NCBI GenBank assembly: GCA_019745775.1
Contig: JAIESR010000107.1
Location: 1-63,967, forward strand
Source of the DNA: Xanthobacteraceae bacterium
GTDB taxonomy: Bacteria; Pseudomonadota; Alphaproteobacteria; Rhizobiales; Xanthobacteraceae
Direction of reading: 5' to 3'
DNA: 63,967 nt
The notes under the pieces are model-generated. The model worked only from the letters and a program-made list of their open reading frames with translations, searched no databases and was not told the origin of the DNA. Below are positions 1 through 63,967 of the stretch, in pieces; position 1 is the stretch's first letter; every line of letters starts with the position of its first letter. The position numbers and the translations under genes are program-made.

Positions 1-231
1 ATCACCCCGTCGTGTCCAATCCAACGGAATCACGATCAGGTCTTGCCGTCGAGCGAGTTTTTCAGCAGCCTGCTAGAACTATCGCCAAGTCGGAGCATTG
101 TCCAGGAGGCGGAAGCGACGTTTGACCGCATTGGTTGTGCGCGCGGCGCGCGGCTTCGGATCTGTGGCGGAAGCAGGTGAGCAATGAGGTCGTTGCGAGA
201 AACGCTGTCGCGCCATGAATAGGAACCGGCG

Positions 232-813
232 CTACCGGCCGGACGCGATGCGGCCGAGCACGCGCAAGCGCGCCTCGCTCGCGGGGTCCGGCTCCACCAC
301 CATGATCCCGCCCTCGCCCGGATCAACGCCGGTGAGCGAGTTGATGTTGGAGCCATGAGTGACGACGACGAGCGCGCCCGGTCCCTTCCAGGCGGCAACC
401 ACCGCGCGGGCGCCTTCGGTGAGTTCGTCGACTCGGCCGCGATTGAACGGCGCATAGGCGTAGTCGAAGGTTCTGGCGGCTTCGGCGCGGCCGATCTTCA
501 TCAGCCGCGCGGTATCGCGGGCGCGGCACCAGCGCGAGGTGAGAACCTTTGCGACCGCGATCTTTTCGGCGCGGAAACGATCGCCGAGCGCGCGCGCCTC
601 GGCGCGGCCCTGTTTGCTGAGGTTGCGCTGGGTAGCGCAGACGCCAAGCCGGAAGCCGGGCGGATCGCCGGCGCCGCCCGGCGCCTCGGCGTGGCGCACC
701 AGCGCGACCCGGTCGCCGTCGCGCAAGGCCGCCCACAGCGCCGCCGGATCGTCGGCTGCTGCCGCCGGCAGCGCCGCGATCGCCAGAATAAGCGGAGCAA
801 TGACAAGTCGCAT
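232..813 (-). CDS. Exported histidine phosphatase family protein
   Basis: A 193-residue protein of the histidine phosphatase (phosphoglycerate mutase-like) superfamily, which transfers phosphate through an active-site histidine. The start at 813 is chosen because a hydrophobic signal peptide (residues 1-20, ending ALPAAAA) begins there and GGTGGAG lies just upstream. A longer reading of the frame is arginine-rich and implausible. The RHA motif is VALVRHAEAP (R40, H41), with SRWCRARDTA and VVVTHGSN supplying the other conserved Arg and His. It starts 15 bases after the stop of the upstream gene (828-1628), so the two are probably co-transcribed. The mature enzyme should be periplasmic. The substrate cannot be told from sequence. 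Confidence 0.88.
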   Translation of the reverse strand: MRLVIAPLILAIAALPAAAADDPAALWAALRDGDRVALVRHAEAPGGAGDPPGFRLGVCATQRNLSKQGRAEARALGDRFRAEKIAVAKVLTSRWCRARDTARLMKIGRAEAARTFDYAYAPFNRGRVDELTEGARAVVAAWKGPGALVVVTHGSNINSLTGVDPGEGGIMVVEPDPASEARLRVLGRIASGR

Positions 814-827
814 TTGCGCTCTCCACC

Positions 828-1628
828 TCACGCAGCGCGGCGGCGGCTCTGGCGCTTCCAGGCCCGATCGAGCGCGGCAAGCTGCGCGTCGACATCGATC
901 GTGGCAACCGCGACCGCCTCGATCTTCTGATCCTCGGTGAAGTCGTCTGCGCCCTGCGCCCGTCGCTCGCCGATCACCAGGTCGCGCTCGTGCAGGAGCC
1001 AAGCGATCTGCGGTTGGAACAGGCGCAGCATGGCCGAGAGCCACCGGCTGGTCGGCCGAAAGCGCTTGTCGGTGTGGATCGCGAATTCATCGATCAGCGG
1101 CACGACGTCGCCCGCCGCGTGCATCCATTCGCCGGTGACCCAGCGGTTGGTCGCGAACAGCCGCTGTGGCACGCCGCTTTGCTCGATCGAGATCGCCACC
1201 AGATGAACGGTGCGCGCCTTGTCGGGATCTGGATCGGCCGGAAGCGCCAACGGCTTGGCTCCCTTGCGCAACCTGTCGACCAGGGAGAAGCAGTGGAAGT
1301 GGCCGTGCTCGCTCCACCGGCGCGCTTCGGACGGCTCATGCGCGTGATAGAACCAGCCGCTGCCGGTTTTGGCGTCGTCGACCGGTTCCGGCGGATAATA
1401 GGTCCAGCGGGTGAAGGCTTCGGGGCTGGCGGCGAGAGGGTCGCCGACCGGGTGGCTACCTTTGCGCGCACCGGCCTCGAGGACAGCGAACAGGTCGCGC
1501 GCCGCCGCCCGCATGGCTACGAGCCGCCGGCGCGGCAGCGGCGCCAGATCGTCGAACGGTGGGGTGATAATCGGCTCGGCCAATCGCACGCCGCTCGATC
1601 GAGTAGGACCGCTGAGAGCCGGCATCAT
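828..1628 (-). CDS. Conserved protein of unknown function (possibly DUF6969-like)
   Basis: A 266-residue soluble protein with no signal peptide or membrane segment. I do not recognise the fold with certainty; the pattern recalls the DUF6969 group. Visible features are an aromatic and histidine-rich centre (TRWTYYPPEP, GWFYHAHEPSEARRW, EHGHFHCF), then VHLVAISIEQ and LFATNRWVTGEWM, and an Arg-rich C-terminus. The clustered His residues could bind metal or act in catalysis, but this is only inference. Two ATG codons sit together at the start (1626-1628 and 1623-1625). The gene lies 15 bases upstream of the exported histidine phosphatase gene and probably forms a two-gene operon with it. Confidence 0.72.
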   Translation of the reverse strand: MMPALSGPTRSSGVRLAEPIITPPFDDLAPLPRRRLVAMRAAARDLFAVLEAGARKGSHPVGDPLAASPEAFTRWTYYPPEPVDDAKTGSGWFYHAHEPSEARRWSEHGHFHCFSLVDRLRKGAKPLALPADPDPDKARTVHLVAISIEQSGVPQRLFATNRWVTGEWMHAAGDVVPLIDEFAIHTDKRFRPTSRWLSAMLRLFQPQIAWLLHERDLVIGERRAQGADDFTEDQKIEAVAVATIDVDAQLAALDRAWKRQSRRRAA

Positions 1629-1688
1629 GGCTTTCCGTCAGCGCAAATTCCAAGTTGTCGAAGGGCACAGATGCCGCCTTGCCCATCC

Positions 1689-2015
1689 CTATCGTAGCTG
1701 GCACGGATTCATGGCGCCCGCTGGATTGCGACCCCCGCTCTTCACCTTACTCTTGGACATATCGCAGGGGATGGCGCCTCGTTTCGCCTTCAAGTAGTTA
1801 CACGGAATCGCGGCCTTGCCTTTCGGAGCAAAGTTGCACGGGATCGCGGCCTTTCCCGTGCCCTTTTGGAAATCCGGGGCTATGATCCCCGGGGCGGATG
1901 GTCCCGTGTTCGTCGGGCGGTTGGGCGACTGTGCCGACGCCGGCGCGGCGAGGCCGCCGGCCACCATCATGAGGGCGACGGCGCTCTTACGTGGGCGCAT
2001 GCGCTGGTGAGACAT
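1689..2015 (-). CDS. Small exported protein with three AIPC repeats
   Basis: A 108-residue protein not recognised as a named family. The start at 2015 is preceded by AGGAG and opens a signal peptide (basic MSHQRMRPRK, hydrophobic SAVALMMVAGGLAAPASA, cleavage near residue 28). The mature part is short, basic and proline-rich. It carries three copies of K/R-A/G-AIPC-N/D at residues 57-60, 69-72 and 81-84, an exact period of 12 residues, and a fourth cysteine near the end (NPCQ). The evenly spaced cysteines could form disulfides, bind metal or be crosslinked in the periplasm; none of these is shown. It is divergent from the VOC gene at 2163. Confidence 0.68.
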   Translation of the reverse strand: MSHQRMRPRKSAVALMMVAGGLAAPASAQSPNRPTNTGPSAPGIIAPDFQKGTGKAAIPCNFAPKGKAAIPCNYLKAKRGAIPCDMSKSKVKSGGRNPAGAMNPCQLR

Positions 2016-2162
2016 GTGGCGCTCCTGCTTCTCGGCCACACCCGGCGGCCGGTGAAATGACTGTCGCCCTTCCCTTGCGTCCTTGTAATTAATAGTACGA
2101 AACGCATCATCCGTCGATACGTCAACCCAATGAGCCTCGCCGGTTGCTGAGGGAGCCACACC

Positions 2163-3083
2163 ATGCTGGCCACGCCGGGTTTCCATCACCTGCATCTCAA
2201 TTCGGTCAATCCGGATGCCGCAATCGATTTCTACCTCAAGCAATTTCCCGGCACCTCGAAAACCACCTGGGCCGGCATCCCGGCGCTGAAGTCGCCGACC
2301 AATGTTTTGATCCTGTTCAGCAAGGTCGACACCCCGCCACCGACCTCACCGCAGACCGCAATCTGGCACTTCGGGTGGCACGTCCAGGATTCGCGCCGGC
2401 GCCTTGACACCTACAAGGCGCGGCCGGACGTGCAGCACTTCCCGCTCTACACCTCCGACGACGGCGGCACAGTACTGATCTCTTCCGACACCTGGCCGGC
2501 CGGCGCCGCGCTTGGCCTCACGCGCGCCGAGATCGCCGACGCCAAATCCAAGAATGTGCAGCCCGCGCGCGAGCGCGGCTTCGCCTACCTGCAAGGGCCC
2601 GACGGCGCGATCGTCGAGTATCTCGGCAACTTCCCGGCCGAGCGCATGAACCACGTGCACATGTTCCAGGATCATCCGTTCTGCGCCGAGCTCTGGTACC
2701 GCCGGCATCTCGATGCGCACCCGGTCGCGGGCCGCAGCAGCGCCGCCGCGATGACGGAAGCGAACTGCCAGGTGCCGCGCGGGCCGGAGCCGTCATGGCC
2801 GGCGATGGAGCGCCATGGCCTCTACCGCACGCCGCGCGCGGCGGTCGAGTTCGACGACGTGATGCTGACCTGGTACGCCCGCCAGGACGATGCGCCGCTG
2901 ATCGGCACGCGCGGCCAGCTCTACGACCACATCGCGCTGAGCGTCTCGGACCTCGACGCCTGGATCGACAAACTGCACGGCGAAGGCGTCATGTTTCTGG
3001 AGCAGCCCTATCGTCTCGGCGACACGCGCGCCGCGATGATCGAGGGCCCGAGCCGCGAGGCGATCGAGCTCGTCGAGATTTGA
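2163..3083 (+). CDS. VOC (glyoxalase/dioxygenase superfamily) protein
   Basis: A 306-residue protein of the vicinal oxygen chelate superfamily, soluble and probably metal-dependent. The N-terminal half opens GFHHLHLNSVNPDAAIDFY, typical of the first VOC beta-alpha unit with metal-ligand histidines. A second unit is seen near the C-terminus (YDHIALSVSDLDAWIDKL) and ends in IELVEI with the usual acidic ligand. GAGGGAG precedes the ATG. The length fits a two-domain VOC protein such as an extradiol dioxygenase-like or lyase-like member, but the reaction cannot be assigned. A cupin gene follows 160 bases downstream, separated by a hairpin and a palindromic repeat. Confidence 0.82.
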   Translation: MLATPGFHHLHLNSVNPDAAIDFYLKQFPGTSKTTWAGIPALKSPTNVLILFSKVDTPPPTSPQTAIWHFGWHVQDSRRRLDTYKARPDVQHFPLYTSDDGGTVLISSDTWPAGAALGLTRAEIADAKSKNVQPARERGFAYLQGPDGAIVEYLGNFPAERMNHVHMFQDHPFCAELWYRRHLDAHPVAGRSSAAAMTEANCQVPRGPEPSWPAMERHGLYRTPRAAVEFDDVMLTWYARQDDAPLIGTRGQLYDHIALSVSDLDAWIDKLHGEGVMFLEQPYRLGDTRAAMIEGPSREAIELVEI

Positions 3084-3096
3084 GTCAAACCCACAA

Positions 3097-3119
3097 ACGG
3101 GTCGACTTTATCGACCCGT
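3097..3119 (+). terminator. Hairpin after the VOC gene, possible terminator
   Basis: A perfect 9-bp inverted repeat (ACGGGTCGA / TCGACCCGT) with a 5-base loop starts 13 bases after the VOC stop codon. It is not followed by a clear T-run, so Rho-independent termination is uncertain. It may instead stabilise the 3' end of the message. Confidence 0.4.
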
Positions 3120-3201
3120 CGTCTTTGCGAGGAGCGAAGCGACGAAGCAATCCAGGTGCTGACGGCGATTCTGGATTGCTTCGCTTCGCTCGCAATGACG
3201 C
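3118..3201. repeat. Palindromic intergenic repeat (REP-like)
   Basis: An imperfect palindrome. GCGAGGAGCGAAGCGACGAA then GCAATCCAG on the left is mirrored by CTGGATTGCTTC then GCTTCGCTCGC on the right, around a short centre. This pattern is widespread between genes in Bradyrhizobium relatives. It lies between the VOC and cupin genes. Confidence 0.75.
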
Positions 3202-3244
3202 GTTGAATGATGACCTAAGACGCAACCGCAAGCGAGGCAGTAGC

Positions 3245-3703
3245 ATGACCGAAACGAAATGGAAGCATGACGGCGTGCGCGTCATCCCCGGCCATTCGCT
3301 CGATTCGAACACCGCGCAGACGCCGGGCATGGACCGCAAGGCCGCAATCAACCTCGCCCGCGCCGGGGCGCAGAAGCTGTGGGCCGGCACGGTCGCGATC
3401 CACCCCAACGCCAAGACCGGCGCGCACCACCACGGCGAACTCGAGAGCGTGATCTATGTGGTGCGCGGCCGCGCCCGCATGCGCTGGGGCGAGCGGCTCG
3501 AGTTCACCGCCGAGGCCGGTCCCGGCGACTTCATCTTCGTGCCGCCGTTCGTGCCGCACCAGGAGATCAACGCCAGCGCGGACGAGCCGCTCGAATGCGT
3601 CGTCATCCGCAGCGACAACGAGGCGGTGGTGGTCAATCTCGATATCGAGGGAGTCGAAAAGCCGGAGACCGTGGCCTGGATCGATCCGATCCACAAAGGC
3701 TGA
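3245..3703 (+). CDS. Cupin domain protein
   Basis: A 152-residue single-domain cupin. Cupin motif 1 is seen as GAHHHGELESVIYVVRG (the HxH and Glu metal ligands), and motif 2 as GPGDFIFVPPFVPHQEIN (the second His). All four expected ligands are present, so a metal-binding beta-barrel is likely. The start at 3245 (MTETKWKHDG) is the first ATG after the repeat, with AGCGAGG upstream. The reading frame also runs open further upstream through the VOC gene, but that part is a shadow. The substrate is unknown. Pairing with a VOC protein hints at small-molecule metabolism, which is inference only. Confidence 0.85.
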   Translation: MTETKWKHDGVRVIPGHSLDSNTAQTPGMDRKAAINLARAGAQKLWAGTVAIHPNAKTGAHHHGELESVIYVVRGRARMRWGERLEFTAEAGPGDFIFVPPFVPHQEINASADEPLECVVIRSDNEAVVVNLDIEGVEKPETVAWIDPIHKG

Positions 3704-3904
3704 CGCTGTCGTATTCCGGGTCAGGGGTGTCCGCTTTGGACACAAGCGTTCGGCCGCGAACGCATCGGCTTACCGTCCGACCTGGGCGGCGGCGCCGACG
3801 CTAACGTTAAGGCCGGCAATCGCTGTACAGCAGGCCGGCCGCGGGGAAGGATCGACAGCAAGCACGCAGGACCCCGCGTCAAGAACAAGCGTACAGGCCG
3901 CCAC

Positions 3905-4000
3905 ATGCGTTGGGCAAAGCTCGTCCTCTACCTCTACGTCGCGCAAGCCGCGCTCGGCTTTGCGATCGGCTTTGCGCTTCCATTCCTGTCGCTGGGATGA
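3905..4000 (+). CDS. Possible 31-residue membrane microprotein
   Basis: A short frame encodes 31 residues: a basic start (MRWAK), then an almost uninterrupted hydrophobic stretch (LVLYLYVAQAALGFAIGFAL) and the end PFLSLG before a TGA stop. It would make one transmembrane helix with the N-terminus inside. No strong ribosome-binding site is visible (only AGG in ACAGGCCGCCAC), so coding is uncertain. The rest of the 330-base gap (3704-4034) holds no other feature I can support. Confidence 0.35.
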   Translation: MRWAKLVLYLYVAQAALGFAIGFALPFLSLG

Positions 4001-4034
4001 TGCCGCAGCGCTTGTCCCGCGCGCCGCCGGCGGA

Positions 4035-5000
4035 TCAGGACGGCGTCAGCCGCCGCACGCTGGTGACCTCGCCGGCGACGCCGCGGATGCGCGGGATCGC
4101 CTCGGCGATCGGCTCGAACGCGACCGCCGTGTGACGCGAGGCGTTGGCATGCACGAAGGTCGCATCGTCCCGCACGATCGCGACATGCCCCTTCCAGAAC
4201 ACGAGATCGCCACGGCGCAATTGCTTGAGCTCGCGCGGGTGCGCGAGCGCCGACCCGAGAGCCCGCTCCTGCATGTCGGTGTCGCGCGGGCAGGCGATGC
4301 CGCAGGCATTGAGCGCGAGCTGCACCAGCCCCGAGCAGTCGAGGCCGAGGCTGGTCTTGCCGCCCCACAGATACGGCACGCCCAGGAACCGCTCGGCGAC
4401 CGCGACGAAATCGGGCTCGCGGCTCTCCACGGCGGCAAGGTGCGACGCCGGCACGTGACCGCCTGAGGCGGTGACCGCGAACGCCCGCTCGGTGCGCGCA
4501 ATCGCGAGCCGGCTGCCGAACGACAGCGTCGCCGTCGGCGGCAGCCTGATGGACGGCCCCGGGAACATGAACGTCCGCAGCGCCGACACCTTGTGGGTCG
4601 CGGCAGGTCCGGGCTCGCGCAACGCATCGACCGGCAGGTATCCGACATAGCCGTCGCCGGCGAGCTGTCCCCACGCCCAGCCGTCCGGGCCGGTGTCGTA
4701 GACCGTGACCCGCTCGCCCTTGAGCGCCTCGGTCGACAGCTCCGCGGCATGCGAGGGCCTGCTGCGGACCGGCGCCTGCGGCGCGCCGATCTCATAAGCC
4801 CCGCCCTCGACGAAACGCTTGGCTTCGACCTTGCCGGCGAGGTGTTGCGCCGCGAGGTCCGGACGCGCCGGCGTGATGCGCGGATCGAGTCCGCTGACAC
4901 CGGCATCGCCCACGGCTTCGGCGCGCGCCGCCAGCGGCCAGGCGACCGCGCCGCCGAGCAGCGCAACGAACTCGCGCCGTTTCATCCGATCGAATCGCAT
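4035..5000 (-). CDS. NlpC/P60 family hydrolase with Tat-type leader
   Basis: A 321-residue cell-wall peptidase-like protein. Residues 6-28 (MKRREFVALLGG followed by AVAWPLAARA) form a twin-arginine signal of the type common on binding proteins in this bacterial group. Residues about 60-190 resemble two SH3-like domains (VTVYDTGPDGWAWGQL, GYVGYLPVDAL). The NlpC/P60 domain spans about 195-321, with the catalytic Cys at 222 (LDCSGLVQ), His at 272 (KGHVAIV) and a likely third residue in FVHANA. Starts at 5000 or 4985 are both possible, and both keep the leader. Related proteins, as I recall them, usually begin near LDPRITPARPDL with no leader, so export looks like an acquired trait here. It should cut peptide bonds in peptidoglycan stems. 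Confidence 0.88.
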   Translation of the reverse strand: MRFDRMKRREFVALLGGAVAWPLAARAEAVGDAGVSGLDPRITPARPDLAAQHLAGKVEAKRFVEGGAYEIGAPQAPVRSRPSHAAELSTEALKGERVTVYDTGPDGWAWGQLAGDGYVGYLPVDALREPGPAATHKVSALRTFMFPGPSIRLPPTATLSFGSRLAIARTERAFAVTASGGHVPASHLAAVESREPDFVAVAERFLGVPYLWGGKTSLGLDCSGLVQLALNACGIACPRDTDMQERALGSALAHPRELKQLRRGDLVFWKGHVAIVRDDATFVHANASRHTAVAFEPIAEAIPRIRGVAGEVTSVRRLTPS

Positions 5001-5051
5001 CCCATTCCCGGCGGTGAAAACCGCTTTTCCAAGTGAACGATGCGCTGTTGC

Positions 5052-7145
5052 CTAGCTGCGCGGCGGGCGGCGCCGCTCACTGAACCACGCGCGATACTCG
5101 GTCATCTTGGCGCGCTGAGCCCGCGGCGCAAACCGCTTGCAGGTCCTGGCCTCGTCGCTGTTCTCGGCCGCGCCCCAGCGCAGCTCGACGCAGTCGTTCG
5201 GGTTGTAGGCCATTTCGAGAAGCTTCACGCGATCGACCACGTCCTTGACCGAGAGCGTCCACGGCGAGCCGTCGCTGCGCGGATAAGAGAAGGTGCGCGA
5301 CGACAGTTCCTGCGCCAGCACGCGCTGCAATTGCGCCGTCACTTCCGCGATGCTCTGGCCGGCCGGCATCGCATAGCGCTCGGGCCGCCGCGCGACGCGC
5401 TCCGGGAAGGTCCGCACGACGTCGATCGCAATCAGCAGCCGCAGGTCGCGCGACGGGGTCGAGAAATCTTCCCACGGGCCGGTGGTCTCGAAGATCGCGG
5501 CGCCGTCCGGCATCGAGGCTTCGCCCTTGCCGCTGTTCTGGAACTTGCGCCCGTTCTCGACCGAGGTCACGCGCGCCTTCACCTGCTCCTCCAGCGCGGC
5601 GATCGCTTCCTTCATCGCACGCAGCGGATCGAGCGGCGACGGCGACATCACGTCGTCCATGCGATCGTAGAACGCCTCGATGCTCATCCGTCCCTGGTCG
5701 GTCGAGAAATCGCTGTAATGCGCATTCTTGGCGATCTCGGCGAAGGTGAGCCGCCGCAGGCCGCTCTTGTCGCGCACGATCGGCCGGAAGCGCTTGAAGC
5801 CCGGGCCGCCGAGCGCGGGATCCTGCGCGAACAGGAAGTTGCCGCGCCAGAACCGCTTGCGCGCGACCGTGCCGTCGGGCTGCGCGTCGACCGCGAGGAT
5901 CACGCCGGCGTCGCTCTCCGTCTGCGGCACACGCTTCACCAGAATCAACAGGTGCCCGTAAGGATCGGCGTAGACCGTGCCCGGCCGCAGCGTGTCCTGC
6001 GTCAGCGGCACCGGATAGAAATCGTTGTTGATGTCTTCGAGCGCGGTACGCCCGGCGCCCGAGTGCACAGCGTCGGCGACGCGCTGCAGGTACCAGCCGA
6101 ACCCCGGTACCAGCCCGGCGGGTTTCGGCGGCCATCCCCGCGGCTTCTTGGCGGCGGGCGCCGGCGCCTTCGATGCCGGCACGTTCGCTGGCGGCGCGCC
6201 CGCCTGGCTGAAGAGACCGAACGGCGAAGATGACGTCGCCGTGGTCGTCGGCGGTGGCGTGGCGGCTTCGTCTTCCTGCGAGCCGGCCGGCGGCGGCTCG
6301 AGGTTCTGGATGTTCCAGAACGCGAAGCATTTCGGCGGTCCGCCGGCGCTGCCGCGCGTGCACTTCGCGTAGCCATAGGGCAGCCCGATCTTGAACGCGA
6401 AATAGGCGCGCAGGAAGTACGGCAGGTCGGCGCAATCGGGCCGGATGAACATCTTGATCGAGTCTTCGTTCAGACCCAGGTGGTTGTGCAGGAAGTTGCG
6501 TGAGCGGTCGCGCAGCACCTCATGCAGCGCGGGCCATGACAGCGTCGCGTCGAGCGGCGCGTCGAACATCTTCTCGATCCACGCCGAATAAAGGTTCTCG
6601 GTCGAGCGGTTCCAGGTGTCGCGGATCGGCCAGACGCTGTTGTCGACGCCGCGCGGTTTCGGCGGCTCCTTGTCGAGCACCACGACTTCGCGCGTGATGG
6701 TCGCGCATTCGGCCGGCGCGTCGGCGCGCGTCAGCCGCACCTGCCACTTGCCCGCGACCGGCTTCGGGACCTCCGCGAACCAGGAATACGGCGGCCCGCC
6801 GAAGCGCTCATTCGACGTCGCTGCGACGCTGCCATTCGGCGCGACCAGCGTAAGCCGGCCTTCGAGGGGTTTCTCGGCGGCGAACAGGACCCGCAGCGGC
6901 GCCCCGCGCCAGGGCGCGATCGGCGACGGCAGCACGGCAATCTCCGCGGCGTCCTCGCAGGTGGTCGCGCGCACGGGGGACGCGCCTTGGGCGCGCGCGT
7001 CCGCGGCCGCAATAACGAAGGCCAAGAATACGCCTGCGATCGGCGACAACGCCGTCGCGGCGACAGCTCGTGAGCGCGCTGAGAACAATGGAATCCCTCC
7101 GTCCCGGTCCGTCGTGACAATATGGGAAAGCCGGGGCTGAATCAT
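5052..7145 (-). CDS. Large exported protein, possibly papain-like fold
   Basis: A 697-residue protein I cannot name. The ATG at 7145 is used because the longer frame begins with TTG and neither start has a clear ribosome-binding site. A hydrophobic segment near residues 27-52 ending ADARA suggests a signal peptide or anchor. Residues about 60-160 look beta-rich. From about 238 onward the order DCADLPYFLRAYFAFKIG, then GTVYADPYGHLLILVKRV (His about 398), then VILAVDAQ recalls the Cys-His-third-residue order of NlpC/P60 and related peptidases. A Pro/Ala/Thr-rich linker (about 280-345) separates the Cys from the His. The next gene downstream is a true NlpC/P60 hydrolase, which makes a cell-wall role plausible but unproven. 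Confidence 0.72.
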   Translation of the reverse strand: MIQPRLSHIVTTDRDGGIPLFSARSRAVAATALSPIAGVFLAFVIAAADARAQGASPVRATTCEDAAEIAVLPSPIAPWRGAPLRVLFAAEKPLEGRLTLVAPNGSVAATSNERFGGPPYSWFAEVPKPVAGKWQVRLTRADAPAECATITREVVVLDKEPPKPRGVDNSVWPIRDTWNRSTENLYSAWIEKMFDAPLDATLSWPALHEVLRDRSRNFLHNHLGLNEDSIKMFIRPDCADLPYFLRAYFAFKIGLPYGYAKCTRGSAGGPPKCFAFWNIQNLEPPPAGSQEDEAATPPPTTTATSSSPFGLFSQAGAPPANVPASKAPAPAAKKPRGWPPKPAGLVPGFGWYLQRVADAVHSGAGRTALEDINNDFYPVPLTQDTLRPGTVYADPYGHLLILVKRVPQTESDAGVILAVDAQPDGTVARKRFWRGNFLFAQDPALGGPGFKRFRPIVRDKSGLRRLTFAEIAKNAHYSDFSTDQGRMSIEAFYDRMDDVMSPSPLDPLRAMKEAIAALEEQVKARVTSVENGRKFQNSGKGEASMPDGAAIFETTGPWEDFSTPSRDLRLLIAIDVVRTFPERVARRPERYAMPAGQSIAEVTAQLQRVLAQELSSRTFSYPRSDGSPWTLSVKDVVDRVKLLEMAYNPNDCVELRWGAAENSDEARTCKRFAPRAQRAKMTEYRAWFSERRRPPRS

Positions 7146-7641
7146 GACCAAAATGAACTGGCGGGCCAATGGGCCGCAGCGCGGAAGGCCTGCGCGGAAC
7201 CCAGCGTGGCGCTACACCCGGCGAGACCAGCCTCACTTTTCTGTTGATAGCGTTTCGCCGATGCCACCGAAACAAGTTCATCGTTTTGCGCAGATGTTGA
7301 CGCGTTGTCATACGCGTTCCGTTCATAGCGCCCGAAACCGCTTTGAGCCTGGTCGATTAAGGATTATTGTCCTCCCGTGCCGCTCACCGGGGGCGTGTCC
7401 AAAGACGCGCCATAGGCATAGCCGGACCTGCGAATGCACCAATGTCACGTCGAAGGCCACTGCACGGAGTGGTAAGAGCCGAAAGAATGAAAGATTCGAA
7501 CCTAAGCCGATGATCGCTTTCAAGAATTTATCTTACACCCGATCTTACACCCTACCCTGGCGGTGAAAGAAGAAGCCGGGTGCGAGGGACATTGACCCTC
7601 CCCGGCGGGCGGGACTAAGACCTTGAGCGGGCACGAGAACC
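7146..7641. other. 495-base gap before trpG
   Basis: No convincing gene. It holds a 12-bp direct repeat at 7530-7552, a weak hairpin near 7585-7601 (GAGGG / CCCTC) and the leader of trpG. No tryptophan-rich leader peptide or attenuator pair was found. trpE is not adjacent. Confidence 0.5.
7530..7552. repeat. Direct repeat ATCTTACACCCG, possible operator
   Basis: Two tandem copies of ATCTTACACCC separated by one base (period 12) lie about 90 bases upstream of trpG. The core ATCTTAC recurs three times upstream of dnaE (42577-42660). A one-helical-turn spacing suits a dimeric DNA-binding protein, but none is known to me. Confidence 0.4.
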
Positions 7642-8277
7642 ATGATCGTCCTCATCGACAATTACGACAGCTTCACTTTCAACCTGTTCCACTATCTCGG
7701 CGGGTTGGGGGCGGACGTCGTCGTGCATCGCAACGACAAGATCGCGACCGCCGATGTGATCGCGGCGGCGCCCGAGGCAATCGTGCTGTCGCCCGGGCCA
7801 TGTACGCCGAACGAGGCCGGCATCTGCCTCGACGTCATCGCCAAAGCGTCGTCGACCATCCCGATCCTGGGCGTGTGTCTCGGCCACCAGGCGATCGGCC
7901 AGGCGTTCGGCGGCAAGGTCGTGCGCGCGCCGACGCTGGTGCACGGCAAGCTGTCGTCGATCAGGCATCGCGGCGAAGGCGTGTTCCGCGGCATCAACGG
8001 ACCGTTCCAGGCGACGCGCTACCACTCGCTGGTGGTCGAGCGCGCGACCATGCCGTCGGAGCTTTCAGTCGTCGCGGAAACCGACGACAAGCTCGTCATG
8101 GGCGTCGCGCATACGCGGCTGCCGGTACACGGCGTGCAGTTCCATCCCGAGAGCATCGCCTCCGAGCACGGGCATCTCATCCTGAAGAATTTTCTCGACA
8201 TCGCGGCGACGTGGAACGCCGCGACCGGTCGCAGCACGGCGCGCACGATGCCGGGCAGCCGCCGCGCGGCACGTTGA
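7642..8277 (+). CDS. trpG: Anthranilate/aminodeoxychorismate synthase component II
   Basis: A 211-residue class I glutamine amidotransferase that supplies ammonia from glutamine to chorismate for anthranilate, the first step of tryptophan synthesis; many such subunits also serve folate synthesis. The start [15 protein letters not shown] is canonical. The catalytic triad is Cys79 (GVCLGHQ), His168 and Glu170 (QFHPES). The oxyanion loop [12 protein letters not shown] is present. An Ala/Arg-rich tail of about 20 residues follows the domain. It is the first gene of trpG-trpD-trpC. The partner subunit gene (trpE or pabB) is not in the window. Confidence 0.95.
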
Positions 8278-8297
8278 GGGGCGCGAAGGGCGCAATA

Positions 8298-9326
8298 ATG
8301 GGGTTGGACGTGACCGACGATTTCAAGGCGCTCATCGCCAAGGCCGCCTCCGGCGCGTCGTTGACGCGCGAGGAAGCCGCGCGCGGTTTCGACCGCATGA
8401 TGTCGGGCGAAGCGACGCCGTCGCAGATGGGCGGCCTGCTCATGGCGCTCCGCGTGCGCGGCGAGACCATCGACGAGATCACCGGCGCCGTCTTCGCGAT
8501 GCGCGAGAAGATGCTGCGCGTGACCGCGCCGCCGGAAGCCATCGACATCGTCGGCACCGGCGGCGACGCCTCGGGCTCCTACAACATCTCGACCTGCGCG
8601 GCCTTCATCGTGGCGGGCGCGGGCGTGCCGGTCGCCAAGCACGGCAACCGCGCCCTCTCCTCCCGCTCCGGCGCCGCCGACGTGCTCGGCGCGCTCGGTG
8701 TGAAGATCGAGCTGGCGCCGGACGCGGTCGGACGCTGCATCCAGGAGGCCGGTATCGGCTTCATGTTCGCGCCGGCGCATCATCCCGCGATGAAGAATGT
8801 GGGTCCCACGCGCGTTGAGCTCGGCACGCGCACCATCTTCAACCTGCTCGGGCCGCTCTCCAATCCCGCCGGCGTCCGCCGCCAGATGGTCGGGGTGTTC
8901 TCGCGGCAGTGGGTCGAGCCGCTGGCGCAGGTGCTCAAGAACCTGGGGTCGGAGAGCGTCTGGGTGGTGCACGGCTCCGATGGCCTTGATGAGATCACGA
9001 TTACCGGGCCCACTTACGTCGCGGCGCTGGAGAAAGGCGCGGTGCGCAGCTTCGAGATCACGCCCGACGAAATCGGTTTCGCCCGGCAGAAGCCGGAGGC
9101 GTTGCGCGGCGGCGACGCCGAGCACAACGCCAAGGCGTTGACCGGCGTGCTCAAGGGCGGCAAGGGAGCGTTCCGCGACGTTGCGCTGATGAACGCGGCC
9201 GCAGGGCTTGTGGTCGCCGGGGTGGCGAAGACCCTCAAGCAGGGCGTCGAGCAGGCGACGAAGTCGATCGATACCGGTGCTGCCAAAGCGCGCCTCGACA
9301 AGCTCGTGCAAGTGTCTAACAGTTAG
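8298..9326 (+). CDS. trpD: Anthranilate phosphoribosyltransferase
   Basis: A 342-residue enzyme that joins anthranilate to PRPP in tryptophan synthesis. The start [10 protein letters not shown] at 8298 lies 20 bases after the trpG stop; the longer frame upstream is a shadow of trpG. The PRPP-binding glycine loop is [18 protein letters not shown] (about residues 82-99), followed by [21 protein letters not shown]. The helical N-terminal domain and [15 protein letters not shown] are typical. Length matches the family. It is co-transcribed with trpG. trpC follows after a 204-base gap that contains an inverted repeat. Confidence 0.96.
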
Positions 9327-9370
9327 TAGATTAGTAGAGATGACCCGATGATGGCGCGGCGAACTCGGTG

Positions 9371-9468
9371 CACCCCCTCTCCCCGGATGGGAGAGGGTTG
9401 GGGTGAGGGGGTTCGAACCCATCGAGACCGTACTCCCTCACCCCACCCCTCTCCCCAGGGGAGAGGGA
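9371..9468. repeat. Inverted C-rich repeat pair between trpD and trpC
   Basis: Two arms, CACCCCCTCTCCCC then GGATGGGAGAGGG and the opposing CCCTCACCCCACCCCTCTCC, can fold on each other and internally. This CCCTCACCCC-type repeat is common between genes in many proteobacteria. It sits inside the trp transcription unit and could affect mRNA stability or partial termination. Confidence 0.7.
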
Positions 9469-9530
9469 GCCGACCCGACTCGCCTCAGAATTGTCGTTCA
9501 CCGGGCAGCGATCGCAGAGCTTACTGAGCC

Positions 9531-10349
9531 ATGGCCGACATCCTTGCCGAGATCGAGGCCTACAAGCGCGACGAGATCGCCGCGGCGAAACGTGTCCGGC
9601 CTCCGCTCTTGGTCGACGCGGCAGCCAATGCCGCGCCGCCGCCGCGCGGCTTCCTGGCGGCGATCGAGCGCAAGCTTGCCGCGGGCAGCTACGCGCTGAT
9701 CGCCGAGGTGAAGAAGGCGAGCCCGTCGAAAGGACTGATCCGCGCCGATTTCGATCCGCCGAAACTCGCGCGGGCCTATGAAGCCGGCGGCGCCGCCTGT
9801 CTTTCGGTGCTCACCGACGCGCCGTCCTTCCAAGGCAGTCCCGACCACCTGACCGCGGCCCGCAACGCCACCGCGCTGCCCGCGCTCCGCAAGGATTTCA
9901 TGTACGAGCCCTACCAGGTGGCGGAAGCACGCGCCTGGGGCGCCGACTGCATCCTGATCATCATGGCGGCGGTCGACGACGCCACTGCAAAATCCCTCGA
10001 AGACGCGGCGTTCGCGCTCGGCATGGACGTCTTGCTCGAAGTCCACAACGCCGACGAGCTCACGCGCGCGCTCAAGCTCAAATCGCGGCTGATCGGCATC
10101 AACAACCGTGACCTCAAGACCTTCGACACCACGCTCGCCACCAGCGATCGGCTGGCGCCCAAGGTACCGCTCGACCGCATCATCGTCGGCGAGAGCGGGA
10201 TTGCGACGCCCGACGACGTTGCCCGGCTGGCGCGCGTCGGCATCCGCGCCTTCCTGGTCGGCGAAAGCCTGATGCGGCAGGAAGACGTGGAACAGGCGAC
10301 GCGCGTGCTGATCAGCCGGGAGCCGCGCCGCGCCAGCGCCGCCGGGTGA
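9531..10349 (+). CDS. trpC: Indole-3-glycerol phosphate synthase
   Basis: A 272-residue monofunctional TIM-barrel enzyme that closes the indole ring in tryptophan synthesis (CdRP to indole-3-glycerol phosphate). Signatures are [13 protein letters not shown] (about 57-68), [22 protein letters not shown] and IVGESGI, with phosphate-binding AFLVGESLM at the end. There is no fused TrpF domain. It is preceded by an intergenic repeat, and moaC starts 4 bases after its stop. Confidence 0.96.
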
Positions 10350-10353
10350 GCCG

Positions 10354-10911
<558 letters not shown>

Positions 10912-10916
10912 CGCGC

Positions 10917-12131
10917 GTGGCGGCGCTGATGCCGGTTGCAGAAGCGCTCGCGCGGGTGCTTGACGGTGCCACGCCGCTGCCCGCCGAAGCCGCGTCGCTC
11001 AACGACGCCCACGGCCGCGTGCTCGCCGCCGACCTCGCCGCCAGGCGCACGCAGCCTCCGGACGACGTCTCCGCCATGGACGGGTACGCCGCCCGTGCCG
11101 AGGACGTCGCGAAGCTCCCTGCGACGCTCAAGGTGATCGGCGAAGTCGCCGCCGGGCACCCGTTCGACGGCAAGGTCGGGCCCGGCCAGGCGGCGCGGAT
11201 CTTCACCGGCGGCGTCGTCCCGCCCGGCGCCGACACCATCGTGATCCAGGAAAATACCATCCGTGACGGCGATACGGTGACCGTGACCGAGGGCAAGGCG
11301 CCCAAGGGCCGCCACATCCGCGTCGCCGGGCTCGATTTCAAGCCGGGCAGCGTGCTCCTGACCAAGGGCACGCGCCTCAGCGCCCGCGACCTCGCGCTCG
11401 CGGCCGCCATGAACCACCCGACCGTGCCGGTGCATCGCGCGCCCAGGGTCGCGGTGCTCGCGACCGGCGACGAGCTGGTGATGCCGGGCACCGAGCCGGG
11501 CTTCGGCGAGATCGTCTACTCCAACGGCTACGCCACCATGGCGCTGGCCCGCGGCGACGGCTGCACGGTCATCGACCTCGGCATCGTCAAGGACCGCCTC
11601 GACGACACCGTCGCCGCCGTCCGCCGCGCCCGGGAGGCTGGCGCCGACCTCCTGGTGACCTCGGGCGGGGCCTCCGTCGGCGATTACGACCTCGTGCAGA
11701 AGGCGCTGGCGGCCGAAGGGCTCGCGCTGTCGTTCTGGAAGGTCGCGCTGCGACCCGGGCGGCCGATGATGCACGGACGGCTCGGGTCGATGCATGTGCT
11801 CGGCCTGCCCGGCAACCCGGTGTCGGCCTTCGTCTGTGCCGTGCTCTTCCTCGTGCCGCTGATCCGGCGACTCGCCGGACGCGCGGACGTCGAGCCGCGA
11901 ATCGAATCGGCCGTGCTCGGCTGTGACCTCCCGGAGAACGACGAGCGGGCAGATTATTTGCGGGCCACGCTGACCGACGGACCCGACGGTCCGGTCGCCA
12001 CGCCGTTCTCCCAGCAGGACAGTTCCATGCTGGTTCCGCTAGCAAAAGCGGGCTGTTTATTGGTTCGCGAGCCCCATGACCCGGCCGCGCGCGCGGGCTC
12101 CCGCTGCAGCATCCTGAAGCTCGCCCTATAA
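10917..12131 (+). CDS. moeA: Molybdopterin molybdenumtransferase
   Basis: A 404-residue enzyme that inserts molybdate into adenylylated molybdopterin. A GTG start at 10917 is chosen because AAGGAG (10903-10908) sits 8 bases upstream; the ATG at 10929 is in frame but worse placed. Signatures include [13 protein letters not shown]-like residues (near 47-60), [19 protein letters not shown], the MPT-binding [10 protein letters not shown] and [12 protein letters not shown], and [11 protein letters not shown]. The C-terminal beta-barrel domain is complete. It starts 5 bases after moaC. Confidence 0.96.
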
Positions 12132-12165
12132 CGCTTCTTCGATTTGTTCACGCCAAATTAAATGG

Positions 12166-12194
12166 TTGCGGAACACATATGGAACGGATAGTGT
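12166..12194 (+). promoter_or_regulatory. lexA promoter
   Basis: A candidate -35 (TTGCGG, 12166-12171) and -10 (TAGTGT, 12189-12194) are 17 bp apart. The LexA box at 12171-12185 fills the spacer, the expected arrangement for repression by exclusion of RNA polymerase. The -10 is weak, so the exact promoter is uncertain. Confidence 0.55.
12171..12185. promoter_or_regulatory. LexA box (GAAC-N7-GAAC)
   Basis: GAAC-ACATATG-GAAC is an exact match, on the opposite strand, to the alphaproteobacterial SOS operator GTTC-N7-GTTC. It lies about 70 bases upstream of lexA, so lexA should repress itself. Confidence 0.85.
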
Positions 12195-12196
12195 TT

Positions 12197-12211
12197 GTTC
12201 ATGATTTGTTT
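12197..12211. promoter_or_regulatory. Second, near-match LexA box
   Basis: GTTC-ATGATTT-GTTT differs from the SOS operator by one base. It lies 11 bases after the perfect box, just downstream of the probable transcription start. It may give cooperative or fine-tuned self-repression. Confidence 0.5.
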
Positions 12212-12256
12212 CGACAAGCCCCGAAGGGCGCGTCGCAGCCGGGGGACCCGAGAGAG

Positions 12257-12961
12257 ATGCTGACCCGCAAGCAGGCAGAGCTTCTGCGCTTCATCCACGA
12301 ACGCCTCAAAGAGGCGGGCGTGCCGCCTTCCTTCGACGAGATGAAGGACGCCCTCGACTTGCGGTCCAAGTCCGGCATCCACCGGCTGATCACCGCGCTC
12401 GAGGAGCGCGGCTTCATTCGCCGCCTGCCCAACCGCGCGCGCGCGATCGAGGTCATCAAGCTTCCGGACTCGGTCGCCCATGGCATGGGCGGCACCGGGC
12501 GCTCGCGCGGGTTCACGCCGAGCGTCATCGAAGGCAATCTGGGGCGCGTGCGCGCCGCCAGCGAGGACGAGAGCGGACGGCCGGTCGCCGTGCCGGTGAT
12601 GGGCCGCATCGCCGCCGGCACGCCGATCGAGGCGATCCAAAGCAAGAGCTCGGTCATCAATATGCCGCCCGACATGCTGTCCTCGGGCGAGCACTTCGCC
12701 CTCGAAGTGCGCGGCGACTCCATGATCGAAGCCGGCATTCTCGACGGCGACATGGCCGTGATCAAGCGCACCGACGTGGCCGACACCGGCGACATCGTGG
12801 TCGCGCTGATCGACGAGGAGGAGGCCACCCTCAAGCGCTTCCGCCGCCGTGGCGCCTCGATCGCGCTGGAGCCGGCGAACACCGCCTATGAGGTGCGGAT
12901 CCTGCCGCCCAACCGCGTGCGCATCCAGGGCAAGCTGATCAGCCTGCTCAGGCGCTATTAG
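12257..12961 (+). CDS. lexA: SOS repressor LexA
   Basis: A 234-residue repressor of the DNA-damage response. The start at 12257 ([10 protein letters not shown]) is the conserved N-terminus; the longer open frame overlaps the operator region. A winged helix occupies residues 1-65. The self-cleavage site is Ala120-Gly121 ([11 protein letters not shown]), with the catalytic dyad Ser155 (GDSM) and Lys193 (ATLKRF). RecA filaments trigger cleavage. Two LexA boxes lie upstream, and two more control a microprotein gene at 42817. Its stop overlaps the stop of convergent comEC by 3 bases. Confidence 0.97.
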
Positions 12962-15297
12962 TCGCCGGGCTCGAGGTCCTCGGGCCGCGGCGTGGCATCA
13001 CGCGGCGGTGTGCGGGATGCCGGAGGGCCGGCGGCAGGCGTGCCCGCGTCACCGACAGGGGGCCGCGCCTGCGCCCAGGGACGGTCGTAGCCCTGCGGCC
13101 TGACCGCGGACATCGCAAACCCCTCCCCGCTTCGCCGTAGCGCCACCGTCCCGGTCCGGCGCAACACGCCGCGGTCGATCACCGTCGCCGCGCAGCCGGC
13201 CGGCGCATCGAGCGGCGACGCCACCACCGCGGCACGGCGGCAGTCCTCCTCCAACGCCTCGAGCGAACGCGCCAGCGCGACCAGCCGTCCGTCCGCAAGG
13301 CGCCCGACGCAGCCGACCCCATCGCAGCGAATGCCGGCGCCGAGACTCGCGTCGGTGTGCGACCGCGGATCGGCATCGGCGGCGAGCCACTGCCGGACGG
13401 CGAAGGTATCGCTGCCGCCGCGGACGATGCTCAGCCGTCCGTCCGAACCGCGGACAGCGAAAGTGAGCCCGTCGGCGGCGACAAGCACATCGGGCTGCGG
13501 TGTGCGCACCGCCCAGACGCTCGCGACCGCGAGCAATGCGACGCCCGTAAGGCGCAACGGCGATTTGAGCAGGCAGAGCAGAACGAGCCCGGCGCTGCCG
13601 ACGAGCAACGGTCCGATCCCGAACGCCGCCATGCGGCCGACCGCGCCCGGCAGGCTCGCCACCCAGAGCGCGATGGCGATCATCCAGTCGATACCCCAGC
13701 CCATCAGGTACCAGGCGAAGCCGTCGAGCCCGAGCGGCATCAGCACCACGCCGAGGATGCCCATCGGCATGGTCCAGGCCGAAACGAACGGCATCGCCAG
13801 CAGGTTCGCGATCACGCCATAGGGTGCTAGCCGATGGAAGTGATAGGCGGCGAACAGCGTGGTCGCGAAGCCGGCGAGCAGCGACACGATGACGAGCCCG
13901 ACGATCGCGCGGCCGCCCCAGAGCGCGACGCGCATGCCCATCGGGGTCTCCGCCGCCGCGCTCATCCAGGAGAGGCCGCACTCATAGCCTGCGACCAGCG
14001 CGAGCGTCGCCGCAAACGACATCTGGAAGCTCGGATGCACGATCGCCTCGGGGGTGAGCAGCAGCACGATGATGGCCGCCGCCGTCAGCGTCCGCAGCGT
14101 GATGGCGGGGCGATCGACCATCACGCCGATCAGCACGATCGCGATCATGATGAAGGAGCGCTGGGTGGCGACCTCGGCGCCCGACAGCACGAGGTAGAAC
14201 GCCGCCGCAAAGAGCGCCGCCAGCGCCGCCCATTTCTTGACCGGGAAATGGCCGGCGGTCGCCGGCATCAATGCGAACAGCGCCCGCAGCACGAAGAAGA
14301 TCACGCCGGCGACCACCGCCATGTGATAGCCGGAGATCGACAGCACGTGCCCGAGCCCAGAAACGAACATCGCGTCGTTGAGCGGCGTCGAGATCGCGTC
14401 GCGCTTGCCGGTGATCAGCGCGGAGGCGATCGCGCCGCGGTCGCCGGCAAGCACCGCGCGGATGCGGCGGTCCAGCGCGTCGCGCATCGCGTCGATGGCC
14501 GCTGCCGCGCGCAGCTTGAGCCCCGGCAGCAAGGGCGGCTCGACGGTGCGAATACGCCCGAGCACGAACCCGGACGCGCCGATGCCCTGGAAGTAGAGGC
14601 TGCGGGCGAAATCGTAGCCGCCGGGCCGCAGCGGCTCGAGCGGCGGCGACAGCCGCGCCTTGAACTCCACATACGACGCGACCGGCGGCGCGGTGCCCTT
14701 GCGCACCGAGACGCGCACGCGTTCCGGCGGCTGGTCGAGCCGCTTGCCTGAGATGCGATGAACGCGCACGACGATACGGTCGGAGCGCTCCCGTTCCTCG
14801 CGCGCTTCCACGAAGCCGGCGATGTCGACATTCCAGGCTGCCGCCTGCAGCACCGGGTGGGCGATGAAGCCGCGCTTCGCCGTCGCGGCGAGGAAACCCG
14901 CCGAGGCAGCGGCTAGAGCGAGTGCAAGCGGGAAAGCGATCACCCGGTTGCGGATAACAGCGGCACCCGCCACGGCGACGACGAAGACGATCATTGCCGC
15001 CCACGGCGCGGGCTCCCGGTCGGCGGTGAAGTAGAGAATGATCCCGAGACCGAACGAAATCGCGAGCCAGGGCACGAGCCGTCCTGGCCCCACGTCCGCC
15101 AGCGCCCAGGCGCGCAGCCGCTTGCCGATCGGTCGCGCGAGGCCGCCAAGGCTGTCCGGCCAAGCCCACGCCGGCCGACGGCCGCCTGCCGGCGGCCAGA
15201 CCGCTTCGCCTCCAGCCGCTTCCCGTCCGCGCGCGATGCTTTGATCGGCCACGGTGCCAACGCCCACGCCACTTCGCCCACCGCGGACATGGTACAT
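12958..15297 (-). CDS. comEC: ComEC/Rec2 family DNA uptake channel
   Basis: A 779-residue inner-membrane protein predicted to carry single-stranded DNA across the membrane during transformation. The start [10 protein letters not shown] at 15297 is the first ATG; a GTG at 15315 is possible. A soluble DUF4131-like domain (near 130-230) is followed by the competence domain with many helices and the signature [19 protein letters not shown]. The C-terminal domain resembles a metallo-beta-lactamase fold, but no HxHxDH motif is visible. Competence is unproven in most members of this group, so the real role may be different. It ends tail to tail with lexA. Confidence 0.9.
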
Positions 15298-15360
15298 CGC
15301 CCGCGGGCGCTGCACAGGTGCGGTCCACGCAATTCACACGCGGGAGTTACAGGAGAAAAA

Positions 15361-17064
<1,704 letters not shown>

Positions 17065-17227
17065 AGCGATTCCTCGTTTCGGGGCCTATGTGCCAAATCC
17101 GGATGGATGCGCCAAGCGGTTTGCAATCTGCCGCTAACCCAACGGCTGACCAGGAGATAGGCCACGGCCGCGCACTATGCTACAGGGGCGGCCTCATTCC
17201 GCCCGCCGCCACGACGCCTGCAACAGA

Positions 17228-18643
17228 ATGACCGAGATCGTTACCCGCTTCGCCCCCTCACCGACTGGTTTCCTCCATATCGGCGGCGCGCGGACCGCCC
17301 TGTTCAACTGGCTTTACGCGCGCGGGCGCGGCGGCAAGATGCTGCTGCGGATCGAGGACACCGACCGCGAACGCTCTACCAAGGCGGCGATCGACGCGAT
17401 CCTCGATGGCCTCAACTGGCTCGGCATCACCTGGGACGGCGACGCGATCTATCAGTTCCCGCGGGCGGCGCGCCATCGCGAGGTGGTCGAGCAGATGCTT
17501 GCGGCCGGCGCCGCCTACCGCTGCTACGCAACGCCCGACGAGCTGACCGAGATGCGCGAGAAGGCCCGTGCCGAGGGCCGCAAGCGGCTCTATGACGGGC
17601 GCTGGCGCGACCGCGATCCGAGCAAGGCACCGCCCGGCGCGAAGCCGGCCATCCGCCTGCGGGCGCCGCTCGAAGGCGAAACCGTCATCGAGGACCACGT
17701 CCAAGGCCGCGTGGTCTTTCAGAACGAGAACCTCGACGACTTCGTGCTGCTGCGCTCGGACGGAAACCCGACCTACATGCTCGCGGTCGTGGTCGACGAC
17801 CACGACATGGGCGTCACCCACATCATCCGTGGCGACGACCACCTCGCCAACGCGCCACGCCAGAAACAGATCTACGACGCCATGGGCTGGACGGTGCCGC
17901 AGATGGCGCACATCCCGCTGATCCATGGTCCGGACGGCGCCAAGCTTTCCAAGCGCCATGGTGCGCTGGGGGTCGAGGCTTACCGGGCGATGGGATACCT
18001 GCCGCAGACCATGCGCAACTACCTGGCGCGACTCGGCTGGAGCCATGGCGACCAGGAAATCTTCTCGACCGAAGAGCTGATCGCGGCGTTCGACCTGCCG
18101 CAGATCGGCCGCTCGCCGGCGCGGCTGGACCTGGCGCGGCTCGACAGCCTCAACGGCCACTACATCCGCCAGTACACGGACACCGCGTTGCTGACCGAGA
18201 TCGATCGCGTGCTACCCCACATTGCCGGCGGAACGGAGCTGGCAGCCAAGCTGACCCCCGAGCTTCGGGCGCGCCTCTGCGCGGCCATGCCGGGGCTCAA
18301 GGAGCGCGCCAAAACGCTGGTCGAACTGGTCGAAGGCTCTCACTATTTGTGGGCCGACCGGCCGCTCCAGCTCGACGAGAAAGCCAATGGCATCCTGACT
18401 GCCGACGCGCGGGGTTTGATGCGCGAGCTGGTTAACGATCTCGCCGCGCTCGGCACCTGGGATGCGGCGGCCACAGAGCAGGCGGTCCGCGCCTTTGCCG
18501 AGCGCAAGGAAACCAAGCTCGCCAATGTGGCGCAGCCGCTGCGCGCCGCCCTGACCGGCCGCACGACCTCGCCGCCGATTTTCGATGTGCTGGCCGTCCT
18601 CGGCCGCGAGGAAAGCCTCGCCCGCCTGCGCGACCGGCTTTGA
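17228..18643 (+). CDS. gltX: Glutamyl-tRNA synthetase
   Basis: A 471-residue class I synthetase that charges tRNA-Glu. The start at 17228 ([14 protein letters not shown]) is the conserved N-terminus. HIGH is [20 protein letters not shown] is [10 protein letters not shown] (near 240), and the C-terminal helical anticodon domain is present. Because GlnRS is also encoded next door, this enzyme is probably discriminating, though the sequence alone does not prove it. The 163-base region shared with divergent glnS must hold both promoters. gltA follows after 203 bases with no other gene. Confidence 0.96.
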
Positions 18644-18846
18644 CGGCGACCCGTCACCAAGCCCGGGTTAAGACCCCTCACGCAACCTCGTGATATGTGC
18701 GCGCCGCAGGGCTCCATCTTGCAGCGCACACTTGAATAAGCTACGCAATTTGGGAACCTCCCCCCGCGGCCCGGCCGGAGTTCCATCCCGCAGATCGCAT
18801 CCTGTGGGGTCCGTTCCGCTGGGCTCATGCAACCGAGGGCTCGACG

Positions 18847-20157
18847 ATGGACGCGAAGACCGGCGCCAATACCAAGCAAGCACAGCTCACGATCGGCAAT
18901 CAGAACTACTCGTTCCCGATCTACGAGGGGACGATCGGCCCGTCGGTCGTCGACATCGCCAAACTCTACGCCCAGGCCGGCGTCTTCACCTACGATCCGG
19001 GCTACACCTCGACCGGCAGCTGCGAATCCAAGATCACCTATATCGACGGCGATGAAGGCGTCCTGCTCTATCGCGGCTATCCGATCGAGCAGATCGCCGA
19101 GCACGGCGACTTCCTCGAGACCTGTTACCTCCTGCTCTACGGCGAGCTGCCGACCCCGGGCCAGAAAGCCGACTTCGACAATCGCGTGACCAATCACACG
19201 ATGGTCCACGAGCAGATGAGCCGCTTCTATCAAGGCTTCCGCCGCGACGCGCACCCGATGGCGATCATGACCGGCTGCGTCGGCGCCTTGTCGGCGTTCT
19301 ACCACGACTCGACCGACATCTCCGATCCGCACCAGCGCATGGTGGCATCGATCCGCATGATCGCGAAGATGCCGACGATCGCGTCGATGGCCTACAAATA
19401 TTCGATCGGCCAACCGTTCATCTATCCGAAGAACGAGCTCGATTACGCCACCAACTTCCTGCGCATGTGCTTCGCGGTGCCGTGCGAAGAGTACAAGGCC
19501 AACGCTGTGCTGGCGCGCGCCATGGACCGCATCTTCATCCTGCACGCCGACCACGAGCAGAATGCATCGACCTCGACGGTCCGGCTCGCCGGCTCGTCGG
19601 GCGCCAATCCGTTTGCCTGCATCGCAGCCGGCTGCGCTTCGCTGTGGGGCCCCGCGCATGGCGGCGCCAACGAAGCCGCGCTCAAGATGCTGGCCGAGAT
19701 CGGTCGCGTCGAGCGTATCCCAGAATACATCAGGCGCGCCAAGGACAAGAACGACTCGTTCCGCCTGATGGGCTTTGGCCACCGGGTCTACAAGAACTAC
19801 GATCCGCGTGCGAAGATCATGCAGAAGACCTGTCACGAGGTGCTCAACGAGATGGGCATCAAGGACGACCCCCTGCTCGATGTCGCGCTCGAGCTCGAGC
19901 GCATCGCGCTGTCGGACGAATACTTCATCGACAAGAAGCTCTATCCGAACATCGACTTCTATTCGGGCATCACGCTCAAGGCGATGGGCTTCCCGACCGC
20001 CATGTTCACCGTGCTGTTCGCGGTCGCGCGCACCGTCGGCTGGATCGCCCAGTGGAAGGAAATGATCGAGGATCCGGACCAGAAGATCGGCCGTCCCCGC
20101 CAGCTCTATACCGGCGCGCAACGGCGCGACTACCAGCCGATCTCGCGCCGGAAATAA
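18847..20157 (+). CDS. gltA: Citrate synthase (type I)
   Basis: A 436-residue enzyme that condenses acetyl-CoA and oxaloacetate at entry to the citric acid cycle. The active-site histidines and aspartate are in [30 protein letters not shown] and [16 protein letters not shown]. The N-terminal beta domain ([23 protein letters not shown]) marks the hexameric, NADH-sensitive type I class. Length is normal. It converges on lpxB with a gap of only 6 bases, leaving no room for a separate terminator. Confidence 0.98.
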
Positions 20158-20163
20158 CAACCG

Positions 20164-21342
20164 CTATTTCGTTAGGTAAGACAGGACGATGTCGGCGGCC
20201 CGGCCGCTCGGCTCGGCCGTGCCGGTTTCCATGATGCTATCGAGGCGCGCGAAGGCCTCGACCTGCCGCCGGCGTTCCGCGCTGTCAACGAGCAAAGGCG
20301 TCAGCGCGTCAGCCAGATTCCTCGGCGTGCAGTCCCGCTGCAACAGCTCCGGCACGACGTTTTCGCCGATAACCAGATTGGCGAGGATGATCGAGGGCAC
20401 GTTGATTGCCGCGCGCGCGATCATCTCATCGAGCAGCGAGACCTTGTAGGCCGCGACGGTGGGCACGCCCGCGAGCGCCAGCTCGAGCGTCACGGTGCCG
20501 GATTTGGCGAGTGCCGCACGGGCGGTGCGGAATGCCGCCCACTTTTCGGCGGGGCTCACGACCACGCGCGGCCGTACCGTCCAGCCCGCCGTCGCCGCCT
20601 GCACACTGTTCTCGAGCTGCGGCACGGTCGGGACCACCACGTCGATCGGTCCGGCGCGATCCCTCACCAGGGCCACGGCTTCGCCGAAAACCGCCGTCAT
20701 GCGCCTGATTTCGCCCGCCCGGCTGCCCGGCAGCGCGACCACGACCGGCGGATCGGCGAGCCGCCGCGCTGCCTCACCGGCATTGGGGCGCAGCCTATCC
20801 AACTGCTCGATCAACGGATGCCCGACATAGCTGCAGGGTGGCCCGCCGAGCCGCTCATGGGCCTGCGGTTCGAACGGCAACAGTGCCAGCACGTGGTCGA
20901 CATAGGCCCGCATCGCGCGTGCGCGGCCAGGCCGCCATGCCCACACCGATGGCGAGACATAATCGACGATCGGGATCGAGGGCGACGCCTTGCGCACGCG
21001 CTTGGCGATCCGGTGCGTCAATTCCGGGCTGTCGATGATCACAAGCACATCCGGGCGTGCCGCCACGACGCGGTCCGCGACATCACGGATGTAACGCAGG
21101 ATCGCCGGCAGGTGCGTGATCACGCCGAAGCCGATCAACGCCAGCGGCTCACCCGGCCGTAGTGATTGAAGGCCCTCGTTCGCCATCTCGCCGCGGCCGA
21201 CGCCGATCAGGCGCAACGCATGATGCCTCGATTTCAGGGCGCGCATCAGCGCCGCACCGAGGTGATCCCCGGACGCTTCCGCCGCGATGATGCAGACGGT
21301 GAGCGGCTCGGACGAGCGCGCCGCCCCGGCCGGGACCGTCAT
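20164..21342 (-). CDS. lpxB: Lipid-A-disaccharide synthase
   Basis: A 392-residue peripheral membrane glycosyltransferase (GT19) that joins UDP-diacylglucosamine and lipid X to give the lipid A disaccharide. Signatures are IIAAEASGDHLGAALM, YVSPSVWAWRPGRA, YVGHPLIE, ALPGSRAGEIRRM and ALAKSGTVTLELALAG. It is the last gene of the rpsB-lpxB cluster. Its ATG overlaps the lpxI stop (ATGA), so translation is coupled. Confidence 0.97.
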   Translation of the reverse strand: MTVPAGAARSSEPLTVCIIAAEASGDHLGAALMRALKSRHHALRLIGVGRGEMANEGLQSLRPGEPLALIGFGVITHLPAILRYIRDVADRVVAARPDVLVIIDSPELTHRIAKRVRKASPSIPIVDYVSPSVWAWRPGRARAMRAYVDHVLALLPFEPQAHERLGGPPCSYVGHPLIEQLDRLRPNAGEAARRLADPPVVVALPGSRAGEIRRMTAVFGEAVALVRDRAGPIDVVVPTVPQLENSVQAATAGWTVRPRVVVSPAEKWAAFRTARAALAKSGTVTLELALAGVPTVAAYKVSLLDEMIARAAINVPSIILANLVIGENVVPELLQRDCTPRNLADALTPLLVDSAERRRQVEAFARLDSIMETGTAEPSGRAADIVLSYLTK

Positions 21343-22211
21343 GGCGTTGCTCCGGGGCGTTTGCCCACCACGAAGAGCCCGGCGCGGTCTGCCGCCTCGG
21401 CGACGCGCGCCGGTTCGGCGATGATGGTCTCGCCGGCCGCCACCGCGATGCCCGCAAGCTTCGCCTGCGTGGCCTTTTCGATCGTGCGCGGGCCGATCGA
21501 TGGAAGGTCGATCCGCCGATCCTGCGTGGGCTTCGGCGCTTTAACCAGGACGCCGCTGTTCTCGGGGATGTTGATCCGTCCCCCGGCGCGGAGCGCGGCA
21601 ATGCGATCAAGCATCTGATCGGTGCCTTCCGCCGCCTCGATGGCGAGCACCCGGTTGTTTGCGACCACCACGGCCTGGCCGACGTCGAATGCGTTGATTG
21701 CGGCGATCAGCTCAAATCCGCGCGCGATATCGTCCTCATGGGCCGCAGACGGCTTGACGAGACCCAGCGGCCCCTCTGCCACCAGAATTTCCGGCGCCAC
21801 CTCGTGGGCGCCGACCAAGCGGAACCCATGCTCCTCGAACAGCTTGGCAATGCCGGACAGCAGCGTGTCGTCGCCGCCTTTGAAAATACGGAAGACACGC
21901 GGCAGCAGGCGCAACGTCAGCCAGTCAAACCGCAGGTCGCGAATGGCGGGACGGATGACGTTGCCGATCATGACGACGTCGCGGCAGCCTTCCTGATGGG
22001 CCAGACGGCGAAACCGGCCTGCGCTGCCGAGATGCAGCCAGTGGTGACGGTACCCCTCGAACGCCGACGGATCGGCCCAGCCGTGGATCGGAAACAGCAC
22101 GACCGGACGGCCATCCCGTCCAACCGCGGCCGCGACCGTCAACGGAAGGGTGCCGCCGCCGCAAATGATCGCGACCGGCTCTCCGTTTCCTGGCGTAGGC
22201 GCCTGGCTCAT
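21339..22211 (-). CDS. lpxI: UDP-2,3-diacylglucosamine pyrophosphatase LpxI
   Basis: A 290-residue enzyme (formerly DUF1009) that cleaves UDP-2,3-diacylglucosamine to lipid X, the alphaproteobacterial replacement for LpxH. The start [10 protein letters not shown] at 22211 overlaps the lpxA stop by ATGA; the longer open frame is a shadow. Family features are ICGGGTLPLTVA, GNVIRPAIRDLRFDW and PKPTQDRRIDLPSIGPRT. It sits between lpxA and lpxB. Confidence 0.95.
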   Translation of the reverse strand: MSQAPTPGNGEPVAIICGGGTLPLTVAAAVGRDGRPVVLFPIHGWADPSAFEGYRHHWLHLGSAGRFRRLAHQEGCRDVVMIGNVIRPAIRDLRFDWLTLRLLPRVFRIFKGGDDTLLSGIAKLFEEHGFRLVGAHEVAPEILVAEGPLGLVKPSAAHEDDIARGFELIAAINAFDVGQAVVVANNRVLAIEAAEGTDQMLDRIAALRAGGRINIPENSGVLVKAPKPTQDRRIDLPSIGPRTIEKATQAKLAGIAVAAGETIIAEPARVAEAADRAGLFVVGKRPGATP

Positions 22212-23047
22212 GAGCCCGTGTTGGCGACTTCGGCGGGCTCGCCCGCCGTTCCGGCACGCTCGGCAATCATCAACGAGCGATGATCGGATGCGCGAATGAA
22301 ATCGATGATCTTGCCGACCAGGGGATGCCCGGCGAATTCCCGCTCGACGGACGGCAGCCGCTGCTCGAACGTGCCATCGCCATGGAACAGCATCCGATAG
22401 GCGCGCCACACGCCCTTGATGTCTTCGCGCGAACAGCCGCGTCGTTTCATGCCAACGATGTTCACGCCGCGCAGCGTAGCGCGGAACCCTACGGCCGTTC
22501 CGAATGGAATGACGTCGGCGGGAATGCCGCTCATGCCGCCGATCATCGCGCCTTCGCCGATCCGGACGAACTGATGGACCGCGACCAGGCCGCCGAGAAA
22601 GGCATTGTCGCCCACCACGACGTGGCCGCCGAGAACCACGTTGTTGGCGAACGTCACGTCATTGCCGACGCGGCAATCGTGCGCGATGTGGCTTCCCACC
22701 ATGATCAGGCAGCGATCGCCCACCGTCGTGGTGCCGCCGCCATCTTCGGTACCGATGTTCATCGTGACGTGCTCGCGGATGTCGCAATCCGCGCCAATGA
22801 CCAATCTGGTCGGCCCGCCGCGATAGCGCGTGGATTGCGGCGCACCTCCGAGCGACGTGAACGGCGCGACACGCGTGCGCGCACCGATGGAGGTGTGGCC
22901 CTGAACGTGAACCTGCGCCGCGAGCTTGCAGCCCTCGCCGATGACGGCGTCGCCGCCGATCACGCAATAGGGACCGATCGACACGCCGCGCCCGACAACG
23001 GCGCCCGTGCTCACCCGCGCGGTGGCGTCGATGAGCGCATCGGTCAT
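22208..23047 (-). CDS. lpxA: Acyl-ACP--UDP-N-acetylglucosamine O-acyltransferase
   Basis: A 279-residue left-handed beta-helix enzyme that adds the first 3-hydroxyacyl chain to UDP-GlcNAc. Hexapeptide repeats run through residues 5-185. The catalytic His lies in [13 protein letters not shown], and the C-terminal helical domain closes with [16 protein letters not shown]. The start at 23047 ([10 protein letters not shown]) overlaps the fabZ stop by ATGA. Confidence 0.97.
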
Positions 23048-23502
23048 CGGTTGCTCAACATGGCGCCGATGTCGGCCTCGGCGACGACGCGGCCCTCGAC
23101 CTTCGCTTCGCCGTGGTACCACCACATGTTGCGTTTGTGCGCGATCTTGGTCACGTGGTACTCGACGGTATCGCCTGGCGTTACCGGTTTGCGGAATTTC
23201 GCTTTGTCGATGGTCATGAAGTAGACCATCTTCGGCCCGTCGATCTTGTAGGACAATGCGCACAGCGCGCCGGCGGTCTGCGCCATGCCCTCGATCAGCA
23301 GCACGCCGGGGAACACCGGGTTCTCCGGAAAATGCCCGAGAAACTGCGGTTCGTTGATCGTCACGTTCTTGATGCCGACCGCCGACTCGTCGCCCTGCAT
23401 ATTGATGATGCGGTCGATCATCAGGAACGGATAGCGGTGCGGCAGCGCCTTCATGATCGCCATGATGTCGGCCGCGTCGAGGGTCGTGACCGCCTCGTTC
23501 AT
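23044..23502 (-). CDS. fabZ: 3-hydroxyacyl-ACP dehydratase FabZ
   Basis: A 152-residue hot-dog fold enzyme of fatty acid elongation. [11 protein letters not shown] and [22 protein letters not shown] are the signatures, with catalytic His57 and Glu71. The start [10 protein letters not shown] at 23502 overlaps the lpxD stop by ATGA; an in-frame upstream start at 23553 would reach back into lpxD. Its place between lpxD and lpxA balances use of hydroxyacyl-ACP between phospholipid and lipid A. Confidence 0.97.
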
Positions 23503-24518
23503 CGGACGGTTCCTCGTGCATCCGGGACCGGTTTCGCCGGCGACCCGAGCCACGCCTGGCCGGCCGGAATATCGGACATGACCTCACTCTGCGCACCCAC
23601 GCGGGCACCCTCGCCGATCGTCAGATTGTCGGCAACACCGACCTGCCGCTCCAACATGACGTAGTCCTCGAGCACAACGCTGCCTGCAATTCCAACCTGC
23701 GCAACCAACACGCAATGACGGCCAATGACCGTATTGTGGCCCACCTGGACCTGGTTGTCGATCTTGCTGCCCTCGCCGATCATGGTGTCGCTGAGGCCGC
23801 CGCGATCGATGCAACTGCCGGCGCCGATCTCGACGTCGTCCTGAACGATTACCCGTCCGACTTGCGGAATCTTAAGATGTCCGTTCGGGGCCATCGCGAA
23901 GCCGAATCCATCCTGCCCGATCCGACAGCCCGCGTGCAGAATGACGCGGTCTCCGATCAGGGCATGCGCCACCGACGCGTTCGGGCCGATCGCGCAGTTC
24001 CGGCCGATCCGGACGTCGGCACCGATGACGGCATTGGCGCCGATCGTGGTGCCTGACCCGACCTCAGCTCCGGCGCCGATGACCGCACCGGGGTCGATCG
24101 TCACGCCGCTTTCGAGGCGCGCGCTCGGATGAACGACCGCGCCCGCCGCTACGCCCGGGGCCGCATGCGCACCGGAAAACAGCGACGACGGACGCAGCGC
24201 GTCCGGAAACAGCGCGCGCGCAACGGCGACGAAGGCCTCGAATGGCTGTTCGACGACCAGCAAGGCGGTGTGCGCCGGCACGCACGCGGCCGAATGCCGA
24301 TCGGTGAGGCAGGCGCCGACGGCACTGGCGCGAGCCCGATCCAAGTCCCTGGCCTGATCCAGGAAGGCGAGGTCCGATGGGCCGCCCCGATCGAGTGTGG
24401 CTATGCCTGTGATCGTTCGCGCGGGGTCGGCATTGCGATGCAGCTCCGCGCCGGTGAGCTTGGCTATCTCGCCGACGCTGATCCGCCTGTCGCCCCGAAA
24501 AAACGATCGCGCGCTCAT
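23499..24518 (-). CDS. lpxD: UDP-3-O-acylglucosamine N-acyltransferase
   Basis: A 339-residue enzyme that adds the second acyl chain in lipid A synthesis. The N-terminal uridine-binding domain (residues 1-105) is followed by hexapeptide repeats forming a left-handed beta-helix. The catalytic His is in [27 protein letters not shown] matches the family, in which the usual residue after DRG is Thr or Ala. bamA ends 33 bases upstream of its start. Confidence 0.97.
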
Positions 24519-24551
24519 ACCACTCCGGACGTGCCGCGATCGACGTTTCGC

Positions 24552-27032
24552 TTAGAACGTCGTCCCGCCGCTGAAACGGAAAATCTGGGTACGATCGTAT
24601 GAGCGCTTTGTGATCGGATATGCAAGATCGAAACGCAGCGGTCCGAACGGCGACGCCCAGAGCAGGCCGGCGCCGACCGAAGAGTTAACGAACATGCCGT
24701 TGGCCGACGGTTGCAGGCATTCGTTGGTCACGGTCCAACACGTGGGGCCCTTATAATTCCAAAGCGACCCGGCATCGGCGAACACCGCCAACTTGATGCC
24801 GACTTCCTTGGGCGCGAAGAACAGCGGCGTCTGGAATTCAACGCTGGTGCCCCAGTACGACGACCCGCCGAGCGCGTCGTTGGTGGTGCCGGGGGTCAGG
24901 TCGCGCGGGCCGATGCCGGACGGCGCGAAGCCGCGGACCAGATTCGGACCCATCTGGAAGTGATCCAGCATCCGCAATCCGTCAGAGCCCCAGCCGTAGA
25001 TATAGCCAGCCTGCAGGCGGAACACGCCGATGACGTCCTGGATCGGCTCATAGTAGCTGCGGATGTCGGTGGTGGTGCGGATGTACTGCACGTCGCCGCC
25101 GACGCCGGCGAAGTCCTGCTTCAGCACCGCGAGCAGGCCGCTGGTCGGATTGCGGTTGTTGTCGAGCGTGTTGTAGGCGAGGTCGTAGCCGACCAGCGAG
25201 GTGATGACGGTTCCCCGCGCCAGCTCGCGGCGGACGGCCAGCGATGCTTCGCCGTCCTGGAAGCAGTTCTGCTGCCCTGTCGATGCAGAGAACGGCAGAC
25301 CCGTCGCGGGGTCGATCAGGCCCACGTTCGCCGGCGTGGGATAGGTCCCGAGAGCGCTATTGGGATCGACGTTGGTACAGTTCCGCAAGTGGAACGGGAG
25401 GTCAATCTTCTGGCTGAAGATCGAGTAGCGAAGCTGCAGCGACAGGTCTTCGCGCAGCGTGAACCCAAACCGGATATTGCCGCCGGTGGTGCGCGACTCG
25501 TAGGAGACGAAATTCGTCGCCTTCTGCACGCGCGAGAAGAGGTCGACGCCGAGCGCGATCCGGTACCCGAGCAGGTAAGGCTCGACGAAGGAGACCGAAT
25601 AGCCCGACGAGTTCTGGCCGTACTGCACCGACGCCTTCGCGTACAGGCCGTAGCCCAGGAAGTTGCGCTCGCCGATGCTGACTTCGGCGAGGAAGCCGTC
25701 CGCGGTCGAATAGCCGCCACCGACCGAGAACTCACCGGTCGACTGCTCTTCGACGAGCACATTGATGATGACGCGATCCGGCGACGAGCCCGGGTCGGTC
25801 GCGATCTTCACCTCCTTGAAGTAGCCAAGGTTGCGGAGCCGCCGCTCGGCACGATTGATCAGGGCGCGATTGTAGGGATCGCCTTCGGCAACGTCGAATT
25901 CGCGCCGAATCACAAAATCGCGCGTCCGCGTGTTGCCGCGAATATTGATCTGCTCGATGTAGATGCGCTGCCCGTCGTCGATCGTGTAGATGAGATTGAC
26001 CCGCCGCGCCTGGTAATCGCGATCGGCCCGCGGCCGCACCATCGCAAAGGCATAGCCCTGGCGCGCGGCCTCGATCGTCATATCCTCGACCGACCTCTCC
26101 AGCGCTTCCGCGTTGTAGACATCGCCGGGGGATGTCCTGACCCGCGAACGCATCAATCCGGCATCGATGGCGCGCACGTTCGAGACAACGTCGACCGTTC
26201 CCACCCGATATTGCTCGCCCTCTTCGATGGTGAAGGTGACGACAAAACCATTGCGCGTCGGATCGAATTCGGCGGCCGCGCCGACGATACGCACGTCGAT
26301 ATAGCCGTTCTTCAGGTAGAACCGCCGCAGCAGTTCGCGGTCCGCTTCCAGCCGGTCCTGATCGTAGATGTTGGTGCTCTGCAGGAACGACAGGATGTTG
26401 GTCTGGGTGGTGCGAACGACGTCCTTCAACCGCCAAGATGAATAGGCGCGATTGCCGACAAACTCGATTCCGAGGATCGTGGTCTTGTCGCCTTCGCTGA
26501 TTTCGAAGACGAGATCGACGCGGCCGTTCGGCAGGTCGATGATCTTGGGCACCACCGTCACGTCATAGCGGCCGCTGCGGCGATAGACCTCGACGATACG
26601 CTGCACGTCCGACTGCACGACGCCGCGCGACAGCGTTCCGCGCTCTTTCGACTGGATTTCGGGCTTGAGCTGATCGTCCTTGACGCGGCGATTGCCCTCG
26701 AACTGGATGCGGTTGATGACCGCGTTCTCGACCACGACGACGACGATGCGTCCGCCCGATTGCCGGATGCTGACGTCCTGGAACAGGCCGGTGTTGTAGA
26801 GGGCCTTGTAGGCCTCATCGATCTCGAAGGCGCCGAGGCGGCCGCCCGGACCCGGCTTGAAATAGGAACGAATGGTCGCGGCCTCGACCCGGCGGTTGCC
26901 CTGGACGTCGATATTGCTTTGCGCATAGGCCACGGGCGTCGTCAGCACGACCGATGCCGTGCCGAGAAGCACACTGCTCAGGAGCAGCCCAACCGCTCCC
27001 AGCGTCCGAATAAGCCGCAGACCCCACGTCAC
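24552..27032 (-). CDS. bamA: Outer membrane assembly factor BamA
   Basis: An 826-residue Omp85 protein that folds beta-barrels into the outer membrane. It has a GTG start at 27032, supported by GGAGGGGG upstream. A signal peptide (residues 1-38, ending VAYA) precedes five POTRA domains (about 39-430; for example NIDVQGNRRVEAATI and QINIRGNTRTRDFVIRREFD). The barrel follows, with the loop-6 VRGF motif (LVRGFAPSG) and a C-terminal Phe beta-signal (FRFSGGTTF). One barrel loop carries a Cys pair (RNCTN, QNCFQ), and CWTVTNEC gives a second. Confidence 0.97.
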   Translation of the reverse strand: MTWGLRLIRTLGAVGLLLSSVLLGTASVVLTTPVAYAQSNIDVQGNRRVEAATIRSYFKPGPGGRLGAFEIDEAYKALYNTGLFQDVSIRQSGGRIVVVVVENAVINRIQFEGNRRVKDDQLKPEIQSKERGTLSRGVVQSDVQRIVEVYRRSGRYDVTVVPKIIDLPNGRVDLVFEISEGDKTTILGIEFVGNRAYSSWRLKDVVRTTQTNILSFLQSTNIYDQDRLEADRELLRRFYLKNGYIDVRIVGAAAEFDPTRNGFVVTFTIEEGEQYRVGTVDVVSNVRAIDAGLMRSRVRTSPGDVYNAEALERSVEDMTIEAARQGYAFAMVRPRADRDYQARRVNLIYTIDDGQRIYIEQINIRGNTRTRDFVIRREFDVAEGDPYNRALINRAERRLRNLGYFKEVKIATDPGSSPDRVIINVLVEEQSTGEFSVGGGYSTADGFLAEVSIGERNFLGYGLYAKASVQYGQNSSGYSVSFVEPYLLGYRIALGVDLFSRVQKATNFVSYESRTTGGNIRFGFTLREDLSLQLRYSIFSQKIDLPFHLRNCTNVDPNSALGTYPTPANVGLIDPATGLPFSASTGQQNCFQDGEASLAVRRELARGTVITSLVGYDLAYNTLDNNRNPTSGLLAVLKQDFAGVGGDVQYIRTTTDIRSYYEPIQDVIGVFRLQAGYIYGWGSDGLRMLDHFQMGPNLVRGFAPSGIGPRDLTPGTTNDALGGSSYWGTSVEFQTPLFFAPKEVGIKLAVFADAGSLWNYKGPTCWTVTNECLQPSANGMFVNSSVGAGLLWASPFGPLRFDLAYPITKRSYDRTQIFRFSGGTTF

Positions 27033-27209
27033 GCCCTAGTCCCCCTCCGAACCCCCGTTCCCCCGGGGTTCGCCGATCATTAGGCCCCTGGTTCTACAGG
27101 GATTTGGCTGCGCCGCAAACCAATCTATCCACGCGGCCGTCCTTTGCTGTCAAACCGTTGCCCATACACAACAATTACCGCCTAAATCATGCCGCAATCG
27201 CTTCGGGAA

Positions 27210-28373
27210 TCAGGACCTCGGCCAAAGCGAAGCCAGACGGCCGATATCGTTGTAGGTTGCGAATACCATCAGCATCAATACCAGCGCCATTCCGAGGCGG
27301 AATCCGTATTCCTGGGCCCGTTCGGAAAGCGGGCGTCCTCTGGCAGCTTCGATCGAATAGAACAAAAGATGACCGCCATCCAACAGGGGCACCGGGAAGA
27401 GGTTCAAGAGGCCGATTGAGACCGAGATCATGGCTACGAACTGGACCAGCAGCGAAAAGCTCACGCTGGCCACCTGCCCTGACATCTGGGCAATCATGAT
27501 CGGGCCGCCGAGCTGATCGGCCGAGGCCCGTCCGGCGAAGATGCGCCAGATATAGGTCATCGTCTGCTCGACCAGCGCCCAGGTTTCGGTGAAACCGATG
27601 CCGACGGCGGTCAGGAATCCGACTCTCTCGAATCGAACCTCGTCGGCCGCCAGCGAACGCGTGATCCCGAGCACGCCCATGCGGTGGGTGTTGCCGAAAT
27701 TGTCCTTTACGTCCTGCAACGCCGGGGTCGCCTTCAGCGTCACCGGCTTACCGGCGCGCTCGACCACGATCGTCAGCGGCTCACCGGCGCTGAAGCTGAC
27801 GATGCGTTGCATGTCGGAGAAGCTGCGGATGGCGCGGCCGTTGATTAATTGCACGATGTCGCCGGGCTGGAACCCGGCGGCCGCGGCGGCGCTGTTGGGC
27901 TGAACCGTATCGACGCGCGGCAGCGTGCTTTGCCGGCCGTAAACCATCGCCGCCACGGCGAAGATCACGATCGCCAAGATGAAATTGGCCAGCGGGCCGG
28001 CGACCACGATCGCAGCGCGTGGTCCGACTTTCTGGTGAACGAAGCTGACCTTGCGTTCGGCTTCGGTCATCGCCGCAGCGGCGGCCTGGTCGGGAACACT
28101 GGCGGCGTTTTCATCGCCGAAGAATTTGACGTAGCCGCCGAGCGGGATCGCGGAGAGCTTCCAGCGGGTGCCATAGCGATCGTTGAAGCCGAACAGCTCC
28201 GGGCCGAAGCCGATCGAGAAGACCAGCACCTTCACGCCGTACCAGCGCGCGACCAGGAAGTGGCCGAGCTCATGGATGAACACGACAACCGTCAGAACGA
28301 ACAAAAAGCCAAGGATTGCGTACAGGATGCCTGATCCCAACGCTCCCACACTCGGCAGAATTTCAAGACCCAT
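27210..28373 (-). CDS. rseP: Site-2 protease RseP
   Basis: A 387-residue intramembrane zinc metalloprotease that cleaves anti-sigma factors in the envelope stress response. The zinc motif is VFIHELGHFLVAR (HExxH), and the third ligand is in NLFPVPLLDGGHL. A PDZ domain lies at about 150-230 (NSAAAAAGFQPGDIVQLING). Four membrane helices are expected. It sits between dxr and bamA as in many proteobacteria. The 177-base gap to bamA holds no feature I can name. Confidence 0.96.
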   Translation of the reverse strand: MGLEILPSVGALGSGILYAILGFLFVLTVVVFIHELGHFLVARWYGVKVLVFSIGFGPELFGFNDRYGTRWKLSAIPLGGYVKFFGDENAASVPDQAAAAAMTEAERKVSFVHQKVGPRAAIVVAGPLANFILAIVIFAVAAMVYGRQSTLPRVDTVQPNSAAAAAGFQPGDIVQLINGRAIRSFSDMQRIVSFSAGEPLTIVVERAGKPVTLKATPALQDVKDNFGNTHRMGVLGITRSLAADEVRFERVGFLTAVGIGFTETWALVEQTMTYIWRIFAGRASADQLGGPIMIAQMSGQVASVSFSLLVQFVAMISVSIGLLNLFPVPLLDGGHLLFYSIEAARGRPLSERAQEYGFRLGMALVLMLMVFATYNDIGRLASLWPRS

Positions 28374-28423
28374 GATCCGGCTGTCCCCGCCCCCTGCGGC
28401 TACGATCGGCGAACCCGCTACCT

Positions 28424-29650
28424 CTAGGATGCCTTTGCGGCAATTTCGGGCAAGAGTTCGCGCGTCAACAATCTTGAATCATGGTCAATAGCGAGTGCAT
28501 CGTCGACGCTCGTGGGTTCCCGCGTAAGCCCACGCCCCACCGCCGCTGCCAGCGTCGCCTCGACCAAGCTCGATATTCCCACGAATCCAAGCCGTTTGGC
28601 GAGGAACTCGCCGACGGCGACCTCATTGGCTGCATTGAGGACGGTCGGGGCGCCGCCGCCCGCCTCCAAGGCCCGCCGGGCCAGCCCCAGCGCCGGAAAC
28701 CGTTCCAGATCGGGGTGTTCGAATGACAATGTCGCGACCTGCGCGAGATCGAGCCGCGGCGCCGGCCCGTCGATACGCTCCGGCCATGCCAGACAGTGCG
28801 CGATCGGGATCCGCATGTCCGGGCTCCCGAGTTGGGCAATGAAAGAGCCGTCGCGGAACTCGACCAGTCCGTGGATCACCGACTGTGCGTGCACGACGAC
28901 GTCGATCTCGTCGGGCTTGAGCGCGAACAGATGATATGCCTCGATCACTTCGAGGCCCTTGTTCATCAGCGTCGCGGAATCGATCGTGACCTTCGGGCCC
29001 ATCGACCAGTTCGGATGCTTGAGCGCCTGCTCGAGCGTGGCGGCGCGGATCTGCGCCTTGGTCCAGGTCCGGAATGGCCCGCCGGAAGCCGTCAGGATGA
29101 CGCGCCGCACGTCCTCGCGCCGTCCGGCGCTCATCGCCTGGAACAGCGCGTTGTGCTCGGAGTCGACCGGCAGCACGGTCGCGCCCGCTTCCGCGGCACG
29201 CCGCATGAACAGGCTACCGGCGCAGACCAGCGTCTCTTTGTTGGCGAGCGCGACAATTGCGCCGCGCTCGGCGGCCGCCAGCGAAGGACGCAACCCGGCG
29301 GCGCCGGTGATGGCGCCGATCACCCACTGCGCGGGACGCTGCGCCGCTTCCACCAGCGCGCCCTCGCCTGCGGCGGCGTCGATGCCGGACCCCGACAATG
29401 CGCTCTTGAGCTCACCGTAGAGGCGCTCATCGCCGACCGCCGCAAAACGCGCACCGACCTCGCGCGCAAGCGCAGCCAACGCCGCGGCGTTGGTGTTCGC
29501 GCTGACGGCCTCGACGCGATAGCGCCCGCGCTCGCGCTTGATCAGATCGACGGTGCTCGCACCGATCGATCCGGTCGCGCCCAGCAATGTGACGCTCCGC
29601 TCACTGTCCGCGGCCCTGAAGCCCGGTTTCACCGCAGTCTTCGCCTTCAT
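28424..29650 (-). CDS. dxr: 1-deoxy-D-xylulose 5-phosphate reductoisomerase
   Basis: A 408-residue NADPH enzyme that makes MEP, the committed step of isoprenoid synthesis. The nucleotide loop is [14 protein letters not shown] (about 20-33). The metal and substrate region is [24 protein letters not shown] and [20 protein letters not shown]. Length is normal. It lies 4 bases after cdsA, and its product feeds uppS in the same operon. Confidence 0.97.
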
Positions 29651-29654
29651 CCGG

Positions 29655-30545
29655 TCACCATATCAGGAAGCCGCGGGCGGGTGCATGCATACCGCCGTGG
29701 GCCAGGCCGATCAGGCAGGCAAGCACAGCCGCCGCCACAAAACCATCCAAGCGGTCCATGAGCCCGCCATGGCCGGGGATCAAGGTGCCCGCGTCCTTAA
29801 CGCCGAAGTGGCGCTTAAGCGCTGACTCGGCGAGATCGCCGATCTGGGCCGCAACCGAGAGCGCGATCGCGATCATGGCCGCGGCGACGAAACTGCCGAC
29901 CCCGCTGACCTTGACCACAACCGCGGCTGCCAGCACCGCACCGGCGAGCCCACCGATCGAACCGGACCAGGTCTTGTTCGGGCTGAGCTGCGGCGCAAGC
30001 TTCGGGCCGCCGACGGCACGGCCCACGAAGTAGGCCGTGATGTCGGTCGCCCACACGACCGCGAACAGAAAGATCATCGCGATGAAGCCATGCTCCGCCT
30101 CGGATCGCAGCACGATCGGCGCAAGCCCCATTGCGCCGGCGTAAGGCACGCCAGCGGCGACCCAGACCGCGCGCTCGCGCGTCGCGATCACGGCGCATGC
30201 CAGCATGCCCATCGCCAGAACGATCGCGGCCGCCGCGAAACGCAGGTCGTGAAAGTATTCGACGGCGCCAACGCTGCTGGCCGCAAGTGCGACCGCCAAG
30301 ACAACGGCGGCCATGCCGGTGATCAGCACCGAACGCCGGTCGCTGCCGGCAACCAGCGTCGTCCACTCCCACATGACGATGATGGCGGCGATGCCCCAGA
30401 ACAGCGCGAACGCCCATCCGCCGAGATAAGCCACCCCGACGGCGAGCGGCGCGAGCACGAGTGCCGACGCGACACGCAACGCCAACTCGCTCCCGCGGCC
30501 ACCGACCGGCGTAGGACGCGCGGGTTCCGCGTCGGACATCATCAT
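29655..30545 (-). CDS. cdsA: Phosphatidate cytidylyltransferase
   Basis: A 296-residue integral membrane enzyme that makes CDP-diacylglycerol for all phospholipids. Seven or eight hydrophobic helices are visible. The CDS signature is [12 protein letters not shown] followed by [20 protein letters not shown] and [13 protein letters not shown]. Three ATGs stand in a row. The first overlaps the uppS stop (ATGA), which favours it. Confidence 0.95.
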
Positions 30546-31297
30546 GAACCGGTTTGTGCGACCAGCCCGCCAAACCGTCGCTCGCGACGGCGATATTCGG
30601 CGATGGCTCCTTCAAGCGTCGAGCGATCGAAGTCCGGCCAGTAAGTCGGCACGAAAACGAGCTCGCTATAGGCGGCCTGCCAGAGCAGGAAGTTCGACAG
30701 CCGCTGCTCGCCGCTGGTGCGGATGATGAGATCGGGATCGGGCAGATCCGGCGCATCCAGATGGGCCGTGATCGCTTCCGCGGTGATGGCCTCGGCGGGC
30801 AGACGGCCCGCCGTGACCTCGGCGGCGAGGCGTTGCGCGGCGCGCGCGATCTCCTGCCGCGCCCCGTAGTTGAACGCGACCACCAAGGTGAGCTTGTCGT
30901 TGTTGACCGTCAGTTCCTCGGCCTCTTCCAACAGCGCGCGGATGTCTGGCGAAAGATCGTCACGCTCGCCGATCACGCGCACATGCACGCCATTCTGATG
31001 GAGCTCGGTAAGATCGTTCCGGATGAAACGGCGCAACAGCCCCATCAGCTCGCGCACTTCAGCCGGAGGGCGCGCCCAATTCTCGGAGCTGAACGAGAAG
31101 ATCGTCAGGATCTGGATGCCGAGGTCCCCGGCCGCGCGCACCGTGCGCCGCAACGCCTCGACACCGCGACGATGCCCTTCGCTGCGCGGCAGGCCACGCG
31201 CCGAGGCCCAGCGCCCGTTGCCATCCATGATGATCGCGACGTGCCGAGGCACCGCGAACTCAGGGGTACGGACATTAAGGGCCTCGGGAATGGTCAT
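30542..31297 (-). CDS. uppS: Undecaprenyl diphosphate synthase
   Basis: A 251-residue cis-prenyltransferase that makes the C55 lipid carrier for peptidoglycan and LPS. Signatures are [19 protein letters not shown] (Asp25 binds magnesium and pyrophosphate), [11 protein letters not shown] and [20 protein letters not shown]. The position between frr and cdsA is conserved. Confidence 0.97.
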
Positions 31298-31309
31298 TCC
31301 GACAAAACC

Positions 31310-31873
31310 TCACACTGTGAGGATTTCCTTCTCTTTGGCCGCAAGCATCTTGTCGATCTCGACGATAATGTCGTCGGTTGCCTTCTGCACCTGCTCGGAC
31401 GACCGCTTGCCCTCGTCTTCGCTGATCTTGTGGTCCTTTTCCAGCTTCTTGAGCACGTCGAGGCCGTCGCGTCGCACGTGCCGCACGGCCACCTTGGCGG
31501 CTTCGGCATATTTATGCGCGACCTTGACCAAGTCCTTGCGGCGGTCCTCGTTCAATTCCGGAATCCGCAGGCGCAATACCTGGCCGTCAGTCGATGGCGT
31601 CAGCCCCAGGTTGGAGGCGTGGATCGCCTTTTCCACGGCGTGAACCATGGATTTGTCCCAGACCTGCACCGAGATCAGGCGCGGCTCCGGCACGCTTACC
31701 GTGGCGACCTGATTGAGCGGCATATGGGTGCCATAAGCTTCGACCTGGATCGGCTCGAGCAGATTGGCCGATGCTCGGCCCGTGCGCAGCCCGCCAAGCT
31801 CCTGCTTCAAGACCGAGATCGCGCCTTGCATGCGGCGCTTGAGTTCATTCATGTCATGTGTCGCAGTTGCCAT
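31310..31873 (-). CDS. frr: Ribosome recycling factor
   Basis: A 187-residue two-domain protein that with EF-G splits ribosomes after termination. The start at 31873 ([10 protein letters not shown]) has a perfect AGGAGGT six bases upstream; the upstream in-frame start has no such signal. [28 protein letters not shown] and [19 protein letters not shown] are signatures. Confidence 0.97.
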
Positions 31874-31954
31874 GAAGACCTCCTGAAAGCACGCGGTGAA
31901 AACCAAAGACCGCCTGTCCTGACTGTCCGGCGCAGCGAGCCGGTGTTCTGTTCC

Positions 31955-32671
31955 TCAAGAGCTGACGACGGTAGCGCGCCCTTTGCCGCGCAAGATGGTC
32001 TCGATCGCCCGCGACTCTCGGATCGAGAAGACGATGATAGGCATCCGGTTCTCGCGGGCAAGCGCGAAGGCTGTTGCGTCCATGACCTTCAGGTCGCGCT
32101 CGATCGCTTCCTTGTGCGTCAGCTTGTCGTAGCGGACCGCCTTCGGATCTTTCTTCGGATCGGCGTTGTAGACGCCATCGACGTCGGTAGCCTTGAGCAC
32201 CGCGCCGGCGCCGATTTCGGCGGCGCGCAGCACGGCGGTGGTATCGGTCGTGAAGAACGGATTGCCGGTGCCGCCGGCAAGCAGCACCATCCGGCTCTTG
32301 TCGAGGTGGCGCAGCGCACGGCGCCGCTCATAGGTTTCGCAGACCTCCGGCATCGTCACCGCCGACATCGTACGCGCGGCACCACCGGCCGCTTCGATTG
32401 CGGATTCGAGCGCCAGCGAATTCATTACGGTGGCAAGGATGCCCATCAGATCGCCGGTCAGACGCGGAATGCCCTTCCCCGACATCTGCGCGCCGCGGAC
32501 CATATTGCCGCCGCCGACAACAATGCCAATGCTGACGCCAAGCTTCTGGGTCGCAACGAGATCGGCGGCGATGCGTTCGAGTGTCGCCTGATGGATGCCG
32601 GCGCCGTCCGTACCCGCCAAGGCCTCACCGGAGACCTTGACGAGCACGCGTCGGTAGATCGGCTCAGCCAT
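31955..32671 (-). CDS. pyrH: UMP kinase
   Basis: A 238-residue bacterial UMP kinase of the amino acid kinase fold that makes UDP. The start [18 protein letters not shown] at 32671 is canonical. [27 protein letters not shown] and [13 protein letters not shown] are signatures. The longer upstream frame lacks homology. It lies between tsf and frr. Confidence 0.97.
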
Positions 32672-32727
32672 GGCGTGTCCGCCTTGCCCGTTGCGGCTAC
32701 CCTCTCGGGCAGCCGAGGAAGTCGCCC

Positions 32728-33648
32728 TCAACCCTTCGCCGTTGCCGCTACTTCGGCGGCGAAGTCGGACTCAACACGCTCGATACCTTCACCGCGGTCA
32801 AAGCGTACAAAACCGGTGACCTTGATCGGCGCGCCGACCTTGCCCTCGGCCTCTTTCAGAGCCTGTGCCACGCTCTTCTTGTCGTCATGGATGAACGGCT
32901 GATCGAGCAGGCAGACCTCTTTGTAGAAGGTCTTGAGCCCTGATTCGACGATCTTGTCGACGACATTCGCAGGCTTTCCCTGTGCCTTGGCCTTGTCAGC
33001 GAGCACGTCCTTTTCCCGGCTGATGACCGCGGGGTCGAGGCCGGACGGATCGATAGCCTGCGGGTTGGACGCAGCGACATGCATCGCGACCTGGCGGCCG
33101 ATACGCGCCAACTCGTCCGCATCGCCCGACGACTCGAGTCCGACGATGACGCTCATCTTGCCGAGGCCATCGATCACGGCGCCATGCACATAGCTCGACA
33201 CCACGCCCTGTTCGACCGACAGCGACGCCGCGCGCCGCAACGTCATGTTCTCGCCGATCTTGGCGACCGTTTCCGCGATCGCATCGGCGACCGTGATGGC
33301 GCCGACCTTGGCGGCCTTGATCTTCTCGACGTCGGTGCCGACGTCGAACGCAACATCGGCGATCATCTTGACCAGGCCCTGGAAGAGATCATTGCGGGCG
33401 ACGAAGTCGGTCTCCGAATTGACCTCGACCACAACGCCCTTCTTGCCCTTCACGGCGGCGCCGGTCAGGCCTTCGGCCGCGACGCGGCCGGCCTTCTTGG
33501 CGGCCTTCGACAGGCCTTTCTTGCGCAGCCAGTCGACGGCGGCGTCCATGTTGCCGTCGTTCTCGCCGAGCGCCGCCTTGCAATCCATCATGCCCGCGCC
33601 GGTCGCCTCGCGCAGTTCCTTGACCATCTGTGCGGAAATGTTGGCCAT
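32728..33648 (-). CDS. tsf: Elongation factor Ts
   Basis: A 306-residue nucleotide exchange factor for EF-Tu. The start [19 protein letters not shown] at 33648 has GAGGAC upstream. [10 protein letters not shown] and [14 protein letters not shown] are signatures, and two Ts core domains are visible. It is co-transcribed with rpsB, 114 bases upstream. Confidence 0.98.
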
Positions 33649-33762
33649 CGAGGTTGTCCTCTTGTTCGGTCCGGCCGGGCATGGGCCCGGCACATCATCG
33701 GTGTCTGCAGGTGTGACGACGGGGCGTCTACGATACGAAGGAGCTTGCGAGCGCGCTGAAGC

Positions 33763-34758
33763 TTATTCGGCTTCGGCGGTGAGCTCCTTCGCCTTGGCGA
33801 TCCAGCTGTCCACCCGGCCCGGCAACCCGACCTCTTCACCGATCTTATGACCAGCGTCGGGGCCAAGACCCGCAATCTGCCAGTAATGGAAAATGCCGAG
33901 ATCGTTGAGCTTCTTCTCGATCGCCGGCGAGACGTGCCCGAGTTTCTTGAGATCGTCGGCAACGCCACGCGGTCCCGAGAGCACCTCGTAACCGACACCG
34001 TCGGCAGCCGGCACCTCCTCGGCGATCGGCTGCGCCGCAGCGCCGACGTCGATGCCGCGCTCGCCCTGGCCGCGCGCAATGCCGTCGATCGCCGCCTTGG
34101 CGACGAGATCGCAATACAGCGAAATCGCGCGGCTGGCGTCGTCATTGCCGGGCACGACAAAGGTGATGCCGTCGGGGTCGCAATTGGTGTCGACGATCGC
34201 CGCCACCGGAACGTTGAGGCGCCGCGCTTCCTTGATCGCGATGTCCTCTTTGTTCGTGTCGATCACGAACACCAGGTCGGGCAAGCCGCCCATGTCCTTG
34301 ATGCCGCCGAGCGCGCGGTCGAGCTTGTCGCGCTCGCGCTGCAGATCGAGGCGCTCCTTCTTGGTGTAGCCGCCGGCTTCGTTCGACGCGAGCATCTCGT
34401 CGAGCTTGCGCAGCCGCGAAATCGAGCCCGAGATCGTCTTCCAGTTGGTCAGCGTGCCGCCGAGCCAGCGCGAGTTGACGTAGTACTGCGCGCATTTCTT
34501 TGCCGCCTCGGCGACGGGATCCTGCGCCTGCCGCTTGGTGCCGACGAACAGGATGCGCCCACCCTTGGCGACCGTGTCGCTGACGGCCTGCAGGGCACGG
34601 TGCAGCATCGGCACCGACTGCGCGAGGTCGACGATGTGAATGTTGTTGCGGGTGCCGAAGATGTACGAGGCCATCTTCGGATTCCAACGGTGGGCCTGAT
34701 GGCCGAAATGCACGCCAGCTTCCAACAGCTGGCGCATCGAGAAGTCGGGAAGCGCCAT
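33763..34758 (-). CDS. rpsB: 30S ribosomal protein S2
   Basis: A 331-residue S2 protein. The core (1-230; [47 protein letters not shown]) is normal. A C-terminal extension of about 75 residues ([40 protein letters not shown]) resembles a helix-hairpin-helix domain, as in other Rhizobiales S2 proteins. It is the first gene of the rpsB-tsf-pyrH-frr run, with a good promoter about 100 bases upstream. Confidence 0.97.
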
Positions 34759-34861
34759 TATCGTTCTCCGGTTGATCCGCCGCGGACCAGTGAGCCCATC
34801 CGAGGATTCGGACGGAGCCACCGGACGGCCTTAAGCCAAGGTCCGCGTGTGAGATGGCGGC

Positions 34862-34890
34862 TATATAAGGGCGAGCCCCCCTGGAAGCAA
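34862..34890 (-). promoter_or_regulatory. Sigma-70 type promoter of rpsB
   Basis: On the minus strand TTGCTT (-35, 34885-34890) and TATATA (-10, 34862-34867) are separated by 17 bp. The message would carry a leader of roughly 100 bases, long enough for autoregulation by S2, which is known in other bacteria but not shown here. Confidence 0.65.
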
Positions 34891-34986
34891 GCGAAATGGC
34901 CGGAAAACGCGCGTTTGAGCCGCATTCCCGTCCGCCACCAAATCCCCTAGCCTGATTGACATAAAAGAAACACGGCGGAGGAAGGC

Positions 34987-35967
34987 ATGCTGCCCAGGAC
35001 CTGTCTGGCCGTGACCGGCCTTGCCCTTTTGGGCCTCGGCCTCCCGGCCGTCCCTGCGGCAGCCCAAGGCGACTACCCCAGCCGGACGGTCCGGATCATC
35101 GTCCCGGCCACCCCGGGCGGCGGCAGCGATACCTTCGCTCGCGTGGTCGCCCAGCACCTCGCCAGGGAGCTGAACCAGCAATTCGTGGTCGAGAACCGGC
35201 CCGGCGGAGGCACCCTGCCCGCCATGGAATACGTCGCCGGCCTGCCGGCGGACGGCTACACCCTCTACCTCTCCCCCGCGACGACGACGTCGATGCACCT
35301 CGTCCGCAACGCCATGCCGTGGGACGTGCGCAAGACGTTTACCGGCCTGACCCAGCTCGCCGTGGTGCCGCAGGGGCTGGTGCTCAATCCCAAGGTGCCG
35401 GCCACCTCGGTCAGGGAATTCATCGCGCTGGCCAAGCGCGAGCCGGGCAAGCTCACCTACGGCTCGGCCGGTCCCGGCACCGCGCCGCACATGGCGATGG
35501 AACTGTTCAATCTGATGGCCGGCATCAAGATCCAGCACGTCCCGTACCGAGGCGTGTCGCAGTCGGTGACCGATATCCTGGGCGGCAGCATTTCCGGGAT
35601 GATGCTCAACCTGGTGACGGCGAAGCCGCACGTCGAGGCCGGTCAACTGCGCATCCTCGGAATCTCCAGCGCCAAGCGCTCGAGCGCGATGCCGGAGGTC
35701 CCGACCATCGCCGAAGTCGGCGTTCCTGGCTTCGAAGCGCAGCAGTGGTTCGGACTGTTGGCGCGCGCCGGCACCCCGCCCGACATCCTCGCCAAGCTGC
35801 AGAGGCTCATCGCCGACGCGATGCGGACGCCGGAGATGCAGGCGCGGCTCAAGACCGAGGGCGCCGACGCCGTGGTGAACACGCCCGACGAGTTCCAGAA
35901 GCTGATCAGCGACGAGATCGATCGATGGACCAAGCTCGCCGCGGCGATCAACCTGAAGCCGGAATAG
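34987..35967 (+). CDS. TctC/Bug family solute-binding protein
   Basis: A 326-residue periplasmic binding protein of the tripartite tricarboxylate transporter family. A signal peptide (1-26, ending PAAAQG) precedes the typical YPSRTVRIIVPATPGGGSD and NRPGGGTLPAMEYVAG. Members bind small carboxylates or aromatics, often without linked membrane subunits; none is seen here. It converges on a second TctC-type gene with a gap of 6 bases. The pair starts an accessory cassette between rpsB and dnaE. Confidence 0.92.
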   Translation: MLPRTCLAVTGLALLGLGLPAVPAAAQGDYPSRTVRIIVPATPGGGSDTFARVVAQHLARELNQQFVVENRPGGGTLPAMEYVAGLPADGYTLYLSPATTTSMHLVRNAMPWDVRKTFTGLTQLAVVPQGLVLNPKVPATSVREFIALAKREPGKLTYGSAGPGTAPHMAMELFNLMAGIKIQHVPYRGVSQSVTDILGGSISGMMLNLVTAKPHVEAGQLRILGISSAKRSSAMPEVPTIAEVGVPGFEAQQWFGLLARAGTPPDILAKLQRLIADAMRTPEMQARLKTEGADAVVNTPDEFQKLISDEIDRWTKLAAAINLKPE

Positions 35968-35973
35968 CCCGCG

Positions 35974-37014
35974 CTAATTCGACGTGAAGATCGTCTGCGC
36001 GCGGCCGACCACGTTGGCCGGCGACTTGTAGAGCCGCTCGATCATCGACTGCACCTCGGCGCCGCCGACGAACTCGAGTTCGAGGCCGATCTTCGCTCCG
36101 TCCGCGATGAACTGCGGGTCGCGCATGGTGTCGGCAAATGCCTTGCGCAGCACCTCGACAACCCGCGGGTCGACGCCCGGCGGCGCCACCACCGGCCGCC
36201 CCATGGCGTTGCGCGAGAAGATCATTTCAAGGACCTGACGGTCGTCGGGGTTCGTTATCAGGTCGGCGATCAACGGAATATCGGGCAGCTCCTTGTGCTT
36301 CCTGAATGCAATTTGAAGGATGATCTTGAGCGAGCCGTTGTCGAGCTGCGCTTTGTTGCCTGACTTCGCGACGCCCCACGAGTAGCCCACGATGCCGTCG
36401 AGTTCACCCCGCTCGACCGCGAGCATGATCTCTTGCGTGCCGGGATAGCCGGAAATCGGCTTCAGCTTGGTGCCAAGCAACGCGTTGAGTGCTGCCGTAA
36501 ACGCGTGCTGATCGCCGCCGACACCGGTCGATCCCACCTGCAACGGCGTGCCCTTGAGCACATCGGCCAAAGTCTTCACCGGGCCCGGCTGCCGGATGAA
36601 GAAGCCACCGACCTCGTTGTTCATGCTGCCGATCCACGCGAATTTCGTGGAATCGAACTTCGCCAGCGAGGCGCTGCCACCAAGCAGCGGCTCCATCGCG
36701 AGGCCGCGCCCGATCAACGCGATTTCGGTGCCGTCTTTGGGTGCCGCGTTGAAAATGTAGTTGGCAAGATTGAGCGAGCCTCCGCCCGGCCGGTTCTGCG
36801 GCACGACCGTCGGATTGCCGGGCAGATGGCGGCCGAGATGGCGCGCCAGCAGCCGCCCGTAGGTGTCGTAGCCGAAGCCGGTCGGCGAATAGCCGATCGA
36901 GACCTTGAGCTGCTTGCCGGCGAAGCTGACCGGCGCCGTCTCCGCGCGCGCCACCGACGTCACGCCGGCCAGCGCCGCGCATACGAGAAGCCTGGTGAGC
37001 ACTCGGGTTCGCAT
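35974..37014 (-). CDS. Second TctC/Bug-type binding protein
   Basis: A 346-residue exported binding protein, more divergent than its neighbour. The start at 37014 (MRTRVLTRLLVCAALAG) opens a signal peptide ending SVARA. VSIGYSPTGFGYDTYGRLLARH and QNRPGGGSLNLANYIF are family features. It ends GRAQTIFTSN. It follows the isochorismatase-family gene by 5 bases on the same strand and is probably the uptake component of that operon. Confidence 0.9.
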   Translation of the reverse strand: MRTRVLTRLLVCAALAGVTSVARAETAPVSFAGKQLKVSIGYSPTGFGYDTYGRLLARHLGRHLPGNPTVVPQNRPGGGSLNLANYIFNAAPKDGTEIALIGRGLAMEPLLGGSASLAKFDSTKFAWIGSMNNEVGGFFIRQPGPVKTLADVLKGTPLQVGSTGVGGDQHAFTAALNALLGTKLKPISGYPGTQEIMLAVERGELDGIVGYSWGVAKSGNKAQLDNGSLKIILQIAFRKHKELPDIPLIADLITNPDDRQVLEMIFSRNAMGRPVVAPPGVDPRVVEVLRKAFADTMRDPQFIADGAKIGLELEFVGGAEVQSMIERLYKSPANVVGRAQTIFTSN

Positions 37015-37019
37015 GGGGA

Positions 37020-37733
37020 TCACTCCGCGGCGCGCGCCATGTGCAGGCCGTCGAGATGGGCGACCACCTCGTCGAGATGCATCACGTCGGCGTATTTGTG
37101 GTGCAGGTCGAACAGATTGATCTTGTGGGTCAGCTCGGCGCGGTCGTAGGTGCATTCCTCCACGATGGTGACGTGGAAGCCGCTCGAATGCGCGTCGACC
37201 GCGCTCGCCCGCACGCAGCCGGAGGTGCTCTCGCCGCAGACGATCACGCTCGACACGTCGAGGATGGTCAAATGCGAAATGAGCGGCGTGCCCTGGAATA
37301 CGCTGGCGCGCTGCTTCTTGATCACGATGTCGTTCGGCTCGACCGGAAATTCGCGATAGATCTCGAACGCGTCCGGCGCCGGCGTCGGCCGCGAGCTCTT
37401 GGTCGACACCGCGCCGCGCGGACGGTTGTTGGGCCGCGTCTCCTGGGTGCAGAAGAAAATCGGGATGCCGGCGCGGCGCGCGGCGGCGAACAATTTCTTG
37501 GTCGGCGCGATCGCCTGATGCGCGAAGATCCCGCAAGTGTTGGGATAGCGCTCGTTGATCTCGACCGGCGGCAACGGCCCGCCGCGATAGACCAGGTCAT
37601 AGAGATCGATCGCCAGCAGCGCGGGACGCGGGCCGACGAAGGTCTCGCGGCGCCAGCCTTTGTAGAGCTCGAGATCGGATGCCGGAACGACGTCCTTCCA
37701 GCAGTGGTCGTTGAATTTCTCGATCGAGGCCAT
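37020..37733 (-). CDS. Isochorismatase-family cysteine hydrolase
   Basis: A 237-residue hydrolase. The catalytic Asp is in LLAIDLYDLVYRG, the Lys lies in the central part, and the nucleophilic Cys is in VIVCGESTSGCVRASAVDA. The family includes nicotinamidases, N-carbamoylsarcosine amidase and maleamate amidohydrolase. Pairing with an FAD monooxygenase of the 6-hydroxynicotinate or salicylate type favours an amide-cleaving step in aromatic or N-heterocycle breakdown, but the substrate is unknown. Confidence 0.88.
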   Translation of the reverse strand: MASIEKFNDHCWKDVVPASDLELYKGWRRETFVGPRPALLAIDLYDLVYRGGPLPPVEINERYPNTCGIFAHQAIAPTKKLFAAARRAGIPIFFCTQETRPNNRPRGAVSTKSSRPTPAPDAFEIYREFPVEPNDIVIKKQRASVFQGTPLISHLTILDVSSVIVCGESTSGCVRASAVDAHSSGFHVTIVEECTYDRAELTHKINLFDLHHKYADVMHLDEVVAHLDGLHMARAAE

Positions 37734-37773
37734 TCCCGTTTCTCCTGCTTAGGCGGTCGGCGGTGAACCGCGG

Positions 37774-38961
37774 CTACGCCGGCTGCGCCTCCGGTTGTTT
37801 GGTGACATCGTAGGTGAAAATCCACGTGCGATCGAGGAACGGCGGCGGCGGCACCTTGCGATTGTTGGCGAACTGCTGGCGCGACTGCAAGGTGACACGC
37901 GCGGTACGCGGCTGGCGTTCCGCGACGTAGCCGCGTAACGCGGCGTGGATGTCGTCGCGATGGCGGTCGAGATTGCGGCCAAGCACATAGCCGTCCTCGA
38001 TCGCCATGTTGCCGCCTTGCGCCAGCGTCGGCATGGTCGGATGCGCGGCGTCGCCCAGCAGCGTCACGCGTCCCCTGGTCCATTGCGGGATCGGGTCACG
38101 GTCGTAGATGCCCCACTTGTAGACGTGCTGCACGCAACTGAACATCCCGAGCAGCGCCTCGTTCCAGCCTTCGTAGGCAGCGAGCAGCTCGTCCGTCGAG
38201 CTTGGCACCGACCAGGATTCCTCGACCCACTGGTCGGTGACGTGGCCGGCGAAGATGTTGAGCACCGAACCGTCGCCGATCGGATAGCAGATCACGTGGC
38301 CGTTCGGCCCGATCCAGCCGTGATACTCGCCATGCGGCAGCTCGACCGACAGGTCGGGCCCGATCCGCGTCGGCACGCGCTCCATCGGCACCATGCAGCG
38401 CCAGCACATCTGCTCGGTGAAGCGCGGATTGTCGGCGCCGAACAGTTGCGCGCGGATGGCGGAGCGGATGCCGTCGGCGCCGATCACCGCATCGGCCTCG
38501 ATCTCGCGGCCGTCGGCGAAGCGCGCCACCGCGCTGCGCTCTGTCGACGTCGCGCCGGTGCAATTGGAATTGAGATGGATCGCGCGCTCCGGCAGCACGC
38601 TGCGCAACAGCTCATGCAGGTGCGCGCGGTGCAGCGTGGTGTAGGGCGCGCCGTATTCCTTCTCCGCCATGGCCTTCAGCGGCGTGCGATGGCGCAGGCT
38701 CGCGTCGTCCCACTTGATCGAGACCTGGTTGACCGGCTGGAACGCGATCTCTTTGAAGCGATCCCACAGCCCGAGCGCGCGGATGACCTTGACGCCATTG
38801 GGGCCGACCTGAAGCCCCGCCCCGACCTCTTCGAGCTTCGACGAGCGCTCGTAGACCTCGACCTCGAAGCCGCGCTGATGCAGCGCAACGGCGGCGGTCA
38901 GTCCGCCGATGCCCCCGCCCACGATCACCACGCGGTATGGACGGTTTGCTGCCATTTGCAT
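37774..38961 (-). CDS. FAD-dependent aromatic monooxygenase (NicC/salicylate hydroxylase-like)
   Basis: A 395-residue class A flavoprotein monooxygenase. The FAD-binding GxGxxG is VVIVGGGIGGLTAAVALHQ (about 11-29), the DG motif is AVIGADGIRSAIR, and the GD motif is RVTLLGDAAHPTMPTLAQGG. The C-terminal WIFTYDV resembles the end of 6-hydroxynicotinate 3-monooxygenase as I recall it. It hydroxylates an aromatic ring using NAD(P)H and oxygen. It heads the operon with the cysteine hydrolase and a TctC protein. Confidence 0.88.
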   Translation of the reverse strand: MQMAANRPYRVVIVGGGIGGLTAAVALHQRGFEVEVYERSSKLEEVGAGLQVGPNGVKVIRALGLWDRFKEIAFQPVNQVSIKWDDASLRHRTPLKAMAEKEYGAPYTTLHRAHLHELLRSVLPERAIHLNSNCTGATSTERSAVARFADGREIEADAVIGADGIRSAIRAQLFGADNPRFTEQMCWRCMVPMERVPTRIGPDLSVELPHGEYHGWIGPNGHVICYPIGDGSVLNIFAGHVTDQWVEESWSVPSSTDELLAAYEGWNEALLGMFSCVQHVYKWGIYDRDPIPQWTRGRVTLLGDAAHPTMPTLAQGGNMAIEDGYVLGRNLDRHRDDIHAALRGYVAERQPRTARVTLQSRQQFANNRKVPPPPFLDRTWIFTYDVTKQPEAQPA

Positions 38962-39001
38962 GTCCCAAGGCGTAGCCGCTCGCCGTGACGCTGTAAATGC
39001 G

Positions 39002-42000
39002 TCAGAGCGCCTGCACCTCGATCACGCCGGGGATCGCCTTGATGGCGCCGGCGATCTGCGGCGAGACCTTGAAGCGGCCGGGGAGTTTCACCTCGACCTC
39101 GGTACCCTCCCGGAGGATCAGCACCATCGAGACCTCGCCGTCGCCTTTGTTGGCGCCCGAGCGCTGCTGCGGCGCGCCGCCCTGTAGGCGCTTGGCGACG
39201 CTTTCGAGCGGCTTCTCGTCGCGCAGGAACACGCGCAGGCCCTTCTGCATCTTGGCGGCGGCCTCATCCAGAGATTCAACACTTTGAATCCGCGCGCGCA
39301 CGTCGTCGCCCTGCAGTTCCGCCGTCAGCCCGAGCAGCACCGCCTTGCCGGGCTCGAGCTGGTCGCGGAACGCTGCCAGCCCCTCGGAGAACAGCACCGC
39401 TTCGTAGTGACCGGACGGATCGGAGAGCCCGATGATCCCCATCTTGCTGCCGGTGCGGGTGCGCCGCTCCTGGCGCGACACCACCGAGCCCGCGACGCGG
39501 CCGGCGCTGGCGCCCGCCTTCACGCTGCGGGCGAATTCCGCCCACGACTGCACGCGCATGCGCTGGAGCGCCGGCGCATAGTCGTCGAGCGGATGGCCGG
39601 ACAGGAAGAAGCCGATGGCGTCGAACTCCTTTTGCAGGCGCTCCGCCGGCGGCCACGGCTCGACCGACGGCAAAGCGAGCGGCGTGCGCGCCGCCGGTCC
39701 GCCGAACAGCTCGGACTGGCCCACCACCGCCGAGTCATGCGCGCGCTGCGCCGACCCGAGGACCGTGTCGACGGATGCATAGGCGCGCGCCCGGTTGGCC
39801 TCGAGCTCGTCGAAGGCGCCAGAGGCCGCGAGACTTTCCAGCACACGCTTGTTCACGGCGCGCGGATTGATGCGGCCTGCAAAGTCGGAGAGATCGGCGA
39901 ACAGCTTGCTGCCGCGCGCCGCAACGATGGCTTCGACCGCCTGCGCGCCGACGCCCTTGAGCGCCGCCAGCGAGTAGTGGATCGCACCGTTCTCGACGTC
40001 GAACGCGACGCCGGAGCGGTTGACCGACGGCGGCACGACCTTGATGCCGAGGCGTTCGGCTTCGGAACGGAATTCGGAGAGCTTGTCGGTGTTGCCCATA
40101 TCGAGGGTCATCGACGCAGCAAGAAACTCGACGGGGTAGTTCGCCTTCATGTAGGCGGTCTGGTAGGCGACCAACGCGTACGCCGCCGCGTGGCTCTTGT
40201 TGAAGCCGTATTCCGCGAAGCGCTCCAGAAGGTCGAAGATCGCGTCGGCCTGCTGGCGCTCGATGCCGCGCTCGGTCGACCCTTTCACGAAATGCGCGCG
40301 CTGCTCCTGCATCTCGCTGCGGATCTTCTTGCCCATGGCGCGGCGCAAGAGGTCGGCCTGGCCGAGCGTATAGCCGGCGAGGATCTGCGCGGCCTGCATC
40401 ACCTGTTCCTGGTAGACGATGACGCCGAAGGTCTCGCGCAGGATCGGCTCGAGCTTGGGATGGATGTAGTCGGGGTCCTCCATCCGGTGCTTGCGCGCGC
40501 AATAGGTCGGGATGTTCGCCATCGGGCCCGGCCGGTAGAGCGCGACCAGCGCGATGATGTCCTCGAACCGGTCGGGCCGCATGTCGAGCAGCGCGCGCCG
40601 CATGCCCTGGCTTTCCAGTTGGAAGATGCCCACCGCCTCGGCCCGCGCCAGCGACTCATAGGTCTTCTTGTCGTCGAGCGGTATCGACGCGAGATCGACC
40701 TCGATGCCGCGCTTGCGCAGCAACGCCACTGCGGTCTGTAGCACGGTCAGCGTCTTGAGGCCGAGGAAGTCGAATTTCACGAGGCCCGCCGGCTCGACCC
40801 ATTTCATGTTGAACTGGGTCACCGGCATGTGGGATTTCGGATCGCGGTAGAGCGGGACGAGCTCCGCGAGCGGCCGCTCGCCGATCACGATGCCGGCGGC
40901 GTGGGTGGAGGCGTGGCGGTGGAGGCCTTCGAGCTTCTGCGCGATGTCGAAGGCGCGCCGCACCACCGGATCGCGGTCGCGCTCGGCCTGGAGCCGCGGC
41001 TCGTCGTCGATCGCGCGCTTGAGCGTGACCGGGTTGGCCGGGTTTTGCGGCACGAGCTTGGTGAGCTTGTCGACCTGCCCATACGGCATCTGTAGCACAC
41101 GGCCGACGTCGCGCAGCACGCCACGCGCCTGCAAGGTGCCGAAGGTGATGATCTGCGCCACCTGATCGCGGCCGTATTTCTGCTGAACGTAGCGGATCAC
41201 CTCGTCGCGGCGGTCCTGGCAGAAGTCGATGTCGAAGTCCGGCATCGACACGCGCTCGGGATTGAGGAAGCGCTCGAACAGGAGGTCGAAGCGGATCGGG
41301 TCGAGATCGGTGATGGTGAGCGAATACGCGACCAGCGAGCCGGCGCCGGAGCCGCGGCCCGGCCCGACCGGGATGCCTTTGGACTTCGCCCACTTGATGA
41401 AGTCGGCGACGATCAGGAAGTAGCCGGGATATTTCATCCCTTCGATGACGCGCAGCTCGAATTCCAGCCGCTCGCGGTATTCCTCGAGGGTGCGTCCGGG
41501 CGCGAGCCCGTGCGCGGCGATGCGGCGATCCAGCCCCTCGACCGCCTGGCGGCGCAGCTCGGCGCCCTCGTCGACCGAGGCGTGCTCGTCGCCGACCGAG
41601 AACCGCGGCAGGATCGGCGCCTTGGTGCGCGGCCGGTAGGCGCATCGCCGCGCGATCTCGACGGTCGACGCGACCGCTTCCGGCAGGTCCGAGAACATCG
41701 CCGCCATCTCGGCGCGGCTTTTGAAACGATGCTCGGCGGTGAGCTGGCGGCGGTCGCTGTCGGCGACCAGCCGGCCCTCGGCGATCGCGATCAGCGCGTC
41801 ATGCGCCTCGTAGTCCTCGCGGGTCGCGAAATACGGCTCGTTGGCGGCGACCAGCGGGAGGCTCTTGGCGTAGGCCATCTCGATCAGCACCGGCTCGGTC
41901 GTGCGCTCGCTCTCCTCGCCATGGCGCTGCAGCTCGACATAGAGCCGATCGCCGAACAGCCTGGCCAGCGCATCGCAGCGCGCCGCCGCCAGCGTGCTGT

Positions 42001-42472
42001 TGCCTCCGACGATGGCGGCGTCGAGCGGCCCGCCCGGCCCGCCCGTCAGCGCGATCAGGCCGTCGGCCTCGCCGTCGAGCCAGTCGAGCTTGATGTGCGG
42101 CGCCTCGTTCGCCGGGCTCTCCAGGAAGGCGCGCGAATTGAGCCGCATCAGGCTGCGGTAGCCGGCCTCGCGGGCGGCGAGCAGCACGATACGCTGGCGC
42201 GCCGGCGTGGTGGCGGCGCCCGGATGGCGCCCGGTGGTGTCCTGATCGCCGAAATCGACCGCCAGCGCGCAGCCGATGATCGGCTGCACGCCATAGCCGG
42301 CGAGCTTTTCGGAGAATTCGAGCGCCCCGAACATGTTGTCGGTGTCGGTCAGCGCCAGCGCCGGCTGGTGGTCGGCCTTGGCGAGCTCCGCCAGGCGCGC
42401 GATGGTCAGCGCGCCTTCCAGGAGCGAATACGACGAGTGGACATGCAGGTGCACGAAGCCGGGTCCGGCCAT
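39002..42472 (-). CDS. dnaE: DNA polymerase III alpha subunit
   Basis: An 1156-residue replicative polymerase. The start MAGPGFVHLHVHSSYSLLEG at 42472 has GAGGAC upstream; the longer frame to 42577 is not supported. Order: PHP domain (1-about 280), polymerase core with catalytic aspartates in MPDFDIDFCQDRRDEVI, helix-hairpin-helix region, OB fold (about 990-1060) and C-terminal tau-binding part. In the PHP domain the first HxH is intact, but the usual TDHxNMFG reads TDTDNMFG and the usual NDxHY reads NEPYF. The PHP is therefore probably not an active exonuclease. Confidence 0.97.
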   Translation of the reverse strand: MAGPGFVHLHVHSSYSLLEGALTIARLAELAKADHQPALALTDTDNMFGALEFSEKLAGYGVQPIIGCALAVDFGDQDTTGRHPGAATTPARQRIVLLAAREAGYRSLMRLNSRAFLESPANEAPHIKLDWLDGEADGLIALTGGPGGPLDAAIVGGNSTLAAARCDALARLFGDRLYVELQRHGEESERTTEPVLIEMAYAKSLPLVAANEPYFATREDYEAHDALIAIAEGRLVADSDRRQLTAEHRFKSRAEMAAMFSDLPEAVASTVEIARRCAYRPRTKAPILPRFSVGDEHASVDEGAELRRQAVEGLDRRIAAHGLAPGRTLEEYRERLEFELRVIEGMKYPGYFLIVADFIKWAKSKGIPVGPGRGSGAGSLVAYSLTITDLDPIRFDLLFERFLNPERVSMPDFDIDFCQDRRDEVIRYVQQKYGRDQVAQIITFGTLQARGVLRDVGRVLQMPYGQVDKLTKLVPQNPANPVTLKRAIDDEPRLQAERDRDPVVRRAFDIAQKLEGLHRHASTHAAGIVIGERPLAELVPLYRDPKSHMPVTQFNMKWVEPAGLVKFDFLGLKTLTVLQTAVALLRKRGIEVDLASIPLDDKKTYESLARAEAVGIFQLESQGMRRALLDMRPDRFEDIIALVALYRPGPMANIPTYCARKHRMEDPDYIHPKLEPILRETFGVIVYQEQVMQAAQILAGYTLGQADLLRRAMGKKIRSEMQEQRAHFVKGSTERGIERQQADAIFDLLERFAEYGFNKSHAAAYALVAYQTAYMKANYPVEFLAASMTLDMGNTDKLSEFRSEAERLGIKVVPPSVNRSGVAFDVENGAIHYSLAALKGVGAQAVEAIVAARGSKLFADLSDFAGRINPRAVNKRVLESLAASGAFDELEANRARAYASVDTVLGSAQRAHDSAVVGQSELFGGPAARTPLALPSVEPWPPAERLQKEFDAIGFFLSGHPLDDYAPALQRMRVQSWAEFARSVKAGASAGRVAGSVVSRQERRTRTGSKMGIIGLSDPSGHYEAVLFSEGLAAFRDQLEPGKAVLLGLTAELQGDDVRARIQSVESLDEAAAKMQKGLRVFLRDEKPLESVAKRLQGGAPQQRSGANKGDGEVSMVLILREGTEVEVKLPGRFKVSPQIAGAIKAIPGVIEVQAL

Positions 42473-42718
42473 CAGGTCCTCACGAATCTCTTTGAAATAT
42501 CGTGAGGATCGTCCTTGGCGGTGTCCACCTTCAGCGCGCGTCCCGGGCGGGTCATCCGACTTTTCCCCAGGGGGCAAATCTTACAGCCCAAGCGACGGCC
42601 GTAAGATTGCAAAAACGTGAAATTCTATCATTTTTTCAATCGCTTAATCGCCAATCTTACAAACTTACACCGCTTACCACTGTTCTGCACCGTGCTAGGT
42701 TACCACCGGTCTGCCCTG
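42473..42718. other. Gap between dnaE and the SOS microprotein gene
   Basis: An AT-richer stretch of about 245 bases, upstream of dnaE on its strand, so it should hold the dnaE promoter. The core AATCTTAC occurs at 42577-42584, in reverse at 42601-42608, and again at 42653-42660, followed by TTACACC and CTTACC. The first two form an inverted repeat with a 16-base centre. Confidence 0.5.
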
Positions 42719-42817
42719 TCACAGCGTCGCGATGACCTGCGCCCAGATCACGACCATGCCGATGAACAGGGCGAGCGAGGTCAGGGCAGCGGCTTCCTCA
42801 ATCAGCGAACGGATCAT
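42719..42817 (-). CDS. 32-residue SOS-regulated membrane microprotein
   Basis: A complete gene for 32 residues. It begins MIRSLIEEAAA, continues as one long hydrophobic helix (LTSLALFIGMVVIWAQVIA) and ends TL before TGA. A strong ribosome-binding site (GGAGGAG, 42824-42830) lies 7 bases upstream. Its promoter (TTGACT, 18 bp, TATGTT) contains two exact LexA boxes, so expression should be off until DNA damage. I do not recognise the sequence. Its size, single helix and SOS control match SidA of Caulobacter, a 29-residue SOS-induced inhibitor of the divisome. That comparison rests on properties, not on aligned sequence. It sits between dnaE and an RTX-like gene. Confidence 0.82.
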   Translation of the reverse strand: MIRSLIEEAAALTSLALFIGMVVIWAQVIATL

Positions 42818-42835
42818 GGGTGTCTCCTCCGAAAA

Positions 42836-42850
42836 GAACGAAGGAAGAAC
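42836..42850. promoter_or_regulatory. LexA box 1 of the microprotein gene
   Basis: GAAC-GAAGGAA-GAAC is an exact GAAC-N7-GAAC SOS operator, 19 bases upstream of the start codon at 42817. It covers the probable transcription start and overlaps the -10. Confidence 0.85.
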
Positions 42851-42877
42851 ATAGTTCACTTTCTGTTCTGGAGTCAA
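42848..42877 (-). promoter_or_regulatory. Promoter of the SOS microprotein gene
   Basis: On the minus strand TTGACT (-35, 42872-42877) and TATGTT (-10, 42848-42853) are 18 bp apart, close to the sigma-70 consensus. LexA boxes occupy both the spacer and the region just after the -10, a tightly repressible layout. Confidence 0.75.
42854..42868. promoter_or_regulatory. LexA box 2 of the microprotein gene
   Basis: GTTC-ACTTTCT-GTTC is an exact SOS operator. It lies in the spacer between -35 and -10 and is three bases from box 1, in opposite orientation. The pair therefore forms a larger palindrome centred on 42852. Confidence 0.88.
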
Positions 42878-42994
42878 GAGTTATCCGCGCCGGTCTCTAA
42901 GCCATTGAAGCCCTGAACTAAATGCCTTCCGGGCGGGGGACGGCGGCCCGACGACACGCGCTTGAAATCCGCAGCAATGCGCAAAGCGCCGAAC

Positions 42995-43010
42995 TGTGAC
43001 GTCCATCACG
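42995..43010. promoter_or_regulatory. CRP/FNR-type site upstream of the RTX gene
   Basis: TGTGA-CGTCCA-TCACG matches the Crp palindrome TGTGA-N6-TCACA at nine of ten positions. It lies about 60 bases upstream of the RTX-like start codon. Control by a Crp-family regulator is inferred. Confidence 0.45.
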
Positions 43011-43070
43011 GCGCCCTGCCAGCCGGAGCCTTACGCATTCGTGCACAGGATCAATTTCAGGGAGAGCAAG

Positions 43071-44054
43071 ATGACCGCGAAGCTTGGCAAGTCGACCGTG
43101 GGAACCAACGGCGACAGTAACGACATGTTCGACTTTGTCGCCCACCTGACGTCGCCCGATACCGCCCTTTACGACGGCTTCTTTGGCGAGAAGATCGATC
43201 TCAGCGAGAGATCCTATGATCCCGTCAAGGTCGATACGCCCACGAGCGGGCTGCTCGTGACCGGCACCGAGCACGACGACTCGCTTTACGGCTCCGAACT
43301 CAACGATGAAATCTACGGCCTTGCCGGCAATGACCGGATCGACGCGGGCGGCGGCAATGACCTGTTGTTCGGCGGCCTCGGTAACGACACGTTGTTCGGC
43401 GGCGCCGGGGTGGACACCGTCAGCTACGCAGGAAGCGACGCCCCCATCAACGCCCAGCTTTTTTCCAACCTGGTTCACACCTACCGCGTGGAAGGCGACG
43501 AGAACGGAGAGCATACACACCTTGTTGAAACCGATATGCTTTACAGCGTCGAGCGCGTCATCGGTTCGAACTACGACGACTATATGTACGGCGGTCAGAA
43601 TGGTGGACTGCTGGATGGCGGCGGCGGCAATGATTACCTCTTCGGCGGCGGGACTGACGGACTGACCGTTCTGGTTGGCGGCGACGGCGACGACCGCCTC
43701 TATTCAGGGAGCGCGGCGACCTGGATGACCGGCGGCAGTGGCGCCGACGAGTTCGTCTTCGGGATCGCCGGACCATCGACGGTCACCGATTTCACGTCCG
43801 GTGTCGACAAAATCTGGGACGTCGCTTCGGTCTACGAGAACGGTCTTCCGCTCGGGCACGATTGGATACTGGCAACCGGGACAGAGTTGCCGACGGCCCG
43901 GAACGCCGATGGCGATGCCCTGTTCTACGACACGGACGACTACGCGCTGTACGAGCTCTGGTATGACGACGATGGCCAGGTCAGCGACACGTTCCTGCTG
44001 GCGACCTTCACCAACGGCATCCAGCTTGAGGCCGGCGACTTCATGTTTGTGTAG
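43071..44054 (+). CDS. RTX-type calcium-binding repeat protein
   Basis: A 327-residue acidic protein. The start at 43071 (MTAKLGKSTVG) has GGGAG upstream. Glycine/aspartate nonapeptide repeats occur at about residues 60-120 (GTEHDDSLYG, GLAGNDRIDAGGGNDLLFGG, GLGNDTLFGGAGVDTVSY) and 180-225 (GGGGNDYLFGG, GGDGDDRLY, GGSGADEFVFG), forming calcium-bound parallel beta-rolls. No N-terminal signal is present, as expected for type I secretion. The C-terminus (LATFTNGIQLEAGDFMFV) resembles serralysin-type tails. No transporter or protease domain is encoded nearby, so it may be a secreted structural or adhesive protein. Confidence 0.85.
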   Translation: MTAKLGKSTVGTNGDSNDMFDFVAHLTSPDTALYDGFFGEKIDLSERSYDPVKVDTPTSGLLVTGTEHDDSLYGSELNDEIYGLAGNDRIDAGGGNDLLFGGLGNDTLFGGAGVDTVSYAGSDAPINAQLFSNLVHTYRVEGDENGEHTHLVETDMLYSVERVIGSNYDDYMYGGQNGGLLDGGGGNDYLFGGGTDGLTVLVGGDGDDRLYSGSAATWMTGGSGADEFVFGIAGPSTVTDFTSGVDKIWDVASVYENGLPLGHDWILATGTELPTARNADGDALFYDTDDYALYELWYDDDGQVSDTFLLATFTNGIQLEAGDFMFV

Positions 44055-44095
44055 CTGACGACGGCATCGCACTGGCGGCAATGCCGGTGCGTAGG

Positions 44096-44121
44096 TGCGT
44101 AGGATGGGTGGAGCGAAGCGA
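44096..44121. repeat. Half of a palindromic intergenic repeat
   Basis: CGTAGGATGGGTGGAGCGAA and GCGA match one arm of a repeat common in Bradyrhizobium relatives (an arm ending in ACCCATCCTACG is missing). It lies just before a truncated gene and suggests local rearrangement. Confidence 0.4.
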
Positions 44122-44150
44122 CGTCCCCTGACACTCGGAAAGGCTGTGCA

Positions 44151-44246
44151 ATGAACGCGATCAATGTCATCGCGCCTTACAAGTATCACGGCATGTGGGT
44201 TTTCGACGACCCGCGCGTGGGTCTGGCGCAGAGGATACCGACGTGA
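44151..44246 (+). pseudogene. Truncated DUF6717-like gene
   Basis: The first 26 or so codons (MNAINVIAPYKY then HGMWVFDDPRVGLAQ) match the N-terminus of the DUF6717 family as I recall it. The frame then departs from the family (RIPT) and stops at residue 31. The rest of the gene is not found downstream; instead, an inverted-repeat cassette starts 20 bases later. The likely cause is insertion or deletion tied to that cassette. A 31-residue functional peptide is possible but less likely. Confidence 0.55.
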
Positions 44247-44265
44247 GGTGAGCACGGCCTCTCGT

Positions 44266-44302
44266 TTCCCCTCCCCCTTGTGGGGAGGGGTCAGGGGTGG
44301 GG
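44266..44302. repeat. Left inverted repeat of the DUF559 cassette
   Basis: A 37-bp C/G-rich sequence (starts TTCCCCTCCCCCTTG, ends TCAGGGGTGGGG). It is the reverse complement of 44557-44593 with a single mismatch. It also has an internal hairpin (CCCCTCCCC / GGGGAGGGG). Confidence 0.85.
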
Positions 44303-44394
44303 TCTCGCGCGGGAAACGTTTATGCCGACCGGCCGACAGCCAACCACGAACCTGGGCGTTGCTGGATCGATCGGCTCCTGAGTTGCCGCAACGC

Positions 44395-44514
44395 CGCTTC
44401 GCGCGGCAAATGCGTTCGGCACCAACGGAGGCTGAGCGAAAGCTCTGGTGGCACTTGCGCCATCGCCTCTCGGTCGAAAGTTCGCATTTCCGCGGACAAG
44501 TGCTGGGCGGTATC
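44395..44514 (+). pseudogene. Remnant of a DUF559 endonuclease-like gene
   Basis: The frame reads RFARQMRSAPTEAERKLWWH then LRHRLSVESSHFRGQVLGG, which matches the start of DUF559 (Vsr/restriction endonuclease-like) proteins. The domain then breaks off: the expected IGPYIVDF and catalytic part is missing, and the frame runs into the right inverted repeat. It has no credible own start. It lies inside the inverted-repeat cassette. Confidence 0.6.
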
Positions 44515-44556
44515 GAAGGCGTGCTCGAAACGATTCAGCGTGCCCTGAGCAACCAC

Positions 44557-44593
44557 CCCCACCCCTAACCCCTCCCCACAAGGGGGAGGGGAA
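44557..44593. repeat. Right inverted repeat of the DUF559 cassette
   Basis: A 37-bp mirror of 44266-44302 (starts CCCCACCCCTAACC, ends GGGGGAGGGGAA). The two copies bound a 254-bp segment with the endonuclease remnant. The remaining 80 bases to the end of lolD hold nothing I can name. Confidence 0.85.
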
Positions 44594-44674
44594 CACCCGT
44601 GGCGCCATTGCGTCTTCGACGCTTGCGCCTCATGCGCGTTGGGCCCGTTGGATTTGCCTAGCCTCTTACACCCC

Positions 44675-45487
44675 CTACTCCATCTCCACCACCGCCCCAT
44701 CCCGCAACGTCACGCGGCGGTCCATGCGGGCGGCGATGTCCATGTTGTGGGTGGCGCAGATCATCGCGAGGCCGGAGGCGCGCACCAGTTGCGTCAGCGC
44801 GCCGAACACCCGCTCCGAGGTGCGCGGATCGAGGTTGCCGGTCGGCTCGTCGGCGAGGAGGATGCGCGGCGCATTGGCGACCGCGCGCGCGATCGCGACG
44901 CGCTGCTGCTCGCCGCCCGACAATTGCGACGGCCGGTGGGTCAGGCGATCCTTCAGCCCGAGATAGTTCAGGAGCTCGCTGGCGCGGTTCGCCGCCTCCT
45001 TGCGCGAGAGCCCGCGGATCATCTGCGGCAGGATCACGTTCTCGATCGCGGAGAATTCCGGCAGCAAATGGTGGAACTGGTAGACGAAGCCGATCTCGGT
45101 GCGCCGCAGCCGCGTGCGCTGGCTGTCGGACATGGTCGAGGTCGCCACGCGTTCGATATAGACCTCGCCGGCATCGGGATATTCGAGCAGGCCGGCGATA
45201 TGCAGCAAGGTCGATTTGCCGGCGCCCGACGGTGCGACCAATGCCACCGATTGGCCCGGCCACACCGCGAGCTCGGCGCCTTTGAGGATTTCGAGCACGC
45301 CGGCGCCCTGGCGGTAATGGCGCTCGATACCGTTCAGGAACAGGACCGGCGCGTCGTCCTGCGGAAACGGCAGTTCGTCGCCGCCCGCCGGCTCCGGCGA
45401 CACCGGAGGCGGCGCCGTCGATGCGGCGTCCTTGCGCAGCGGCCCGGCGCCCGCCCGCGGCTCCGTGATGGCGGCAGCTTCATTCAT
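44675..45487 (-). CDS. lolD: Lipoprotein-releasing ATPase LolD
   Basis: A 270-residue ABC ATPase that powers release of lipoproteins from the inner membrane to LolA. Walker A is [12 protein letters not shown], the signature is [14 protein letters not shown], Walker B is [12 protein letters not shown], and the LolD-type contact region is [21 protein letters not shown] Pro/Ala-rich N-terminal extension of about 45 residues precedes the domain. Its start overlaps the stop of the first permease gene by 8 bases, so translation is coupled. Confidence 0.96.
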
Positions 45488-46760
45488 AACGAAGCGCCTC
45501 GACCGGATCGAGCCGCGCCGCGCGGAACGATGGATAGAGCGTCGCCGCCACAGACAAGGTCAGCGACATCACGACCACGGCCGTCGTCTCGCGCACGTCC
45601 AGCTCGGCGGGCAATCGCGACAGGAAGTAGAGCGTGGGGTCGAAGACCTCCCGCTGCGTGGCCCAGGAAATGAATTGCCGGATCGACTCGATGTTCGCAC
45701 ACACCGCGACCCCGAGCAGGAAACCGCCGAGCGTCCCGACCACGCCGATCGACGCGCCGGTGATGAAGAAGATCCGCATCACCGAGCCTGGCGTGGCGCC
45801 GATGGTGCGCAGGATCGCGATGTCGGAACTCTTGTCCTTGACCAGCATGATCAGGCCGGACACGACGTTGAACGCCGCGACCAGCACGATCAGCGTGAGG
45901 ATCAGGAACATCACGTTGCGCTCGACCTGGAGCGCATTGAAGAACGTCGCGTTGCGTTGCGTCCAGTCGATCATGAAGATCGGCCGGCCGGCCGCCTCGG
46001 CGATGAGCTTGCGGAAGGTCTGCACCCGGTCCGGATTGTTGGTGTAGACCTCGATCGCCGTCACGTCGCCGCTGCGGTTGAAAAACGCCTGGGCCTCGCT
46101 GATCGGCATGAACACGAAGGCGGAGTCGTATTCCGACATGCCGACTTCGAACACGGCGACGATCTTGTACGGCTTGATCCGCGGCACCACGCCGAGCGGC
46201 GTCGTCGCGCCCTTCGGATGCACCAGCGTGATGTTGTCGCCGGTGCGCAACGACAACTGGTTGGCGAGGCGTTTGCCGATCGCGACGCCTTCGCTGGTGT
46301 CGAAGCCGTCGAGCGTGCCCTGCACGATCCGGTTGCCGATGGATGGGAGCTTTGAAAGGCTCTCGCCGAGCAGGCCGCGCACCAGCACGCCGCTCGAGCC
46401 GAAGGGCGAGGACGAGAGCGCCTGCCCCTCGACGACGGGCGACACCAGCATCACGCCGTCGACCTTGGCGATGCGCGCCGCCACCTCCTTCCAGTCGGTG
46501 AGCGGCGATTCCAGCGGCTGCACCAGCAGGTGGCCGTTGAGGCCGAGGATCTTGTCGAGCAGTTCCTTGCGGAAGCCGTTCATCACCGCCATGACAATGA
46601 TCAGCGTCGCCACGCCCAGCATGATGCCGAGGAACGAAAAGCCGGCGATGACCGAGATGAATCCTTCCTTGCGCCGCGCCCGCAGGTAGCGCAGCGACAG
46701 CATCCACTCATAAGCGGAAAAGGGGCGTGTACCGGTCGGTTCGGCCATGTCTTTACTCAT
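45480..46760 (-). CDS. lolE: Lipoprotein-releasing permease, copy A (LolC/LolE family)
   Basis: A 426-residue inner-membrane permease. One N-terminal helix ([20 protein letters not shown]), a large periplasmic domain, and three C-terminal helices end in [13 protein letters not shown]. Start choice: 46760 overlaps the upstream stop by 8 bases exactly as lolD overlaps this gene; 46748 (MAEPTG) is the alternative. It is paralogous to copy B, and its first 73 codons are nearly identical in DNA. Which of the two is LolC and which LolE cannot be said; the symbol is provisional. Confidence 0.93.
46531..46749. repeat. 219-bp tract shared with copy B (first member)
   Basis: This stretch at the 5' end of copy A matches 47816-48034 at 218 of 219 bases (only 46596 A versus 47881 G). 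Outside the tract the two genes diverge widely, which indicates recent gene conversion or selection for this part. Confidence 0.9.
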
Positions 46761-48033
46761 AACGAAGCGCCTCTACCGGATCGAGCCGCGCCGCACGGAA
46801 CGACGGATAGAGTGTCGCCGCCACCGACAGGGTCAGCGCCATCACGACTACTGCGGTCGTCTCTCGGACGTCCATCTCGGCGGGTAGCCGAGACAGGAAA
46901 TAGAGCAAGGGGTCAAAGGCTTGCGGGGCGACGAATTGCCGGATCGACTCGATGTTAGCGCACACCACGATCCCGAGCAGAAAGCCGCCGAACGTGCCGA
47001 TCACGCCGATCGACGTGCCGGTGATGAAGCCGATCGACGTGCCGGTGATGAAGAAGACGCGCATGATCGACCCTCGCGACGCACCCATGGTGCGCAGGAT
47101 CGCGATGTCGGAGCCTTTGTCCTTCACCAGCATGATCAAGCCAGAGATAACGTTGAACGCTGCGACCACGACGATCAGCGTCAGGATCAGGAACATCACG
47201 TTGCGTTCGATCTGCAGCGCGTTGAAGAACGTCGTATTGCGCTGCGTCCAGTCGATGATGCGGACCGGCCGGCCGGCCGCCTCGGGGATGGTCTTGCGGA
47301 AGTGCATCACCCGGTCCGGACTGCCGGTGTAGACCTCGATCGCCGTCACATCGCCGGCGCGGTTGAAGTAAGGCTGCGATTCCTGCAGCGGCATGAATAC
47401 GAAGGTGGCGTCGTATTCCGACATGCCGACTTCGAAGATGGCGACGATCTTGTAGGGCTTGCGCCGCGGCATGACGCCGAGCGGCGTGTCGACGCCCTTC
47501 GGATGCATAAGGTCGATGTTGTCGCCGATGCGCAAGGAGAGTTGGCCGGCGAGCCGGCGGCCAATGGCAACGCCTTCGGAGCTGTCGAAGCCTTCGAGCG
47601 TGCCCCACTTGATCCGGTTGCCTACCGACGGAAGCCGGGCGAGAACGTCGCCCGGCATCCCGCGTACCAGGACGCCGGTCGCGGCGAATGGCGAGGACGC
47701 CAACGCCTGCCCTTCGACCACGGGCGCGACCAGCATAACGCCGTCGACCTTGGCGACGCGCTCGGCGACCTCCTTCCAATTAGTGAGCGGGTATTCCGCC
47801 GGTTGGATCACGAAGTGGCCGTTGAGGCCGAGGATCTTGTCGAGCAGTTCCTTGCGGAAGCCGTTCATCACCGCCATGACGATGATCAGCGTCGCCACGC
47901 CCAGCATGATGCCGAGGAACGAAAAGCCGGCGATGACCGAGATGAATCCTTCCTTGCGCCGCGCCCGCAGGTAGCGCAGCGACAGCATCCACTCATAAGC
48001 GGAAAAGGGGCGTGTACCGGTCGGTTCGGCCAT
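46753..48033 (-). CDS. lolC: Lipoprotein-releasing permease, copy B (LolC/LolE family)
   Basis: A 426-residue permease. The start [17 protein letters not shown] at 48033 has GGGAAG upstream; a GTG at 48060 is less likely. Topology matches copy A. It carries an extra 8 residues (FITGTSIG twice in a row) at the start of the second membrane helix, made by an exact 24-bp tandem duplication. The helix is therefore longer or shifted. It is first in the lol operon and follows proS on the same strand. The symbol is provisional. Confidence 0.93.
   Translation of the reverse strand: MAEPTGTRPFSAYEWMLSLRYLRARRKEGFISVIAGFSFLGIMLGVATLIIVMAVMNGFRKELLDKILGLNGHFVIQPAEYPLTNWKEVAERVAKVDGVMLVAPVVEGQALASSPFAATGVLVRGMPGDVLARLPSVGNRIKWGTLEGFDSSEGVAIGRRLAGQLSLRIGDNIDLMHPKGVDTPLGVMPRRKPYKIVAIFEVGMSEYDATFVFMPLQESQPYFNRAGDVTAIEVYTGSPDRVMHFRKTIPEAAGRPVRIIDWTQRNTTFFNALQIERNVMFLILTLIVVVAAFNVISGLIMLVKDKGSDIAILRTMGASRGSIMRVFFITGTSIGFITGTSIGVIGTFGGFLLGIVVCANIESIRQFVAPQAFDPLLYFLSRLPAEMDVRETTAVVVMALTLSVAATLYPSFRAARLDPVEALRYE
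47005..47052. repeat. 24-bp tandem duplication inside permease copy B
   Basis: Two exact 24-base units (47005-47028 and 47029-47052) encode FITGTSIG twice in frame. Copy A has one unit (FITGASIG). Slippage here keeps the frame in 8-residue steps. Confidence 0.92.
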
Positions 48034-48034
48034 G
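47816..48034. repeat. 219-bp tract shared with copy A (second member)
   Basis: Mate of 46531-46749, offset by 1285 bases. Recombination between the tracts would delete one permease gene and leave one hybrid. Confidence 0.9.
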
Positions 48035-48130
48035 ACTGTCTTCCCGCCCCCCGTTTTCACATGATTCTGGCCGATTCACGCCATCCTCATGCGCCAAAAG
48101 CGCACAAATCGCACAGATTACGTGGCCACC

Positions 48131-49450
48131 TTACGCCGATAGCCGCGCGATCGCGTCCGCCGGGCTCATCAATTCCCGTGATCCGTCAGCACGCCGCTTG
48201 ACCTCGACCTTCCCTTCGGCGAGCCCGCGCGGCCCGACCAGCACCTGCCAAGGCAGCCCGATCAGGTCGGCGGTGGCGAATTTCGCGCCCGGCCGCTCTT
48301 CGCGGTCGTCGTAGAGCACGTCCACGCCCTTGGCGGTCAGCGCCTTGTAGAGCTGTTCGCAGGCGCCATCGGTAGCGGCGTCGCCCTGCTTGAGATTGAG
48401 GATCGCGACCTTGAACGGCGCGACCGTCTCCGGCCAGATGATGCCGGCGTCGTCATGGGAGGCTTCGATGATCGCGCCGACCAGGCGCGAGACGCCGACC
48501 CCGTAGGAGCCGCCGTGAACCGGATGGTCGGCGCCGTCCGGGCCCGACACCACCGCCTTCATCGGCACCGAATACTTGGTGCCGAAATAGAAGATCTGGC
48601 CGACCTCGATGCCGCGGGTGTGCAGCCGCTTCTCCGGCGCGACCTCGCGCTCGAAGCGCGCTCCGTCGTGGACGTCCTCGGTCGCGGCGTAGAGCGTCGT
48701 CCACTGCCTGATGATCGGCGTGAGATCGCCGTCGTAGTCGACGTCCGCGCCCGGCACCGGCAGCTCGAGCACATCCTTGTTGCAGAACACGCCGGACTCG
48801 CCGGTCTCGGCGAGGATGATGAATTCGTGGGAAAGGTCGCCGCCGATCGGGCCGGTCTCGGCGCGCATCGGGATCGCCTTCAGCCCCATGCGGGCGAAGG
48901 TGCGCAGATAGGCGACGAACATCTTGTTGTACGACACGCGCGCCGCCGCCTCGTCGATGTCGAACGAGTAGGCATCCTTCATCAGGAATTCGCGGCCGCG
49001 CATCACGCCGAAGCGCGGGCGCTGCTCGTCGCGGAACTTCCACTGGATGTGATAGAGGTTCTTGGGCAGATCGCGGTACGAGCGGACGTAGGCGCGGAAG
49101 ATTTCCGTGATCATGTCCTCGTTGGTCGGCCCGTACAGCAATTCGCGCTCGTGCCGGTCCTTGATGCGCAGCATCTCGGGCCCATAGGCGTCGTAGCGTC
49201 CGGTCTCGCGCCAGAGGTCGGCGAGCTGCAGCGTCGGCATCAGGAGCTCGATCGCGCCGGCGCGGTCCTGCTCCTCGCGCACGATCTGCTCGATCTTCTT
49301 GAGCACCCGAAAACCCAGCGGCAGCCACGCATAGATGCCCGACGCCTCCTGCCGCAGCATGCCGGCGCGCAGCATCAGGCGATGCGACACGATCTCCGCC
49401 TCTTTCGGGGTCTCGCGCAGGATCGGCAGGAAGTAATGGGATAGGCGCAT
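48131..49450 (-). CDS. proS: Prolyl-tRNA synthetase (short, alphaproteobacterial type)
   Basis: A 439-residue class II synthetase that charges tRNA-Pro. The start [20 protein letters not shown] at 49450 is the family start. Motifs include [18 protein letters not shown] (motif 2) and [17 protein letters not shown] (motif 3). The editing domain of the long bacterial form is absent, typical for alphaproteobacteria. The anticodon-binding domain ends the protein. The lol genes follow. Confidence 0.97.
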
Positions 49451-49952
49451 GGCTGATTGACGGGAATCGCGGGTGGCTCGGGCCCGTCGAGTGAAACCGG
49501 AAGGGCTGATAAAACACAAGACCTTTCAAAGATTTCGGGGCGGATTTGGGACCGTTTTGGCGGTCCGGCGCCGCGGGCGAAAAATCGTGCGCGGAGGCGC
49601 ATTTGGGCTGGTGACAAGCCTGGGGACAATTGGGTAGGTTCCAGTCGGCGGGGGCGACACCCGGCCATGCGGGTCACGGCTCACGACCCGTTCGCGGTCT
49701 GACATCACGTTCCAAAACTTTCCAAAGCCACGGTCCAAGTCTCGGGAGGACACCCAGCCCCAGGCGCCTAAAGCCACAGCCGCCGTATTGAGTTCAAGTC
49801 GGGCGGACATGAAGGGCATGCAATTATCGAGCAGGGCTAAAGCCCTGCTCATTTTTTTGGTGCGTGCCGCGCGCGCTCATTCCTGCGCGGCAAGGTTTCA
49901 GACGCCTCTCGCCATTTCAGGTTCTGAGTCTCAAGCGTGTTGGCCGCTGCGG
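49451..49952. other. 500-base gap between proS and the DUF1467 gene
   Basis: No gene with credible protein similarity. The reading frames present are shadow-like and Pro/Arg-rich. The gap ends with a strong plus-strand terminator at 49829-49858, though no plus-strand gene precedes it, so it may encode a small RNA. Confidence 0.5.
49829..49858 (+). terminator. Strong Rho-independent terminator without an upstream gene
   Basis: A perfect 10-bp stem (GAGCAGGGCT / AGCCCTGCTC) with a 2-base centre is followed by A and seven T residues on the plus strand. The minus strand lacks a T-run. Both flanking genes are on the minus strand, so an unannotated plus-strand transcript should end here. Confidence 0.85.
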
Positions 49953-50222
49953 TCAGCGCGGCATCCCGAACAGGATGATGAGATCGTCGAGCGTCACCAG
50001 CCGGTAGACATAAATCGATGCGCCGACGGCAAACACGACGCCCGAGACCACGGTCGTCCAGACGAGCTTCCACCACAGCCGCGGGATAGCGGGTGCGCCG
50101 GGGTCGCTGCCGCCGACGACGTCGCCGCCCTCCTCCTGGCTGCGGACGCCCCATGGCAGCACCATGAACAGCACCACCCACCAGATGATGAAGTAGACGG
50201 CGATCGCGGTTGCGAGCGACAT
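49953..50222 (-). CDS. DUF1467 family membrane protein
   Basis: An 89-residue protein with two membrane helices (SLATAIAVYFIIWWVVLFMV and LVWTTVVSGVVFAVGASIYV) joined by an acidic and proline-rich loop (LPWGVRSQEEGGDVVGGSDP). The start at 50222 (MSLATAIAVYF) fits the family. Its function is unknown. In this group it sits between proS and the epimerase gene. Confidence 0.9.
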   Translation of the reverse strand: MSLATAIAVYFIIWWVVLFMVLPWGVRSQEEGGDVVGGSDPGAPAIPRLWWKLVWTTVVSGVVFAVGASIYVYRLVTLDDLIILFGMPR

Positions 50223-50348
50223 GTTTAGGTTACCCAAGTGAATTTAAGCCGTTGGATTAAGGTAAAAAACAGAACAAATCCCTGCTCGCGTATGCCGCGA
50301 CCCCCCTCGGTGATAACACACGCCGATAGTCAACAAGGAGTCCGTGGC

Positions 50349-50726
50349 ATGTCCACTCGTCTGGCCACTCGTATGTCACTGCTGGCGGCAGCTCTTGTCG
50401 CCGCTGTCACCCTGAGCCTCGCGCCGACGGCGCCGGCGGTTGCCGATGAAGGTCCGGTCGTTCGCCAGCCGCGCGCGCGCGTCGTCGCGCCGCGCCCGGC
50501 GCCGCGTGTCCGCACGGTGGTGCAGACCCGCACCGTCGAGCGGATCCATTACGTGCCGGTGTACTACACCACCGGCTGCGGCGGCTGCGCCGCTGCGGCG
50601 CCGGTCTACTACGTTCCGCGCTACCATGCCGCCGGTTGCGGCAGCTGCGCGCAGCCGGTCGCCGCGCCATACTACTGGGCAGTACAGACTGCGCGGTATC
50701 GGCACGCTCACGGCTACTATCGCTGA
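50349..50726 (+). CDS. Small exported protein with two CxxC repeats
   Basis: A 125-residue protein I cannot name. AAGGAG lies 10 bases before the start at 50349. A signal peptide (about 1-32, ending PAVADEG) precedes an Arg/Val/Pro-rich linker. Then two 20-residue repeats follow: YVPVYYTTGCGGC (68-80) and YVPRYHAAGCGSC (88-100). The C-terminus is rich in Tyr and His (YRHAHGYYR). The Cys pairs may bind metal or form disulfides. It has its own terminator at 50818-50862. Confidence 0.75.
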   Translation: MSTRLATRMSLLAAALVAAVTLSLAPTAPAVADEGPVVRQPRARVVAPRPAPRVRTVVQTRTVERIHYVPVYYTTGCGGCAAAAPVYYVPRYHAAGCGSCAQPVAAPYYWAVQTARYRHAHGYYR

Positions 50727-50817
50727 GGAGAGATCAACGGCCAGTGGCTGTGCGCCGGATTGAAATCCCCGACCCCCCGTCCAATCCGTCGACACTATAA
50801 ACAACATTGGCGTTGAG

Positions 50818-50862
50818 GTGTGCGGCTCGCGGCTTCGCCCGTCGAGCCGCCACTTTTTTTTG
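50818..50862 (+). terminator. Rho-independent terminator of the CxxC protein gene
   Basis: A 7-bp stem CGGCTCG (50823-50829) / CGAGCCG (50843-50849) around a 13-base loop is followed by nine T residues (50854-50862). It ends the plus-strand message of the gene at 50349. Confidence 0.85.
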
Positions 50863-50880
50863 GGCGGCAGGGTATTGATC

Positions 50881-51004
50881 CTCATGGTGAGGAGTGAGGC
50901 TGAAAGCCGAACGTCCCGAACCATGCAGGCCCCGCTGCCACACCGATTGGGGCCGCCTCGCCCTTCGAGACGCCCACCTGGCGGTGGGCTCCTCAGGGTG
51001 AGGC
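50881..51004. repeat. Palindromic intergenic repeat (CCTCATGGTGAGGAG type)
   Basis: Left arm CCTCATGGTGAGGAG and right arm CTCCTCAGGGTGAGG flank CGCCTCGCCCTTCGAGACGC, a composition common in Bradyrhizobium relatives. It fills most of the gap before the epimerase gene. Confidence 0.75.
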
Positions 51005-51032
51005 GGAGCAAGATTGTCGCTTTCGGGAAGTG

Positions 51033-51437
51033 CTACGCCTGCTCGATCTCGATCAGCGTCCCGCAAAAATCCTTCGGATGCAGGAACAGCACGGGCTTGC
51101 CGTGCGCCCCGGTCTTCGGCTCGCCATCCCCCAACACGCGTGCACCCTTTTTGCGCAATCCGTCACGCGCCGCCAGGATGTCGTCGACCTCGTAGCAGAC
51201 GTGATGGATGCCGCCGTCCGGCATGCGCTCGAGAAACTTCGCGATCGGAGAATTCTCGCCGAGCGGCGAGATCAGCTCGATCTTGGTGTTGGGCAGCGTG
51301 ATGAACACGGTGGTCACGCCATGCTCGGGTTGCGCCACCGGTTCCGATACGCTGGCGCCGAGGACATTGCGATAAAGGTCCGCCGCCTTGGCGATATCGC
51401 GCACGGCGACCGCAACGTGATTGAGACGACCGATCAT
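51033..51437 (-). CDS. mce: Methylmalonyl-CoA epimerase-like VOC protein
   Basis: A 134-residue VOC enzyme that likely interconverts (R)- and (S)-methylmalonyl-CoA in propionate breakdown. Metal ligands are expected at His in RLNHVAVAV, His in GGIHHVCYEVDD and Glu in LIEIEQ. ELISPLGENSPIAKFLE is a family signature. The start MIGRLNHVAV at 51437 is canonical. The upstream open frame runs through a repeat and is not coding. Confidence 0.93.
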   Translation of the reverse strand: MIGRLNHVAVAVRDIAKAADLYRNVLGASVSEPVAQPEHGVTTVFITLPNTKIELISPLGENSPIAKFLERMPDGGIHHVCYEVDDILAARDGLRKKGARVLGDGEPKTGAHGKPVLFLHPKDFCGTLIEIEQA

Positions 51438-51454
51438 CCAGCGCGCTCCGGATT

Positions 51455-51560
51455 GCGTAGGGTGGGCAAAGGCGCGGGCATTGTTCTTGATGGTGGGCAA
51501 AATCGTGCACGCGCCGTGCCCACCATCGACGTCACGTCGGCGATTTTGCCCACCCTACGC
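51455..51560. repeat. Palindromic repeat, GTAGGGTGGGCAAA family (copy 1)
   Basis: GCGTAGGGTGGGCAAA at the left is mirrored by TTTTGCCCACCCTACGC at the right, with an inner pair GATGGTGGGCAAAATCG / TGCCCACCATCG. The same family occurs at 60124-60230. It separates rnj from mce. Confidence 0.85.
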
Positions 51561-51571
51561 ATCTTGCAAGC

Positions 51572-53242
51572 CTACACCGTCAGCACGTGCACGTGACACA
51601 TCGGCTTCTTGTTCCAGGCGGCGCCGACCGCGGAACGTACCGCGCGGCGCGCCGCCTCGGCGACCGCCTCCGGATCGCGGCGGCGCGGGCGCGGCATCGA
51701 CTCGAGCGCGTCGAGCACCGCCTCCAGCGCCCGCTCGACGATCGGATTGCCGTCGGCGTCCTTGTCCGGGATGCCGGTGACCGCGATCTCGGGATCGCCG
51801 ACCAGCTCGCCGCGGTCGGTGAGCGCCAGCGCCACCGAGACGATGCCGGCGAAGCCGAGCCGCCGCCGGTCGGGCACGGTGCGCTCGGCGGCATCGACCA
51901 GCAACGAGCCGTCCTTGTAGAGCCGGCCGGCCGGCACCTCGTCGACGATCGCCGGGCCGTCGGGCGCGAGCTTGACCAGGTCGCCGTTGCGGCAGGTCAG
52001 GACCTTGCCGACGCCGGCGCGGCGGGCGAGCGCCGCATGTTCGTGCAGGTGCAGCGGCTCGCCATGCACGGGAATCAGGATCTGCGGCCGCACCCAGGAG
52101 ATCATCTCCTCGAGCTCGGCGCGGCGCGGATGGCCGGAGACGTGCACGAGGTGGGTGCGGTCGGTGATGACCTCGACGCCCTGGCTGACCAGGCCGTTGA
52201 TCACCCGCATGACCGCCTTCTCGTTGCCGGGGATCGCGCGTGACGAGAAGATCACCCGGTCGCCGCGGGAGAACGTGACCAGCGGATGCTGATCCTGGGC
52301 GATGCGCGCCAGCGCCGCGCGCGGCTCGCCCTGGCTGCCGGTGCAGAGCGCCACGACCTTGTCGGGCGGCAGGTAGCCATAGGTGTCGAGCGAACGGAAC
52401 TCGTTGATGTCGTCGAGATAGCCGGTCTCGCGGGCGACCTGCGCCACCCGCTCCATGGCGCGGCCGACCAGCACGACCTCGCGGCCGCATTCGGCGGCGG
52501 CTTCGGCGACGGCGCGGATGCGCGCGACGTTGGAGGCGAAGGTGGTGACGCCCACGCGCCCCGGCGCGGTGCGGATCAATTCCGCGAGCACGTCGGCCAC
52601 GTCCTTTTCCGACGGCGAGCGGCCTTCGCGCACGGCATTGGTGGAGTCGCCGAGCAGCGCCAGGCAGCCCTCGTCGCCGAGCGCCCGCAACCGCTTCTCG
52701 TCGGTCGGCGGGCCGATCACCGGGGTCGGATCGATCTTCCAGTCGCCGGTGTGCAGCACGGTGCCGTGCCGGGTCTTGATGATCAGCCCGTTCGATTCCG
52801 GGATCGAGTGCGCCATCGACACGAATTCGATGTGGAACGGCCCGAGATTGATCTTGCCGTTGAGCGGGATCTCCTTGATCGGCACGTCGATCGCGCCTGG
52901 CTCGCCTTTGCGCTTGGCCTCGAACAGCGCCGCCGTGAACGGCGTCGCGTAGACCGGCACCCGCAGCCGCGGCCAGAGATCGATCAGCGCGCCGAAATGG
53001 TCCTCATGGGCGTGGGTCAGGACGATGCCGAGAAGATTGCGGCGCTCCTCGATCAGGTAGCGGATGTCCGGCATGATCAGGTCGACGCCGGGAAGCTCCT
53101 CGCCGGCAAAGGCGACGCCGACGTCGACCGCGATCCATTCCCGGCGGCGCTCGGTGCCGAGGCCGTAGAGGCCGAGATTCATCCCGATCTCGCCGACGCC
53201 GCCCAATGGCGCAAATACCAGCTCGTCGCCGGGGTCCGCCAT
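51572..53242 (-). CDS. rnj: Ribonuclease J
   Basis: A 556-residue metallo-beta-lactamase/beta-CASP nuclease for rRNA maturation and mRNA decay, with 5' exo- and endonuclease activity. The zinc motif is LTHAHEDHFGAL (H77, H79, D81, H82), with further ligands in LLGDSTNA, VSGHPRRAEL and IPVHGEPLHLHEH. The start at 53242 (MADPGDELVFAPLGG) shares one base with the birA stop (TGATG). The C-terminal domain ends HVHVLTV. Confidence 0.95.
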   Translation of the reverse strand: MADPGDELVFAPLGGVGEIGMNLGLYGLGTERRREWIAVDVGVAFAGEELPGVDLIMPDIRYLIEERRNLLGIVLTHAHEDHFGALIDLWPRLRVPVYATPFTAALFEAKRKGEPGAIDVPIKEIPLNGKINLGPFHIEFVSMAHSIPESNGLIIKTRHGTVLHTGDWKIDPTPVIGPPTDEKRLRALGDEGCLALLGDSTNAVREGRSPSEKDVADVLAELIRTAPGRVGVTTFASNVARIRAVAEAAAECGREVVLVGRAMERVAQVARETGYLDDINEFRSLDTYGYLPPDKVVALCTGSQGEPRAALARIAQDQHPLVTFSRGDRVIFSSRAIPGNEKAVMRVINGLVSQGVEVITDRTHLVHVSGHPRRAELEEMISWVRPQILIPVHGEPLHLHEHAALARRAGVGKVLTCRNGDLVKLAPDGPAIVDEVPAGRLYKDGSLLVDAAERTVPDRRRLGFAGIVSVALALTDRGELVGDPEIAVTGIPDKDADGNPIVERALEAVLDALESMPRPRRRDPEAVAEAARRAVRSAVGAAWNKKPMCHVHVLTV

Positions 53243-54015
53243 CAGCGGCCTTCGCCGAGCGAAACGACGTCGCCGGCGGCGATCGCCTTGCGGCTGCCGT
53301 CCGGCAGCGACAGCACCAGCCGTCCGGCCTCGTCGACGTCCTCGAAGCGACCGGCGACGACCTCGTCTTCGGCCAGACGCACCCGAACCTCGTGGTCGCG
53401 CCCGGCGGCGCGCGCCAGCCAGTCGGCGCGGATGGTCGAAAAATGTTCGCCTTCGTTCCACTGCGCCAGCCGGCCGGGCATCTTCGCCGACAGGACGGTG
53501 AACAGCGCCTCGGCCGATACCTCGGCGCCGGCAGCCTTGAGATCGGTCGCCGGATAGTCGGTGTCGCCCGGATGGCTCACGCAATTGACGCCGACACCGA
53601 CGACGACCGAGCCTTTGCCTTCGGCACCGCCCTCGCCTTCGATCAGGATGCCGGAGAATTTCTTGCCCGCCAGCAGCAGGTCGTTCGGCCATTTGATGGC
53701 GAGCTGCTGCCGCAGCGCCGGCGCGACCTCGGCCACGGCGTCGTGGATCGCGAGCGCCGCGACGAAGGCGAGCTCCGGCCAATGTTCCGGCGGCGCCGTA
53801 TCGGTCAGCAGCAGGCTCGCAAACAGGTTGCCGCGTTCCGACACCCAGGTACGGCCGCGCCGCCCGCGTCCGCCGGTCTGCCGGCCGGCGGTGACCCACA
53901 GCGGCCCGCGTTCGCCGCGGCCGGCCAGCGACAGCGCCTCGGCGTTGGTCGATACCAGCACCTCATGCGCTATCAGCCGCACCCCCGCCGCTGACGCCCT
54001 GGGATCGAGCTGCAT
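53242..54015 (-). CDS. birA: Biotin--[acetyl-CoA-carboxylase] ligase
   Basis: A 257-residue enzyme that activates biotin and attaches it to carboxylase carrier domains. The biotin-AMP loop is GGRGRRGRTWVS (near 48-59), with KWPNDLLLAGKKFSGILIE and VVVGVGVNC. It lacks the N-terminal helix-turn-helix, so it is a monofunctional ligase and not a repressor. It starts 3 bases after nuoN and is the first gene after the nuo genes. Confidence 0.96.
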   Translation of the reverse strand: MQLDPRASAAGVRLIAHEVLVSTNAEALSLAGRGERGPLWVTAGRQTGGRGRRGRTWVSERGNLFASLLLTDTAPPEHWPELAFVAALAIHDAVAEVAPALRQQLAIKWPNDLLLAGKKFSGILIEGEGGAEGKGSVVVGVGVNCVSHPGDTDYPATDLKAAGAEVSAEALFTVLSAKMPGRLAQWNEGEHFSTIRADWLARAAGRDHEVRVRLAEDEVVAGRFEDVDEAGRLVLSLPDGSRKAIAAGDVVSLGEGR

Positions 54016-54018
54016 GTC

Positions 54019-55452
54019 TCAGAACAACGATTTCGCGGCCGCGTTCGCCGCCTCGACCAAGGGGCCGGGATAGACGAAGAACAACAGGTTGAACAGGCCC
54101 GAAACGGCGAGCACGGCCTTGAGCTGATAGGGCATCGGCTCGAACGGCTTCGCCGGCTCGTCGAAATACATGATCTTGATGATCGCCAGATAGTAGTAGG
54201 CGCCCACCACGCTCGCGAGCACGCCGATCACCGCGAGCGCGAACAGCCCGGCCTTGATGGCGGCGAGGAACACGTAGAACTTCGCAAAGAAGCCGGCGAG
54301 CGGCGGAATGCCGGCGAGCGAGAACAACAGCATCGCCAGGAAGAACGCCATGGTCGGGTTGGTGCGCGCGAGACCGGCGAGGTCGCCGATCTCCTCGACC
54401 ATCCGGCCGTCGCGGCGCATCGACAGGATGCACGCGAAGGTGCCGAGCGTCATGGCGACATAGATCGCCATGTAGACGAGAACGCCCTGGACGCCCTCCG
54501 GCGTGCCGGCGGCGAGCCCGACCAGCGCGAAGCCCATGTGGCCGATCGAGGAATAGGCCATCAGCCGCTTGATGTTGCGCTGGCCGATCGCCGCGAAGGC
54601 GCCGAGCACCATCGACGCGATCGAGACGAACACGACGATCTGCTGCCACTGCGGCACGATGTCGGGGAAGGCGTCGATGGCGACGCGCATGAACATCGCG
54701 ATGCCGGCGACTTTCGGCGCCGCCGCGAAGAACGCCGTGATCGGGGTCGGCGCGCCCTCGTAGACGTCCGGCGTCCACATGTGGAACGGCACCGCCGACA
54801 CCTTGAAGCAGAAGCCGGCGAACAGGAAGACGAGGCCGAATATCAACCCGAGGCCGCCATTGGCCGAGGCCTTGGCGATGCCGGCGAAGCTCACGGTGCC
54901 GGTGAAGCCATAGACCAGCGAGGCGCCGTAGAGCAGCATGCCCGACGACAGCGCGCCGAGCACGAAATACTTGAGGCCGGCTTCGGTCGAGCGCACGGAG
55001 TCGCGGTTGATGGCGGCGACCACGTAGAGCGACAGGCTCATCAATTCGAGGCCGAGATAGAGCGCGATCAGGTCTCCCGCCGAGATCAGCATCAGCATGC
55101 CGGCGGTCGAGAGCAGGATCAGGATCGGGTACTCGAACCGGTTCTGGCCCTCGCGCGCAAGATAGTCGAGCGACATCAGGATCGCGGTCGCGGAGCCGGT
55201 CAACGCCAGGAGCTTGAGGAAGCGGGCATAGGGCTCGAGCACGAAGCTGCCGCCGAAGGCTTCCAGGCGTTCCGCCGGCAGCCAGAAGATCACGGCACCG
55301 GCCGCGATCAGGAGCAGGATCGCGAGCCAGTTGATGGCGGTCGCGGCGCGCTCCTGGAACGCGCCCAGCATCAGCAGGGCCATCGCGCCGACGGCCAGCA
55401 CCAGCTCCGGCAGCACCGGGTAGAGATCGCGGACGACGAAAGCTTCGTTCAT
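54019..55452 (-). CDS. nuoN: NADH-quinone oxidoreductase subunit N
   Basis: A 477-residue antiporter-like subunit of complex I with 14 expected helices. Key Glu and Lys residues lie in [16 protein letters not shown] and [20 protein letters not shown], and [14 protein letters not shown] is typical. It takes part in proton pumping. It is the last nuo gene and starts 7 bases after nuoM. Confidence 0.97.
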
Positions 55453-55459
55453 GGTCGTC

Positions 55460-56971
55460 TCACTTCACCAGCATGGCGGCGGTTTTGGCCGCGCCGATCG
55501 CCGCCTGGTATTGCGAGATCAGCTGCGCGACCGACACGGCGGACATGTCGATGATCGGTTTCGGGAACACGCCGAACAGGATGGTCAGGGCGGCGAGCGG
55601 GCCGAGCGTGATCATCTCGCGATAGTCGAGGTCCTTGATGGCGGCGAGCTTCGGCTTGGTGAGCGCCCCGAAGATCACCTTGCGGTAGAGCCAGAGCGCA
55701 TAGCCGGCCGAGAGGATGACGCCGAGCGTCGCGAGCGTCGCGGTCCAGATGCTGACCCGGAAGGTGCCGATCAGCGTCAGGAATTCGCCGACGAAGCCGG
55801 ACGTCCCCGGTAGCCCGACATTGGCCAGCGTGAACACCATGAAGGCCGCCGCATAGAGCGGCATGCGGTTGACGAGGCCGCCATAGGCGGAAATCTCGCG
55901 GGTGTGCAGGCGGTCGTAGACCACGCCGACCGACAGGAACAGCGCGCCCGAGACGATGCCGTGCGAGACCATCTGGAAGATGCCGCCGGCGATTCCCTGC
56001 GTGGTCGCCGCGAAGATGCCCATCGTCACGAAGCCCATATGCGCCACCGACGAATAGGCGATGAGCTTCTTCATGTCCTCCTGCACCAGCGCGACCAGCG
56101 AGGTGTAGACGATCGCGATCACCGACAATGTAAAGATCAGCGGCGCGAACTCCTGCGACGCCAGCGGGAACATCGGCAGCGAGAAGCGCAGGAATCCGTA
56201 GCCGCCCATCTTCAGCAGGATGGCGGCGAGGATGACGGAGCCCGCGGTCGGCGCCTCGACGTGGGCGTCCGGCAGCCAGGTGTGTACCGGCCACATCGGC
56301 ATCTTCACCGCGAACGAGGCGAAGAAGGCGAGCCAGGCCCAGGTCTGCAGGCTGGCCGGGAAACCGTGCTTGAGCAGCGTCGGGATGTCGGTGGTGCCGG
56401 CGTTCCAGTACATCGCCATGATGGCGAGCAGCATCAGCACCGAGCCGAGCAGCGTGTAGAGGAAGAACTTGAAGCTCGCATAGACCCGCCGCGGCCCGCC
56501 CCAGACCCCGATGATCAGGAACATCGGGATCAGGCCGCCCTCGAAGAACAGGTAGAACAGCACGAGATCGAGCGCGCAGAAGGTGCCGACCATCAGGGTC
56601 TCGAGCACCAGGAACGCGATCATGTACTCCTTCACGCGGGTCTGGATCGCGCCCCAGCTCGCGATGATGCAGAGCGGCATCAGCGCGGTGGTGAGGATCA
56701 CGAACGGCAGCGAAATGCCGTCGACGCCCATGTGGTAGTTGATCGTGCCGGCGAGCCACGGCCGCCGCTCGACAAACTGGAACTCCGCCGAGCCGGCGTC
56801 GAAGCGCCAGACCAGGACCAGCGAGATCGCGAAGGTGATCAGCGTCGTCCACAGCGCGACCCAGCGCGCATTGCGCTTCTCGGCCTCGCCCTCGCTCCCC
56901 AGCATCATGATGAAGAGCGCGCCGGCGAGCGGCAGGAACGTGGTGACGGAGAGGATCGGCCAGCTCAGCAT
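55460..56971 (-). CDS. nuoM: NADH-quinone oxidoreductase subunit M
   Basis: A 503-residue antiporter-like subunit. The start [20 protein letters not shown] at 56971 shares one base with the nuoL stop (TGATG). The proton-path residues lie in [37 protein letters not shown] and [16 protein letters not shown]. The longer frame seen upstream is a shadow of nuoL. Confidence 0.97.
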
Positions 56972-59043
56972 CAGCCCGCTCCCGCCCGCACGATGAACCA
57001 GGTGATGAGCGCCGCTACGCCGATCAGCATCGCGAACGCGTAGTGATAGAGATAGCCGGTCTGCAGCCGCATCACGTTGCGGGTGACGTCGAGCACGCGC
57101 GCCGAAATCCCGTCCGGCCCGAGGCCGTCGATGACGCGCCCGTCGCCCTGCTTCCACAGCAGGCGGCCGAGCCACAGCGTCGGCCGCACGAAGATCACCT
57201 CGTAAAGCTCGTCGATGTACCACTTGTTGAGCAGGAACTTGTAGAGCGGCTCGTGCTGGCGCGCGAGCTCGGCCGGCAGCGCGGGCTTGCGGATGTAGAA
57301 GTGCCACGACACCAGGAAGCCGAGCGCCATCATCAGCGTCGGCACCATCGCGACGAAATAGGGCACCGCATGCAGGTCGTGCAGGATGTGGTTGTTCGGC
57401 CCGAACTTCAGCGAGTCGCGGAAGAACGCCTCGACGCCCTGCCCCGCGAACAATTCCTTGAACGGATAGCCCGACAGGATCGCGCCCGCGGCCAGGAAAG
57501 CAAGCGGGATCAGGATCACCGGCCGGCTCTCATGCGCGGCATCGTAGTGATGCCGGTCGTGCGGCTTGCCGTGGAAGGTCACGAGGATCAGCCGCCAGGA
57601 ATAGAACGATGTCAGTGCGGCTGCCGCGACCGTGAGCGCGAAGGCATAGATCGCCATCGGGTTGCGGCTGGCGAACGCCGCCTCGATGATCGCGTCCTTG
57701 GAGAAATAGCCGGCGGTGAGCGGGAAGCCGGTCAGCGCCAGCGTGCCGATCACCATCATCGCATAGGTGAACGGGATCTTGTCCTTGAGCCCGCCCATCT
57801 TCTGGATGTCCTGCTCGTGATGCATCGCCATGATCACGGAGCCGGAGCCGAGAAACAGCAGCGCCTTGAAGAAGGCGTGGGTGAACAGGTGGAACATGCC
57901 CACCGAATACGCGCCCACGCCCATGGCGACGAACATGTAGCCGAGCTGCGAGCAGGTCGAATAGGCGACGATCCGCTTGATGTCGTTCTGGACGAGGCCG
58001 ACGGTCGCCGCGAAGAAGGCGGTCGTCGCGCCGAAGAACACCACGACGGTCTGGGCCGTGGGCGCCAGCTCGAACAGCGGCGACAGGCGCGCCACCATGA
58101 ACACCCCGGCAGTCACCATGGTCGCGGCGTGGATCAGCGCCGAGACCGGCGTCGGGCCTTCCATCGCGTCCGGCAGCCAGGTGTGCAGCAGGAACTGGGC
58201 CGACTTACCCATCGCGCCGATGAACAGAAGGATGCACATCAGCGTCAGTGCATCCACGTCCCAGAACAGGAAGTGGATGGACTTGCCGACCAGCGACGGC
58301 GCCTGCGCGAAGACGGTGCCGAAATCGACCGCCTTGGTCATCATGAAGACCGCGAAGATGCCGAGCGCGAAGCCGAAGTCGCCGACGCGGTTGACGATGA
58401 AAGCCTTGATCGCGGCCGCATTCGCTTCCGGCTTCTGGTACCAGTAGCCGATCAGCAGGTAGCTCATCAGGCCGACGCCTTCCCAGCCGAAGAACAGCTG
58501 CACCAGGTTGTCGGACGTCACCAGCATCAGCATCGCGAAGGTGAACAGCGACAGGTAGCAGAAGAAGCGCGGCCGGTACGGCTCTTCGACCATGTATCCG
58601 ATCGAATAGAGGTGCACGAAGGCCGAGACCGTCGTCACCACCACCAGCATCACCGCCGTCAGCGTGTCGACCCGCAGCGCCCATTCGACCTTGAGATCGC
58701 CGGCGGTGAACCAGTTGAACAGGGAGACGTGGACATCCTGCCCGAAGCCGACGGTGACGAACGCGATCCAGGACAGGATCATCGACACGAACAGCAGCGA
58801 CGTGGTGATGAGCTCGGCGGCGCGGGAGCCGGCGGCCGCCGGCTCGGACGGGTGATGGGCGTCGTGGCCGGCATGACGGGGGGAAGCGTGTTCCTGCGCG
58901 GCGTGGTGATCGGCACCATGGCCGTGATCGTGCCCGCCGGCCTCGGGCCGCCCGCTCGGGTAGCGCGCATGCGCGCCGACCAGCGAGATCAGACCCGCCA
59001 GGATCGCGCCGACCAGCGGCAAGAAGACGATCGCCTGATACAT
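56971..59043 (-). CDS. nuoL: NADH-quinone oxidoreductase subunit L, with His-rich loop
   Basis: A 690-residue subunit with the long lateral helix of complex I. Functional residues lie in [20 protein letters not shown] and [20 protein letters not shown]. Between helix 1 and helix 2 (residues about 25-75) is a hydrophilic insertion with ten histidines ([27 protein letters not shown]), not a core part of the subunit. It may bind metal or simply be a tolerated linker. A palindromic repeat separates it from nuoK. Confidence 0.97.
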
Positions 59044-59065
59044 GCCCGGTCTACGCCCTCTCCTT

Positions 59066-59147
59066 CGTCATGCCCGGCCTTGTGCCGGGCATCCACGTCT
59101 TGGCTACAAAGAAAGACGTGGGTGGCCGGGACAAGCCCGGCCATGGC
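59066..59147. repeat. Palindromic repeat between nuoK and nuoL
   Basis: CGTCATGCCCGGCC and CCACGTCTT at the left are mirrored by AAGACGTGGGTGG and CCCGGCCATGGCG at the right. This is a family common in Bradyrhizobium relatives. It lies inside the nuo operon and could modulate downstream expression. Confidence 0.82.
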
Positions 59148-59175
59148 GGCTGGTAAATTCGGTCGAACATCAAGA

Positions 59176-59484
59176 TCAGCCCTTCATCAGGTTGATGTCC
59201 TCAACCGCGATCGAGCCGCGGTTTCGGAAATAGACGACGAGGATGGCGAGCCCGATGGCCGCCTCGGCGGCCGCCACGGTCAGCACCAGCAGCGCGAACA
59301 CCTGCCCGACCAGGTCGCCGAGGAAGGTCGAGAAGGCGACGAAATTGATGTTCACCGCCAGCAGGATCAGCTCGATCGACATCAGGATGACGATCACGTT
59401 CTTCCGGTTGATGAAGATGCCGAAGATCCCGATGGTGAACAGGATCGCCGCGACGGTGAGGTAGTGGCCGAGCCCGACGGTCAT
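59176..59484 (-). CDS. nuoK: NADH-quinone oxidoreductase subunit K
   Basis: A 102-residue subunit with three helices. The conserved membrane glutamates lie in [17 protein letters not shown] and [19 protein letters not shown]. The start [13 protein letters not shown] at 59484 overlaps the nuoJ stop by ATGA. Confidence 0.97.
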
Positions 59485-60098
59485 GACAGCCCCTGCCCCG
59501 GCCGTACTTTCACGACCTCGATCGCTTCGTCGCGCGTGCGAGAGACCTGCTGCGAGATGTCCTGCCGCTTGACGTTCGGCTTGTGGCGCAGCGTCAGCAC
59601 GATGGCGCCGATCATGGCGACCAGGAGGATCAGGCCAGCGGCCTGGAAGAAGTAGACGTAGCGCGTGTAAAGGACCTGCCCGAGCGCCTCGGTGTTGGTC
59701 ACCGAATAGAACGGCGGGATCGGCGCGGCGACGCTTTCGGTGATGGCCGGCGCGATGGTCCAGGCGCCGACGACCAGGAGGAGCTCCGCCAGGAACACGA
59801 TGCCGACCAGCGCGCCGACCGGCAGATACTGGATGAAGCCCTGCCGCAGCTCGGCAAAGTCGACGTCGAGCATCATCACCACGAACAGGAACAGCACGGC
59901 GACCGCGCCGACATAGACCACGATCAGGATCATCGCCAGGAACTCGGCGCCCATCAGCACGAACAGGCCGGACGCATTGACGAAGGCGAGGATCAGGAAC
60001 AGCACCGAGTGCACGGGGTTCTTCGACGCCACCACCATCACCGCGGAGGCGATGCAGACACTGGCGAAGAGATAGAAGAACAGCGCGTAGACGATCAT
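59481..60098 (-). CDS. nuoJ: NADH-quinone oxidoreductase subunit J
   Basis: A 205-residue subunit with five helices. The start [20 protein letters not shown] at 60098 is canonical. [20 protein letters not shown] contains the pi-bulge region of helix 3. A soluble, charged tail of about 35 residues follows the last helix. The frame upstream of the start runs into a repeat and is not coding. Confidence 0.97.
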
Positions 60099-60123
60099 GT
60101 GAGATGGCCGGCGCGTGAGAGCT

Positions 60124-60230
60124 GTAGGGTGGGCAAAATCGCCTGCCTCGATGCCCGATGGTGGGCACGGCGCGCGCGCGATTTTGCCCACCATTCACGG
60201 CAGTGCCGCGCCTTTGCCCACCCTACAACC
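60124..60230. repeat. Palindromic repeat, GTAGGGTGGGCAAA family (copy 2)
   Basis: GTAGGGTGGGCAAAATCGCC at the left and CTTTGCCCACCCTAC at the right, with an inner pair GATGGTGGGCACGG / TTTTGCCCACCATTC. Same family as 51455-51560. It lies between nuoI and nuoJ within the operon. Confidence 0.85.
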
Positions 60231-60264
60231 TGCGGAGAAATGTGCGATCCAAACGTCATCATCA

Positions 60265-60753
60265 TCACCGGTAGGGCGCGTCGAGTTCGATGGCCTTCGC
60301 GATCTCGCGCTCCCATCGGTCGCCGTTCGCGAGCAGCCGCTCCTTGTCGTAGTAGAGCTCCTCGCGCGTTTCGGTGGCGAATTCGAAATTCGGGCCTTCG
60401 ACGATGGCGTCCACCGGACAGGCCTCCTGGCACAGCCCGCAATAGATGCACTTCACCATGTCGATGTCGTAGCGCGTGGTGCGCCGCGTGCCGTCGTTGC
60501 GGCGCGGGCCGGCTTCGATCGTGATCGCCTGCGCCGGGCAGATCGCCTCGCACAGCTTGCAGGCGATGCAGCGCTCCTCGCCGTTCGGATAGCGGCGCAG
60601 CGCATGCTCGCCCCGGAAGCGCGGCGAGATCGGCCCCTTCTCGAACGGATAGTTCAGCGTCGGCTTCGGCTTGAAGAAATAGCGCATGGCCAGGAAGAAC
60701 GCCGAGACGAACTCCCAGAGGAAGACCGCACGGGCGGCGCGATCGAGTCTCAT
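60265..60753 (-). CDS. nuoI: NADH-quinone oxidoreductase subunit I
   Basis: A 162-residue subunit that carries clusters N6a and N6b. Two 4Fe-4S motifs are present: [12 protein letters not shown] (Cys62, 65, 68, 72) and [12 protein letters not shown] (Cys102, 105, 108, 112). The start [20 protein letters not shown] at 60753 is canonical; the longer frame runs into a palindromic repeat. Confidence 0.97.
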
Positions 60754-60780
60754 GGGCGCCTCCCCTGATCTCCGGCTCCG

Positions 60781-60850
60781 CTCGTCCCCGCGTAAGCGGG
60801 GGACCAGCTTGATTTCGAGACTGGCTTCCCGCTTTCGCGGGAATGAGCGG
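60781..60850. repeat. Palindromic repeat upstream of nuoI
   Basis: CTCGTCCCCGCGTAAGCGGG then GGACCAG and the opposing CTGGCTTCCCGCTTTCGCGG then GAATGAGCGG form two hairpins, a family common in Bradyrhizobium relatives. It is the third repeat inside this operon. Confidence 0.8.
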
Positions 60851-60874
60851 TGGTTGGATCCGTTGCCACTAGCC

Positions 60875-61114
60875 CTAGCCCCAGAACGTCTTTCCGATCC
60901 AGTACCCGAACCCTGCGAAAAACAAGAGCTCGACCGTGAGCACGACGCGCCGCAGCACGGACAGCCTGGCCTCGATCGCATCCCGCTCGCCGGGCGTGTG
61001 CTCCGGCTTGTGCATCGCGCGCTCCAGCGCGCCGATGAACAGATGATAGTTCACGCCGGCGACGATGGTCCCGACGAACGCACCGATCAATCCTGCCAGC
61101 GAGATATCCAGCAC
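60875..61114 (-). CDS. 79-residue membrane protein between nuoH and nuoI
   Basis: A small protein with a GTG start (61114) and a good ribosome-binding site (GAGGGTGG). Helix 1 is [20 protein letters not shown], followed by a charged stretch ([20 protein letters not shown]) and helix 2 ([18 protein letters not shown]). It starts 12 bases after nuoH and lies in the same operon. It is not one of the 14 core complex I subunits. It could be an accessory subunit or assembly factor, but I do not recognise a family. Confidence 0.8.
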
Positions 61115-61126
61115 CGTCCACCCTCG

Positions 61127-62173
61127 TCATTTTGGCGCCAGTCCCGTGTATTGCAGCACGCCGGCGACGATCGCGACCATCGCCATCGACGCCGGCAGGA
61201 ACACCTTCCAGCCGAGCCGCATGAGCTGGTCGTAGCGGTAGCGCGGAACGATCGCCTTCGCCATGGCAAACAGGAAGAACATGAACAGGCACTTGAGCAC
61301 GAACCAGACCACGCCCGGCACCCAGGTGAAGGGCGGGATCGGGAACGGCGGCAGCCAGCCGCCCAGGAACATGATCGTGCCCATGGCGCACATGGTCGCG
61401 ATCGCCGTGTACTCGCCGAGCATCAGCATCAGGTACGGCGTCGAGCCATATTCGACCATGAAACCGGCAACGAGCTCGGATTCCGCCTCGACCAGATCGA
61501 ACGGCGGCCGGTTGGTCTCGGCGAGCGCCGAGACGAAGAAGATCACGAACATCGGCAACAGCGGCAGCCAGAACCAGCTGAACATGCCGTACGGGCCATC
61601 CTGCGCCGTCACGATCTCCGAGAGATTGAGCGAGCCGACCAGGAGCAGCACGGTGATGATCACGAAGCCGATCGAGACCTCGTAGGACACCATCTGCGCG
61701 GCCGAGCGCAGCGCCGCCAGGAACGGATATTTCGAGTTCGACGCCCAGCCGGCCATGATGATGCCGTACACGCCGAGCGAGGAGATCGCGAAGATGTAGA
61801 GGATGCCGACATTGATGTTGGCGATCACCCACTCCTCACTGACCGGGATCACCGCCCAGGCCGCCAGCGCGAGCACGCAAGTGACGAACGGCGCCAACAG
61901 GAAGATGCCTTTGTTGGCGCCGGACGGGATCACCGGCTCCTTGACCGCGAATTTGATCAGGTCGGCGAACGACTGCAGCAGCCCCCAGGGACCGACCACG
62001 TTCGGGCCGCGACGGATCTGCACCGCCGCCCAGATCTTGCGGTCGGCATAGATGATGTAGGCGATCGCGATCAGCAGGATGACCAGCAGCAGAACGCTCT
62101 GCGCCAGCACCACGAGCACGGGCCAAACCGGCGCGAGCCAAGGCCAGACATATGCGTTCCACCATTCGAACAT
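61127..62173 (-). CDS. nuoH: NADH-quinone oxidoreductase subunit H
   Basis: A 348-residue subunit that forms part of the quinone-binding chamber. Signatures are [22 protein letters not shown]-like residues near 54-75, [19 protein letters not shown] and [20 protein letters not shown]. The start [15 protein letters not shown] at 62173 is 3 bases after the nuoG stop. Confidence 0.97.
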
Positions 62174-62176
62174 GGC

Positions 62177-63967
62177 TTATTCCGCCGCCGTCCGTGCGGC
62201 GCTTCCTTCCGCGATGACCGAGCACTCGGCCATGACGGCCGACGCCCGGGCGATGGGATTGGTCAGGTAGTAGTCGTCGATCGGCGAGGCGAACGGCGTC
62301 TTGTCCGGCGTGCCGGCGAGGTCCGCGAGCCTGGCGATGTCGGCCGCATTGCCCGGCGCAATCTGTCCGATGCGCTGGAGATGCGGATGCGCCTTGAACA
62401 TCGCCGCGCGCAGTTGCGCGAGCGAGTCATAGGGCAGCCGATGGCCCAGCACCTCCGAGAGCGCGCGCAGGATCGCCCAGTCTTCCCGCGCCTCGCCAGG
62501 CGGGAACGACGCCCGCGCCGCCATCTGCACGCGGCCTTCGGTGTTGACGTAGGTGCCGGATTTTTCCGGATAGGCGGCGCCCGGCAGGATGACGTCGGCA
62601 CGGTGTGCGCCGCTGTCGCCGTGGGTGCCGAGATAGATGACGAAGGCGCCGGGCGCGACCTCGATCTCGTCGGCGCCGAGCAGGAACACCACGTCGAGGC
62701 CGCCGGTGCCGGCGATCCTGGCGGCGTTCATGCCGCCGCTCGCCGGCACGAAGCCGAGGTCGAGCGCGCCCACGCGTGAGGCCGCGGTGTGTAGCACCGA
62801 GAAGCCGTTCCAGCCGTCCTTGATCGCGCCGACGCTCTGGGCAGCCTTGGCCGCGAGCGCCATGATCGCTGCGCCGTCGGGACGCGCGAGCGCGCCGGCA
62901 CCGAGGATGATCAGTGGATGCTGCGCATTCTTGAGCACGTCGGCGAAGGCATGCTTGCCGGCGGCGACGTCCGTCAGCGTCTCGGGCCCCTGCCCGAGAT
63001 AGTCATATTGATAGGTAAGATTGGCGCGCTCGCCGATCACGCCGATCGGATAATTGCCGGCGCGCCAGCGCTTGCGGATGCGCGCGTTGAGCACGGCACC
63101 TTCCCAGCGCGGATTGGCGCCAACGATCAGCAGCGCGTCGGACTGCTCGATGCCGGCGATGGTGGCGTTGAAGAGATAGCTCGCACGGCCCCAGGCCGGG
63201 TCGATTGCGGAGCCGTCCTGCCGGCAGTCGAGATTGCCGGCGCCGAGCCGCGTCATCAGCTCCTTGAGCGCAAAGATTTCCTCGGTGGCGGCGAGGTCGC
63301 CGACAATGGCGCCGATACGTTCCTTGCGGGCACCCTTCACCCGGGCCGCGATGGCCTCGAACGCGGCCGGCCAGCTCGCCGGGCGCAACCGGCCGTCCTC
63401 GCGAATGTAAGGCTGGTCGAGCCGCTGCGTGCGCAGGCCGTCGACCACGTGGCGGGTCTTGTCGGAGATCCACTCCTCGTTCACCTCGTCGTTGACCCGC
63501 GGCAGGATGCGCATGACCTCGCGGCCGCGGGTGTCGATGCGGATCGCCGAGCCGAGCGCGTCCATCACGTCGATCGATTCCGTCTTGCCGAGCTCCCACG
63601 GCCGCGCCGCGAACGCGTAGGGCTTCGAGGTCAGCGCGCCGACCGGGCAAAGATCGACCACGTTGCCCTGCAGCTCGGAGGTCATCGCCTGCTCGAGATA
63701 GGTGGTGATCTCCATGTCCTCGCCGCGCCCGATGGCGCCAAGCTCCGGCACGCCGGCGACCTCGGTCATGAAGCGGATGCAGCGCGTGCAATGGATGCAG
63801 CGCGTCATGATGGTCTTCACCAGCGCGCCGACATATTTGTCTTCGACCGCGCGCTTGTTCTCCTGGTAGCGGCTGGAGTCGACGCCGTAGGCCATCGCCT
63901 GGTCCTGCAGGTCGCACTCGCCGCCCTGGTCGCAGATCGGGCAGTCGAGCGGATGGTTGATCAGCAG
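62177..63967 (-). CDS. nuoG: NADH-quinone oxidoreductase subunit G (5' end outside the window)
   Basis: The visible 596 residues lack the first 90 or so, which contain most of the 2Fe-2S domain. The frame is open to the right edge (LLINHPLDCPICDQGGECDL then QDQAMAYG), which shows the CxxCxxxxxC cluster ligands. Then TRCIHCTRCIRFMTEVAG gives another 4Fe-4S site. The molybdopterin-like domain follows. It is the electron-wire subunit of the peripheral arm. Confidence 0.96.
   Translation of the reverse strand: MLINHPLDCPICDQGGECDLQDQAMAYGVDSSRYQENKRAVEDKYVGALVKTIMTRCIHCTRCIRFMTEVAGVPELGAIGRGEDMEITTYLEQAMTSELQGNVVDLCPVGALTSKPYAFAARPWELGKTESIDVMDALGSAIRIDTRGREVMRILPRVNDEVNEEWISDKTRHVVDGLRTQRLDQPYIREDGRLRPASWPAAFEAIAARVKGARKERIGAIVGDLAATEEIFALKELMTRLGAGNLDCRQDGSAIDPAWGRASYLFNATIAGIEQSDALLIVGANPRWEGAVLNARIRKRWRAGNYPIGVIGERANLTYQYDYLGQGPETLTDVAAGKHAFADVLKNAQHPLIILGAGALARPDGAAIMALAAKAAQSVGAIKDGWNGFSVLHTAASRVGALDLGFVPASGGMNAARIAGTGGLDVVFLLGADEIEVAPGAFVIYLGTHGDSGAHRADVILPGAAYPEKSGTYVNTEGRVQMAARASFPPGEAREDWAILRALSEVLGHRLPYDSLAQLRAAMFKAHPHLQRIGQIAPGNAADIARLADLAGTPDKTPFASPIDDYYLTNPIARASAVMAECSVIAEGSAARTAAE

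Follow-up and report, generated by a model that had tools for sequence, protein, structure and literature searches.

The microprotein gene and its operator

The window, by which we mean the whole stretch of 63,967 nucleotides that was analysed, carries on its reverse strand at 42719-42817 a 32-codon microprotein gene, read directly as MIRSLIEEAAALTSLALFIGMVVIWAQVIATL from the ATG at 42817 and closed by a TGA at 42721-42719. A ribosome-binding site, GGAGGAG, also read directly, occupies 42824-42830 on the same strand, with the ATG 6 nt further on. Two exact LexA boxes lie upstream of it, again on the reverse strand: GTTCTTCCTTCGTTC at 42836-42850, which shares the last three bases of the -10 hexamer of a putative promoter, and GAACAGAAAGTGAAC at 42854-42868, within the promoter spacer. 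The promoter (42848-42877, reverse strand), proposed from a consensus match only, consists of TTGACT (42877-42872) and TATGTT (42853-42848), 18 nt apart. An earlier note, made from the DNA alone, had claimed this promoter, the two exact boxes and a strong ribosome-binding site, and all were found where it had put them. A 52-residue reading of the same frame, starting at a TTG within the -35 hexamer, was ruled out because its extra codons are operator; the conserved start codon is the ATG at 42817.

The two boxes together form a 33-bp inverted pair, GAACN7GAAC-N3-GTTCN7GTTC. Single exact boxes are weak evidence, because chance alone yields 1.5 of them in the window, against the five present (4 of 100 shuffles reached five); the inverted pair is a strong, informative feature. 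Judged from this double exact box, which is conserved across relatives, the gene appears to be under LexA control. The gene for LexA lies in the same window (12257-12961, forward strand; TIGR00498, 185 bits against a cutoff of 111; PF01726 and PF00717) and has an exact box of its own at 12171-12185, of the same operator type, again as the earlier note had said; its product is presumed to be the repressor of the microprotein gene. The next gene downstream of the microprotein gene, on the same strand and about 245 nt from its stop codon, is dnaE (39002-42472; NF004226, 1484 bits against a cutoff of 1002), encoding the replicative DNA polymerase III alpha.

AlphaFold2 modelled the microprotein as a single helix spanning residues 2-31 (mean pLDDT 97.6), in agreement with the single-helix protein proposed earlier, and a membrane location is predicted for it. 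It matched no Pfam model and no NCBIfam model, and this lack of a match is the sole basis for the earlier suggestion that gene callers miss the gene.

Several repeats were seen nearby. Between the microprotein gene and dnaE, at 42577-42608, is an inverted repeat, AATCTTACAGCC / GGCCGTAAGATT, with arms of 12 nt (92%) separated by 8 nt. The GTAAGATTG arm recurs a third time 42 nt from it, at 42652-42660; these arms could serve as an operator or a hairpin ahead of dnaE. The divergent neighbour (43071-44054, forward strand) encodes a 327-residue protein with RTX calcium-binding repeats (PF00353), to which its match is confined, no family model reaching its cutoff. Beyond it lies a 37-nt inverted repeat (44266-44302 / 44557-44593; 97%, 254 nt apart), each arm of which contains a CCCCTCCCC hairpin and which looks mobile or repetitive.

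Conservation in the family and the order

The 32-residue query matched in 29 of 61 genomes at E ≤ 1.4e-5 (34 of 61 at E ≤ 1), the 29 comprising 28 from the window's family, which has 37 genomes in the set, and one from another family. An exact box was present within 150 nt upstream at 29 of the 30 loci read, the one exception (L009) having 34 nt of upstream sequence, and two boxes were present at 26; the inverted pair, with a spacer of 1-4 nt, occurred at 24 of the 30, and a codirectional dnaE followed the microprotein gene at 29 of the 30. When the composite operator GAACN7GAAC-N3-GTTCN7GTTC was itself searched for, it was found at 24 places in 23 of the 61 genomes, compared with none for the pattern read backwards; 23 of these places lie within about 60 nt of a microprotein gene, one genome (G011) having two copies, and the remaining one, in a genome of another family (G057), precedes dnaE by about 280 nt.

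A scan of named species confirmed 287 relatives, and the counts that follow cover the best 80 of the 287, which include Bradyrhizobium, Rhodopseudomonas, Afipia, Pseudorhodoplanes and other genera. The protein has 32 residues at 79 of these loci and 33 at one. The earlier note had set conservation of the frame and boxes upstream of dnaE in relatives as its test, and both were strongly conserved: the operator is double at 76 of the 80 (one box at two, none at one and too little sequence at one), and dnaE lies codirectionally downstream at 76, at a distance of 119 to 725 nt. The other four are without dnaE in the available flank, which in two of them is less than 500 nt downstream. Across the 55 distinct family proteins from the same best 80 loci, E8, S14, F18, G20, M21 and W25 are invariant. 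For 76 distinct 30-codon sequences, pN/pS was 0.24 in frame, compared with values from 0.48 to 4.3 when any of the five alternative frames was used, and the pairwise-summed differences at codon positions 1, 2 and 3 were 20394, 5076 and 39003; from both patterns we conclude that the frame is under purifying selection as a protein.

Within the window's own family, 8 of 37 genomes lacked the match. In seven of these eight the sequence upstream of dnaE (600 nt in six, 174 nt in one) contained no exact box, and in those seven genomes the peptide and the operator are missing together. A second microprotein match was observed in two genomes, G011 (L023 and contig C504) and G028 (contigs C1 and C13); both copies in G011 carry the composite operator, and a mixed bin is possible there because the assembly is fragmented. 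We also observed the gene with a LexA box, but with dnaE absent from the available flank, at L006/L229, L270 and L053, the box being double at L006/L229 and L270; the gene can therefore exist apart from dnaE.

A profile of the family (A1), built from 25 of the 30 loci (L002, L007, L019, L025 and L026 were omitted), was run against 199 genomes of the order and found clear members together with 17 weak loci (L051-L067; E-values from 1e-8 to 0.014). Neither position nor box was used in finding these weak loci, 15 of which lie directly upstream of a codirectional dnaE and 13 of which have an exact LexA box inside the match or within 200 nt upstream. A second profile (A2), of 26 sequences of the order, takes in 13 of the 17, leaving out L053 (no dnaE near), L056 (start unclear), L063 (a near copy of L059) and L065 (inside an unrelated long frame). 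In one family, f189, we noted 27-residue versions adjoining dnaE (L059, L062 and L063) with a degenerate proximal LexA site (GAACAAAACAAATAC), and its operator may have drifted.

Caulobacter sidA and the region upstream of dnaE

Caulobacter genomes were recognised by PleD, with a query whose sequence is that of a PleD chain in the PDB; identity to it was 100% in G687 and 99% in G706. Among 29 Caulobacteraceae genomes, dnaE was found in 28, of which 17 have an exact box upstream of it and 11 do not, and at all 17 boxed loci the box is followed by a SidA-like ORF of 29-31 residues. In G687, the LexA-boxed ORF directly upstream of dnaE is 29 residues long and matches NF033228, the SidA model (E 2e-20, 72.4 bits against a cutoff of 35); it is identified as SidA by this match and its length, not by the published sequence. 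As a positive control, NF033228 matched all 15 aligned Caulobacteraceae ORFs. SidA, at 29 residues, is described as residing in the inner membrane and acting on FtsW (passages of PMC4211646), and the Caulobacter genes are numbered CCNA_02004 for sidA (passages of PMC10769358) and CC1926 for dnaE (passages of PMC1839093). From these numbers and the boxed ORF of G687 we conclude that sidA in Caulobacter is also directly upstream of dnaE.

In order to compare the two groups, we aligned A2 with a profile of the Caulobacteraceae ORFs (A3; 15 of the 17 boxed ORFs, L107 and L110 being omitted), using hhalign. The alignment was gap-free (probability 52.5, E 1.4e-4) and placed E8 of the window protein on E7 of SidA, with A, L, S, F and M aligned. 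A rerun scored 19.0, which none of 300 whole-column shuffles of A3 reached (best 16.3) and none of 300 core-only shuffles reached either (best 18.5); the narrower A1 against A3 gave a probability of 5.9 and an E-value of 0.0064. NF033228 did not match the window protein at its cutoff of 35 bits; it matched one of the 26 A2 members, at E 0.067, and was over its cutoff in none of 21 relatives' genomes, so the window gene was not filed as a SidA member. Of 14 control genomes in the same search, one was over the cutoff and seven matched at all, Caulobacter vibrioides being among the seven. Sequence alone is modest evidence for homology to SidA. The relationship is carried by four features jointly, namely locus, operator, length and register, and we regard the window protein as belonging to a divergent SidA-like family that is probably orthologous to SidA.

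The likenesses are that both proteins are single helices (29 residues in SidA, 32 in the window protein) encoded behind LexA boxes, that dnaE directly follows both genes in the same orientation, and that both groups have the register E/D-x2-A-L-x-S-x3-F-x2-M. The Rhizobiales form differs in its two inverted boxes, in a C-terminal half of the WA[QR] type and in a G-M pair where SidA has W-M, and action on FtsW has been shown for SidA only (passages of PMC4211646). The earlier note had named SidA as the closest known analogue, and the results carry that further, with sidA at the same LexA-boxed place before dnaE and the two profiles in one register.

A class-wide profile search matched 32 of 385 genomes at E ≤ 0.1 and yielded mostly noise, dnaE being present at only one (L068, without an exact box) of the 28 new class loci (L068-L095). 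The survey of Alphaproteobacteria therefore found dnaE first and then read upstream. It covered 90 class genomes, chosen from the 183 in which dnaE had been matched so as to give roughly one for each family and to pass over most of the small or fragmentary ones; 29 genomes of the order, made up of 22 other families and seven match-less genomes of the window's family; and the 28 Caulobacteraceae. An exact box lay within 500 nt upstream of dnaE in 16 of 90 class, 11 of 29 order and 17 of 28 Caulobacteraceae genomes, the 11 order boxes all being among the 22 other families, compared with 0 of 89, 1 of 28 and 0 of 28, respectively, in a control stretch from -1000 to -500 of dnaE. The sole box found there (L309, G046) may mark a copy of the gene that has been displaced or broken.

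At the boxed loci we then looked for an ORF of 24-60 residues with a strongly hydrophobic stretch, after the box and towards dnaE. Such an ORF was present at 11 of 16 class, 10 of 11 order and 15 of 17 Caulobacteraceae loci, but in the opposite direction at only 1 of 16, 0 of 11 and 1 of 17 (2 of 44 boxed loci). Counted over everything surveyed, a boxed helix micro-ORF lies upstream of dnaE in 11 of the 90 genomes of the class, in 10 of the 22 other families of the order and in 15 of 28 Caulobacteraceae. No qualifying ORF was found at five boxed class loci (L147, L188, L192, L199 and L202, the last having one by eye) or at one boxed order locus (L312), and L119 and L122 of the Caulobacteraceae have SidA-like ORFs below the hydrophobicity limit. 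When 2788 ORFs taken from these 90 class loci were scored with a combined A2 and A3 model, the top six had E-values of 0.0004 to 0.064 and the next 1.1; all six are box-bearing, in the sense direction and proximal to dnaE.

The 500 nt before dnaE contained no exact box in 74 of the 90 class genomes, 11 of the 22 order families and 11 of the 28 Caulobacteraceae, so in many of these the gene is absent, has moved or is under a changed box, and they count against its being universal. The earlier note had suggested a factor of Rhizobiales; the family extends further than that order, and within the window's own family 8 of 37 genomes are without it.

Function and alternative explanations

We consider it likely that the gene is genuine and under LexA control and that its product is a one-helix membrane microprotein, a far-diverged relative and most likely an orthologue of SidA, which would act by braking FtsW. 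Its most likely role, as read from sequence, would be that of an SOS-induced inhibitor of septal synthesis acting through FtsW, which is encoded in the same genome. DNA damage would activate RecA and lead to the cleavage of LexA, freeing both boxes; the strong promoter and ribosome-binding site would then allow the peptide to be produced and to enter the inner membrane, where its helix (E/D-x2-A-L-x-S-x3-F-x2-M) would bind FtsW in the divisome, so that the making of septal peptidoglycan would be held back until repair. The position of the boxes over the spacer and the start suggests tight repression, as expected of a product that stops growth. In Caulobacter, the LexA boxes are of the GTTCN7GTTC type and a lexA-null strain filaments because sidA is constitutive (passages of PMC12700426), SidA and DidA target the septal synthesis complex rather than the Z-ring, and SidA lies on helix 7 of FtsW in a model of low confidence (passages of PMC13396833).

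Other known systems are similar in part. SulA (PF03846) is likewise an SOS-induced inhibitor of division by role, but it is a cytosolic FtsZ inhibitor (passages of PMC4211646). A search of 21 genomes gave no PF03846 match in any of them, and the SulA domain is absent from the window protein, which has no Pfam match. The Gram-positive YneA, ChiZ and SosA are SOS-induced small membrane inhibitors of division, YneA targeting FtsW and ChiZ and SosA being modelled to do the same, although they are longer and ChiZ has a LysM domain (passages of PMC13396833); the window protein, compared with YneA and ChiZ, consists of 32 residues that form little more than the helix, matches no Pfam domain and has no extracytoplasmic region or LysM. 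DidA of Caulobacter is also a small DNA-damage-induced inhibitor of division at the septal complex (passages of PMC13396833), but it is SOS-independent (PMC4211646).

The window protein is small, hydrophobic, apparently LexA-controlled and a single helix, and might therefore be a membrane-active peptide that lowers the membrane potential or slows growth with no binding to the divisome. TisB of Escherichia coli, an SOS-controlled single-helix membrane peptide, is a toxin under antisense RNA control. DinQ of E. coli is similar as an SOS-regulated, single-transmembrane toxic peptide and differs in being under antisense RNA control (PMC3567139). We regard such a function as unlikely here, because locus, operator, length and aligned register all match SidA, and because the invariant E8, S14, F18, G20, M21 and W25 suggest a specific contact. 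The window protein might also be a one-helix SOS regulator of another membrane target, such as a different divisome protein, a protease or a transporter, sharing its origin but not its target with SidA; the divergence from SidA is large and the faces of the helix could have switched partner, but the S, F and M register is common to both, and we give this slightly less credence still.

The codirectional position upstream of dnaE, at 76 of the best 80 of the 287 loci, is also what would be seen if the frame were translated as a leader peptide or upstream ORF in order to adjust the expression of dnaE. This is improbable, since the amino acids are kept through synonymous change, the distance to dnaE varies from 119 to 725 nt, and L006/L229 and L270 have the gene and its double box with no dnaE in the available flank. 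That a chance ORF simply lies beside chance boxes, as the 1.5 single boxes expected in the window might suggest, is contradicted by the conservation of frame, operator and neighbour, and can be set aside with near certainty. The SidA-like reading, in which the peptide would brake septal synthesis through FtsW, is therefore the one we prefer.

We also lean, if only slightly, towards the wider view that an SOS-induced one-helix peptide before dnaE is an ancestral alphaproteobacterial damage checkpoint whose sequence has drifted under its LexA boxes. On this view the peptide would keep its place under the boxes while its sequence outran family models, and SidA would be only its Caulobacter version. 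If this is true, the place before the polymerase may tie the division brake to LexA and, perhaps by read-through, to dnaE. The passages of the open-licence literature that were searched describe no SOS division inhibitor in Rhizobiales and report no gene for the window microprotein, and those on SidA and its homologues describe none from Rhizobiales. The gene is a conserved candidate with a direct test, which makes the damage checkpoint of the group that includes Bradyrhizobium, Rhodopseudomonas and Afipia testable. A fixed locus together with an operator finds microproteins that sequence models miss, and SidA passes from a case confined to Caulobacteraceae to a comparative family in which the face that would touch FtsW may be mapped.
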